A stretch of DNA of 41,980 nucleotides, taken from Candidatus Acidiferrales bacterium (GTDB lineage Bacteria > Acidobacteriota > Terriglobia > Acidiferrales > UBA7541). Shown here piece after piece: positions 1 to 41,980 of the stretch. The translations under genes and the position numbers were made by a program. Under the pieces are notes generated by a model. That model saw only the letters and a program-made list of their open reading frames with translations. It was not told where the DNA came from and searched no databases. The stretch spans positions 1 to 41,980 of the forward strand of contig JASHRU010000100.1 in assembly GCA_030037225.1 (NCBI GenBank), read 5' to 3'. Each line of letters opens with the position of its first letter. Position 1 is the stretch's first letter.

Positions 1-1112
1 CCGTGGCCGTCAACCCCGTCACCAATAAAATCTACGTGGCCAACGCGGGGAGCAACAACGTCACGGTGATCGACGGGTTAACGAACGCGACCACCTCGGT
101 CGGGGCTGGAACCAACCCCAATTCCGTGGCCGTCAACCCGGTGACCAACAAAATCTACGCGGCCAATCTGGGCAGCAACAACGTAACGGTGATTGACGGG
201 GCCACGAACGCGACCGCTACCGTGACCGATCCGAACGCCGCCGAGCCCTTTGCCGTGGCCGTCAATCCGGTGACCAACAAGATTTACGTGACCAACCAGA
301 ACAGCAACAACGTGACCGTAATTGACGGGGCGACGAACTCGACCATCACGGTGACCGATCCGAACGCAGTCTTCCCCGGCGCCGTGGCCGTCAACCCAGT
401 GAGCAACAAAATCTACGTGGCCAACCTCTTCGTGGACTCCAACAATGGCGACGACTTCACAGTGATTGACGGGGCGACGAACCTGACTAGTTCGCTCGCG
501 ATCGGAGTTGGGTGCAGCGCCGTAGCCGTCAACCCGGCCACCAACAAAATCTACGTGGCTAACTGGGACAGCGACAGCTTCACGGTGATTGACGCGGTGA
601 CGAATTCGACCATCACACTGGCCGTCGAAGGCGAGCCCGAGGGCGTGGCCGTCAATCCGGTGACCAACACAATCTACGTGTCCAGTGTTGTTGCGAGCAA
701 CGTCACGGTGATCCAGGAGGCGCAGGCGAATCCCATCCCGCTCCAGGCGGCGATCACGCCGCTGGCGGGCAATCAGACCGCGAGCGCGACGCCCAGCTTC
801 AACTTTACGGCCACGAGCACTTTCAGTCCCAACGCCACGACGCCGGACAACCTCCTCTTCCAGGTGGATACCTGGCAGGGCTCGTGGACAGCCGCGACGG
901 CCGGGGGCGCCGGCGCGTACAGCGGAACGACTGCTGCGATCCAGCCCGGCTTCCACATCCTCTACGCCTACGCGACCGACGGGCAGGAGGCGACTTCGAC
1001 GAATACCGGCACGCAATCGAGCCCGCTCGTGGGCAACATTGCCGCTTACGGCTTCCTGGCCACTACTCCTCCCCCGCCAAATGCGCCCACCTTGCAGGTC
1101 ACGCCGCATTAA
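1..1112 (+). CDS. YVTN beta-propeller repeat protein, 5' end outside window
   Basis: C-terminal part of a secreted or surface repeat protein whose start lies left of the window. Six blades are visible, each opening with a form of VAVNPVTNKIYVAN followed by a VTVIDG strand, with a 41-46 residue period. The frame then runs into about 120 residues rich in Thr, Ala and Ser (from about residue 245) that look like an Ig-like or adhesive module, and ends in a Pro-rich tail (TTPPPPNAP). YVTN/NHL-type repeats fold as a beta-propeller and usually bind other proteins or surface ligands. No catalytic motif is seen. The gene stands alone; the next genes are on the other strand. The GTG at position 3 is only a repeat-internal Val codon, so it is not taken as the start. 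Family assignment is firm; function is unknown. Confidence 0.9.
   Translation, partial: VAVNPVTNKIYVANAGSNNVTVIDGLTNATTSVGAGTNPNSVAVNPVTNKIYAANLGSNNVTVIDGATNATATVTDPNAAEPFAVAVNPVTNKIYVTNQNSNNVTVIDGATNSTITVTDPNAVFPGAVAVNPVSNKIYVANLFVDSNNGDDFTVIDGATNLTSSLAIGVGCSAVAVNPATNKIYVANWDSDSFTVIDAVTNSTITLAVEGEPEGVAVNPVTNTIYVSSVVASNVTVIQEAQANPIPLQAAITPLAGNQTASATPSFNFTATSTFSPNATTPDNLLFQVDTWQGSWTAATAGGAGAYSGTTAAIQPGFHILYAYATDGQEATSTNTGTQSSPLVGNIAAYGFLATTPPPPNAPTLQVTPH
3..716 (+). repeat. Tandem coding repeats, six YVTN blades
   Basis: Direct repeats of about 123-138 bp start at 3, 126, 255, 384, 522 and 645. Each begins with a variant of GTGGCCGTCAACCC. Blades 1-3 are close to identical at the DNA level in the opening strand, while blades 4-6 have diverged and differ in length. 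This suggests recent expansion or gene conversion at the N-terminal side. Confidence 0.9.
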
Positions 1113-1494
1113 GGGAAACAGGTTCTGAGCCAATCCCGCAGTAACGGGCGGCCACCCGCACCGCGTCCGCAGGGCAAGAAGGGCTGAAGGGGACGGGCGC
1201 GGAGGCCCGCGTAGAGTTGCTGTAAATCTGTGCAAAATGGGGGGAGCGAAGCAGAGTGCAGCGAGGCGTTTCGATTGCCCCCGTTTGCAGCAGCGACGCG
1301 CTTAACCTACGCAAACTCACGAAGTTAGGGAAGGGTCAGCGTGGCAGGGGGCGCACCGGGCAATGTTAGGGCGAGGCGTGCAGGGAGAGGAAAAGACCTT
1401 TTCCACACAGTTTTCCACAGCCGAAGGTGGGCCCTTTGAGCTTGGTATCGGCAGGGATGAAGCGCGATTGCGAGCGCCACGGGCCAGGGGTACG
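1113..1494. other. Intergenic gap, 382 bp
   Basis: Sits between the convergent YVTN gene and the small membrane protein gene. I see no convincing gene. Short GC-rich hairpins occur (for example around 1194-1209) but without a T-run, so no intrinsic terminator can be called. The one notable element is the pair of TTTTCCACA 9-mers at 1399-1419, listed separately. Confidence 0.6.
1399..1419. promoter_or_regulatory. Two DnaA-box-like 9-mers
   Basis: TTTTCCACA occurs at 1399-1407 and again at 1411-1419, in the same orientation, three bases apart. Each copy fits the relaxed DnaA-box consensus TTWTNCACA. Such pairs occur at origins and at DnaA-regulated or DnaA-titrating sites. No dnaA, dnaN, gidA or parAB gene is nearby, so an origin here is not supported; chance or a titration site are alternatives. 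Confidence 0.3.
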
Positions 1495-1695
1495 TCAGCG
1501 GGCGTGGCGCACGCCCAGCACGCGCGCGGGAAGATAGATCAAACCCTTGATGAAGGCCAATACGCCACCGACCGCGATTCCCACTATGCGGAACGGCAGA
1601 AGGATGAGCCAAACGAGAGGAAACAATACGAGAGCAAGAATCGCAATGGGCCAGCACAGGACGAACAGAATGCACCAGAGAAAGAATCCGGCCAT
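1495..1695 (-). CDS. Small two-helix membrane protein, unknown function
   Basis: A 66-residue, very hydrophobic protein: MAGFFLWCILFVLCW followed by a second stretch rich in Ile, Val and Leu, with a short basic tail (LPARVLGVRHAR). Two, possibly three, membrane segments are visible with almost no soluble part. The ATG is preceded by GGAGGGGACC, a good ribosome binding site at normal spacing, which supports real translation. It lies 87 bp downstream of hflX on the same strand and could be the last gene of that operon or stand alone. I do not recognise a named family; a membrane-associated role is all that can be said. Confidence 0.6.
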   Translation of the reverse strand: MAGFFLWCILFVLCWPIAILALVLFPLVWLILLPFRIVGIAVGGVLAFIKGLIYLPARVLGVRHAR

Positions 1696-1782
1696 GGTCC
1701 CCTCCGGCCGCGCGGGCAGCCTCGGATTTAGATACGCACGGAATGGCTGAAAGGTTCTGTGCGCGCGCTCACACAGCGGTGG

Positions 1783-3087
1783 TCACGAGTGACCGCGCCC
1801 AGAGGCCAAACTGGAGGGCTTGAGTTCTGCGGCGAGGGATGGCGGAACTTCAGCATCGACCCAGAGGTGCGAATCGCGCACCTCCGAAGCGAAGACGCGA
1901 CCGCGGGAATGAAGACGGGCGAGGGTGCGACCGTCGTCGAGGGCCAATTCGAGCTGCATGCGAACCAGCCCTTCCGAGGGAAGCGCCGCTTCGATGCGAG
2001 CGAGCAGATCACGCAGGCCTTGGCCGTGGAGGGCGGAGACGCACACGCCGTGCGCACCAGCAAGGGCCTGGAGCTGATCGCCGGAGAGGCGGTCGCATTT
2101 GTTGAGGACGTGAATGCAGGGACGGCCGGCGAGGCCGAGGTCGTCGAGGATTTTGACGACCTCGGCGTCCTGCTCGGTGTGATGGGGGCTGGAAATATCG
2201 GTGACGTGAAGGATCAGGGCGGCCTCCTGCGCTTCTTCGAGCGTGGCGCGGAAGGCAGCGATCAAACCGGGGGGAAGATCGCGGATGAATCCCACCGTAT
2301 CGGAAAGGAGCACGCGACGGCCGGAAGGCAGTTCGACGGCGCGCACGGTGGGATCGAGGGTAGCGAACATGCGCGGCGAGGTGACGACGCCGGCGCGAGT
2401 GAGAGCGTTGAAGAGAGTGGATTTGCCGGCGTTCGTATAGCCGACGAGGGCAGCAGAGGGAAGCGGCACATCGCGCCGGGCGCTGCGCTGGATGCGGCGA
2501 CGGCGGCGAACGAGCTCGATTTCGCCGCGGATTTTCGCGATACGACCGCGGATGCGGCGGCGGTCGGTCTCCAATTTCTGCTCGCCAGGGCCGCGCGTGC
2601 CGATGCCGCCGCCGAGCCGGGAGAGTTCGACGCCCCGGCCGGCCAGACGGGGGAGGAGGTAATTGAGCTGAGCCAGCTCGACCTGGAGCATGCCTTCGCG
2701 GGTGCGGGCGTGACGAGCGAAGATATCGAGAATCAGCTGGGTGCGGTCGAGCACGCGGCAGTCGAGCGCTTTTTCGATATTGCGCTGCTGCGCCGGGGTG
2801 AGATTGCGGTCGAAGATGATGACGCCAGCGTGATGGGACAAGGCTTCGGCACGGATTTCGTCCAACTTTCCGCGGCCGACGACGCTGGAGGGATCGAGCT
2901 CGTCGCGCATCTGAACGAGCGTGCCGGCGACCTGGGCGCCGGCGCTGCCCGCGAGTTCGCGGAGTTCCTCGATGCGTTCGCGCTCGTAGTCGGCAGCGGC
3001 AATGCCCGGAAAGCGCACGCCACGCTTGAGTCCGACGCCCACCAGAAGGACGCGCTCTGTGGAAACGACGGGTTGAGACGTCTTCAT
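1783..3087 (-). CDS. hflX: GTPase HflX
   Basis: Ribosome-associated GTPase of the Obg-HflX class; known members split or rescue stalled or heat-damaged 70S ribosomes. The 434 residues show the HflX N-domain (about 10-180, with VGRGKLDEI and the glycine-rich GGGIGTRGPGEQKLE segment), a helical linker rich in Arg (180-205), then the G domain: G1 GYTNAGKS at 216-223, G3 DTVG at 263-266 and G4 NKCD. Length and order are normal for the family. It follows miaA by 128 bp; in many bacteria hfq sits between these two genes, but no Hfq-like frame fits in this gap. No clear ribosome binding site precedes the ATG. Identification is very secure. Confidence 0.97.
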   Translation of the reverse strand: MKTSQPVVSTERVLLVGVGLKRGVRFPGIAAADYERERIEELRELAGSAGAQVAGTLVQMRDELDPSSVVGRGKLDEIRAEALSHHAGVIIFDRNLTPAQQRNIEKALDCRVLDRTQLILDIFARHARTREGMLQVELAQLNYLLPRLAGRGVELSRLGGGIGTRGPGEQKLETDRRRIRGRIAKIRGEIELVRRRRRIQRSARRDVPLPSAALVGYTNAGKSTLFNALTRAGVVTSPRMFATLDPTVRAVELPSGRRVLLSDTVGFIRDLPPGLIAAFRATLEEAQEAALILHVTDISSPHHTEQDAEVVKILDDLGLAGRPCIHVLNKCDRLSGDQLQALAGAHGVCVSALHGQGLRDLLARIEAALPSEGLVRMQLELALDDGRTLARLHSRGRVFASEVRDSHLWVDAEVPPSLAAELKPSSLASGRGHS

Positions 3088-3215
3088 TTAGATTTCGGGA
3101 GCAGCGAGAAGCGCGAAAGGACCGCGAGGGCCGTAGCGGAAAGCGCGGTGCGCACCGTGGGTGGGAACAGCCATTGCGAGCTGCAAAGAAAGAATCTCCG
3201 GATGCCTCAAGAGCA

Positions 3216-4190
3216 TTATACCGCGCCCCCCGCTACGGCGCTTCCGACGGCAGGAGGGCCGATGCGAACCACGAGCAGTGCGAAGACGCGCGCGGTGATG
3301 GCCGGATCGTCGCCGAACCCTTCGAACCAGTCCACGCCGGCCTCGCGCCGAAACCAGGTGATCTGGCGCTTGGCGTAGCGGCGCGTGGCCTGCTGGATGG
3401 CGCGAACGGCGGTCTCGAGATCGACGACGCCGGTCAAATGGGCGCGCAGCTCACCGTAGCCGATGAACTGGAAGGGCTTGGTGCCGGGGTCGATGCCGCG
3501 GGCGAAGAGCGAGCGCACTTCGTCGAGCCAGCCGGCGGCGAGCATGGCGCGGGTGCGGCGCTCGATGCGTTCGTAGAGCGCGGGGCGCGGCGGGAGGAGG
3601 CCGATCTTGACAACCTGGAAGCCCTCGAGACGCGGGCGCGGTTGACGCAAGAGGTCGCTCATGGGCCGGCCAGAGGAGAGGCAGACTTCGATTGCGCGAA
3701 TGAGCTTGACCGCGTCCTGGGGCGCGATACGAGCCGCAGTGGCCGGGTCGAGGCGGCGGAGAATGCGATGGAGATACGCGGCGCCGCGCTGCTTTGCGCG
3801 CTGGCGGAGGCGGTCGCGCAGCTCTTCAGAGCGGGCGGGAGCGTCGGCCAGGCCTTCAAGCAGGGCGCGCAGGTAGAGCCCCGTGCCCGCGGTGAGGACG
3901 GGAAGTCGCCCGCGGCGGCGCAAGCCGGCAAGCGCCTCGCGGGCGCGGCGACGATAGTCTCCGGCGGTGAAAATTTCGTGAGGTTCGAGCAGATCCATCA
4001 GGCGGTGCGGGACGCCGCGCTGTGCAGGGCCGAGCACTTTGGAGGTGCCGATATCGAAGTAGCGGTAGAGCTGTGTGGAGTCGCAGCAGACCACCTCGCC
4101 CTGCCAGCGCCGCGCGACTTCGATGGCCAGCGCGGACTTTCCGGAAGCGGTGGGACCGAGGATGACGACGAGGGGAGCGGGCTGACTCAT
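3216..4190 (-). CDS. miaA: tRNA dimethylallyltransferase MiaA
   Basis: Transfers a dimethylallyl group from dimethylallyl diphosphate to N6 of A37 in tRNAs that read codons starting with U. The 324 residues carry the P-loop GPTASGKSA (12-20), the DSTQLYRYFDIGTSK substrate segment (about 38-52), the GTGLYLRAL motif, and the C-terminal QFIGYGEL and TRRYAKRQITWFR motifs of the prenyltransferase. Length is normal. The ATG overlaps the stop of the upstream 31-residue frame as ATGA, so translation is probably coupled. Identification is secure. Confidence 0.97.
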   Translation of the reverse strand: MSQPAPLVVILGPTASGKSALAIEVARRWQGEVVCCDSTQLYRYFDIGTSKVLGPAQRGVPHRLMDLLEPHEIFTAGDYRRRAREALAGLRRRGRLPVLTAGTGLYLRALLEGLADAPARSEELRDRLRQRAKQRGAAYLHRILRRLDPATAARIAPQDAVKLIRAIEVCLSSGRPMSDLLRQPRPRLEGFQVVKIGLLPPRPALYERIERRTRAMLAAGWLDEVRSLFARGIDPGTKPFQFIGYGELRAHLTGVVDLETAVRAIQQATRRYAKRQITWFRREAGVDWFEGFGDDPAITARVFALLVVRIGPPAVGSAVAGGAV

Positions 4191-4282
4191 TCGAACAGAC
4201 GCGCGTAGCGGACCAGCAAATACGCGAAGACGAGGAGCGCGGCGAGCAACGAGCCGAGCACCTGTGGGCGCGTAGGCTTCAC
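4187..4282 (-). CDS. 31-residue single-helix membrane peptide, coupled on both sides
   Basis: A short frame filling the gap between the TonB-domain gene and miaA. It begins with GTG at 4282, overlapping the upstream stop as GTGA, and ends with TGA overlapping the miaA start as ATGA. The product is VKPTRPQVLGSLLAALLV followed by FAYLLVRYARLFE. It has a basic N-terminus, one hydrophobic helix of about 17 residues and a basic C-terminus. The 4-bp overlap at both ends is what genuine operon genes in this run show, and it is the main support. No Shine-Dalgarno search is possible because the site lies inside the preceding gene. It could be a real microprotein, or only a coupling leader that carries ribosomes from the TonB-domain gene to miaA. 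No family recognised. Confidence 0.55.
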   Translation of the reverse strand: MKPTRPQVLGSLLAALLVFAYLLVRYARLFE

Positions 4283-5646
4283 TGAATTTCTTCCGGCCGG
4301 TAGTTGTAGAAAAAGATGAAACGGAGCTCGATAAAGGGCCCGGGAAATGCGGGGGGCAGTTGCTCGAAGGGACTGGAGCCGCGAATGGCGGAGAGTGCGG
4401 CGCGATCCAATGGTTCCTTACCCGAAGTGGCGCGAAGATTGGGGTCGGTGAGGGGAACGGAACCGTCGCGCATGATCTTGAAGTCGATGACCACGCGGCC
4501 GCGATCGCCCATGCGGGCGGATTCGGGCATCACGGAATACCACTCGCGCCTCACCCGGTCCACGACGCGATTGAGGTAGCTGCTGAAGTCAACGCCCTGG
4601 TCGGGAGTGAGCATTTGCAGCCCGCCACCCAAATAGCCGTTGCCCCCACCGCCGCCCATGCCACCCATTCCACCGCCGCCGCCACGGGGCATCGCACCAC
4701 CGAAGGCGACCGGGGGCGTCTGGCCCTTGTTCGCCGCGCCGTTCATAGCATCCTCGATAGCACGGCCTGGAGAGACGGAAGGCAGCCTGAAAGCTGGCGT
4801 AGGAGAGTCGGGGACAGGCTTTGGGGCCTCAATACGCGGAGCAGCTTGGGGCCGTTCGATCGGGGCGGCCGGAATTTGCTGGGGGATCTGGGGAACGGGC
4901 GCACTGGGCAATTCCTGAGTGGGACGCGGAGCGGGAGTGGGCGGAGCGGGCGCCGGCGTAGGAATAACGTCGGGCACAAGCTTTTTGAGCAGGCCGGGAT
5001 CGACGCTCAGTTTCTCGCCGGGACCAGGAGGCTTGGGCGCGGACTTCGGCTGGCTGAACATGGAATTAGAAGGGAGATACAGCGAGAGTGCGCGCGAGGT
5101 GGCGTCGATCTCCGCCTCGGTGGGCTCGTGATGGGGAATCGCGACAGCGAGAATGAAGATCGCGAGCGCCAGAACCAGGTGGAGGACCAAGGAGCCCGCG
5201 GGAATGAGCCAACTGCGGTCGCTGGGCAGTTCGCTCACCTGCTTGGGCATGAGCTTGACCTGCCCGGTGGTGAAGACGTCGGCGGTGACTAGGTCTTCCT
5301 GTTCGAGCACCTCGATGGGAAGGAAGGTCTCGGCGACAAGTTCCTTGGGGCGGGCATCCACGGGCACGGCCATGCGCTCGTCCGCATCGGTGGGGGGGAT
5401 GTGGTCGCCGGGAGAAGGAAGTTCGAGGGTGCCGGGCTCGGCTTCGCGCGGAATCAGGATGCGCCCGCCGAGCACTTCCAGTGGCATGTGCAGGGGGATC
5501 TTGGATTCTGTTTCAAGGGGTTTCAGAGGGATGTCGGCCTGGAGGAGCTGACGTTCGTCGAGAATGGTCCAGGCGCGCTTGCGCCCATCCGTCTGCGCCG
5601 GGGAGACGGGCGACAACTTTTCCGGGACTAGCAATCGCGGAATCAT
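4279..5646 (-). CDS. TonB C-terminal domain protein with long cytoplasmic N-region
   Basis: A 455-residue envelope protein. Residues 1-145 are hydrophilic, with no signal peptide. A single membrane helix follows at about 146-170, then a Pro/Ala-rich spacer (about 200-290), a Gly/Met-rich stretch (GGGGGMGGMGGGGG), and a TonB-like C-terminal domain (about 350-455) with YLNRVVDRVRREWY and VVIDFKIMRDGSV. Ordinary TonB has only a short cytoplasmic tail, so the N-region is unusual. TonB domains contact outer-membrane transporters and transmit the energy of ExbB/ExbD; no exbBD genes are in the window. The start overlaps the upstream oxidoreductase stop by 4 bp. The domain call is good. Whether it energises transport or serves another envelope role is open. 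Confidence 0.85.
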   Translation of the reverse strand: MIPRLLVPEKLSPVSPAQTDGRKRAWTILDERQLLQADIPLKPLETESKIPLHMPLEVLGGRILIPREAEPGTLELPSPGDHIPPTDADERMAVPVDARPKELVAETFLPIEVLEQEDLVTADVFTTGQVKLMPKQVSELPSDRSWLIPAGSLVLHLVLALAIFILAVAIPHHEPTEAEIDATSRALSLYLPSNSMFSQPKSAPKPPGPGEKLSVDPGLLKKLVPDVIPTPAPAPPTPAPRPTQELPSAPVPQIPQQIPAAPIERPQAAPRIEAPKPVPDSPTPAFRLPSVSPGRAIEDAMNGAANKGQTPPVAFGGAMPRGGGGGMGGMGGGGGNGYLGGGLQMLTPDQGVDFSSYLNRVVDRVRREWYSVMPESARMGDRGRVVIDFKIMRDGSVPLTDPNLRATSGKEPLDRAALSAIRGSSPFEQLPPAFPGPFIELRFIFFYNYRPEEIQ

Positions 5647-6626
5647 GCGGGATGTTGGGGAACGAATTCGTCGATTTGGACGCGGCCGCGGTGCGCGAGG
5701 ATGCCCGCCATGACGCGGCCGGCGAGCTCGAGAGCGCGGCGGCCAGCGGCGCCGTCGACGAGCGGAGACTTGCGCGACTGGACGGCTTCGAGAAAGGAGG
5801 CGAGCTCCATGCGAAGAGGCTCGACAGGCTCGGCCGGCAATTTTTCGAAATTGAACTGGGGAGGGCCAGGAGCCGCGGAATCGGCGACGCGGATGCGGAC
5901 GGCATCGCGCCGGGCAAAATCAACGGAAAGATACTCGTGCGTCTGGAAGAAACGCAATTTGCGGACGCGCTCGGTGGAAACGCGGCTGGCGGTGACGTTG
6001 GCGACAGCGCCTCCGGCAAATTCGAGGCGGGCGTGGGCGATGTCCACGCGCTGAGTGACCACGGGAATGCCGACGGCCCGCAGATCGGAGACGGGCTCGG
6101 CGACGAGCGAGAGCAGAATGTCCAGATCGTGGATCATCACATCATAAATTACGTCCACATCGAGACTGCGCGGCGAGAAAATTCCGAGGCGATGTACTTC
6201 AAAGAACAGAGGCCTGGCCAGGTGGGGCAGAACGGCGGCGAAGCCGGGATTGAAGCGCTCCACGTGGCCGACCTGCAGAATCCGGTCGTGGCGGCGCGCG
6301 GCGTCAATCAGATCGTCGGCTTCCGCAAGAGACGCGGCCATGGGCTTTTCGACGAGCACGTCAATTCCCTGCGCGAGCAGGCCGCAGCCGACAAGTGCAT
6401 GACTGACGGTGGGCACGGCCACGGAAGCAGCATCCACGCGCCCTGCCAGATCGCCGATGCCATCCAGGGCGGGCACTCCAAATTCCGCGGAGAGACGATC
6501 GCGGCGGGACGGATCGATGTCGTAGACACCCGCGATGTGGGCGCCGAGTTCACGATAGACACGCACGTGATTGCGGCCAAAGTCGCCGCAGCCAATCACA
6601 GCCACGCGAGGCGGGCGCGCACTCAT
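5643..6626 (-). CDS. Gfo/Idh/MocA family oxidoreductase in the lpx cluster
   Basis: NAD(P)-dependent sugar oxidoreductase fold, 327 residues. The Rossmann motif VIGCGDFGRNH is near residues 10-20, followed by the family's VEKPMA motif (catalytic-region Lys) and the HVERFNPGF segment. It lies directly between lpxI and the TonB-domain gene, with 4-bp overlaps at both ends, so it is part of the lipid A transcription unit. A member of this family, GnnA, oxidises the 3-hydroxyl of UDP-GlcNAc so that GnnB can aminate it, giving N-linked acyl chains on lipid A. Its position makes a UDP-GlcNAc-type substrate plausible, but no GnnB aminotransferase gene is present here. The family is certain; the substrate is inference. 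Confidence 0.9.
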   Translation of the reverse strand: MSARPPRVAVIGCGDFGRNHVRVYRELGAHIAGVYDIDPSRRDRLSAEFGVPALDGIGDLAGRVDAASVAVPTVSHALVGCGLLAQGIDVLVEKPMAASLAEADDLIDAARRHDRILQVGHVERFNPGFAAVLPHLARPLFFEVHRLGIFSPRSLDVDVIYDVMIHDLDILLSLVAEPVSDLRAVGIPVVTQRVDIAHARLEFAGGAVANVTASRVSTERVRKLRFFQTHEYLSVDFARRDAVRIRVADSAAPGPPQFNFEKLPAEPVEPLRMELASFLEAVQSRKSPLVDGAAGRRALELAGRVMAGILAHRGRVQIDEFVPQHPA

Positions 6627-7486
6627 GCCGCGGCTCCGGAGGAAATAGGAGGCTGCGCGGCATCGATCGCGATTCCGGCGCGATCGGCGGCAGCGAGGAG
6701 CTCGGCGCGGTCGAAGAGCAAAGTGCGGCCGGCGTCGATGCCCAGCGCAGTCGCGCCGGAGCGCTGCATCACCTCGATGGTGGGAAGACCGACGACGGGA
6801 ACATCGAAGCGCATGTCCTGGGCGGGCTTGCTCACCTTGACGACGGTGAGGGACCGTCCCGCGGCGAGACGAGCGGCTCGTTCCACGGTGGCATCGGTGC
6901 CTTCCATGGCTTCGATGGCCACACAGGCGCAGGCGGAAATCACGACGGTCTGACCGAGATCGAGCGCAGCGATGTGGCGCGCAACGCGGCGGCCGTATTC
7001 GAGATCGGCGCGCTCGTCCGCCGTGGGGCTACGGCGGGTGAGGACTCCGGGACGAGCCACGAGCGGATCGAGGAAGGCGGTGGAATCGACCAAATGGATG
7101 CCCTCTTCTTCCAGAACGCGAGCGACGGCACCGATGAGGGAATCCGTGTTCTTGACCGCGAGCGACATGAGCAGACGGGCCATTCTCCAATCGGGGCGAA
7201 TCGAGCTGAAAATCTTGGCGTGCTTCACCTGACCTGCCATCACGGCGCGGGTGACGCGCTCGGAATGGAGCAGCTCGATCGCTTTGCCCAGCTCTCCAAG
7301 GCTCACCCAATGGAGCCGCTTGGCGGCGCTCTCCAGTTCCGGCGAGGCCTCCTCGCGGATGGCGACAACAGCCATATCAATTCCCTGGCTGCGCGCGCCT
7401 TCGAGCACGAGAAAGGGAAAGCGGCCGTTGCCTGCGATCAGGCCCCACTGGCCTGCGGACCCGGAACTCGAGGGCTCGTTCGCCAA
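6623..7486 (-). CDS. lpxI: UDP-2,3-diacylglucosamine pyrophosphatase LpxI
   Basis: Hydrolyses UDP-2,3-diacylglucosamine to lipid X and UMP, the fourth step of lipid A synthesis; it replaces LpxH in many phyla. The 287 residues show the LpxI (DUF1009) features: N-terminal GLIAGNGRFPFLV, the VMAGQVKHAKIF segment, and the C-terminal PTIEVMQRSGATALGIDAG block. The reading frame begins with TTG at 7486, behind GGAG at about 11 bp; no ATG or GTG start fits the conserved N-terminus better. It sits 16 bp after lpxA and overlaps the oxidoreductase start by 4 bp. Identification is secure; the start is less so. Confidence 0.94.
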   Translation of the reverse strand: MANEPSSSGSAGQWGLIAGNGRFPFLVLEGARSQGIDMAVVAIREEASPELESAAKRLHWVSLGELGKAIELLHSERVTRAVMAGQVKHAKIFSSIRPDWRMARLLMSLAVKNTDSLIGAVARVLEEEGIHLVDSTAFLDPLVARPGVLTRRSPTADERADLEYGRRVARHIAALDLGQTVVISACACVAIEAMEGTDATVERAARLAAGRSLTVVKVSKPAQDMRFDVPVVGLPTIEVMQRSGATALGIDAGRTLLFDRAELLAAADRAGIAIDAAQPPISSGAAA

Positions 7487-7502
7487 ATGGATAGTACTCC
7501 GC

Positions 7503-8282
7503 TTACTTCACGATTCCGCGCTCTGCCGATTCGATGAAGCGCAGCAGGACGTCCACATCCTCAGAGGCGCCCAGTTCGGCGCGCACGCGTTCGACCGCCT
7601 GGGTGGTGTTGAGGCGCGACTTGAGGAGCAGGCGGAAGGCCCGCTCAATAGCCTGAATGCGCTCCCTGGAAAATCCCTCGCGCTCAAGGCCGATCGAGTT
7701 AACGCCGTAGCAGCGGGTTTCGCGAGGCGCCACGGTCTTCGAGTAGGGCAGAACATCCTGCGTGATTACCGTGCTCGCGGCGACATAGGCATAGCGGCCG
7801 ATGCGACAGAACTGGTGGACGGGGCAGAAGGCGCCGACGGTGGCGTAGTCTTCCACGGTGACGTGTCCGGCGAGAGTGGCGCCATTGACAAAGAGAGTGT
7901 GTGAGCCGATGAGGCAATCATGCGCGATGTGCGCATAGGCCAGGATGAGGTTATCGCTGCCGATGCGCGTGACGCCTCCGCCCCCGGCAGTACCGCGATT
8001 GACGGAGACGTATTCGCGGAACACGTTGCGGTCGCCCACTTCGAGCCAGGTCGGCTCGCCATGATACTTGCGGTCCTGTGGGGCGGAGCCGACGGTAGAA
8101 AACGGAAAGAAGTGATTCTCGCGGCCGAAGCGAGAGGGCCCATCCACCGTGGCGTGAGAATGGACCACGCAGCCGTCGCCCAGTTCGACGCCGTCGCCGA
8201 CACAGGCAAACGGGCCGATGCAAACACCCTGGCCGAGCCTGGCCCGGGGCGATACGGCGGCCCGCGGATCCACTCCGCTCAT
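7503..8282 (-). CDS. lpxA: UDP-N-acetylglucosamine O-acyltransferase LpxA
   Basis: First step of lipid A synthesis: transfers a hydroxyacyl chain from ACP to UDP-GlcNAc. The 259 residues match the family's usual length of about 260. The hexapeptide left-handed beta-helix repeats fill the N-terminal two thirds, the active-site region AHIAHDC carries the catalytic His, and the C-terminal helical part ends in RFIESAERGIVK. The ATG at 8282 overlaps the fabZ stop as ATGA; the frame remains open upstream inside fabZ, but that extension has no LpxA similarity. The product passes to LpxC, then LpxD (neither in the window), then LpxI next door. Whether the acceptor is UDP-GlcNAc or a 3-amino analogue cannot be read from the sequence. 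Confidence 0.96.
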   Translation of the reverse strand: MSGVDPRAAVSPRARLGQGVCIGPFACVGDGVELGDGCVVHSHATVDGPSRFGRENHFFPFSTVGSAPQDRKYHGEPTWLEVGDRNVFREYVSVNRGTAGGGGVTRIGSDNLILAYAHIAHDCLIGSHTLFVNGATLAGHVTVEDYATVGAFCPVHQFCRIGRYAYVAASTVITQDVLPYSKTVAPRETRCYGVNSIGLEREGFSRERIQAIERAFRLLLKSRLNTTQAVERVRAELGASEDVDVLLRFIESAERGIVK

Positions 8283-8743
8283 TCCCGGTCCGCCATCTTG
8301 CACATGAGAGTCGCTTCCGCGGCGAGTTCTTCGCCGACAAAGGCTTTTCCGTCCAGCTTGCAGAAATCGCCGCGCCAGTTTTTTACGGTCATTTCCAAAC
8401 GGAGCAAATCGCCGGGGACGACGGGACGGCGGAAGCGCGCGCCGTCCACAGCCACGAAGTAAAGCAGCTTGTTTTCGCGGTTGGGGACTTCCATGAGCAG
8501 GAGCAGCCCTCCCGTCTGGGCCATGGCCTCGATAATCAGCACGCCCGGCATGACCGGTTTCCCGGGAAAATGCCCCTGGAAATACCACTCGTTTACGGTG
8601 ACGGCCTTTACGCCCGTGATGCGCTTCAGCCGCTCCATTTCGACGATGGAGTCCACCATCAGGAACGGATGGCGGTGCGGCAGATAGTGCTGGATCGCAA
8701 CCGTGTCCAGGATCATCGCATCCCCTCGGCCCGCCACGGCCAT
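8279..8743 (-). CDS. fabZ: 3-hydroxyacyl-ACP dehydratase FabZ
   Basis: Hot-dog-fold dehydratase of type II fatty acid synthesis, converting 3-hydroxyacyl-ACP to trans-2-enoyl-ACP. It draws on the same hydroxyacyl-ACP pool as LpxA, which explains the common lpxA neighbourhood. The 154 residues contain PHRHPFLMVD and the catalytic HFPGKPVMPG...IEAMAQ motif with His and Glu. Two starts are possible: ATG at 8743, behind GGGGAACGGCG, and ATG at 8716 (MILDTVAIQHYLPHRHP), which agrees better with the family's N-terminus. It is the first gene of the minus-strand lpx run. Confidence 0.95.
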   Translation of the reverse strand: MAVAGRGDAMILDTVAIQHYLPHRHPFLMVDSIVEMERLKRITGVKAVTVNEWYFQGHFPGKPVMPGVLIIEAMAQTGGLLLLMEVPNRENKLLYFVAVDGARFRRPVVPGDLLRLEMTVKNWRGDFCKLDGKAFVGEELAAEATLMCKMADRE

Positions 8744-9039
8744 CGCCGTTCCCCGGGGCAGACGCTACACAGTGAGCGTGCAAGAGAAGCAGCTAATTAT
8801 ATGCGAAAGCGAGAGGATACGTGGAAAACCTGGGACGAGAGGAGGGAAATCAGGCGGGGATTCCGAGGATTGCGAATCGTAGAGACAATAAAGAGAAAGA
8901 ACAGGGCAGGAACTGAGGGAGAAATACGGCGCGGACTGCTATTAAGGATAGGAGCTGCGCTTTGCAGCAAGAAGAGAACTCCACAAAAAACTTCAGTGGG
9001 AGATGGACAACTGCGGTCCTCTCCGCCTTGGGTTGCGCG
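8744..9039. other. Intergenic region upstream of fabZ
   Basis: About 296 bp between the fabZ start and the end of the next small gene, both on the minus strand. The sequence is purine-rich on the plus strand and more AT-rich than its surroundings. It holds the TATAAT element described separately. I see no gene with a ribosome binding site and no terminator hairpin with a T-run. Confidence 0.5.
8796..8801 (-). promoter_or_regulatory. Candidate -10 box of the fabZ-lpxA-lpxI operon
   Basis: A perfect TATAAT on the minus strand, about 52 bp before the upstream fabZ ATG, in a locally AT-rich patch. No good -35 is found at 16-18 bp (CCACGT is the nearest), so it may be a weak or activator-dependent sigma70-type promoter. 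Confidence 0.4.
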
Positions 9040-9270
9040 CTACTGCGGTAAACCGGTGGCTTCCTGCGCAGTTTGAACGGCGAGGGATTCCATCTTCGTC
9101 GGCTGGCTCTGGTCAGCAACTGGCGAAGGCTTCTGTTCCGATGAAGCCGCAACCTCGTGCTTGGCAGCAGCGTGCACACTGGGTTGCGAGAGGAAAGAAC
9201 CTACGGCGCCGAACGCGGCACAGAGGGCCAGGACGCCCACGGCTAACCCTATTGCTTTCAACGTCTTCAT
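9040..9270 (-). CDS. Small exported protein, unknown function
   Basis: A 76-residue product with a clear signal peptide: MKTLKAIGLAVGVLALCAAF, then a small-residue region ending near SVHAAA. A hydrophilic remainder rich in Ser, Gln, Ala and Glu follows, ending in ATGLPQ. There is no domain or metal motif. The ATG has a strong ribosome binding site (AGGAG, 7 bp upstream), which supports expression. It is flanked by long intergenic stretches and looks monocistronic. No family recognised; a periplasmic or secreted small protein is the most that can be said. Confidence 0.65.
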   Translation of the reverse strand: MKTLKAIGLAVGVLALCAAFGAVGSFLSQPSVHAAAKHEVAASSEQKPSPVADQSQPTKMESLAVQTAQEATGLPQ

Positions 9271-9314
9271 ACAACTTCTCCTATCCTACTTGCCTCCGGC
9301 CAATCTGCAGAGGC

Positions 9315-9333
9315 CCGGCGCCTGAGGCGCCGG
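9315..9333. repeat. Perfect 8-bp inverted repeat
   Basis: CCGGCGCC, loop TGA, GGCGCCGG, centred about 54 bp before the ATG of the minus-strand small exported protein gene. No T-run follows on either strand, so it is not an intrinsic terminator. It could be an operator or a hairpin in the 5' leader of that gene; chance in GC-rich DNA is also possible. Confidence 0.4.
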
Positions 9334-9608
9334 AGTCTTCTCCCAACCCGGCAGCTATTCTGGCGGTTAGCCCCGAAAAGGAACATGGAACGCGGGTACT
9401 ACGCGGTGTCCAATGTGCCAACATGGAACAGCGTGGTGCATTTCGGATCGACCGCCAGAGGCGCGTGGCAGTGCGAGGGAAAAGCCGATGAGGTGAGAGG
9501 GAACCACGTTGAAAGTGTTTCAAGACTTCGATTTGGATGCCCACGTAGGAGCCAGAGGGAGCGAACTCATGGCGAACTCTTGGCGGCTGTGCCTGGTCCG
9601 GACAAAGC

Positions 9609-9634
9609 TTGACAGAACGGGGTGATTTGATAGC
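9609..9634 (+). promoter_or_regulatory. Weak promoter candidate for the FecR-like gene
   Basis: TTGACA at 9609-9614 is a perfect -35 hexamer. The best -10-like sequence is GATAGC at 9629-9634, with a short 14-bp spacer, so the pair is imperfect. It lies about 73 bp before the ATG at 9707. Confidence 0.25.
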
Positions 9635-9706
9635 ATCCGTGGACGATTAGGGCTTGGGCTTTGGGCGCACCGCAGCGCGTCTGGAGCCGAGGAGAGCCCC
9701 AAAGGC

Positions 9707-10426
9707 ATGAACCATCGCCAGCTGTCGGCCGTTTTTCTGAGTACGCTCCTAGTAACCCTCCCCTCTTTCGCTACTCCGCAGACTGTGGCTGTCGCAGGAC
9801 CGAGCAAAGCTACGGCTGTGCACGGTAACGGTGTAGCGCAAGGAATGAACATCATGAACGGCGACACGGTGGAGGTGGCGCAGAACGGAGACACGGTGCT
9901 GCTGATGGGGCACAACGCGTGGGTTCATGTGCCAAGTGACAGCGTCGTGAGGGTTTTCAAGTGCGGCGACCGGTCGGTGGTGCAACTGCTGCGGGGCCAG
10001 CTGACGTTCCGATCCACGCCGCAGCAGCCCGTACACGTGCAACTGGGCGACGCGACGATCCAGCCGACATCGGGAAAATTCGTGACCGGGAACGTGGCAC
10101 TCACTTCGCCGGCGACGGCAAACATGACCGCGCAGCAGGGCTCGTTTACGGTGTCCACGGCGCACGACGGAAAGAGCGCGCTGGTGAATGAAGGGCAAAC
10201 GCAGCAAGCCACGCTCTCGTCCGCAGCGGACGTGGCGAATCCAAATCCGCCCATCTGCGGAGTGGCGGCCGCGGTGGTCGGCTCGCCGGCCACCATAGCC
10301 CTGGTGACGCTGGGGCTGGCCGGCGCAGGCCTGGCGACGACGCTGGCGCTGACGCAGACGCAAACGACACTAACCTGCGACCAAAAAGGCGCGCTGGTGA
10401 GCCCTTACGCATTTCCCTGCCCTTGA
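9707..10426 (+). CDS. FecR-like secreted or membrane protein
   Basis: A 239-residue exported protein. A signal peptide is visible (MNHRQLSAVFLSTLLVTLPSFATPQ). A beta-rich region follows (about 30-170) with VNEGQTQQATL near its end, resembling the FecR-type domain that Acidobacteriota attach to envelope proteins. A hydrophobic Ala/Gly/Val helix lies at about 185-215 (PATIALVTLGLAGAGLATTLAL), then a short tail with one Cys. FecR proper relays a signal from an outer-membrane receptor to an ECF sigma factor; no sigma gene or receptor is adjacent, so that role is not claimed. It is probably monocistronic. Export and a membrane helix are well supported, the family only moderately. Confidence 0.65.
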   Translation: MNHRQLSAVFLSTLLVTLPSFATPQTVAVAGPSKATAVHGNGVAQGMNIMNGDTVEVAQNGDTVLLMGHNAWVHVPSDSVVRVFKCGDRSVVQLLRGQLTFRSTPQQPVHVQLGDATIQPTSGKFVTGNVALTSPATANMTAQQGSFTVSTAHDGKSALVNEGQTQQATLSSAADVANPNPPICGVAAAVVGSPATIALVTLGLAGAGLATTLALTQTQTTLTCDQKGALVSPYAFPCP

Positions 10427-10631
10427 TTCGCAGTCCGCTCGGACAATTCAGATTGTTGAATGCCACGGAGCGCGCAGGGTGGCATGCTGGTTGTCAGGAG
10501 AGCGTGTTCGAACGGCCTCGATGGCCGTGCGCGTCCGCCTGAGAAAAGGCGAGCGACGCGCTTGGCTTCCGCGCACGTGCTCTGAAGCGAAGCAAGGGCA
10601 AAAACCAATTCCCGCCTAGCCTGCCGGTGTG

Positions 10632-11264
10632 TCACACCTGCCGGTATTGGTCGAACAACCTCATGGATTGGAGGATGGTCTCGACCGTAGCTTCGTCGCC
10701 TGCGGCGGAATTAATCCACAGATTGTAGAGATAGCGCGCGGGCCAGTCGGCGCCGAAGTATTGCTTGATGAAGGCGGCGCGCTCCTTATCGATGGTGTCC
10801 ACGAGATCGGCGGCCTCGGCTTCGGTCTTGCCAAGCGTCATAATGCGGCGGATTTTGATATCGCGGGGCGCGTAGATGAAGACGTGGAAGGCGTCGGGGC
10901 GGCCGCGGAGTACGTAGGGAGCGCCGCGGCCGACGATGACGCACTCTCCTTCTCCGCCCACACGTTCGATTACCTGGCAGAGGAACGCGACCATGCGCTC
11001 GGCGTCGAACACGTTTGCCTCATCGATCGGGATACTGCGCTCGTAACTGCCGCGAGCAAAGACTTTCGCGAGGCGATAGAGGAGCGGGTCGGGGCGCTCG
11101 TCGTGGCGCTCGGCGGCGGCGGGACTGACGCGGGCGAGTTTGGCGATCTCCTCGGTGAGGGCGTGGTCCCAGAGCTTCCAGCCCAAACGGCGGGCGAGTT
11201 CGGAGGCGATCATGGCGCCGCCGCTGCCGTATTCGCGCTCGATGCTCAGGATTCGCAGCCGCAT
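10632..11264 (-). CDS. Cytidylate kinase-like family protein
   Basis: P-loop kinase fold of 210 residues: the N-terminus ILSIEREYGSGG carries the nucleotide-binding loop, followed by WDHALTEEIAK, the VIVGRGAPYVL strand and a downstream Arg-rich lid (RDIKIRRIM). This is the cytidylate-kinase-like 2 family, which is distinct from housekeeping Cmk and has no firmly known substrate. It is the last gene of the efflux operon, 19 bp after the emrB-type gene, without a clear ribosome binding site. A link to drug efflux is not established; co-transcription may be incidental. Confidence 0.85.
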   Translation of the reverse strand: MRLRILSIEREYGSGGAMIASELARRLGWKLWDHALTEEIAKLARVSPAAAERHDERPDPLLYRLAKVFARGSYERSIPIDEANVFDAERMVAFLCQVIERVGGEGECVIVGRGAPYVLRGRPDAFHVFIYAPRDIKIRRIMTLGKTEAEAADLVDTIDKERAAFIKQYFGADWPARYLYNLWINSAAGDEATVETILQSMRLFDQYRQV

Positions 11265-11283
11265 GGTGATCGTTCTGGGCGCG

Positions 11284-12885
11284 TCAATGGACGTGCATCT
11301 CGGCGCCGGTCTTGGTCTTCTTCAGGAGCAAGGTGAGCGGAACCATGCAGAGCGCCGAAATGGCCAGGATTTTGAAGTCGTCGATGTAGGCGAGCATAGC
11401 GGCCTGACGGCCGACCATGACTTCGAGCAATTTTTGAGATTGCTGTGCGGCCAGGGCGGGAGCGGAGCCGCGCACAAAGAAAGCCTGCGAGATGCCGCGG
11501 AGAGCGGCACGGAGCGGGATGGAGCCGGGATTGAGATGGGCGGCGAGACGAGACTGGTGGAATTGCGAGCGGCGGTCGAGCATGGTGGTGACGAAGGAAA
11601 TGCCCACGCTGCCGCCAATGTTGCGGGCGAGATTGATGAGGCCGGAAGCGGCGTTGTTTTTGTCTCTGGGAATGAAGGCGTAGGCCGCGGTGTTGATGGG
11701 AACGAAAAGGAAGGCCAAGCCGCCGGCCTGAACCAGCCTGGCGAGAGCGACTTCGCGGAAGTCGGCGTTGAGGTCGAAATTCGTCATGCGCAAGAGGGCG
11801 AAGGAGGTCCACGCCCAACCCCAGACGAGCAGGAGCCTGGGCTGGTACCTCGAGAGCAAGAAGCCCACCAGCGGCATGAGCAGCATGATCATGAAGCCGC
11901 CGGGCATCAGGCTGAGCCCCGCCTCCTGCGCCGTATATCCCAGGAGGGTTTGCGAGTAAAGAGGGAGCAGAAGGGTGGTGCCCAGCAGGGCGAAACCGAC
12001 AAAGAACATCATGGCGTTGCTGGCCGCAAAGGTGCGGTCGCGGAAAAGTTTGAGGTCGATGATGGGGTGGGGATGGAACCATTCCCAGGAGATGGCGGCG
12101 AGAAGAGCCACGGCCGCGATGACGCTGAGGGAGACGATGAAGTCCGACTCGAACCAGTCGTCGCGCTGCCCCTTGTCGAGCACGACCTGAAGGGCTCCGA
12201 GCCCGATGGCGAGAAGACCGAGGCCGATATAGTCCACGCGGAACCTCGAGCCCGGCTCGCGCTTGAGGTGGGGCGGATCGTGCACGAGGCGCGAGGTGAG
12301 GGTGATTGAGAGCAGGCCGACGGGCACGTTGACATAAAAAATCCAGCGCCAGCTATAGTTGTCGGTAATCCAGCCGCCGAGGGTAGGACCGATGGCGGGC
12401 GCCAAGACTACGGCCATGCCGTACATCGCGAAGGCGAGGCCGCGCTTGGCGGGAGGAAATGTGTCCGCGAGAATGGCCTGCTCACTGGGCTGGAGGCCGC
12501 CGCCGCCGAGGCCCTGGAGAATCCGGAAAAAGATGAGGGTTGCGAGACTGGGAGCGAGGCCACAGAGGAACGAGCTGGCCGTAAACAGCAGCACGCAGAG
12601 CATGTAGAAGCGCTTGCGGCCGATGAGAGCAGAAAACCAGCCGCTCATGGGGAGGATGATCGCGTTGGAGACCAGATAGGAGGTGAGCACCCAGGTGCTC
12701 TCGTCCTGGCCAGCAGAGAGGCTGCCCGCGATGTGGGGAAGAGCGACGTTGGCGATGCTGGTGTCCAGCACCTCCATAAATGTAGCGAGCGTTACGGTGA
12801 TGGCGATGAGCCACGGGTTGACGGCGGGACGCACGAACGCCGCCTCCGCGGGCGAGGCACCGGCTGCGGCGTCTGCCGCACTCAT
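11284..12885 (-). CDS. DHA2-family (EmrB-type) MFS efflux transporter
   Basis: Proton-driven multidrug exporter of the 14-helix DHA2 family, 533 residues. The N-terminus contains ITVTLATFMEVLDTSIANVALPHI, the family's motif D1 region with LDTSIANVALP, followed by WVLTSYLVSNAI, the GRKRFYML loop after helix 2, and motif C-like GPTLGGWI. The ATG at 12885 overlaps the stop of the membrane-fusion gene by 4 bp; an open frame extends further upstream but lies inside that gene. Together with the next two genes it forms an EmrAB-TolC-type tripartite pump. The substrate cannot be read from sequence. Confidence 0.95.
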   Translation of the reverse strand: MSAADAAAGASPAEAAFVRPAVNPWLIAITVTLATFMEVLDTSIANVALPHIAGSLSAGQDESTWVLTSYLVSNAIILPMSGWFSALIGRKRFYMLCVLLFTASSFLCGLAPSLATLIFFRILQGLGGGGLQPSEQAILADTFPPAKRGLAFAMYGMAVVLAPAIGPTLGGWITDNYSWRWIFYVNVPVGLLSITLTSRLVHDPPHLKREPGSRFRVDYIGLGLLAIGLGALQVVLDKGQRDDWFESDFIVSLSVIAAVALLAAISWEWFHPHPIIDLKLFRDRTFAASNAMMFFVGFALLGTTLLLPLYSQTLLGYTAQEAGLSLMPGGFMIMLLMPLVGFLLSRYQPRLLLVWGWAWTSFALLRMTNFDLNADFREVALARLVQAGGLAFLFVPINTAAYAFIPRDKNNAASGLINLARNIGGSVGISFVTTMLDRRSQFHQSRLAAHLNPGSIPLRAALRGISQAFFVRGSAPALAAQQSQKLLEVMVGRQAAMLAYIDDFKILAISALCMVPLTLLLKKTKTGAEMHVH

Positions 12886-14159
12886 CGCACCGTCACGTCG
12901 GGAATGACGGACATGCCGATGCGCAACTGATGGTCCCGATTCTGACCCGGCTCGAAAACAATCTTTACGGGAATGCGCTGTACGACTTTGACGTAGTTTC
13001 CGGTGGCGTTTTCCGGCGGCAGGAGGCTGTAACGCGCGCCGCTGGCGCCGGCAATGCTGTCCACGTGGCCACGGTAGGTACGCCCGTTCGTGTCCACGGT
13101 AATCGTGGCGGTCTGCCCGGGGCGCATCCAACGCAACTGCGTCTCCTTGTAGTTCGCGGTGACATAAATGTCGTCCACCGGGGAGATGGAGAGGATCTGC
13201 TGGCCGGGCTGGAGGTATTGGCCGAGTTCAACGGTTCGATTCACAACGCCGTCGGAGGGAGCCACAATGGAGCAGTAACTGAGGTTGAGCTTTGCCTGGT
13301 CGAGCTCGGCGCGCTTCTGCTCGACCTGAGCGGAGCTGGAATGAGCGCGGGATTCGGTAATGGCCACCTGGCGAGGACCGGTGCGCGCGGATTCCAGGGC
13401 CGCCTGCGATTGCTTCAATCGTTCGCGGGCCTGCTCGGCCTGCTGCTCGGCGGCCACCAGGGCCGCGCGGGCACCAGCCACCGCAGCGGTCGAGGCGCGA
13501 GCAGAAGCGAGGGCCTGGTCGTATTGCTGCTGGGAGACTTCCTGCTTCTCGACGAGCTGGCGGTAGCGCTCGAGGTCGTCCTGATACTTGACATCATTAG
13601 CTTCGGCCTGAGCGAGATCGGCGCGCATCACCTCGACGTTCTTGTCGGCGGCGGCAGTACCGGCGCGCGAGCTTTGCACGTCTGCCTCCGCCGAACGGAT
13701 CTGGCTGGACGTGCTAATCGAGGTCACCGGGACGTTGATGGCCTGGCCCTCGGCGTTTGCGATGGCATCGGCGAGGTCGGCCTCCGCCTTGGCGACGGCC
13801 ACTTTGTAGTCCGTGGGATCGATTTGCACGAGGACATCGCCCGCGTGCACGAACTGGTTATCGTCCACATTCACTTTGATCACGTAGCCGGAGATGCGGG
13901 AACTGATGGGATTTATATGCCCGTCAATCTGCGCGTCGTCGGTGGATTCGTAGTGCCGGAAATGGAGCCAAGCAACAACGACGGCCACAACCAGAACTGT
14001 GAGCACAGCAAAAACAATCCAGCGGGCGCGAGAGCGCGGTGCCGGAGCCGGAGCAGCGATCGAAGGCCGGCGCGCAGCCGGGCGAGCTTCGCTGGAGAGT
14101 TCGGCGGATTCATCGCGGGGCGCATCCGCCACTGGATCGTAATGTCGCTCGGAGTCCAT
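12882..14159 (-). CDS. HlyD/EmrA-type membrane fusion protein
   Basis: Periplasmic adaptor linking the MFS pump to the outer-membrane channel. The 425 residues show a cytoplasmic N-tail rich in Pro and Ala, one membrane helix (about 48-66), the lipoyl-like half motif with STDDAQIDGHINPISSRISGYV, a long coiled-coil hairpin (about 110-265, rich in Ala, Glu and Gln), the second lipoyl half (LNLSYCSIVAPSDGVV) and a beta-barrel C-domain. Length fits EmrA relatives. It starts 3 bp after the tolC-type stop, with AAGGGGAAG upstream. Role in the pump is secure from domain order and neighbours. Confidence 0.95.
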   Translation of the reverse strand: MDSERHYDPVADAPRDESAELSSEARPAARRPSIAAPAPAPRSRARWIVFAVLTVLVVAVVVAWLHFRHYESTDDAQIDGHINPISSRISGYVIKVNVDDNQFVHAGDVLVQIDPTDYKVAVAKAEADLADAIANAEGQAINVPVTSISTSSQIRSAEADVQSSRAGTAAADKNVEVMRADLAQAEANDVKYQDDLERYRQLVEKQEVSQQQYDQALASARASTAAVAGARAALVAAEQQAEQARERLKQSQAALESARTGPRQVAITESRAHSSSAQVEQKRAELDQAKLNLSYCSIVAPSDGVVNRTVELGQYLQPGQQILSISPVDDIYVTANYKETQLRWMRPGQTATITVDTNGRTYRGHVDSIAGASGARYSLLPPENATGNYVKVVQRIPVKIVFEPGQNRDHQLRIGMSVIPDVTVR

Positions 14160-14162
14160 CGC

Positions 14163-15593
14163 TCACTTCCCCTTGAGGTATTCTGCCACGCCGACTTCGG
14201 CGTTGCCGACGGCGCGGGCAAGAGAAATCTTGGCCAAATCATAGGCATAGAGGCTGGAGATAAGGGCCTCGTCGGCGCTGGCCACGGCGTCTTGAGCCTG
14301 GACGACTTCGACGTTGTTGGTGACGCCGGCGCGAAAGCGGTCTTGGGACTGTTTGAGGGTTTCGTCGGCAAGGCTGACGTTCGTGCGGGCGACGGCCACG
14401 CGCTCCTTGGCGGCCTGGAGATCGAGGAAGGCGGCGCGAACGTCGTAGTCCACCTGGCCGCGAAGGTTTTCCACCTGGGCGCGGCTCTGATCAAGAGCGG
14501 CCTGGGCGATAAGGACGTCGCCATGAACGCGGTTGCCCTGAAAAATGGGCACGGTGAGACGGACGCTGGCGTCGAATACACCGTGCGACTGGCCAGGGGT
14601 GACGCCCGCGTCGCCGTAATCGCCGGTGAATCCGATGGAGGGCAAATACTCGGCGCCGGCGGCACGGCGCGCGAGTTCCGCGGCACGGAGAGAGGCGCGG
14701 GCGCTGAGATAGTCGGGGCGAGTGGCGTAGGCGCGGTCCAAGGCCTGGTCGAGCGTCCACGCCTCCATAGGTTCGTAGAGAGCCTTGTCGCTGAGGGTGA
14801 CCTGTTGACCGGGGGGCAAACCGATCACGCGGCCGAGCATGAGCTTTTCTTTCTCGTAATCGTTGCGGGCAACGATGACCTGCTGGTTGCGCGTTTCGAG
14901 CTCGACCTGGGCGCGGAGAACATCGATGGCAGGCGAGAGGCCGGCCTTGAGTTGGTCACGCGCGAGATCATAAAGGGCTTGCGCGGTAGCCTGCTGGGCG
15001 ACCGAAGTATCGACGCGGGCCGCGCCCGCCACAGTCTGGAGATAGCTGTTGCCGACGGCGAGAACGACGATGTCGCGCGCGTCCTGATAGCTGAATTTTG
15101 CCGCCTCCAGACTGGCACCCGCAGAGCGCGCGCGGTTGATCAGGTTCCAGTCGAAAAAGGTCTCGGAGAGCGTCGCGCGCGTATCGATGTAGCCGAACGG
15201 GCCGATCACTCTGGGAAAGAGCGGAGTGCGAAAGCCCAGGGTGGCGAGATCGATTTGCGAGGCGGTTTCGGAAAGGTAGTACTGGGCATTGGGAAGAAGG
15301 GAGGAGAGCTCGCGCCATTTTTCGCCGCGCGCACCACGGATACTGAATTCGGAGAGCACGGCGCCGAGATTTTGCTTAAGGCCGCGCTCGATGGCCTCCT
15401 TCAATGAAAGCACCAGCGGCTCCGCCGTTGCTTTTCCCACAGGCACGCTGCCGTTAAAGGTTTGCGGAAGAGAGACCATAGGCGGCGGAGCCGCGCCGGG
15501 CTGCCCGGGCGAGTAGCCGGCCTGCGGATAGGCCGGGACACTCAGGCCGACGGCCAAGAGAAACAGAACGAACAATCGTCCTCCAGACTTCAT
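14163..15593 (-). CDS. TolC-family outer membrane efflux protein
   Basis: Outer-membrane channel of the tripartite pump, 476 residues. The chosen ATG (15593) has AAGGA 6 bp upstream and opens a signal peptide (MKSGGRLFVLFLLAVGLSVPAYPQ). The frame remains open 162 bp further upstream, but that part is not signal-like. The body shows the two OEP repeats of TolC proteins, with long amphipathic helices (SLKEAIERGLKQNLG, then AELARRAAGAEYLPSIGFTGDYG) and the closing AVGNAEVGVAEYLKGK. It is the first gene of the operon tolC-emrA-emrB-kinase, reading away from the concentric palindromes at 15649-15723. Confidence 0.95.
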   Translation of the reverse strand: MKSGGRLFVLFLLAVGLSVPAYPQAGYSPGQPGAAPPPMVSLPQTFNGSVPVGKATAEPLVLSLKEAIERGLKQNLGAVLSEFSIRGARGEKWRELSSLLPNAQYYLSETASQIDLATLGFRTPLFPRVIGPFGYIDTRATLSETFFDWNLINRARSAGASLEAAKFSYQDARDIVVLAVGNSYLQTVAGAARVDTSVAQQATAQALYDLARDQLKAGLSPAIDVLRAQVELETRNQQVIVARNDYEKEKLMLGRVIGLPPGQQVTLSDKALYEPMEAWTLDQALDRAYATRPDYLSARASLRAAELARRAAGAEYLPSIGFTGDYGDAGVTPGQSHGVFDASVRLTVPIFQGNRVHGDVLIAQAALDQSRAQVENLRGQVDYDVRAAFLDLQAAKERVAVARTNVSLADETLKQSQDRFRAGVTNNVEVVQAQDAVASADEALISSLYAYDLAKISLARAVGNAEVGVAEYLKGK

Positions 15594-15648
15594 AAGATTC
15601 CTTCGATTGAGATAAATCCGCCAGCTCGAAGGCCGGCCGCTCCGCTCA

Positions 15649-15723
15649 CTCGCTAAAGACCATCGCGTATCCTCTTGGATGCAGCGGCTGCATTCTGGTG
15701 GCGGCCGGTTCATCTTTAGCGAG
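15649..15723. promoter_or_regulatory. Concentric palindromes between tolC and the M20 gene
   Basis: An 11-bp perfect inverted repeat, CTCGCTAAAGA at 15649-15659 and TCTTTAGCGAG at 15713-15723, surrounds an inner perfect 15-bp palindrome, ATGCAGCGGCTGCAT at 15679-15693. Both dyads share the same centre, position 15686. The block lies in the 173-bp divergent gap between the efflux operon and the peptidase gene. Two concentric dyads in a divergent promoter are what a dimeric or tetrameric regulator site would look like; a cruciform or a structured leader of the tolC mRNA are alternatives. No regulator gene is adjacent. Confidence 0.55.
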
Positions 15724-15752
15724 AGCCCGGGACCAGAGCCGGGAGATGCTGG

Positions 15753-15758
15753 CATAAT
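15753..15758 (+). promoter_or_regulatory. -10 element giving a possibly leaderless M20 mRNA
   Basis: CATAAT (5 of 6 match to TATAAT) ends 8 bp before the ATG at 15767, so transcription would begin at or within about two bases of the start codon. No Shine-Dalgarno sequence precedes that ATG, which agrees with leaderless translation. The -35 region is weak. Confidence 0.45.
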
Positions 15759-15766
15759 ACGCGGCT

Positions 15767-16921
15767 ATGGTAAATCCCCGAAAGCTTTTGAGCTGGCTCC
15801 GGAAGCGCGAAGGAGCGATGACGCGCCTACTGGGAAAGCTGGTGCGCATGGAATCTTCCAGCTACGACCAGGAGGGCGTCAACCGCCTGGTGAGTGTGCT
15901 CGCCAGAGAATGGGGAAGGCGCGGCGCGCGCGTGAGCCGCATCAAGCCTCCAAGGACGGCCGGACGGGGAGACGTACTGCGCTGTGAACTGCCCGGCGGA
16001 AAAAAAAGCGGGAAACAAATCCTGGTGCTGGGGCATACGGATACGGTGTACGAACGAGGGACGCTGGCGCGGATGCCGTTTCGCACGAGCGGTGGTCGCG
16101 CCTATGGGCCGGGTGCGCTGGACATGAAGGCGGGACTGGTGATCGCTCTGGCGGCAGTGGATGCCCTGCGCGCGGCAGGTCTTGTGCCGAGGCGGGGGCT
16201 GGTTTTTCTGTGGACTCCCGACGAGGAGATAGGAAGCGGCGGCTCGCGTGGAATGATCGAACGCGAGGCCCGCCGAAGCGCAGTGGCGCTCGTGTTGGAA
16301 CCGGGCACGGGCGTGAAGGGAAGATTGAAGACAGCGCGCAAAGGCACGGGAGAGTTCAGGCTGGAGGTGACCGGCCGCGCGGCACACGCAGGCGTCAACC
16401 CGCAGGACGGAATCAATGCGATTCACGAACTGGTGCTACAAGTCGCACGAGTCGCGCGGTTCGCGGATGCACGCCGTGGGATCACCGTAAACGCCGACGT
16501 CATCGAAGGCGGAACGCGCACGAACGTGATCGCTGAACACGCGCGGGCGCGAGTGGACATTCGCTGCGGCCGCGCGCGCGACATTGTGGGCCTCGAGGCC
16601 CGCTTCCGGAGCCTGCGGCCAATTCTGCCGGGCGCGCGGCTGCGCGTTGCGGGCGGCTTCGACCGGCCACCGATGGAGCGGAGGAGGGCCGCGCGGCTCT
16701 TTGGAGTGGCGAGATCGCTGGGGGACGTGATGGGATTGCGCATCGAAGAGTCGTCCACCGGCGGCGGGTCGGACGGGAATCTCACAGCGGCATTGGGTGT
16801 GCCCACGCTGGACGGTCTGGGCGCCGCGGGAGCAGGAGCACACACGCCGGGCGAATTTATCCGCACGCGGTCGCTCACTGAGCGAGCTGCTCTTCTTGCC
16901 GCACTACTGGCCGAACTCTGA
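15767..16921 (+). CDS. M20-family zinc carboxypeptidase (glutamate carboxypeptidase-like)
   Basis: Di-zinc metallopeptidase of 384 residues; relatives such as carboxypeptidase G2 remove C-terminal Glu or hydrolyse acyl-amino acids. Visible ligand motifs in order: GHTDTV (first His), GALDMKAG (bridging Asp), TPDEEIGSGGSR (catalytic Glu and Glu ligand), LEPG (ligand region) and GAHTPGEF near the end (last His). The dimerisation domain contains GRAAHAGVNPQDGINAI. No signal peptide is seen, so it is probably cytoplasmic. The first ATG (15767) keeps the helical N-terminus usual in the family; an internal ATG at 15818 has a GGAG close upstream but would cut into that helix. It stands alone, divergent from the efflux operon. 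Confidence 0.92.
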   Translation: MVNPRKLLSWLRKREGAMTRLLGKLVRMESSSYDQEGVNRLVSVLAREWGRRGARVSRIKPPRTAGRGDVLRCELPGGKKSGKQILVLGHTDTVYERGTLARMPFRTSGGRAYGPGALDMKAGLVIALAAVDALRAAGLVPRRGLVFLWTPDEEIGSGGSRGMIEREARRSAVALVLEPGTGVKGRLKTARKGTGEFRLEVTGRAAHAGVNPQDGINAIHELVLQVARVARFADARRGITVNADVIEGGTRTNVIAEHARARVDIRCGRARDIVGLEARFRSLRPILPGARLRVAGGFDRPPMERRRAARLFGVARSLGDVMGLRIEESSTGGGSDGNLTAALGVPTLDGLGAAGAGAHTPGEFIRTRSLTERAALLAALLAEL

Positions 16922-17015
16922 GGCGTTCTGGCGCTACTCCGAACGAGCCGAGCTGTGTAGCGTAAGTTCAGGCGTGCGTAGCGAGGGTGGGAAGAGAAGT
17001 CCATGGGTTTGAAAA

Positions 17016-17059
17016 TTCTACCCGGTAGAAATTGCCTGGCTTGCCCCAACTCATTTAAT
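17016..17059 (+). promoter_or_regulatory. Palindrome plus promoter upstream of the glycine-zipper gene
   Basis: A perfect 7+1+7 palindrome TTCTACCCGGTAGAA (17016-17030) is followed at once by a -35-like TTGCCT (17032-17037), a 16-bp spacer and TTTAAT (17054-17059, 5 of 6 match to TATAAT). This is a locally AT-rich island in GC-rich sequence. The palindrome abuts the -35, a usual place for an activator or repressor. The downstream gene starts at 17149. Confidence 0.45.
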
Positions 17060-17148
17060 TACAAACAGTTACACTAAGGCGATGTGGCCTCACCCTTGCC
17101 CCTAACTTCCCTGGACGCCCATGGGTGGAGTTGAGGAGGAGGGACCTG

Positions 17149-17862
17149 ATGAACTTCATTCCAAAGAGATGGCTGTCGGCGGCGGGTGTGGCCGCCGCGG
17201 TCATGGTGCTCGGGGCAGGGCTGGCGACAGCGCGATACGAAAGCCGGAAATCGGCGAACAGCCCTGCTGCAACGACCGTGGATTCGGGCAATTCCGATAA
17301 TGGCACGGCGGCAACAACGCCCGCACCACCACCGGTCAATCCGACCCTAATCCCCGTGGGAACACCAGTTCGCATCCAGCTGGATCAGACTCTCGACAGC
17401 GCGCGGAATCAGACCGGCGACGTATTCGAAGCGCACGTCGCGGAGCCAGTAGTGGTAGACAACCGCGTAGTGATACCGGAAAACGCGCCGGTCCGCGGGC
17501 GCGTCGAGGATGCGCGCCCGTCGGGGCACTTTAGCCACCCCGGACGGCTTGAAGTCTCTCTGACGAAAATCAAAGTGGATGGCGAATGGCGCGAAATTGC
17601 AACGCATGAAGATTCGCGCGAAGGTGGCAACCACAAGAACAACAACGCGGGCTGGATGGGAGGCGGAGCCGGTGGCGGAATGTTGATCGGAGCGATCGCG
17701 GCGGGCGGCAAAGGCGCGCTGATCGGCGGGCCAATCGGAGTAGGAGCGGGAGCCGTCGCGGTGCTCTTCACTGGAAAGAGGGACGTGCACCTGCCTGCCG
17801 AGACGCAGCTCGTGTTCCATCTCTCGAAGCCGCTCTCGGTGACGCCAGCCCCGCAGGGCTGA
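17149..17862 (+). CDS. Exported glycine-zipper protein, unknown function
   Basis: A 237-residue protein exported by an N-terminal hydrophobic segment (MNFIPKRWLSAAGVAAAVMVLGAG). A low-complexity Ala/Pro/Thr linker follows (about 30-65), then a conserved-looking domain beginning VGTPVRIQLDQTLDS and containing NRVVIPENAPVRGRV. A glycine-zipper helix (GGGMLIGAIAAGGKGALIGG) comes next, and the protein ends with LPAETQLVFHLSKPL. Glycine zippers insert in or span membranes. The chosen ATG has GGAGGAGGG upstream; an in-frame codon 24 bp earlier lacks this. Proteins of this form seem common in Acidobacteriota, but I know no function. It is monocistronic. Confidence 0.75.
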   Translation: MNFIPKRWLSAAGVAAAVMVLGAGLATARYESRKSANSPAATTVDSGNSDNGTAATTPAPPPVNPTLIPVGTPVRIQLDQTLDSARNQTGDVFEAHVAEPVVVDNRVVIPENAPVRGRVEDARPSGHFSHPGRLEVSLTKIKVDGEWREIATHEDSREGGNHKNNNAGWMGGGAGGGMLIGAIAAGGKGALIGGPIGVGAGAVAVLFTGKRDVHLPAETQLVFHLSKPLSVTPAPQG

Positions 17863-18182
17863 GTTCCTACAGGAAAGTCCCAGCCCAAACTTTCCATTGC
17901 AAGAATTCTAAGCCGGGTCCGCACAGGCGCCGGGTGGGGCATTTCGAAGCCGGCCTAACGCTCGACGTAACTTCGTTCTGCGATTGGCCGGATCACGATG
18001 TCGGAGCATTCCGTCTTCTGACCGCCCTGGTTGATTCTGGCGCATGAGCGCGTGCAGGCCACGAACTCATCGCCGTCGGCGATTGATTCTTGGCGGGCTA
18101 GAATTTCAGGAGGGCGTGGGAGCGCCCGACGAGGGATTGCATCACGCCAGCAGGAGCCGGGGCAGTTCCTGGCGGACAGGAA
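17863..18182. other. Convergent gap with an open frame on the minus strand
   Basis: No standard gene lies between the two convergent stops. However, directly after the TAA of the TPR/peptidase gene (minus strand) the same frame remains open for 75 codons, to TAG at 17955-17957. Its C-terminal 40 residues look protein-like: GDEFVACTRSCARINQGG, then TECSDIVIRPIAERSYVER, with GC-biased third positions. There is no ATG in that frame. It may be a decayed gene end, a readthrough extension, or chance. No terminator hairpin with a T-run is seen. Confidence 0.4.
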
Positions 18183-19649
18183 TTAGTGTAGGTACGTTTC
18201 GCGGAGGTAGCGAACGGTTTCTTCTTCGAGGTCGGGATAGTCCATGTGCAGCACGTTCTTTGTAGCGCTCTGCGTGTCGGCGCCTTGAGCGATCTGGTCG
18301 AGAATTCGAGTGATGTCTTCCGGCCCTCCCTGCTTCACGATCAATTCGACAATGGCGAGGGACCACGAATAAGCCAAGTGGGCATCGGAGCCCGGCAGGT
18401 TGATCCAAGAACCTTCCAGGGCGCCCAGAGAAAGGGTCTGGTGAGTGCGGTCGAACGCATTCACGAAGCTGGACGCGGAGTCTGCCGCGGTGGCCCCCTC
18501 CATCCACTGCGCGACCCCTTCCTGCAGCCAGGTGGGACACCGGCCTCCCGTCTTTTGGGTGATAAAGCTGTGAGTCAATTCGTGCTTGAGCGTGCGGCTG
18601 AGTTCGGGGTTCATTTGCCTGAGCCCCTGGACGGGAAGTCGGATGCGGCCATCGTTGAGGGCGCCGACCCATGACGGAGCGCGGGTGATGTCCGTGAACG
18701 CCTGGCCGGTGTAGAGGACAACCCCGATGGGCTCGGGCGGCGTGTAATTGAGTACGAACTCGATGGCCGAAAAATCGGCTTCGAGAGTTTTCAGGATGTC
18801 GCGGACGAGCGAGGGCGGGGCGGCAGCGCCGCTGTAGCGCACCTGGAAATGATCGGAAGAGCCTTCGCGATAGCCAGCTTCCTCCTGCTGGTCGCGCTGC
18901 GCTTTGGCCAGCGCGCGCTCGACTTCGGGATCCGGGCGGAGAGCCAGCGATTTTTGCCACTCGGCAACGGCCAGATCGAGCTTGTTCTGGCCGGCGTAGG
19001 CCCAGCCCATGAATTTCGCGACGTCGGCCGATTGCGGATCCAGGCGGCGCGCGTGTTCCAAGGCTTCGAGGGCTTCGCCGTAGGCGCTCTGCCGGAGCAG
19101 CAGATAGGAAAGATTTAGGAGCAATCCCAAATTCTCGGGCGAGTAAATCAGCGCACGGCGGTAATGGGCGGTGGCCGACATGATGTCGCCGTGGGCAAGT
19201 TCGAATTGAGCCGCGATGTGGTGTGCAATGGCCACGCGCTCGGCCTCGCGCGGTCCTCCGTGGTCCGCCTGAGATTCGAGCTGATCGATATAGGCGCGGT
19301 CGATCTGGCCATCGGCCAGCACCGATTTGGCAATCGAGTCGGCATCGGCCGAGGTAAGCGGAGGAGGCGGAGCCGAGGAAGCGATGACGCTGGTGTCGCC
19401 GGAAGAAGACTGCGCGCTGGGCGCGGCCATGTCCGTCGAGGCGCCGCGTTCAATGTGGTCCACGCTGGAGAGCGGAAGGCTCAGCTTGCCCGTGGAGGTC
19501 TCGAAACTGACGCGGCTTCCCTCCTCGACCACGTTGGTGGCATGAATACGCCGGCCGTTCTTGAGAACAATTGTGTCGGCGGCAGCGGAGAGCGCAGCCA
19601 CCGCGAGCATGGCCAAGGACAGGGCAACTCTCGTGAGCCCCAAGCGCAT
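18183..19649 (-). CDS. Exported TPR protein with peptidase-MA-like metalloprotease domain
   Basis: A 488-residue protein with a signal peptide (MRLGLTRVALSLAMLAVAALSAAA) and a short N-terminal beta module (DTIVLKNGRRIHATNVVEEG) of a type seen in bacterial envelope proteins. TPR helices follow at about 105-260 (AHYRRALIYSPENLGLLLNLSYLLL, then EALEALEHARRLDPQ). The gluzincin domain carries HELTH at 356-360 and the third-ligand Glu in LQEGVAQWMEG (E377), the HExxH-plus-Glu spacing of zinc peptidases. All key residues are present, so it is probably active in the periplasm. It is divergent, 79 bp apart, from an M1-type peptidase gene, another gluzincin. Substrate unknown. Confidence 0.85.
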   Translation of the reverse strand: MRLGLTRVALSLAMLAVAALSAAADTIVLKNGRRIHATNVVEEGSRVSFETSTGKLSLPLSSVDHIERGASTDMAAPSAQSSSGDTSVIASSAPPPPLTSADADSIAKSVLADGQIDRAYIDQLESQADHGGPREAERVAIAHHIAAQFELAHGDIMSATAHYRRALIYSPENLGLLLNLSYLLLRQSAYGEALEALEHARRLDPQSADVAKFMGWAYAGQNKLDLAVAEWQKSLALRPDPEVERALAKAQRDQQEEAGYREGSSDHFQVRYSGAAAPPSLVRDILKTLEADFSAIEFVLNYTPPEPIGVVLYTGQAFTDITRAPSWVGALNDGRIRLPVQGLRQMNPELSRTLKHELTHSFITQKTGGRCPTWLQEGVAQWMEGATAADSASSFVNAFDRTHQTLSLGALEGSWINLPGSDAHLAYSWSLAIVELIVKQGGPEDITRILDQIAQGADTQSATKNVLHMDYPDLEEETVRYLRETYLH

Positions 19650-19692
19650 ACTAAAACTCTAGCAAATGCTGTCCGAGGGGGCGCGGCTAAGC

Positions 19693-19721
19693 TTGTTCGG
19701 CTATGTTCGAGTTGTTACAGT
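19693..19721 (+). promoter_or_regulatory. Weak promoter candidate for the M1 peptidase gene
   Basis: TTGTTC (19693-19698), a 17-bp spacer and TACAGT (19716-19721, 4 of 6 match). The -10 ends 7 bp before the chosen ATG, which would again make the mRNA nearly leaderless. Confidence 0.25.
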
Positions 19722-19728
19722 GAGGCAC

Positions 19729-22182
19729 ATGCGCGGCATTCTGCTTTCGGGCATCGCTGTGTGCCTGGCGGTTGCCGCGGCGCAGGCATCGCGCCCCGCG
19801 AGCTCGCCGGAACGAAAGCTGTATGACGAGCTGAACGGCCTGCGCACGGACCGAACGCGCGTCTATCACATCCGGGAGTTTGCGCTGCGGCGCGACGCCG
19901 TGCGGCTGGTGTTCGAAGAGGGCACGTTGGGCCTGCTCGAACCCTTCCATGGGCGGGTGCTCGGCGCCGTCTTCTCCGGGTCCGCGCGAGTGCTGGCGAC
20001 ACCCCGCGACCCGGCAGAAAAACGCTCGCTCGCGCGGTTCGTGGGAACGCCGCTGCTCGACGAGCCGGTCTCGAAGGCGTATCTGAGGTTCACGGACGGG
20101 ACGGCGGCGGAAATTGAAGCGTTCTTGAAAGCCTCTGGCGCGAAGCCCCTTGATGATCCCTCGTTTCTCTCAGACTGGAATTCGGTGCTTGGAAGCCTGA
20201 ATCCGACCAGTTCCTTGAGAACTCTACGCGACCTGGATTCCCCTTCCCCACTTCCGTTTTTCCAGGCTGCGCTTGCGGGCGGTCAGCAGGGGATTTTTGA
20301 GGTATCGGTGGACGACCGGCGGCCCGAGCAGGTGATGCTGGGACAAGTGCGGTACCGGGAAGGCGGGCGCTATTACAACCTATGGGCCATGTTCCCACGC
20401 GCGGAAGGGCCTGGGCAGGCGGAGACAATCGTGCCGGTGAGCTACACGATAGAAACCACGGTGCAGGAGGATTTGGGCCTCCGGGGGCGCACGCAGATGG
20501 TATTGCGCGCGGCGCGCGACGGCGAACGGCTGTTTCCCCTTGTGCTTTCTCGCGGCTTGCGCGTGCAGAGTGTGACCGACGAAACAGGACAGGCACTCGA
20601 TTTCTTCCAAAATGAAGACCTCAGCGAAAAAGAGGTGTTGCGGAGCGGCGACGACCTGCTCTTCGTGGTCGTGCCCGTTCCCACGCACGCGGGCCAGGAA
20701 CTCCATTGGGAAGTGAAGTACAGCGGGAACGTAATCACGGAAGCGGGGAACGGGGTGTTCTACGTGGGAGCGCGCGGGACCTGGTATCCCCATCCCATGG
20801 ACGTGATTCATTTTTGCTCGTTCGATCTCACCTTCCGGTGGCCCCGCCGACTGAATCTGGTGGCGACGGGCAGCAAGACCGAGGAAGAAGAGGGGGAAGA
20901 CTCGCGGGCAGGACACTGGATTTCGGACACGCCGATGAGCATGGCCGGGTTCAACCTGGGAATTTACCGGCGCGCGAGCGCGGATGCGGGGCCGGTGCAC
21001 ATCACGGTGAACGCGAACCAGGAACTGGAGCAGGCGCTGGCAGGATTATTCCGTTCGCACCCCGGGATGGGGAGCGTGTCGGTGGAGCCGATCGGGTGGC
21101 GGCGAGCCTCGGAGGCCTGGAAACTATCGAAGCAACCAACCGGCCAACTGCCGGCCATGCCCGTGCCAACTCCGGTGATTGGACAGCTTGCAGCAGACAT
21201 CGGCGACGCGCTGCGCAGCATGGAGCAGTGGAACGGCACGTTTCCGTATGCGCGGCTGGAAGTCTCGCCGCTGCCGCTGGCGCTGGGGCAGAGCTGGCCC
21301 GGGCTACTCTACCTGTCCACGCTTACCTTCGTTCCGAAAGAATCGCAGCAGCGGGCCGGAGTTGGAGAGCGCGCCAGCTTTTCGTTCTCGGATTTGATGC
21401 CGTTCCATGAGCTGGCCCACCAGTGGTGGGGAAATCTAGTGGTTCCCGCCTCGTACCGCGACGACTGGATCATGGAAGGGCTGGCGAACTATTGCGCCTT
21501 GCTGTATCTGGACTCGCGGCGGCCGAGCGAGCATGTGCTCGCGCGGGCGCTGGAGGGATATCGCGGCGATTTGCTCGGCCGGCTGAAGGACGAGACTCAA
21601 ATGTCCGACCAGATCGGGCCGCTGGCGCTGGGACCGAGGCTGGATTCCTCACTCACTCCCAACGGCTTCAGCCGGGTGGTGTATGCGAAGGGGACCTGGG
21701 TGCTGCATATGATGCGCATGATGCTGCAGGACCCGGCGGCGAAGGATCCCGATGCGCGTTTCCGCGGGATGCTCCACGCGCTGCTTGAGAAGCACCGTTA
21801 TTCCTCGCTCTCTGAAGCCGATCTGCGGCAGGAGCTGACGCGGGTGATGACCCCGCAGATGGACCTGGAGTCGCTGCATTCGATGGATTGGTTCTTCGAC
21901 GAATGGGTGCACGCGACGGGAATCCCGCGGTACTCGCTGGATTACAAAGTGTCGCCGGGAGCGAAGGGATTTCAGATTCAGGGAACGCTGACGCAGGAGG
22001 GAGTGCCCGACACGTTTCTCGCCCGGGTGCCGTTGTACACGACGCAAGGCACCGCGAAGCCGGAACTGCTCGGGTGGGTCGTCACCTCAGGGATGGAGAC
22101 GCCCTTCCGCTTGCGCTCGGCGGCAAAGCCCGACCATCTGGTGGTCGATCCCGGGCAGACGCTTCTCGCCGTCACGCAATAG
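19729..22182 (+). CDS. M1-family-like exported metallopeptidase
   Basis: An 817-residue protein with a signal peptide from the chosen ATG (MRGILLSGIAVCLAVAAAQA). The N-terminal third is unlike classic M1 enzymes. An M1-like beta domain follows, then the thermolysin-like catalytic domain with HELAHQWWGN (HELAH at 560-564) and Glu583 in MEGLANYCALLY, the HExxH-18-E signature. The place where aminopeptidases carry GAMEN reads LGQSWPGLLYLS, so the exopeptidase anchor for the substrate N-terminus is missing. That suggests endopeptidase activity or an unusual substrate. It ends 6 bp before the convergent HIT gene. Superfamily secure; aminopeptidase activity not claimed. Confidence 0.88.
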   Translation: MRGILLSGIAVCLAVAAAQASRPASSPERKLYDELNGLRTDRTRVYHIREFALRRDAVRLVFEEGTLGLLEPFHGRVLGAVFSGSARVLATPRDPAEKRSLARFVGTPLLDEPVSKAYLRFTDGTAAEIEAFLKASGAKPLDDPSFLSDWNSVLGSLNPTSSLRTLRDLDSPSPLPFFQAALAGGQQGIFEVSVDDRRPEQVMLGQVRYREGGRYYNLWAMFPRAEGPGQAETIVPVSYTIETTVQEDLGLRGRTQMVLRAARDGERLFPLVLSRGLRVQSVTDETGQALDFFQNEDLSEKEVLRSGDDLLFVVVPVPTHAGQELHWEVKYSGNVITEAGNGVFYVGARGTWYPHPMDVIHFCSFDLTFRWPRRLNLVATGSKTEEEEGEDSRAGHWISDTPMSMAGFNLGIYRRASADAGPVHITVNANQELEQALAGLFRSHPGMGSVSVEPIGWRRASEAWKLSKQPTGQLPAMPVPTPVIGQLAADIGDALRSMEQWNGTFPYARLEVSPLPLALGQSWPGLLYLSTLTFVPKESQQRAGVGERASFSFSDLMPFHELAHQWWGNLVVPASYRDDWIMEGLANYCALLYLDSRRPSEHVLARALEGYRGDLLGRLKDETQMSDQIGPLALGPRLDSSLTPNGFSRVVYAKGTWVLHMMRMMLQDPAAKDPDARFRGMLHALLEKHRYSSLSEADLRQELTRVMTPQMDLESLHSMDWFFDEWVHATGIPRYSLDYKVSPGAKGFQIQGTLTQEGVPDTFLARVPLYTTQGTAKPELLGWVVTSGMETPFRLRSAAKPDHLVVDPGQTLLAVTQ

Positions 22183-22188
22183 TTCGCG

Positions 22189-22530
22189 TTAGCCAGGCGG
22201 CCAACGGAAGGTGCGGCCGCCGAGCAAGTGCAGGTGCAAGTGGAAGACGGATTGGCCGGCACCGGCGCCATTGTTGAACACTGTGCGGTAACCCTCCAGC
22301 AAATTCCGCTCGCGCGCGAGATTCGCGGCCACCAATAAAATGTGCCCAAGCAGCGCACCATCCTCCCGGGTTGCGTCGGTAAGGGACACGAAATGCTTGC
22401 GGGGCGAGATCAAGATGTGCGTCGGAGCCTGCGGGTTGATGTCTTCGAACGCGAAGATGCGGTCGTCCTCATAAACAATCTTGCCCGGGATCTTCTTCGC
22501 GCCGATTTTGCAGAACAGGCAATCGTCCAT
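22189..22530 (-). CDS. HIT-family protein (HinT-like)
   Basis: A small nucleotide phosphoramidase-type protein of 113 residues. The N-terminus MDDCLFCKI has the two Cys typical of the HinT/PKCI branch. PTHILISPRKHFVSL follows, and the HIT triad HLHLHLLGG (about 97-105) carries the nucleophilic His. Such enzymes hydrolyse AMP-lysine or aminoacyl-AMP adducts. The ATG has GGAGG 7 bp upstream. It is the last gene of the coiled-coil/rlpA unit, 39 bp after rlpA. Confidence 0.95.
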   Translation of the reverse strand: MDDCLFCKIGAKKIPGKIVYEDDRIFAFEDINPQAPTHILISPRKHFVSLTDATREDGALLGHILLVAANLARERNLLEGYRTVFNNGAGAGQSVFHLHLHLLGGRTFRWPPG

Positions 22531-22569
22531 CGCCAGCCTCCGTAATTTGAATGGAAATTCGAGCGCCCC

Positions 22570-23388
22570 TTAATGCAGGGGCACCGAGTCCAGCCGCACC
22601 ACGAAGGGCTGAACGTGTTCCTTCCCGCGCAATTCGTCGGCAAACGTTTTTGCCAGGTCCTCCGAGGCAAGTTTCCCCACGCGCACGCGATAGAAAACTC
22701 CCTGGGGCGCATCGTACTCCTGAATCACCGCGAATGAATAGCGCTCTTCCATCTGCCGGCGCAGGTGTTCGGCGTTGTCCTTGGAAAGGAATGCGCCAAC
22801 CTGAACGGTAAAGAATCCGGCGAGGGGATTGCCGGGGCTCGACACGAGCGTCAGCCGCACCGGTGCGATGCCCATGCCCACCATGTCCAACTCGCGCGCA
22901 GCTCCGAGCGAGAGATCGATGATGCGGCCCTCGACGAAGGGGCCGCGGTCGTTGATGCGCACGTCAACCTGCTTGCCGTTCTTCTTGTTGGTCACGCGCA
23001 CCACAGTGTCGAAGGGCAGCGTGCGGTGCGCCGCGGTGAGTTTGTACATGTCGTAGATTTCGCCGTTGGCAGCCCGGCGCCCGTGATATGGGACGCCATA
23101 CCAGGAAGCAATGCCCTCCTCGGAATAATTTGCAGGGACCGGCGCGGGAGGAGCGCTCGGACCGGGTCTGGGCGCAGTTCCGCCCGCCGGAACGGCCGGC
23201 GGAGGCGGGCCAGCCGCTGGAACCGGAGCACGAGCGGGCACGGGATGCGGCGCGCATGCGGATGCAGCGGCGAGCACCACGGAAAGCGCTCCGGCCGCGG
23301 AGCGGGCGCCTGCGCGCCGGAGCGGGGAGCAGGCGGCCCTGGCCGCGGGGTGGATACTGGGTGCGATGTCTCGGCCAGGCAGGCTCAC
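22570..23388 (-). CDS. rlpA: RlpA-like lipoprotein with DPBB and SPOR domains
   Basis: A 272-residue envelope protein. The lipobox-like LAAASAC near residue 45 suggests lipid attachment. A Pro/Ala-rich linker follows, then the double-psi beta-barrel with [19 protein letters not shown] and [17 protein letters not shown], whose conserved Asp acts in RlpA lytic transglycosylases on glycan strands lacking stem peptides. A SPOR domain begins at [15 protein letters not shown] and binds denuded septal peptidoglycan. Length and domain order are normal. The GTG at 23388 leaves a long Arg-rich segment before the hydrophobic stretch, so the true start may lie further in. It follows the small coiled-coil gene by 6 bp. 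Confidence 0.92.
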
Positions 23389-23394
23389 ACCGGG

Positions 23395-23589
23395 TCAGGG
23401 AGCGGAGCGACGATCGCGGGTGGCGAGGTCTTCGAGTTCAGCGGCCAGTTCGGCCAGGCGTTTGGAGGCGCCGCGGAGAAGATCGGCAGCGGCGCGGCGC
23501 GATTGCGGCAGGACCTCGGATTCGAAGAGGTCCCGAACGCGCCGGGCTTCTTCTTCGAGTGCTCGGACAACGCTTTCCAGATTATCCAT
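23395..23589 (-). CDS. Small coiled-coil protein upstream of rlpA
   Basis: A 64-residue, highly charged protein: MDNLESVVRALEEEARRVRD, then a region rich in Arg, Ala, Leu and Glu (KRLAELAAELEDLATRD). It is predicted to be almost entirely helical, with heptad-like Leu and Ala spacing, and has no signal or membrane segment. It starts 35 bp after a good promoter and ends 6 bp before rlpA, so it is the first gene of the unit. The ribosome binding site is modest (AGGTG). The family is unknown; a cytoplasmic dimeric partner is possible. Confidence 0.6.
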   Translation of the reverse strand: MDNLESVVRALEEEARRVRDLFESEVLPQSRRAAADLLRGASKRLAELAAELEDLATRDRRSAP

Positions 23590-23623
23590 CGGCACCTGCC
23601 CCGGTCTTACAAAATTTTCCGCT

Positions 23624-23652
23624 ATTATAGGAGCGCCGGAGGACTCCGGCAA
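23624..23652 (-). promoter_or_regulatory. Promoter of the coiled-coil/rlpA/HIT operon
   Basis: On the minus strand, TTGCCG (23647-23652), a 17-bp spacer and a perfect TATAAT (23624-23629), 35 bp before the ATG at 23589. The -35 covers the ribosome binding site of the rhomboid gene on the other strand, and the plus strand reads TATTAT over nearly the same bases, so the two divergent units may share this melting site. Confidence 0.5.
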
Positions 23653-23661
23653 GGAATCCAA

Positions 23662-24585
23662 ATGCCTCTGCCGCCACAGTTGCGATGGAAGCTGGAACGC
23701 TGGCAGTCCGAGCTTAGCGGACTGCTCCGGGGCGAGCAGCGGCAAAAGCGCCCGCGGCTGTGCCCAGCGTGCGGGCAATTGGTCGGAGCGGAGCAGAACC
23801 GCTGCGGGGCCTGCGGGACGAGCATGACGTTTTCGCTGGCGGCGGCGAGCCGGGGAATTGCCGGCTTGATGCCTCAGCCGAACCCAGTGACGAAGATTAT
23901 CCTGGGGATGAATTTCTTCATGTTCCTTGTAAGCGTCGTGGCGACGTACTCGGCCACCAACCACCTTTCGATGATGGCCAGCGTGAACGGCGAGGTGCTG
24001 GCGCGACTGGGGGCGCGCGAGACGATCAGCCTGCTCTTCCACCAGGAGTGGTGGCGTATAGTGACGGCCATTTTTCTCCACGCCAACCTGCTCCATATCG
24101 GGATGAACACGTGGGCGTTTCTGGACCTGGGCCCGCCGCTCGAAGAGCTATACGGCTCGGCTCGCTACCTATTTCTGTATGTGGCGACGGGAATCATCGG
24201 GTACGTGTTCAGCACGGCGGTGGACATCGCGCTCCGTCGTCCGGGGGCAAGCGTCGGCGCGTCGGGCGCGATCATGGGGCTCCTCGGGCTGTATCTGGCG
24301 GTGAGCGGGCGGCGAGGCGGGGCCTATTTCCAGTCGATTCGCAGGCAGATGCTTCAATGGGTCGTGATCATCTTCGCCTTCGGGTTTCTGATGGGGGGAA
24401 TCGACAATGCCGCGCACCTGGGAGGCCTAGCATCGGGCTATCTCTTCGGCCGGATATTCGCCGATCGGGAACCCGCGGATGCGATAGAGCGGCGCCGAGC
24501 GATCCTGCTGGCGCTGGCTGCGCTGCTCGTGGTGGTGGGCAGCTTTGCCGAGATGATCTTGCACTATTCCGCGAATCTCGCCTAG
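23662..24585 (+). CDS. Rhomboid intramembrane serine protease with N-terminal zinc ribbon
   Basis: A 307-residue integral membrane protease. The catalytic dyad is Ser201 in VGASGAIMG and His252 in DNAAHLGG; the HANLLHIGMNTW segment (140-151) supplies the conserved His and Asn of the oxyanion region. Six or seven membrane helices follow residue 75. The N-terminus is cytoplasmic and holds a zinc ribbon with Cys34, Cys37, Cys48 and Cys51 (CPACG, 10 residues, CGAC). The ATG has AAGGA 6 bp upstream. The frame stays open far upstream but is antisense to rlpA there and is not coding. Its partner substrate is unknown. Confidence 0.93.
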   Translation: MPLPPQLRWKLERWQSELSGLLRGEQRQKRPRLCPACGQLVGAEQNRCGACGTSMTFSLAAASRGIAGLMPQPNPVTKIILGMNFFMFLVSVVATYSATNHLSMMASVNGEVLARLGARETISLLFHQEWWRIVTAIFLHANLLHIGMNTWAFLDLGPPLEELYGSARYLFLYVATGIIGYVFSTAVDIALRRPGASVGASGAIMGLLGLYLAVSGRRGGAYFQSIRRQMLQWVVIIFAFGFLMGGIDNAAHLGGLASGYLFGRIFADREPADAIERRRAILLALAALLVVVGSFAEMILHYSANLA

Positions 24586-24599
24586 CGGGAAAATCCCAA

Positions 24600-25046
24600 T
24601 TAATGAATTGCGGGTCCAAGTAGACGAACGAGCAGGACGGGGCATGGCGCTTTGCGAATCACACGGTGCGTGACGGAGCCGAACAGCGCGCGGTCGAGCA
24701 GGCGGCGACCGTGTGTACCCATGACGAGCAGGTCGTAGCGTCCCTGTTCGCAGGCTTTGAGTATGGTCTCCTCGGTGGGCCCGCGACCGAGCTCGAGTTT
24801 GAACTGCGTATCCTGCTCGGCGGCCATCCAAACGGCGAGCTGGCTACGCACGGTCTCCTCGGCGCGAGCGAGTTCGTTCATCTCGGGGCGGCCGGTGTAG
24901 GCGGTGGCGAGGGGAACCTGTTCCAGCACGTGGAGCACGGTCAATTCCGCGCCGAATTTCTGCGCCACAGTGACCGCGTATTGCAGCGCCCGTCGTGAGG
25001 TGGCAGAAAAATCGATCGGACACAGGATTCGCGAGACGTTTACCAT
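24600..25046 (-). CDS. Universal stress protein (UspA family)
   Basis: A 148-residue single Usp domain. The N-terminus ILCPIDFSATSRRALQYAV and the C-terminal nucleotide loop GTHGRR, 9 residues, GSVTHRVIRKAPCPVLLV match the ATP-binding class (G-2x-G-9x-G-S/T). It is cytoplasmic and probably dimeric. No ribosome binding site is seen at the ATG (25046); the 101-bp gap from pgsA could hold its own promoter. The 3' end is 14 bp from the convergent rhomboid stop. The specific stress role is unknown. Confidence 0.93.
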   Translation of the reverse strand: MVNVSRILCPIDFSATSRRALQYAVTVAQKFGAELTVLHVLEQVPLATAYTGRPEMNELARAEETVRSQLAVWMAAEQDTQFKLELGRGPTEETILKACEQGRYDLLVMGTHGRRLLDRALFGSVTHRVIRKAPCPVLLVRLLGPAIH

Positions 25047-25147
25047 CGCGGGGAGTATGGCACAAGCGTGCGGAAGGTGCCAACCGTGGTCAGCCGATGG
25101 TAAACCGGCAACGGAGACCGGGGCGGGGAGCGTGTGTCTGCCTGCCT

Positions 25148-25699
25148 TTATGAAGAGTGGAGCCGCCGGGCGATGGTCACGCTGTAGTGCACACCGGAAA
25201 TCAAAGTGACCGCAGCAACAGCGTAAACGAGCCCGTGATGAATCTCGTGCAGGGGCGAGCCGGGAAAGGCGGCCGCGGTAATGACCTCCAGGACGAGCAG
25301 GATTTGCAGGCCGGTGGTCAGCTTGCCATAGACGGAAGGGGGAAACGTACGAGGCCCCACGACCAGGACGATGACCGCGCCGGTCGCGAGGATGATGACG
25401 TCGCGAGCCAGCACGAGTATGGTGAGCCACCAGCCGAGGATTCCCTTGAACGCGAGCACGACGAAAGCGCCAGAAAGCAGGAACTTGTCGGCCAGGGGGT
25501 CGAGGAACGTGCCCAGCTCGCTCTTCTGATTGAGCCAGCGGGCGAGCCAGCCGTCGAGAGCGTCCGTAGCCGCCGCGGTCACGAGCAAAGCCAGAGCCCA
25601 CAGGTTTTTCTGGTAGAAGAGGCAAATCAGAAAAAGGGGAAGAAGCACGAAACGCAGAAACGTGATCTGATTCGGGACGGTCCAAGAGGGAGGGCGCAT
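25148..25699 (-). CDS. pgsA: CDP-alcohol phosphatidyltransferase (PgsA-like)
   Basis: A 183-residue membrane enzyme. Its active-site motif is complete: DALDGWLAR, then G, then D and D in GTFLDPLADK, the D-xx-DG-xx-AR-x8-G-x3-D-x3-D signature. N-terminal MRPPSWTVPNQITFLRFVLLP is typical of PgsA, which makes phosphatidylglycerophosphate from CDP-diacylglycerol and glycerol-3-phosphate. About six membrane helices. PgsA is preferred over other CDP-alcohol transferases because of the PNQITFLR N-terminus and length. It follows the 102-residue unknown gene by 15 bp. Confidence 0.88.
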   Translation of the reverse strand: MRPPSWTVPNQITFLRFVLLPLFLICLFYQKNLWALALLVTAAATDALDGWLARWLNQKSELGTFLDPLADKFLLSGAFVVLAFKGILGWWLTILVLARDVIILATGAVIVLVVGPRTFPPSVYGKLTTGLQILLVLEVITAAAFPGSPLHEIHHGLVYAVAAVTLISGVHYSVTIARRLHSS

Positions 25700-25714
25700 G
25701 TTTGTGCCGGGGCC

Positions 25715-26023
25715 TCACCCGAATTTGGCGAGATAGGCCGGGAGCGAACAGCCCACCTTCTGCTCGAACAGATCGGCCATGGACCACACCGAGCCCTGAC
25801 GTTCGTCGAGCGCGACGCGCTCGACCCGGAGCATGGGGAAAAAGATGGTGGGAAGGCCGATCGATTCGCCATCGGGATCGCGCGCCTGGCGGACGAACTC
25901 ATCGAAGGATTCCAGGCTGACGCCGCGCATGGTGACGCCGGCCGGCGATATGCCAATGAGCTCGCCCCAGACCTTCTCCTTCGGCGTGTGAAGACTCACG
26001 ACGACGATGGAGTGAAGTTCCAT
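25715..26023 (-). CDS. Conserved-looking 102-residue protein, unknown function
   Basis: A soluble protein, MELHSIVVVSLHTPKEKVWGE, continuing with GISPAGVTMRGVSLESFDEFVRQ and a closing SMADLFEQKVGCSLPAYLAKFG. The pattern of beta strands and one helix, without signal or membrane segment, could be a small beta-barrel of PilZ- or LSM-like size, but no signature motif is present. The ATG has AGGAG 6 bp upstream, and the gene is spaced 63 bp after aacS and 15 bp before pgsA. I do not recognise the family. Confidence 0.7.
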   Translation of the reverse strand: MELHSIVVVSLHTPKEKVWGELIGISPAGVTMRGVSLESFDEFVRQARDPDGESIGLPTIFFPMLRVERVALDERQGSVWSMADLFEQKVGCSLPAYLAKFG

Positions 26024-26086
26024 GCGGGCTCCTAGAGCGCCTGCGAGAGTGTAACGCGAACGGCACGGAGGGTCACGCCAGGAGCG

Positions 26087-28048
26087 TTATTTCTTGAGCT
26101 CGGAGCGGTCCTTGTAAAGGTCGAGCGCCTCCGGATTGGCGAGCGCCTCGCGCTGCTTGACGGGACGGCCGTGCACCACGTCGCGAACGGCCATTTCCAC
26201 AATCTTGCCGCTCTTGGTGCGGGGGATGTCGGCGACCTGAATAATCTTGGCGGGAACATGGCGCGGGGTGGCGTTATTGCGAATTCGCTCGATGATCCTG
26301 TGCTCGATTTCCGGGGTGAGGGTCAGAGAGTCGCGCAGGCGAACGAAGAGGACGACCCGCACGTCATTCTCCCAGTCCTGCGCGATGACGATGCTCTCGA
26401 GCACTTCCGGGACCTGCTCCACTTGCCGGTAAATTTCCGCCGTGCCGATACGCACGCCGCCGGGATTGAGGACAGCATCGGAACGGCCGAAGATGATGAC
26501 CCCTCCGCGCGGAGTCAGTTCCGTCCAATCGCCATGGCACCAGACACCCGGGAACCGCTCGAAATAAGCTGCGCGATACTTCTTGCCTTCCGGATCGTTC
26601 CAGAACTCGAGTGGCATTGAAGGAAAGGGCTTGACGCAAACCAGCTCTCCCTTGGTGCCGCGCAACGGCTTGCCCTGGTCGTCGAAGACGTCGACGGCGA
26701 TTCCCAACCCGCGTGCCTGAATCTCGCCGCGATAGACGGGAGCGGTGGGATTTCCGAGCACGAAGCAGGAGACGATGTCCGTGCCGCCCGAAATGGAGGC
26801 CAGGTGCACATCCTGTTTCACCGAGCGGTAAACGTAGTCGAAGCTCTCGGGCACAAGCGGCGAACCCGTCGAGGTGATCGTGCGTACGGAGGCCAGCTTG
26901 TGCGTCTTCGAAGGCTCGAGACCGGCCTTCGAGCAGGAGTCAATGAATTTTGCCGAGGTTCCAAAGAGCGTGATGCCCTCCGCGTCCGCCAGGTCGAAGA
27001 GCACGTTGCCGGAGGGGTGCATCGGCGAGCCGTCGTAAAGCAGAAGCGTGGCCTCCGAGGCGAGAGCGGACGCCAGCCAGTTCCACATCATCCAGGAGCA
27101 GGTGGTGAAATAGAAAACCCGATCTCCCGGCATGATGTCGCAATGAAGCCGGTGTTCTTTCAGGTGTTGGAGGAGCGTGCCGCCGGCGCCGTGAACGATG
27201 CATTTAGGCGCCCCGGTGGTGCCGGAGGAAAAAAGAATGTAGAGGGGATGATTGAACGGCAGACGTGTGTACTCGACGGCTTTGGCCGCGTGCCCTGCAA
27301 CGTAGTCTGGAAGAAGGACCGCTCCGGGAATGCCCGTGGGCGCGGGATTTTCTGACACGTAGGGAATCACAACGAGGCGCGAAAGCGAAGGGAGGCTGGA
27401 GACAATCTCCGGCAGCTTGCCAAGGGCATCCGGAGTCTTCCCGTTGTAAAAGCAGCCGTCAACGGCGAACAGCACTTTGGGCTGAATTTGGCCGAAGCGG
27501 TCGAGCACGCCTTGCACGCCGAAATCCGGTGAGCAAGAGGACCAGATAGCCCCCAAGCTCGCGGCGGCCAGCATGGCGATGACGGCTTCGGGCATATTCG
27601 GCACGATGGCGGCCACGCGGTCGCCGGGCTTCACTCCCTCGGCTTTCAGGGCCTGCTGGAGCTGGGATACGGCAGCACGAAGTGCGGCCCAGCTCGTCCG
27701 CCGACGAACTTTCTGCTCGCCCCAGAATACAAGCGCATCGGAAGGGCCCGTGCGGCGCAGGAGATTTTCAGCGAAATTAAGGCGAGCGCGCGGAAAAAAT
27801 CGCGCGCCGGGCATTTCGCCGGGGCGCTCCAGCGCGACATCGCCCGGCCCCTCGCCGATGACACCACAAAACGACCAGACCAGCCGCCAGAAGTCAGCCG
27901 GATAATTGACGGACCAGCGCCATAGCGCTTCGTAATCAGCGAAGTGCAATCCGGAAGTGGCCTCGGCAGATTCTAGGAAGCGAGTGAGGTTGGCAGAGGC
28001 GATGCGTTCCGGAGACGGCTTCCATAGCATTGCGGGATCGCCCGACAT
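26087..28048 (-). CDS. aacS: Acetoacetyl-CoA synthetase
   Basis: ANL-superfamily adenylate-forming enzyme of 653 residues, the usual length of AacS. It activates acetoacetate to acetoacetyl-CoA with ATP. The N-terminal [18 protein letters not shown] is the AacS-specific opening. The AMP-binding core motif reads [18 protein letters not shown], the A8 hinge [20 protein letters not shown], and the A10 Lys lies in [11 protein letters not shown]. The ATG has AGGGAG 8 bp upstream. It is 30 bp after tyrA, probably read from the same transcript, though no metabolic tie to aromatic synthesis is obvious. Acetoacetate is preferred over acetate on the N-terminus and length. Confidence 0.93.
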
Positions 28049-28078
28049 GAGAAGACTCCCTGAAGAACAGAAACGAGT

Positions 28079-28936
28079 TTAATCCACTTCGCGGAGAGAT
28101 TTGTAGACTTGGTTGGCCGCACCGAATTGAGACTCGAGTTCGCGGCTTGTGAGCGTGCCGCGCAGATGTTCGAGGGCTTGGACCAGCCGGTCGAGCGAAC
28201 GGACGAGGTTATCGCGATTGGTGAGGCATACGTCGCGCCAGATTTCGTAAGGGCTGCCGGCCAGGCGAAGGACGTCGCGCAGGCCCGTGCCGGCGAGAGA
28301 GACCGGCAGCCCGGTCTCGTCGGTTTCGTCGTGGACGACATTGGCAAGGGCAATGGCGGCGAGTTGCGGCAGGTGGGAAACGATGCCGACGGCCCAGTCG
28401 TGAGTTTCCGCGTCAATCCACACAGGTTCGGTGCCGATGGTGCGGAGCAGGGCCTCGAAGCGGGTGGCAGCGGGAGATTGCGAATCGCCGACGAGAGCGT
28501 AGTTTGCGCCGCAGAAGAGCGCGGCATCGGCGTGATCGATGCCACTCTGTTCCCTGCCAGCGAGCGGATGGCCGCCGAGGAAGCAGGCGCCGTGATGGAA
28601 GTGTTGCGCGGCGGCGCGGCAGACGGCGGACTTGGTGCTGGACGCGTCAGTGACCAGCGCGCTGGCGCTGGCGCGACGCGCCAATTCGGGCAGCAGGTCG
28701 AGTGTGGCGCCGATGGGCAGAGCCACATAGACAAGGTCGGCTCCAGAGATGGCATCAAGAAGGCTCCCTCCCAAATGCGTGATGGCCTCCTGTTCACGCG
28801 CCCGTTGGAGGACTTCGCGGCGATCCCATCCGACCACATTTATGTGGGGGAATGCGCGGCGAATCGCCATAGCAAACGACCCGCCGATGAGGCCGGTACC
28901 TAGGACGGCAACATTCGCAAACGGCGCATCGCTCAT
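28079..28936 (-). CDS. tyrA: Prephenate dehydrogenase
   Basis: NAD(P)-dependent oxidative decarboxylation of prephenate (or arogenate) to 4-hydroxyphenylpyruvate, toward tyrosine. The 285 residues show the nucleotide motif VLGTGLIGGSFA (about 11-22), DASSTKSAV, and GGHPLAGREQSGID with the catalytic-region His, then SHLPQLAAIALAN. There is no fused chorismate mutase and no ACT domain, so feedback by tyrosine through an ACT domain is not expected. The ATG overlaps the trpA stop by 4 bp. Whether prephenate or arogenate is preferred cannot be told. Confidence 0.94.
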   Translation of the reverse strand: MSDAPFANVAVLGTGLIGGSFAMAIRRAFPHINVVGWDRREVLQRAREQEAITHLGGSLLDAISGADLVYVALPIGATLDLLPELARRASASALVTDASSTKSAVCRAAAQHFHHGACFLGGHPLAGREQSGIDHADAALFCGANYALVGDSQSPAATRFEALLRTIGTEPVWIDAETHDWAVGIVSHLPQLAAIALANVVHDETDETGLPVSLAGTGLRDVLRLAGSPYEIWRDVCLTNRDNLVRSLDRLVQALEHLRGTLTSRELESQFGAANQVYKSLREVD

Positions 28937-29802
28937 GTCTCGCTGCCTCGTTCGGCAGCCGCGGCCTCGCGGCGGCTCATCCCGTGGATGCCGGCCTGTT
29001 TGAGCAGGCGGACGCGTGCGGCGACGTTGGAGGCCGCTTCGTCGGCCGAGCTGGCGCGCTCGACTTCTGCCACAAGGGCAGAGCCGACAACGGCTGCGTC
29101 CGCGAGACCCCCGAGAATCGAGACGTGACCCGGGAGCGAAACACCGAATCCCACGGCGAGAGGGAGCGTAGTGGTGCTGCGGGCGCGGCGCAACAGCGCC
29201 GGAAGGTCGTCCGAAAGTGAATCGCGTTCGCCGGTGACGCCGGTGCGGGAGATAACATAGAGAAAGCCGCTCGAAACGGAAGCGATCTGGCGCATGCGGA
29301 CCTCACCAGTGGTAGGAGCGGCAAGAAAAATCGTATCGAGGCCACGGGAGCGGAGGGCCATGCGATAGTCGGAAGAGTCCTCAGGAGGGAGATCGGTGAT
29401 AAGGGTGCCGTCGGCACCAGCGGATTGGGCGCAGGCGGCGAATGTCTCCAGTCCGAATTGAAGTACAGGATTGAAGTAACTGAATAGGACCAGCGGCACA
29501 TTGCTCTGTTCCCGGATGACGCGCACGAGGTCGAGAACGCCGCGGAGCGTGGTGCCGCCTTTGAGAGCGCGCTCGCTGGCGCGTTGGATGACGGGGCCGT
29601 CGGCGAGGGGATCGCTGAAGGGTACGCCGAGCTCGACGACGTCGGCGCCTGCTTCCGAGGCAGCAAGGACGATTTGGCGCGTGGCCTCGAGCGAGGGATC
29701 GCCAGCAGTGAGGTAGGCGACAAGGCCGAGGTCTCCGGAGCGGCGGAGTTCCTCAAACCGTCGCCCGATGCGCGTCCTCGCGTTTGGTTCCAGCCCACCC
29801 AA
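28933..29802 (-). CDS. trpA: Tryptophan synthase alpha subunit
   Basis: Cleaves indole-3-glycerol phosphate to indole and glyceraldehyde-3-phosphate; the indole tunnels to TrpB. The 289 residues carry VAYLTAGDPS, VELGVPFSDPLADGPVIQ (catalytic Glu and Asp region), ITDLPPEDS and VGFGVS. The frame opens with TTG at 29802; no ATG fits the conserved N-terminus. The C-terminal tail past the barrel (SRREAAAAERGSET) is extra. It is separated from trpB by the small membrane protein gene, a break in the usual trpBA pair, and overlaps tyrA by 4 bp. Confidence 0.96.
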   Translation of the reverse strand: MGGLEPNARTRIGRRFEELRRSGDLGLVAYLTAGDPSLEATRQIVLAASEAGADVVELGVPFSDPLADGPVIQRASERALKGGTTLRGVLDLVRVIREQSNVPLVLFSYFNPVLQFGLETFAACAQSAGADGTLITDLPPEDSSDYRMALRSRGLDTIFLAAPTTGEVRMRQIASVSSGFLYVISRTGVTGERDSLSDDLPALLRRARSTTTLPLAVGFGVSLPGHVSILGGLADAAVVGSALVAEVERASSADEAASNVAARVRLLKQAGIHGMSRREAAAAERGSET

Positions 29803-29860
29803 CCTATTTCGGCCTCCTCAGGAGCGTACGTTCCACCCGATCCAGGGGGGAGAAAAGCGG

Positions 29861-30082
29861 TCAGTAACAGTGCATGCGCTTGCCAGTAAGCAGGTTTGGG
29901 AGCGCAAGCACTTCACAACCGGCGTAGGCCATCGCCCCCCCGAGCACGAGGGAGATTCCGAAGAACAACAGAACGCCTTGCAGCACAAGGCCATGCGGAG
30001 GGTGAACAAACAGCCAGATGCAAAGGCCCACCCCGAGCAGAATTCGCGACAATCGGCCAAAGAACAAGGGTCGGTCATCCAT
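29861..30082 (-). CDS. Small membrane protein between trpB and trpA
   Basis: A 73-residue protein with MDDRPLFFGRLSRILLGVGL, a second hydrophobic stretch (GVLLFFGISLVLGGAMAYAG) and a short tail GCEVLALPNLLTGKRMHCY. Two membrane helices and two Cys are visible; the pattern resembles the small YgaP-like/DUF2892 proteins. An in-frame GTG at 30139 would overlap trpB by 41 bp, so the ATG 16 bp after the trpB stop is preferred. No strong ribosome binding site. It lies inside an otherwise standard trp operon and should be co-transcribed with it. Function unknown. Confidence 0.6.
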   Translation of the reverse strand: MDDRPLFFGRLSRILLGVGLCIWLFVHPPHGLVLQGVLLFFGISLVLGGAMAYAGCEVLALPNLLTGKRMHCY

Positions 30083-30098
30083 TGCACACACCGAATCT

Positions 30099-31325
30099 TC
30101 AGAGGTGCCGCGCCAGCGTTTCCATGTCTTTATCGCCACGGCCGGAAACGTTGAGGATAACGGCCGAGTCGCGCGGGAGAGTGGGCGCGCGGCGGATCAA
30201 CTCGGCAACAGCGTGGGCGGTCTCCAAGGCGCAGAGGATTCCTTCGGTGCGCGAGAGGGTGCGCGCGGCATCAATGGCAGCCTCGTCGCTCACGGCCGTG
30301 TACTCGGCCCGGCCGCGGTCTGCCAGCCAGGCGTGCTCGGGGCCGACGGCGGGATAGTCGAGGCCAGCGGAAACGGAATGAGTGGTGGCAATCTGACCGG
30401 CGTCCGTTTGAAGAACCCAAGTGTAGGTGCCTTGCAAAACGCCGGGGCGTGCCCCTGTGTAGCCTGCAGCGGCGGCCAGGCGCGCGGCGTGTTCGCCGAG
30501 ATGCGTGCCCCTTCCGCCAGCTTCGACGCCGACCATCCGGACACTGGAATCGCTGAGAAACGCGTGGAAGAGCCCGATCGAGTTCGAGCCACCGCCTACA
30601 CAGGCAAAGAGCGTGTTGGGCAGGCGGCCTTCGGCTTCAAGCATCTGCTGGCGGGCCTCGCACCCGATGATGGATTGAAAATCGCGGACCATGCGGGGAT
30701 AGGGATGCGCACCGAGAACGGAGCCGAGCAGATAGTGCGAGGTGCGAACGTTGGTCACCCAGTCGCGCATGGCCTCGTTGATGGCGTCTTTGAGTGTGCG
30801 GCTGCCGGAATCCACCGGGGTTACTGTGGCACCGAGCATCCTCATGCGGCCGACGTTCAGCCGCTGGCGTTCCATGTCTTCCGTGCCCATATAGACGCAA
30901 CATTCCAGGCCGAGGCGGGCACAAACGGCTGCGGTAGCGACGCCGTGCTGGCCTGCACCAGTTTCCGCGATCACGCGGCGCTTATTCATGCGCAGGGTGA
31001 GGAGGCCCTGGCCGATGCAGTTGTTAATCTTGTGGGCGCCGGTATGAAGCAAATCTTCGCGCTTGAGGTAGATTCGCGGGCCGCCTAGATGTTCCGTTAA
31101 GCGAGCGGCAAAATCGAGAGGAGTCGGACGGCCCGCGAACGTGTGGAGCAGATGGGCGAAGGCGGAGAGAAACGTATTGTCCGATTGGACCGCTGTGTAC
31201 GCGCGCTCGAGCTCCTCGATGGGTTCGACGAGCGTTTCCGGGAGGTATCGGCCGCCGTAGGGCCCAAAGCGTCCCTGGGCGTCAGGCCACTCGGTGGAGG
31301 GAACGGAATGCGGAGCGCCGCTCAT
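30099..31325 (-). CDS. trpB: Tryptophan synthase beta subunit
   Basis: PLP enzyme that condenses indole with serine to tryptophan. The 408 residues include [13 protein letters not shown], the PLP lysine in [23 protein letters not shown], the phosphate-binding GGGSNSIG, and the closing VSGRGDKDM. The ATG at 31325 overlaps the trpF stop by 4 bp; the longer open frame upstream is inside trpF. Length is normal for the trpB1 type that pairs with TrpA. The subunit partner is two genes downstream. Confidence 0.97.
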
Positions 31326-31960
31326 GCGAACTCCTCGCGAACGGAGTCCACCGCCTGGAGAAACGCGCGAAGTTTGCGGGGATCCTTGTGTCCGGGAGAG
31401 CTCTCGACGCCGCTTGCGACGTCCACGGCAGCGGGATGCGCAGCGCGGATGGCTTGGACAACGTTCGCTGGAGTGAGCCCGCCGGCCAGAATGATTGGGC
31501 CGTATTGAGCGGCGGGGCGCGCGATGGCCCAATCGAAGCTGTGGCCAGTGCCTCCGCGGAGCCGCCCATTGGGAGGCGCGCCGTCTAGCAGAAATGCCGC
31601 CGCAACGTAGCGGGCGATGCGCGCAGCTTGAAACCGAGGACCGACGCGAAACGCCTTTATGACTGGAGTGGTGCGCGCCACTGCCCGCGCCAAAGCAGGT
31701 GTTTCTTCGCCGTGGAGCTGGACGAAATCGAGCTGAATAGACCGGGCGAAGTCTGCGACGGCAGCCGGGGCTTCGTTCACGAAAACCCCCACGGCGGCGA
31801 TTTCCTTCGGCATCCGATTGCGGATGGCTGCGGCCTCCTGAAAAGAGAGGTAGCGCGGACTTCGGGGGTAGAAATTGAAGCCGATGGCGTCGCAGCCGGC
31901 TTCAATGGCGCGCTGCGCGTCGGGCCAGTTGGTGATACCGCAAATCTTGACACGAAACAT
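31322..31960 (-). CDS. trpF: Phosphoribosylanthranilate isomerase
   Basis: Third step of tryptophan synthesis, an Amadori rearrangement giving CdRP. The 212-residue TIM barrel begins [10 protein letters not shown], with the catalytic Cys, and contains [29 protein letters not shown] (with the conserved Asp and Gly-rich phosphate loop) and AGGLTPANV, ending in [14 protein letters not shown]. All expected motifs are present. It is 4 bp downstream of trpC and overlaps trpB by 4 bp. Confidence 0.96.
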
Positions 31961-31964
31961 GAGA

Positions 31965-32792
31965 TCACTCTACAGCCGCGGGCGCGGTGAGCAGCGCACG
32001 GAGCGCGGCACCGGGATCGGACGCCTGCATGAGGCTTTCGCCGATGAGAAAAGCGCTGAATCCGGCATCGCGCAGGCGAGCCATGTCCGAGGCGGAGTGC
32101 AGGCCGGATTCGCTGACCGCTACGCAGTCACGCGGGATTTCGCGGATCAGCTCGAGCGAAGTTTCCAGACAAACGTTGAAGGTCCGCAGGTCGCGGTTGT
32201 TCACGCCGATGAGGCGGGCGCGGGCGCGAAGGACACGCTGGAGCTCATCGTGCGTGTGCACCTCAACCAGCGGCTCCATTCCCAGCTCGCGGCCAGTGGC
32301 GAGGAGTTCGGAAAGCTCGGCATCCGAGAGTATGGCGGCAATCAGCAGAAAGGAATCCGCATCGACGGAGCGCGCTTCCCAGATCTGCCACGGGTCAAAC
32401 AGAAAATCCTTGCGCAGCACCGGAACTTCGACTGCGGCGCGCGCGGCACGAAGATTAGCGAGCGAGCCCTGGAAGAACTCTTCTTCCGTGAGCACGGAGA
32501 GGGCCGCCGCGCCGGCACCTGCGAAGGCGGTAGCCAATGCCTTGGCATCGAAGTCGGAGCGCAGGAGGCCGCGGGAGGGCGAAGCTTTTTTCAGCTCGGC
32601 AATGATATGGAGGCCGGGGCGACGCAAAACGGTTTCAATATCGCGCGCAGGGCTGGCCTGTTTGACAGCCATGCGCAACACGGGCAGAGGATGCAGGCGC
32701 CGCCGCTTTTCCATGGATGCGCGCCGCGCCTCCAGAATTCGATCCAGAACTGTTCCGCTGTGAGCTTCCGTCTTCAGGGCGACACCCCACAA
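31965..32792 (-). CDS. trpC: Indole-3-glycerol phosphate synthase
   Basis: Closes the indole ring from CdRP, between TrpF and TrpA in the pathway. The 275-residue barrel shows IIAELKKASPSRG (catalytic Lys and Glu region), LRKDFLFDPWQ, IGVNNRDLRTF and SESGLHSASDM. The frame opens at TTG (32792), about 25 bases after the predicted transcription start; codons further downstream would clip the TVLDRILEAR helix. It is the first gene of the trp run. trpE, trpG and trpD must be elsewhere. Confidence 0.95.
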   Translation of the reverse strand: MWGVALKTEAHSGTVLDRILEARRASMEKRRRLHPLPVLRMAVKQASPARDIETVLRRPGLHIIAELKKASPSRGLLRSDFDAKALATAFAGAGAAALSVLTEEEFFQGSLANLRAARAAVEVPVLRKDFLFDPWQIWEARSVDADSFLLIAAILSDAELSELLATGRELGMEPLVEVHTHDELQRVLRARARLIGVNNRDLRTFNVCLETSLELIREIPRDCVAVSESGLHSASDMARLRDAGFSAFLIGESLMQASDPGAALRALLTAPAAVE

Positions 32793-32821
32793 CCTGAGCC
32801 ACGTCGCAACGGGAAGCTTCC

Positions 32822-32850
32822 ACTCTAACGACCACTCGAAGGGGAGTCAA
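32822..32850 (-). promoter_or_regulatory. Promoter of the trpCFB-trpA-tyrA operon
   Basis: TTGACT (32845-32850, 5 of 6), a 17-bp spacer and TAGAGT (32822-32827, 4 of 6). It lies 29 bp from the trpC start and gives a leader of only about 25 bases. That leaves no room for a classical attenuator, trp leader peptide or T-box between the promoter and trpC. Confidence 0.5.
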
Positions 32851-32956
32851 TTCGTGGGGCGGGGAGGTCGCGGAGCAGTTGGTCTGGCTCTACGGTGGAC
32901 GGATTTCGAGGGCCGGGATAGACTCCGCGGCGCAAATCTGCCGCGGAGGACAGCTC

Positions 32957-35095
32957 ATGCATGCAAGAGACAGAGCCGGGCTTACGGCGATTTTCGGTGG
33001 AGTGATCCTTTTGCTGCTTGCGGTAACCACTGCCATGCGCGCCGCCGGAAGTGATAAGAGGCCAATCACGGAAAAAGACTTGCTCAAATTCCATTGGGTG
33101 GCGGATCCGGAGATATCACCGGATGGCCGACAGGTGGCCTACGTACTCGTGTCGGTGAACGAGAAGGAAGACCGGTACGATACAGGCCTGTGGTGCGTGG
33201 ATACGAGCGGGAGCGGCGAACCACGCCAGCTCACAGCCGGACCGCGAGATTCGGCGCCGCGCTGGTCGCCCAACGGGCAGACGCTGGCGTTTTTGCGCGC
33301 GGGTGAAAAAGATCCCCCGCAGATTTACCTGCTTTCGATGCAAGGCGGCGAAGGACGGAAGTGGACGGACCTGCCGCGAGCCGCTTCACCCCCGGTGTGG
33401 TCACCGGACGGCCGAACCATCGCCTTCGCCAGCGACACAACGGAGAAAGACCTGGCCGAAAAGCGCGACCCGAAAAAAGCCGAAAAGAAGAGCGACGTGC
33501 GGGTGATCACACGCGCCGTCTATCGCGCGAATGGACAGGGATGGCTCGAACCGGATCGCCCCGATCACATCTGGACGATTGCCGTACCCGCGGATGCGGC
33601 CGAGCCGCCGGCCGCGAGGCAGATCACGACAGACAAATACGATGAGGCTGGAATCCGATGGAGCCGAGACGGCTCGAAGCTGTATTTCACCGCGGACCGC
33701 GTGGATGAGCCCTACTATTACCTGCCGCATCGTGCCATGTATTCGGTGCCTGCGACGGGCGGCGAGCTGACCACGGTGATCGACATCGACGGCCCTGTGA
33801 ATGGGCCGGTTGTTTCTCCAGACGACCAGCGAGTCGCGTTCCTGGGCTGGATCAATCCGCCCCATGCGCGGTCGAATTACGAGACGGGAGTTATGACATT
33901 TGCGAATGGGAAAGCAATCGAGCTGACGGCGAAAGCGGACTTGGAGGCCGGGTCCGACGTCGGCGGAGACCAGGCGCCACCGCGCGGCGGGGCGGGATCG
34001 AGCCCGATAGTGTGGACGGCGGACGGGCGCGCGGTGATCGTGGCAGCGACGGTGGAGGGAAGGTCCAACCTCGTTCGCGTGGACGCGGTGACCGGACAGT
34101 TCGAGCCTGTGACCAGGGGGGATCACGACGTGATTGCCTACACGGCCACGCCAGACGCTGCCAAGTTCGCGCTGACCATCGGCGACGCGACGCATATCGG
34201 CGACCTCTACATCCTGGATGTCGCGGCGGGCCGGCTCAAGCAATTGACTCACGTAAACGACCCGCTATGGGACACGCTCGAAATCACTGCGCCAGAGGAA
34301 TTCACGTTTACCAGCTTCGACGGAAAACGAATCGAGGGCTGGATCCAGAAACCGCCGGATTTCACGCCCGGGAAAAAGTACCCGATGATCCTGGAGATTC
34401 ATGGCGGGCCGCATTCGGCTTACGGCGATGTGTTCATGCACGAGTTTCATTGGCTCGCGGGGCAGGGATATGTGGTGGTGTATATGAACCCACGGGGCAG
34501 CACCTCCTATGGCCGCGATTTTGCCAACATCATCCAGTATCACTATCCGGGGGACGACTATCGCGATCTGATGGTCGGAGTGGACGAGGTGCTGAAGCGC
34601 GGCTACGTGGACGAAACGCGCATGGGCGTGACTGGAGGGAGCGGCGGAGGCCTGCTGACCAACTGGACTGTGACGCAGACGCAGCGGTTCAAAGCCGCGG
34701 TCTCACAGCGCTCGGTGGCGGACTGGACGGGCTTCTGGTATTCGGCGGACTTCTCGCTCTTTACGCCGAGCTGGTTCCGCAAAAATCCCTATGAGGATCC
34801 GCAGGAGTTTGTAGAGCGCTCGCCCGTGCGGTACGCGTCGAAGATCACGACGCCCATGATGTTCGTGGAAGGCGACTCCGACCTGCGCACGCCCCCGAGC
34901 CAGGGTGGTGAGGCGATGTTTCGCGCGCTCAAAGCGCAGAAGAAGACGGCGGTCATGGTGCGCTTCCCTGGCGAAACGCACGAGCTATCGCGTTCGGGAA
35001 AGCCGGAGCACCGCATCGAGCGACTCGAGCACATTACGGCCTGGTTTGACAAGTATCTACAAGGCAAGGAAATCAAGACCTACGACCAGCAGTAG
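32957..35095 (+). CDS. Exported S9-family prolyl oligopeptidase-like peptidase
   Basis: Serine peptidase of the acylaminoacyl/DPP-like S9 group, 712 residues. The ATG chosen has GGAGGA 7 bp upstream and opens a hydrophobic export segment (LTAIFGGVILLLLAVTTAM). A WD/PD40-type beta-propeller follows (about 35-420, with DPEISPDGRQVAYV and repeats such as SPDGRTIAF). The C-terminal alpha/beta hydrolase has the nucleophile in GVTGGSGGG, the acid in EGDSDLRTP and the His in FPGETHELSRSG. All three catalytic residues are in place. It is monocistronic, divergent from the trp operon. Confidence 0.94.
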   Translation: MHARDRAGLTAIFGGVILLLLAVTTAMRAAGSDKRPITEKDLLKFHWVADPEISPDGRQVAYVLVSVNEKEDRYDTGLWCVDTSGSGEPRQLTAGPRDSAPRWSPNGQTLAFLRAGEKDPPQIYLLSMQGGEGRKWTDLPRAASPPVWSPDGRTIAFASDTTEKDLAEKRDPKKAEKKSDVRVITRAVYRANGQGWLEPDRPDHIWTIAVPADAAEPPAARQITTDKYDEAGIRWSRDGSKLYFTADRVDEPYYYLPHRAMYSVPATGGELTTVIDIDGPVNGPVVSPDDQRVAFLGWINPPHARSNYETGVMTFANGKAIELTAKADLEAGSDVGGDQAPPRGGAGSSPIVWTADGRAVIVAATVEGRSNLVRVDAVTGQFEPVTRGDHDVIAYTATPDAAKFALTIGDATHIGDLYILDVAAGRLKQLTHVNDPLWDTLEITAPEEFTFTSFDGKRIEGWIQKPPDFTPGKKYPMILEIHGGPHSAYGDVFMHEFHWLAGQGYVVVYMNPRGSTSYGRDFANIIQYHYPGDDYRDLMVGVDEVLKRGYVDETRMGVTGGSGGGLLTNWTVTQTQRFKAAVSQRSVADWTGFWYSADFSLFTPSWFRKNPYEDPQEFVERSPVRYASKITTPMMFVEGDSDLRTPPSQGGEAMFRALKAQKKTAVMVRFPGETHELSRSGKPEHRIERLEHITAWFDKYLQGKEIKTYDQQ

Positions 35096-35202
35096 GCGGA
35101 AGCGCCATGGACGGCCTTATCGCGGGGCCCGCCTCGCCGCACAGGCGCACCCTCAATTGTAATCATGCCGGCGCGATGGAAATGATTGGCGTAAAGGGCG
35201 AA

Positions 35203-36888
35203 TCAGTGCTTCAGCAGGGGTTCTGCGAAGTGGATGGGGATGCCGAAATTGGAGCCCCCAAAACCCTTGAGGATTGCGTAGTTGACGCCAATGACTTTGC
35301 CGTCCTCATTGAAGAGCGGGCCGCCGGAACCGCCGGACGTGGTCTGTGCGTCGTAGACGAGTTTGTCGGGCAAGATATCGCCGAGATGCCCCTGAGTGGT
35401 GATGGGCCGGATGAGCTTGCGGCTGGCCAGCGCGGTCATGATGCTGGTGGGACTGTCGCCCGCGGTATCCACGATTTTATGCACGGTGTCTTCGTCGGTG
35501 CGCGCGAGGATGGCATCGAGACCGGTAGGGTAGCCCATCAGGACCACGGGGGTGCCGCTGACGGCGCCTTTTGAGCTCGGGTCGAGTGTGAGTGGGGCGC
35601 GCTTGGAATCGTCAAGAGTCACGCGAACTGCGGCTAGATCCGCATCGTCGGATATCTTGTCCACAGAGGTGTGCAGCGGCCGGGACGCGTCCGGGCAATA
35701 GCATTCAATATCGGCAAGGACGGCCTCCATGCCTTCTTCACTGACCCCCGAGAGATCATCGTTCTTCCACCAAGGCTCGACGACATGGCGATTGGTGAGC
35801 ATCCGGCCGTCAGGGGAAACGAGGAAGGCGCTGCCGAAAAAGTCCAGACGGACTTCCGGCCCGCGGCCTTCGAGCGAAAGAACCGGCTTGCCTTCGCTGT
35901 CCTCAATGGGCTCGCCCTTTTGGTTCAGCCCGGCATAGTGCACGCGTGAGCCGCTATCCTTGTCGCGGAACGCCACGGAAACGTGCAGCAGGCAAACGCT
36001 CCGCGCGTAGGATCGAATGATGCCCTGGGCAATCTTGCTCTCGCCCTCGATCCGGTTCAGGCGACCCGTAGTTTCATCGAGCTGGCGGCGGAGCTCAGCG
36101 ATGTTGCCGGCGTCGGAAGTGCTTCCGATCTGGGTTTTCAGGGTGTCGCTCTGGTCGCGAAGCTGCTGCATCTCGTCTTCAATGCCGGACGGCTTGGACT
36201 GGTTTTCCTGGCGCGTCTGATTTGTCTTGGCCAAAAGCTTTTCCTGGCCGGTGAGGGTGTCTTCCAGTTGCGAAATGATGCGGTAGGCGCGGCGGGATTC
36301 CTTCTCCACCCGGCGCGTGAAGAAGAAAAAGATGCCGGCCATCAAGAGTGCGCCTCCCAGGACGCCGGCCAGGCCGATGCGCAGGCGACGATCGAGCGAG
36401 AAGGCATCTTTGGTCATCTTCTCGGTAACGGCGAGGGCATCGAAAGCGGTACGGGCGATTTGCTGACCTTCTTCGGCGATGCGGACCTGGTCGAGCATGG
36501 CCTGCGTAGCGCGGCGCGTGCGAAGCTGGTTGCGGACGCGGGCAAGGAACTCCTGGTTCTCCCAAGGGCGGGAGATGACATCGTCGGCGCCCAGATCGAG
36601 GGCGCGGGCGCGTTCGGCGGGACCGAGCGAGGAAAGAACCAGAACCCGGGCGTAGCGCGTGGCGGCTGCGCCTTTGAGCTGGGTGACCGTATCCGACCAG
36701 CAACTGCCGGCTTCGCCCGCGTCCAGAATGATAAGTTCCGGCTCGGTTTTCTGCGCCACCTCCACGCCCTCAGCGCAGACTGCCGTGGAAAAGACCTCGT
36801 AACCCGCGGCGCGCAGCTCCTGATCGAGCTCCTGCCGGGGCTGGTCGTGCGCGTCAATCAGAATGATGCTTTCGCGTTTCGTTGCCAT
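35203..36888 (-). CDS. Receiver-like domain, one TM helix, coiled coil and trypsin-type protease in one protein
   Basis: A 561-residue protein of unusual build, numbered from the ATG at 36888. Residues 5-125 form a response-regulator receiver fold: ILIDAHD acidic pocket, phosphoacceptor-position Asp56 in IILDAGE, Ser86-Ser87, and an Arg at 107 where receivers have the Lys of the KP motif. A helix (130-165) leads to one membrane segment (about 171-191), then a coiled coil (195-285), then a DegP-like trypsin domain with His368 in TNRHVV, Asp417 in DADLAAV and Ser521 in TTSGGSGGPL. There is no PDZ domain and no signal peptide, so the receiver is inside and the protease should be periplasmic. The frame is open 81 bp further upstream; that part is not conserved-looking. 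It is flanked by its own short gaps on both sides. Confidence 0.85.
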   Translation of the reverse strand: MATKRESIILIDAHDQPRQELDQELRAAGYEVFSTAVCAEGVEVAQKTEPELIILDAGEAGSCWSDTVTQLKGAAATRYARVLVLSSLGPAERARALDLGADDVISRPWENQEFLARVRNQLRTRRATQAMLDQVRIAEEGQQIARTAFDALAVTEKMTKDAFSLDRRLRIGLAGVLGGALLMAGIFFFFTRRVEKESRRAYRIISQLEDTLTGQEKLLAKTNQTRQENQSKPSGIEDEMQQLRDQSDTLKTQIGSTSDAGNIAELRRQLDETTGRLNRIEGESKIAQGIIRSYARSVCLLHVSVAFRDKDSGSRVHYAGLNQKGEPIEDSEGKPVLSLEGRGPEVRLDFFGSAFLVSPDGRMLTNRHVVEPWWKNDDLSGVSEEGMEAVLADIECYCPDASRPLHTSVDKISDDADLAAVRVTLDDSKRAPLTLDPSSKGAVSGTPVVLMGYPTGLDAILARTDEDTVHKIVDTAGDSPTSIMTALASRKLIRPITTQGHLGDILPDKLVYDAQTTSGGSGGPLFNEDGKVIGVNYAILKGFGGSNFGIPIHFAEPLLKH

Positions 36889-36987
36889 CACGGCGAGACG
36901 CGCGCAGATGCCATGCCCTGGGCTGCGCGCGAACGTGACAGAGTAACCTAGAGACGGCGGGAATGCCACACGGGGAGATGCGGTGCG

Positions 36988-37878
36988 TTACAGTCCGTGC
37001 GCGCGCAGGAACTCGCCTGCGACTTCAGCCGCGTCTCGGTGTTCACCATCAACCGCGTAATTCATGCGACGCATATCGTCTGCGGTTATTCGGCCGCCGA
37101 GTCCTTCAAGAGCCTCGCGAAGGCCGGGAAACTCCCGCAAAGCCTCTTCGCGAACCACCGGCACAGCATCGTAGGGCGGGAAGTAATGCCGGTCGTCCTG
37201 AAGAGCGATGAGATCGAGGGCGCTGATGAGGCCGTCAGTCGAGTTGCCGACGACGAGATCCACCTGATGTTCCTGGAGCGCGCGATAGAGGAGGCCGAGA
37301 TCCATCACTCGGGGCGGTTCGCGGAATGTGAGCCCGTAGGCTTTGACCATGCCGGCATAGCCGTCCGGGCGCTCCATAAATTCAAAGCCGACGCCGAGGC
37401 GCCATTGAGAAGCCCGCACGGCCGCGCCAGAGAGTGTGGTGATTCCGTAGCGGCGCGAATCCTCGCCGCGTATGACGACCGCAAAGCTATTCTCGAAGCC
37501 GAGCGAGGGAAGGACGGCGAGGCCCCACCGGCGGGCGTATTCGGAGCGCACTCGGTCGAAGACGGCTGCGGTACCGCCGATGGGTCGGTCTTTCAGAACA
37601 GCCGTGAGGGCCGTGCCCGTATATTCCACATAGAGGTCGGCTCGGCCGGCCAGAAGCGCCTGATGGCAAATGTAGGTGCCGGCAAGGTAGAACCTGCGCT
37701 CTACCGGAAGATGTGCGGTGTGCTCGATTCGCTGAGCAAGAAGTTCACCGAGAATGGCCTGTTCGGTGAAATTCTTGGAAGCCACCACCACCGCGCGCTG
37801 GTGTAAAGGGCCGCAGGAGAACGCGAGGACCGCGGTTGCGCCCAGAACCAAGCCGAGAGGCCGACGCTTTCGCGACAT
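36988..37878 (-). CDS. ProX/OpuBC-type quaternary-amine binding lipoprotein
   Basis: Substrate-binding component of an ABC importer for glycine betaine, choline or related osmoprotectants; 296 residues. A lipoprotein signal is visible (LGATAVLAFSC). The fold matches the OpuAC family: VVVASKNFTEQAILGELLAQ, the YVEYTGTALTA segment and VVGNSTDGLI. In OpuAC proteins aromatic residues cage the quaternary ammonium; candidates such as Tyr and Phe are here but cannot be assigned by eye. Its ATG abuts the permease stop directly (TAA then ATG). Ligand within the quaternary-amine class is inferred. Confidence 0.9.
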   Translation of the reverse strand: MSRKRRPLGLVLGATAVLAFSCGPLHQRAVVVASKNFTEQAILGELLAQRIEHTAHLPVERRFYLAGTYICHQALLAGRADLYVEYTGTALTAVLKDRPIGGTAAVFDRVRSEYARRWGLAVLPSLGFENSFAVVIRGEDSRRYGITTLSGAAVRASQWRLGVGFEFMERPDGYAGMVKAYGLTFREPPRVMDLGLLYRALQEHQVDLVVGNSTDGLISALDLIALQDDRHYFPPYDAVPVVREEALREFPGLREALEGLGGRITADDMRRMNYAVDGEHRDAAEVAGEFLRAHGL

Positions 37879-38514
37879 TTAAACGTGCTCCCGCAGACGG
37901 CCCTCGAACCAGCCCAGCGAAAGATCGGCGAAGAGGGCAAGAACGGCGGCGGGGAGAGCGCCGGCAAATATCAACGAGTCGTTGACCATGGCGAGTCCCC
38001 GGAAGATCAGCTCGCCCAGACCGCCGGCGCCGATGGCCGCAGCAATCGTGGTGATGCCGATGGCGAGCACAACAGCCACGCGGATGCCGGCGACGATCAC
38101 GCCAAGCGCGAGCGGCAACTCGACGCGCAGGAGAAGCTGACGCGCGGTGAGGCCGAGCCCTCGCCCTGCTTCGACCACAGCGGGATCTACTCCTAGAATT
38201 CCGGCGCACACGTTGCGGAGGATGGGCAGCAGCGCGTAGAGCGAAAGTGCCAGAACCGCCATGCGCGGCGCGCGGTCGCCTATCCAGGGGACAGCGAATA
38301 GAAAACCGAACAGTGCGAGGCTGGGGACAACGTGAATCGAGTTTACGGTACCGAGCACCACACGAGCGAGCGCAGGCCGCCGGGCGATGGCCACTCCCAG
38401 AGGCAGCCCGACGAGGACTGCGATGCCGACGGAGAGGCCTGCGAGTGAAATGTGCTCGACCGAAAGAGTGACGATCTCGTGCGGATGGGCGATGAGATAG
38501 TCGAAAAGATTCAC
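37879..38514 (-). CDS. ProW/OpuBB-type ABC permease
   Basis: Inner-membrane permease, 211 residues, about five membrane helices (HISLAGLSVGIAVLVGLPLGVAIA, then VVPSLALFGFLFAVPW and others), with the EAA-type loop EAGRGLGLTARQLLLRVELPLA that contacts the ATPase. The start is GTG at 38514, overlapping the ATPase stop as GTGA. A single permease gene implies a homodimer. The family is common for glycine betaine/choline importers. Confidence 0.92.
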   Translation of the reverse strand: MNLFDYLIAHPHEIVTLSVEHISLAGLSVGIAVLVGLPLGVAIARRPALARVVLGTVNSIHVVPSLALFGFLFAVPWIGDRAPRMAVLALSLYALLPILRNVCAGILGVDPAVVEAGRGLGLTARQLLLRVELPLALGVIVAGIRVAVVLAIGITTIAAAIGAGGLGELIFRGLAMVNDSLIFAGALPAAVLALFADLSLGWFEGRLREHV

Positions 38515-39308
38515 CGGACTCCTCCCGATGCGGGCGCGGGCGGCAAACGGTGTTGCTCGTTCCCCGCGGCAAATGCGTTGCGGTAGGCTGCGGCGAGCGG
38601 ATCGGAAGTACTGAGAAATTCAGCGGGGGCGTAACAACCAGCCAGCCGGCCGCCATCAAGCAGCGCAATTTGCGAGCCGAGAAGGAGCGCTTCGCGCAGA
38701 TCGTGCGTAACGAGAACCACGGTTTTGCCAAGACGCGTCTGGAGCCGATAAAACTCGCCTTGCAGCTCGGCGCGCGTAAGCGGATCCAAAGCGCCGAACG
38801 GTTCGTCCATCAGCAAAATAGGAGGATCGAGAGCGAGGGCGCGGGCCACGCCGACTCGCTGGCGCTGGCCGCCGGAGAGTTCGCGCGGGTAACGTGAAGC
38901 CAGCGTGGAGTCGAGACCCACCAAAGCCATCAGCTCGTGAACGCGTTCACGCGTTCGAACGGACGGCCAGCCCTCCACGGCGGGGAGAATCCCGATGTTC
39001 CGCTCGACGGTGTAATGGGGGAAGAGGCCGACGTCCTGTATGACATAGCCCATGTGACGGCGAAGGCGAATGGGGTCCCATTCGTTCGCGGGCCGGCCTT
39101 CAACCTGCAGATCTCCCGCCGTGGGATCGAGCAGCCGATTCATTAATTTCAAGGTGGTGGTCTTTCCGGAACCGCTCCGGCCTAGCAAGACAAGCGTTAG
39201 GCCCCGAGGGACGTCGAGCGTGAGCGAATCGACGAGCAAGGGGCCGCCCGGCGGATGGTAGGATGCGCCGCGGATGGCGACTGCGGCGTCGGTGGTCGCA
39301 ACACCCAT
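38511..39308 (-). CDS. ProV/OpuBA-type ABC ATPase without CBS domains
   Basis: ATP-binding subunit of the importer, 265 residues. Walker A GRSGSGKTTT, Q-loop VIQDVGLFPHYTV, signature LSGGQRQRVG, Walker B ILLMDEPFGALDP and the switch His in VLVTHDLREA are all present. The tandem CBS domains that osmotically gate OpuA-type enzymes are absent, so ionic-strength control of that sort is not expected. It starts 3 bp after the alkaline-phosphatase-family gene ends. Confidence 0.93.
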   Translation of the reverse strand: MGVATTDAAVAIRGASYHPPGGPLLVDSLTLDVPRGLTLVLLGRSGSGKTTTLKLMNRLLDPTAGDLQVEGRPANEWDPIRLRRHMGYVIQDVGLFPHYTVERNIGILPAVEGWPSVRTRERVHELMALVGLDSTLASRYPRELSGGQRQRVGVARALALDPPILLMDEPFGALDPLTRAELQGEFYRLQTRLGKTVVLVTHDLREALLLGSQIALLDGGRLAGCYAPAEFLSTSDPLAAAYRNAFAAGNEQHRLPPAPASGGVR

Positions 39309-39311
39309 GGC

Positions 39312-41483
39312 TCAGTCGCCCGCAAATGGAGCCGTGGCGGCCACCGGACCGGCGGGGACCGGGGTGGGCTCCATCCGGACCGTCCACGGCCTGCCGTCCA
39401 TGTGGCGTGGGACAGGAATGCCGAAAAGTTGAAGGAGCGTTGGGGCGATGTCGGCGATGGAGTGGCGCTCGCCGAGAATAGCGCGATTCGCGAAGAGCAC
39501 GCCCGGCACATCCTGAGGATGGATGCAGTGGTCTCCACTCCACGGATGTGTGTTGTCGAAAAACACCTCGCCCTGCACCGAACCGTTTACCGATTCCCAC
39601 GCGGCGCGGTAGCCGGAAGTGTAACCCACGATGAGATCCGGAGCGTTTTCACCGTAGGGACCGTCATAAATTTCGCGCCTGTCGAACAACTCACGGATGG
39701 CAACCTGACCGCTGCCGGGATCGGTCATGCTGCCCAGCTTCTCACGCAGTTCGGCAAGCAGCGCATCGGCTTCTTTGCCGGGTTGCACGATACCGTGGCG
39801 CTCGCGTCCAGCAAGGTTGAGGTAGATGCCGTTGAGGCCCATGCCGTAGGCGCGTGTGCGCTGCCAGTCCACATGACGGAACCATGGCTCACTGACCGTA
39901 CTCCCGGAGACGAGCGAGAGATAGCCCTCGTGATGCAGCCACGCATTCACGTTGAATGCGCGGCGAAACGATTTGAAGCCGTGAGCGGAAACGACCAGGA
40001 CAAGCGCGTCCGCACCGGCGCGATCGAGTACGCGCCCGACCAGCGCGTCCGTGCGCTGGTACAGAGTTTCGATAATGCTCGAATCGGGAGGTTCGCCCTT
40101 CGGCGCGGCAGGGTGGTGCGGCTCCAAGTGCCGCCAGAACATGTGCTGGACCCGGTCGGTGATGTCGAACACGCAGATGCAGGCGCCGCGGCGCGTCTTG
40201 TCGAGCGCATCGAAGAACACCTGTTCGCGCTCGGCTTGGATCTGATAGCACTGCTCGAGGAACGCGGCCTCATCAAGCACACCGTGATGAAGTGCCCAGG
40301 CGTCTTCGGCAAGGCCAAGCGTGGAGAAGGGGCCGTAGAGCTTGCCAAGGTAGATGGAATAGTCGAAGGGATGCGATATGGGGAGCGCTGGCCGGAGAGG
40401 ATCGATCTGGAGCGGCGATATGTACAGTTCCACGTCCGGCTGCACCGAGCGCAGATATATGCGGCACATTCCGTAAGCGCAGATTCCGTATCGAGCGCGG
40501 AAACGCAGAGAAATCCAACCGGAATACTCGCCCTGACGAAGGATAGTGCGCTTGCCATCAATTTCGATTTGAGCACGGCGGCGCACTACGTCTGGACGAA
40601 TCCGCAGCGGCAGCGAGAGATCACGGTTGTCCTGCTCGGAAAACGGATTTTCCGGCCCGGGGAGCTCGCCGCACAACACCCCGTCTTGCGGAATCAGTGG
40701 GAGCAGCACGCCGCCCTCCAGCTTGCCGCCGGTGCCCTCGCGCGAAGAGAAGAAAGAAAAGGTGCCCTGGCTACCGCGCAAATCGGGAACGGCCATTCCC
40801 GAAAGCAGGACGCCGGAGAACGGCTCGGGCGGAAATGTCGCCGGAACGCGAAGGACGGAAGAGAAAACCCCCGCTTCACCCAGGTAGTGCCAGAAGGGTT
40901 TGCTCTTTCGCAATGCCTTGATTTCAGACCCGCCCATCGGAATGGCCCGCCATCCCATACGCAACCAGCGCCGCGGAGTCAACACACGCGCGGTGGAAGG
41001 AAATGGAAGGTACGTGTGCCGGTCGCGGCTCAAAATATCGTAGATGTTGTGCTTGCCGGGATTCACCCCGGTGAGGAACGTGGACCATGCGACGGGACCG
41101 ATAGGCGGATGCGTGGTGGCGAGAGGACGGAATGTTCCGATCTTGGCCAGTCGCGCCAGGTGGGGCAATTTCCCCTGGCGCATCCAGCGGGCTGCGAGTT
41201 CAGGGTCCATACCATCGAAGCCAACCACGATGACGCGCTCGACGCGCGCCTTCTTCAAGGCTTTCCGGCTGTGGCCGATGCTCACCAGCAGCCGCACTGG
41301 CCCGGTCAACAGCACGATCAGCGCGGACAAGAATGCAAGCGGCACGGTGAGAAATGAGGAGAAAAGTGCGAAGCCCGCTCCAGGGCCGATATAGGCGTTC
41401 GCTGCCTGTGGGAGAAGCAGCAAGCCAAGCAAGAGAACGTAGCAACTGAGCCGGAACGTGCGGCGAGTGGAACGGGCCGACAC
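39312..41483 (-). CDS. Exported alkaline-phosphatase-superfamily phosphodiesterase/phosphatase
   Basis: A 723-residue protein with an N-terminal signal or anchor (LSCYVLLLGLLLLPQAANA), then YIGPGAGF and a second hydrophobic stretch before the catalytic domain. Metal-site motifs: VIVVGFDGMDP (Asp90), the nucleophile region PPIGPVAWSTFLTGVNPGKHNIYD, VFDITDRVQHMFW, LVVSAHGFKSF and GDHCIHPQDVPGVLFA. These are the type I phosphodiesterase/nucleotide pyrophosphatase pattern; the exact nucleophile (Ser134 or Thr135) is not settled. GTG at 41483 is chosen, 2 bp after the upstream stop; a longer frame overlaps that gene. It is translated with the amine importer, hinting at a phosphocholine-type or other substrate. 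Confidence 0.85.
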   Translation of the reverse strand: MSARSTRRTFRLSCYVLLLGLLLLPQAANAYIGPGAGFALFSSFLTVPLAFLSALIVLLTGPVRLLVSIGHSRKALKKARVERVIVVGFDGMDPELAARWMRQGKLPHLARLAKIGTFRPLATTHPPIGPVAWSTFLTGVNPGKHNIYDILSRDRHTYLPFPSTARVLTPRRWLRMGWRAIPMGGSEIKALRKSKPFWHYLGEAGVFSSVLRVPATFPPEPFSGVLLSGMAVPDLRGSQGTFSFFSSREGTGGKLEGGVLLPLIPQDGVLCGELPGPENPFSEQDNRDLSLPLRIRPDVVRRRAQIEIDGKRTILRQGEYSGWISLRFRARYGICAYGMCRIYLRSVQPDVELYISPLQIDPLRPALPISHPFDYSIYLGKLYGPFSTLGLAEDAWALHHGVLDEAAFLEQCYQIQAEREQVFFDALDKTRRGACICVFDITDRVQHMFWRHLEPHHPAAPKGEPPDSSIIETLYQRTDALVGRVLDRAGADALVLVVSAHGFKSFRRAFNVNAWLHHEGYLSLVSGSTVSEPWFRHVDWQRTRAYGMGLNGIYLNLAGRERHGIVQPGKEADALLAELREKLGSMTDPGSGQVAIRELFDRREIYDGPYGENAPDLIVGYTSGYRAAWESVNGSVQGEVFFDNTHPWSGDHCIHPQDVPGVLFANRAILGERHSIADIAPTLLQLFGIPVPRHMDGRPWTVRMEPTPVPAGPVAATAPFAGD

Positions 41484-41485
41484 GT

Positions 41486-41980
41486 TCAGAACTCGGTCCT
41501 GAAGAATGGCCTCAGAACAATCGCTGCCACCAGCGTAAGCACGACGTAAGTGGGCAGCCAGGTTGTGCTGACCGGCCCGAGCGTCAGTGGCCGGCCGGGA
41601 TAGCGGATGGATATGCAGGAGACAGGGCTTGACTGCGGCAGTCCGGGCTCGCCGGGATCTAGCCATCGATCAAGCCAGCCGCCGCGCAGGCGCCGGGTGG
41701 ACAGGCGCTCTAGGCCAACGCCGGTGACGATTTCCTTTGAAATGCTTGCGGCGCCGTCGTTCACCAGAATTTCCCAGCGGCCGACGAGACGCGTCTCCAG
41801 GCGCGCAATCACCTCGCGATCGGCAGGGATGCGAATCAGAGGTGCCGTTTCCACCACGCCCTCGGGGAGCTGGAGTGAGATGCGATCTGCGGCGGCGCGA
41901 TCGTCTACTCGTACGATCAGTAACGCAGGATCGCCTGGCAGGAACGGCCGCGAGTTGAGGCGCAGGTCCATCTGCGGAAT
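41486..41980 (-). CDS. Membrane-anchored protein, 5' end outside window
   Basis: The C-terminal part (at least 161 residues) of a gene running in from the right edge; the frame is still open at the last base, so the ATG at 41971 is probably internal. The visible part has beta-rich segments (LPGDPALLIVRVDDRAAADRI, then REVIARLETRLVGRWEILVND) and ends in one membrane helix (TYVVLTLVAAIVLRPFF) with a short basic tail, suggesting a periplasmic domain anchored at its C-terminus. No motif is recognised. It is 2 bp upstream of the alkaline-phosphatase-family gene. Confidence 0.7.
   Translation of the reverse strand: MPQMDLRLNSRPFLPGDPALLIVRVDDRAAADRISLQLPEGVVETAPLIRIPADREVIARLETRLVGRWEILVNDGAASISKEIVTGVGLERLSTRRLRGGWLDRWLDPGEPGLPQSSPVSCISIRYPGRPLTLGPVSTTWLPTYVVLTLVAAIVLRPFFRTEF

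Follow-up and report, generated by a model that had tools for sequence, protein, structure and literature searches.

The window, the whole 41,980-nucleotide stretch of DNA analyzed here, is contig C60 of a 4.04 Mb MAG (G000) that comprises 432 contigs and is 92.5% complete. Among named genome contigs, TolC is matched best in MAGs labelled Candidatus Acidiferrales and Acidobacteria. The minus strand of the window carries an emrAB-tolC-like operon encoding (i) a tolC-like outer membrane efflux protein (OEP; 14,163–15,593; Pfam PF02321, E 2.7e-51), (ii) an HlyD/EmrA-type adaptor (12,882–14,159), for which TIGR00998 is the best hit but lies below its cut-off, and (iii) an EmrB-type DHA2 MFS transporter (11,284–12,867, with an approximate 5′ limit of our choosing; TIGR00711, 468 bits, above cut-off). 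A cytidylate-kinase-like protein recognized by domain search is encoded on the same strand (10,632–11,264) and is operon-linked in some relatives too, with tblastn matches behind the efflux operon at loci L003, L004, and L006. Divergent from the tolC operon, on the plus strand, is the gene for an M20 family peptidase/hydrolase (15,767–16,921). A close M20 match (E at most 1e-40) occurs in 81 of the 89 genomes of the family, and the other eight have weaker M20-type matches.

The efflux operon splits lpxA (7,503–8,783) from M20. The interval between these two genes (8,784–15,766) also holds a weakly FecR-like ORF (9,707–10,426) that scores below the Pfam cut-off. Upstream of lpxA, the sequence AATTATATGCGAAA (8,784–8,820) has an exact copy in the lpxA–M20 gap of L081 and, by eye, variants in those of L077 and L078; it is possibly the lpxA promoter. 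Elsewhere in the window, an ORF at 35,203–36,969 fuses a response-regulator receiver to a trypsin-like domain. The single congener among the genomes compared is a 79% complete MAG (G001), whose locus (L002/L017, JASHSV010000275.1) encodes a TolC 89% identical and an M20 protein 84% identical to those of the window.

Two perfect palindromes sharing one center, at 15,686, lie in the divergent gap between tolC and M20, and the position and geometry given for them in the preliminary description agree with the sequence to the base. The outer one is an inverted repeat of 11-bp exact reverse complements, CTCGCTAAAGA (15,649–15,659, the 3′ arm when read on the tolC strand) and TCTTTAGCGAG (15,713–15,723), with 53 bp between the arms. 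The inner one, ATGCAGCGGCTGCAT (15,679–15,693), is a perfect 15-bp palindrome (7+1+7) that contains a conserved 6+3+6 core, ATGCAG-N3-CTGCAT, and is a putative operator. It is overlapped by a second dyad at 15,667–15,682, which reads GCATCC-AAGA-GGATAC on the minus strand, forms five of six pairs in the window and all six in the congener, and falls mostly within a conserved 25-bp block. Allowing at most one mismatch, GCATCC-N4-GGATGC occurs at 20 places in G000 and 25 in G001, against 5 and 2 for the respective backwards controls. Dyad symmetry in an intergenic control region is what would be expected of an operator for a dimeric regulator. As had also been remarked, no regulator gene adjoins the palindromes: a Pfam scan of 30 window ORFs, a subset of the total, returned no DNA-binding regulator domain.

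The rarity of the shared center depends on whether the palindromes are taken singly or jointly. With an inner center defined by palindromic arms of 7 bp or longer, an outer center by a perfect run of 11 or more within 60 bp, and a joint case by both together, the window has 13 inner centers, 5 outer centers, and 1 joint case. The corresponding means over 60 dinucleotide shuffles are 10.2, 1.8, and 0 (maxima 20, 5, and 0), and relaxing the limits to 6 (inner) and 9 (outer) gives a joint mean of 0.025 over 40 shuffles. In real background sequence, stretches from 20 further contigs of the MAG (195,957 bases) yield 37 inner, 13 outer, and no joint cases, while 51 further loci (357,491 bases; 50 from other genomes and 1 from the host genome, some of them overlapping) yield 75, 35, and none. 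The pooled background of about 553 kb thus holds 112 inner and 48 outer centers and no joint case, and multiplying the rates leads, by our arithmetic, to an expectation of about 0.005 joint cases in that background and about 0.035 in a genome of the host's size. Either palindrome alone is therefore ordinary in a 42-kb window of such composition, whereas their coincidence is rare in both the shuffles and the real background. The co-centering is, however, surprising only for one named place; it ceases to be so once many windows have been searched for many types of pattern.

These counts bear on the possibility that neither palindrome is functional, i.e., that they are chance dyads with the same center and that the inner one has been kept merely by a short divergence time. 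The commonness of each palindrome on its own favors this explanation, as does the presumably large number of windows and patterns screened before the choice fell on this one; the absence of any joint case from the shuffles and from 553 kb of real sequence speaks against it.

Comparison with the congener separates the two palindromes. The tolC/M20 gap aligns with that of L002 over 173 columns free of indels, 118 of them identical. The 23 columns adjoining the M20 start are all identical, and beyond the first 30 columns at that end identity is 91 of 143. The inner palindrome retains 14 of its 15 columns, six of seven pairs, and every one of the 12 bases in the 6+6 core arms. The outer arms retain 10 of 22 columns, which is below average (4 of 11 in the left arm and 6 of 11 in the right), and only 3 of 11 pairs; both arms are probably due to chance. 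Conservation in close relatives, the test that the preliminary description had set for itself, hence comes out positive for the inner palindrome and negative for the outer repeat, and the loss of the latter is a further point for an absence of function.

The conserved block around the inner palindrome can be written ATGCAGCC(G/T)CTGCATCCAA(G/A)AGGAT. Outside the first 30 columns, 7 of 129 windows of 15 columns have at least 14 identities, and all seven start at columns 73–83. These starts correspond to the inner dyad and its flank; with the 30 columns next to M20 set aside, no other part of the gap is as well kept. The hypergeometric probability is 0.008 for the 15 columns of the dyad and 0.003 for the 12 core arm bases, while column shuffling for an equally good block anywhere in the gap gives P = 0.31 for 15 columns, 0.025 for 25, and 0.13 for 31. 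The smaller values (0.003–0.008) apply because the palindrome had been named before its conservation was examined, and they weigh against a lack of function, on whose side the value of 0.31 can be counted; all of them describe a single comparison, since there is only one congener. An upstream ORF as the explanation of the block was rejected. The block is readable as ATG CAG CC(G/T)..., but by eye the frames of the two species soon part, and the tolC frame, open upstream in the window, meets a stop in L002.

Among the family genomes searched, the block is confined to the genus. With up to three mismatches, the 25-bp sequence occurs in 2 of the 89 family genomes, G000 and G001, once in each and both times at the tolC/M20 gap; it has no match at that limit in the other 87, which again would suit a chance dyad. 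A class-wide draw of 299 genomes, among which G001 does not figure, contains it in three at the same limit: the window itself and two three-mismatch places in other families. The exact core ATGCAG-N3-CTGCAT has a single match in each of G000 and G001. With at most one mismatch, it is found at 15 places in G000 and 10 in the congener, against 9 and 5 for the respective backwards controls. Among the 14 other places in G000, 13 fall within ORFs at least 249 codons long, and the remaining one (L051, C92:1053) coincides with the start codon of an ORF of 350 codons and could be intergenic. Overlap with an ORF is weak proof against such sites, as the tolC frame stays open far enough upstream to cover the window's own site.

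The outer 11-mer recurs at three other places in the host genome. Two are near-identical copies, at contig ends, of the last part of one open frame (judged by eye), the third is inside a long open frame, and a second control region is seen at none of the three. A 16-base extension of the arm occurs at two other places in the genome, both of them the contig-end copies. On this distribution, copies of one frame end plus one site within a long frame, the outer arm was rejected as a repeated element. The contig ends in question (C31 and C112 of G000; L061 and L064) have 388 bases in common at 99% identity and may represent an assembly overlap or a strain variant. The genome scan proposed in the preliminary description revealed no regulon for the inner or the outer palindrome.

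The gene order around the site was itself seen only in this genus. Of 28 M20 loci in relatives, 17 have lpxA within the 1.5-kb flank of M20. In 15 the two genes are direct divergent neighbors separated by 71–300 bp, measured from projected starts, and in two others the gap is 884 and 1,057 bp. Longer stretches place lpxA about 2.5 kb from M20 in G027 and about 3.5 kb away in G089, while no lpxA lies near M20 in the stretches fetched for G011 and G003. The contig of G001 ends inside hlyD, and the lpxA side is therefore visible in the window genome only. From these gene orders, an emrAB-tolC-like operon without tetR appears to have been inserted or rearranged into the lpxA–M20 interval in this genus. 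A derivation of the dyad from the old lpxA–M20 gap was considered and rejected, because the best matches to the 25-bp block in the 15 such gaps (12–15 of 25) equal those in one shuffle of each gap.

In many relatives, the homologous operon comes with a tetR. Among 12 distinct loci with a TolC identity of 50% or more and no less than 500 bp upstream (L004 and L021 are one contig and were counted once), 8 have tetR immediately preceding tolC in the same orientation. This count leaves out L014, L025, and L027, which have short upstream sequence, and three of the eight TetR proteins are the queries themselves. TetR_N exceeds the Pfam cut-off in seven of the eight; in L004, the exception, only a C-terminal fragment is present, at a contig end, and its TetR_C matches fall below cut-off. 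The order tetR-tolC-hlyD-mfs-cmk is found in L003 and L006, with a short mfs match in L006. No tetR match is found upstream of tolC in L002/L017, and the nearest TetR proteins in G000 and G001 (44–46% identical; best in G000, 44%) adjoin another tolC paralogue. The lack of a regulator beside the palindromes thus follows from the position of the operon between lpxA and M20 without the tetR that precedes it in relatives. As 4 of the 12 relatives are likewise without tetR, we infer the direction of this change only tentatively.

Several known kinds of regulatory site resemble the inner palindrome in part. The putative TetR-type operators of relatives are also short interrupted palindromes in the control region of the homologous efflux operon. 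Palindromes like ATGACT-N3-AGTCAT stand just in front of tetR in L003, L006, L018, L019, L020, L023, and L024; they are perfect in L003 (7+3+7) and L024 (6+3+6) and imperfect or shifted in the others. They differ from the ATGCAG-N3-CTGCAT of the window both in sequence and in their placement before tetR. A TGAC-N(2-6)-GTCA core is absent from the tolC/M20 gap of the window, and for want of this core and of an adjacent tetR the inner palindrome was rejected as the TetR operator of the homologous operons. The LysR-type box has the consensus T-N11-A, as stated in PMC6018408. The TGCAG-N3-CTGCA of the window spans T-N11-A and is located in a divergent gap, but the scanned window ORFs include no LysR domain, and T-N11-A is too loose to assign the family. 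QacR/CgmR-type operators, each bound by a pair of dimers, likewise show nested symmetry at an efflux gene (PMC9210681); they measure 28 and 32 bp, whereas the site in the window extends over 75 bp and its outer repeat is unconserved.

Promoter-like sequence lies at the M20 end of the gap. An extended −10-like element, TGGCATAAT (15,750–15,758, plus strand), is situated immediately before the M20 start codon. The pattern TTGC-(N18-20)-TRGNAT precedes the projected M20 start by 9–36 bp in 21 of 28 relatives (L074–L101); the genus of the window keeps the downstream part as TGGCATAAT, and the TTGC part is missing. In some relatives the pattern is close enough to M20 for a leaderless transcript. 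Overlapping TGGCATAAT, ATAATA (15,754–15,759) reads TATTAT towards tolC, so that the pseudo-symmetrical CATAATA (15,753–15,759) presents a −10-like hexamer in both directions. By our geometry, CATAATA could drive transcription both ways from start points separated by about 18 bp, and 18 bp is the commonest start spacing of bidirectional promoters in PMC12825309. The placement in a divergent gap is a further likeness to the shared −10 promoters described there, but −35 elements are not recognizable in the window. If the promoter is bidirectional, about 80 bp would separate the palindromes from the M20 start downstream, and a tolC transcript would reach them after about 60 nt of leader. A search for sigma-70 matches returned none on either strand of the window gap or of L002, and no tolC promoter was recognized.

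This arrangement is the basis for a second alternative, in which the palindromes belong to a 5′ leader by which the tolC mRNA folds or is attenuated. A tolC start from the reversed M20 −10 (TATTAT, at about 15,747) would put both palindromes in a leader of about 150 nt, and the bidirectional fit of CATAATA, with its start spacing matching that in PMC12825309, adds to the case. The inner repeat has bases in common with a GCAUCC-AARA-GGAU hairpin and the two could form alternative hairpins; the GCAUCC/GGAU hairpin appears in the minimum-energy folds of both species. Three terminator-like sites are found in 15,550–15,800, against 0.1 expected from shuffles, and one of them (15,637–15,620, minus strand) is in the tolC leader. 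The corresponding region of L002, however, contains no terminator-like site, the outer stem is lost there, and neither species offers a sigma-70 match. Folding is not clearly better than that of shuffled sequence in either species: the z-scores for window and congener are −0.22 and −0.46 for the whole gap, −1.58 and −0.06 for a 96-nt core, and −0.25 and −1.24 for a 44-nt core. The earlier proposal of a folded tolC leader consequently loses ground, and a structured RNA leader is improbable.

The preliminary description also raised a composite site, here taken as gained in this species only, at which both palindromes would be bound by a tetramer or by two dimers. It is suggested by the shared center, by arm centers 64 bp apart (about six helical turns), and by the binding of one operator as a dimer pair by other regulators such as QacR, a TetR family member (PMC9210681). 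It is nevertheless very unlikely, because the congener kept the inner palindrome (6 of 7 pairs) without the outer arms (3 of 11), and no second control region was seen at the other places of the outer 11-mer. A more elaborate history, in which the operon moved beside an unrelated, widely conserved peptidase gene, parted from its TetR repressor, and acquired a shared pseudo-symmetrical −10, a genus-wide inner operator, and species-only outer arms for two dimers or a tetramer, is the least probable scenario considered.

The explanation that ranks first, held tentatively and at rather less than even confidence, is that the inner palindrome is a genus-specific, single-copy putative operator for an unlinked dimeric regulator and that the outer arms are a coincidence. 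An absence of function ranks next, very close behind and likewise below an even chance, ahead of the RNA leader and then the composite site. Under the operator explanation, the inner palindrome at 15,679–15,693, perhaps together with the overlapping GCATCC-N4-GGATRC dyad, would form one site for a dimeric regulator. The gene for this regulator would be elsewhere in the genome, and its product would control either the divergent tolC operon or M20, or the two together. The site would be part of a junction seen only in this genus, where an operon without tetR sits between lpxA and M20, and the outer arms would play no part in it. We infer that a protein binds here, and any naming of that protein, of the gene it controls, and of the direction of control is equally conditional. 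Against an operator stand the column-shuffle probabilities and the restriction of the comparison to one congener, the absence of a regulon, of a linked regulator, and of a recognized tolC promoter in the searches described, as well as the 4 of 12 relatives without tetR, by which the missing tetR is not special to the genus.

The features of this locus fit known kinds of regulatory DNA, and the palindrome is ordinary as a DNA feature. The co-centering that first drew interest does not survive comparison with one relative. If the inner palindrome is an operator, the locus would be a small case of a displaced efflux operon that lacks a local repressor and has come under other control.
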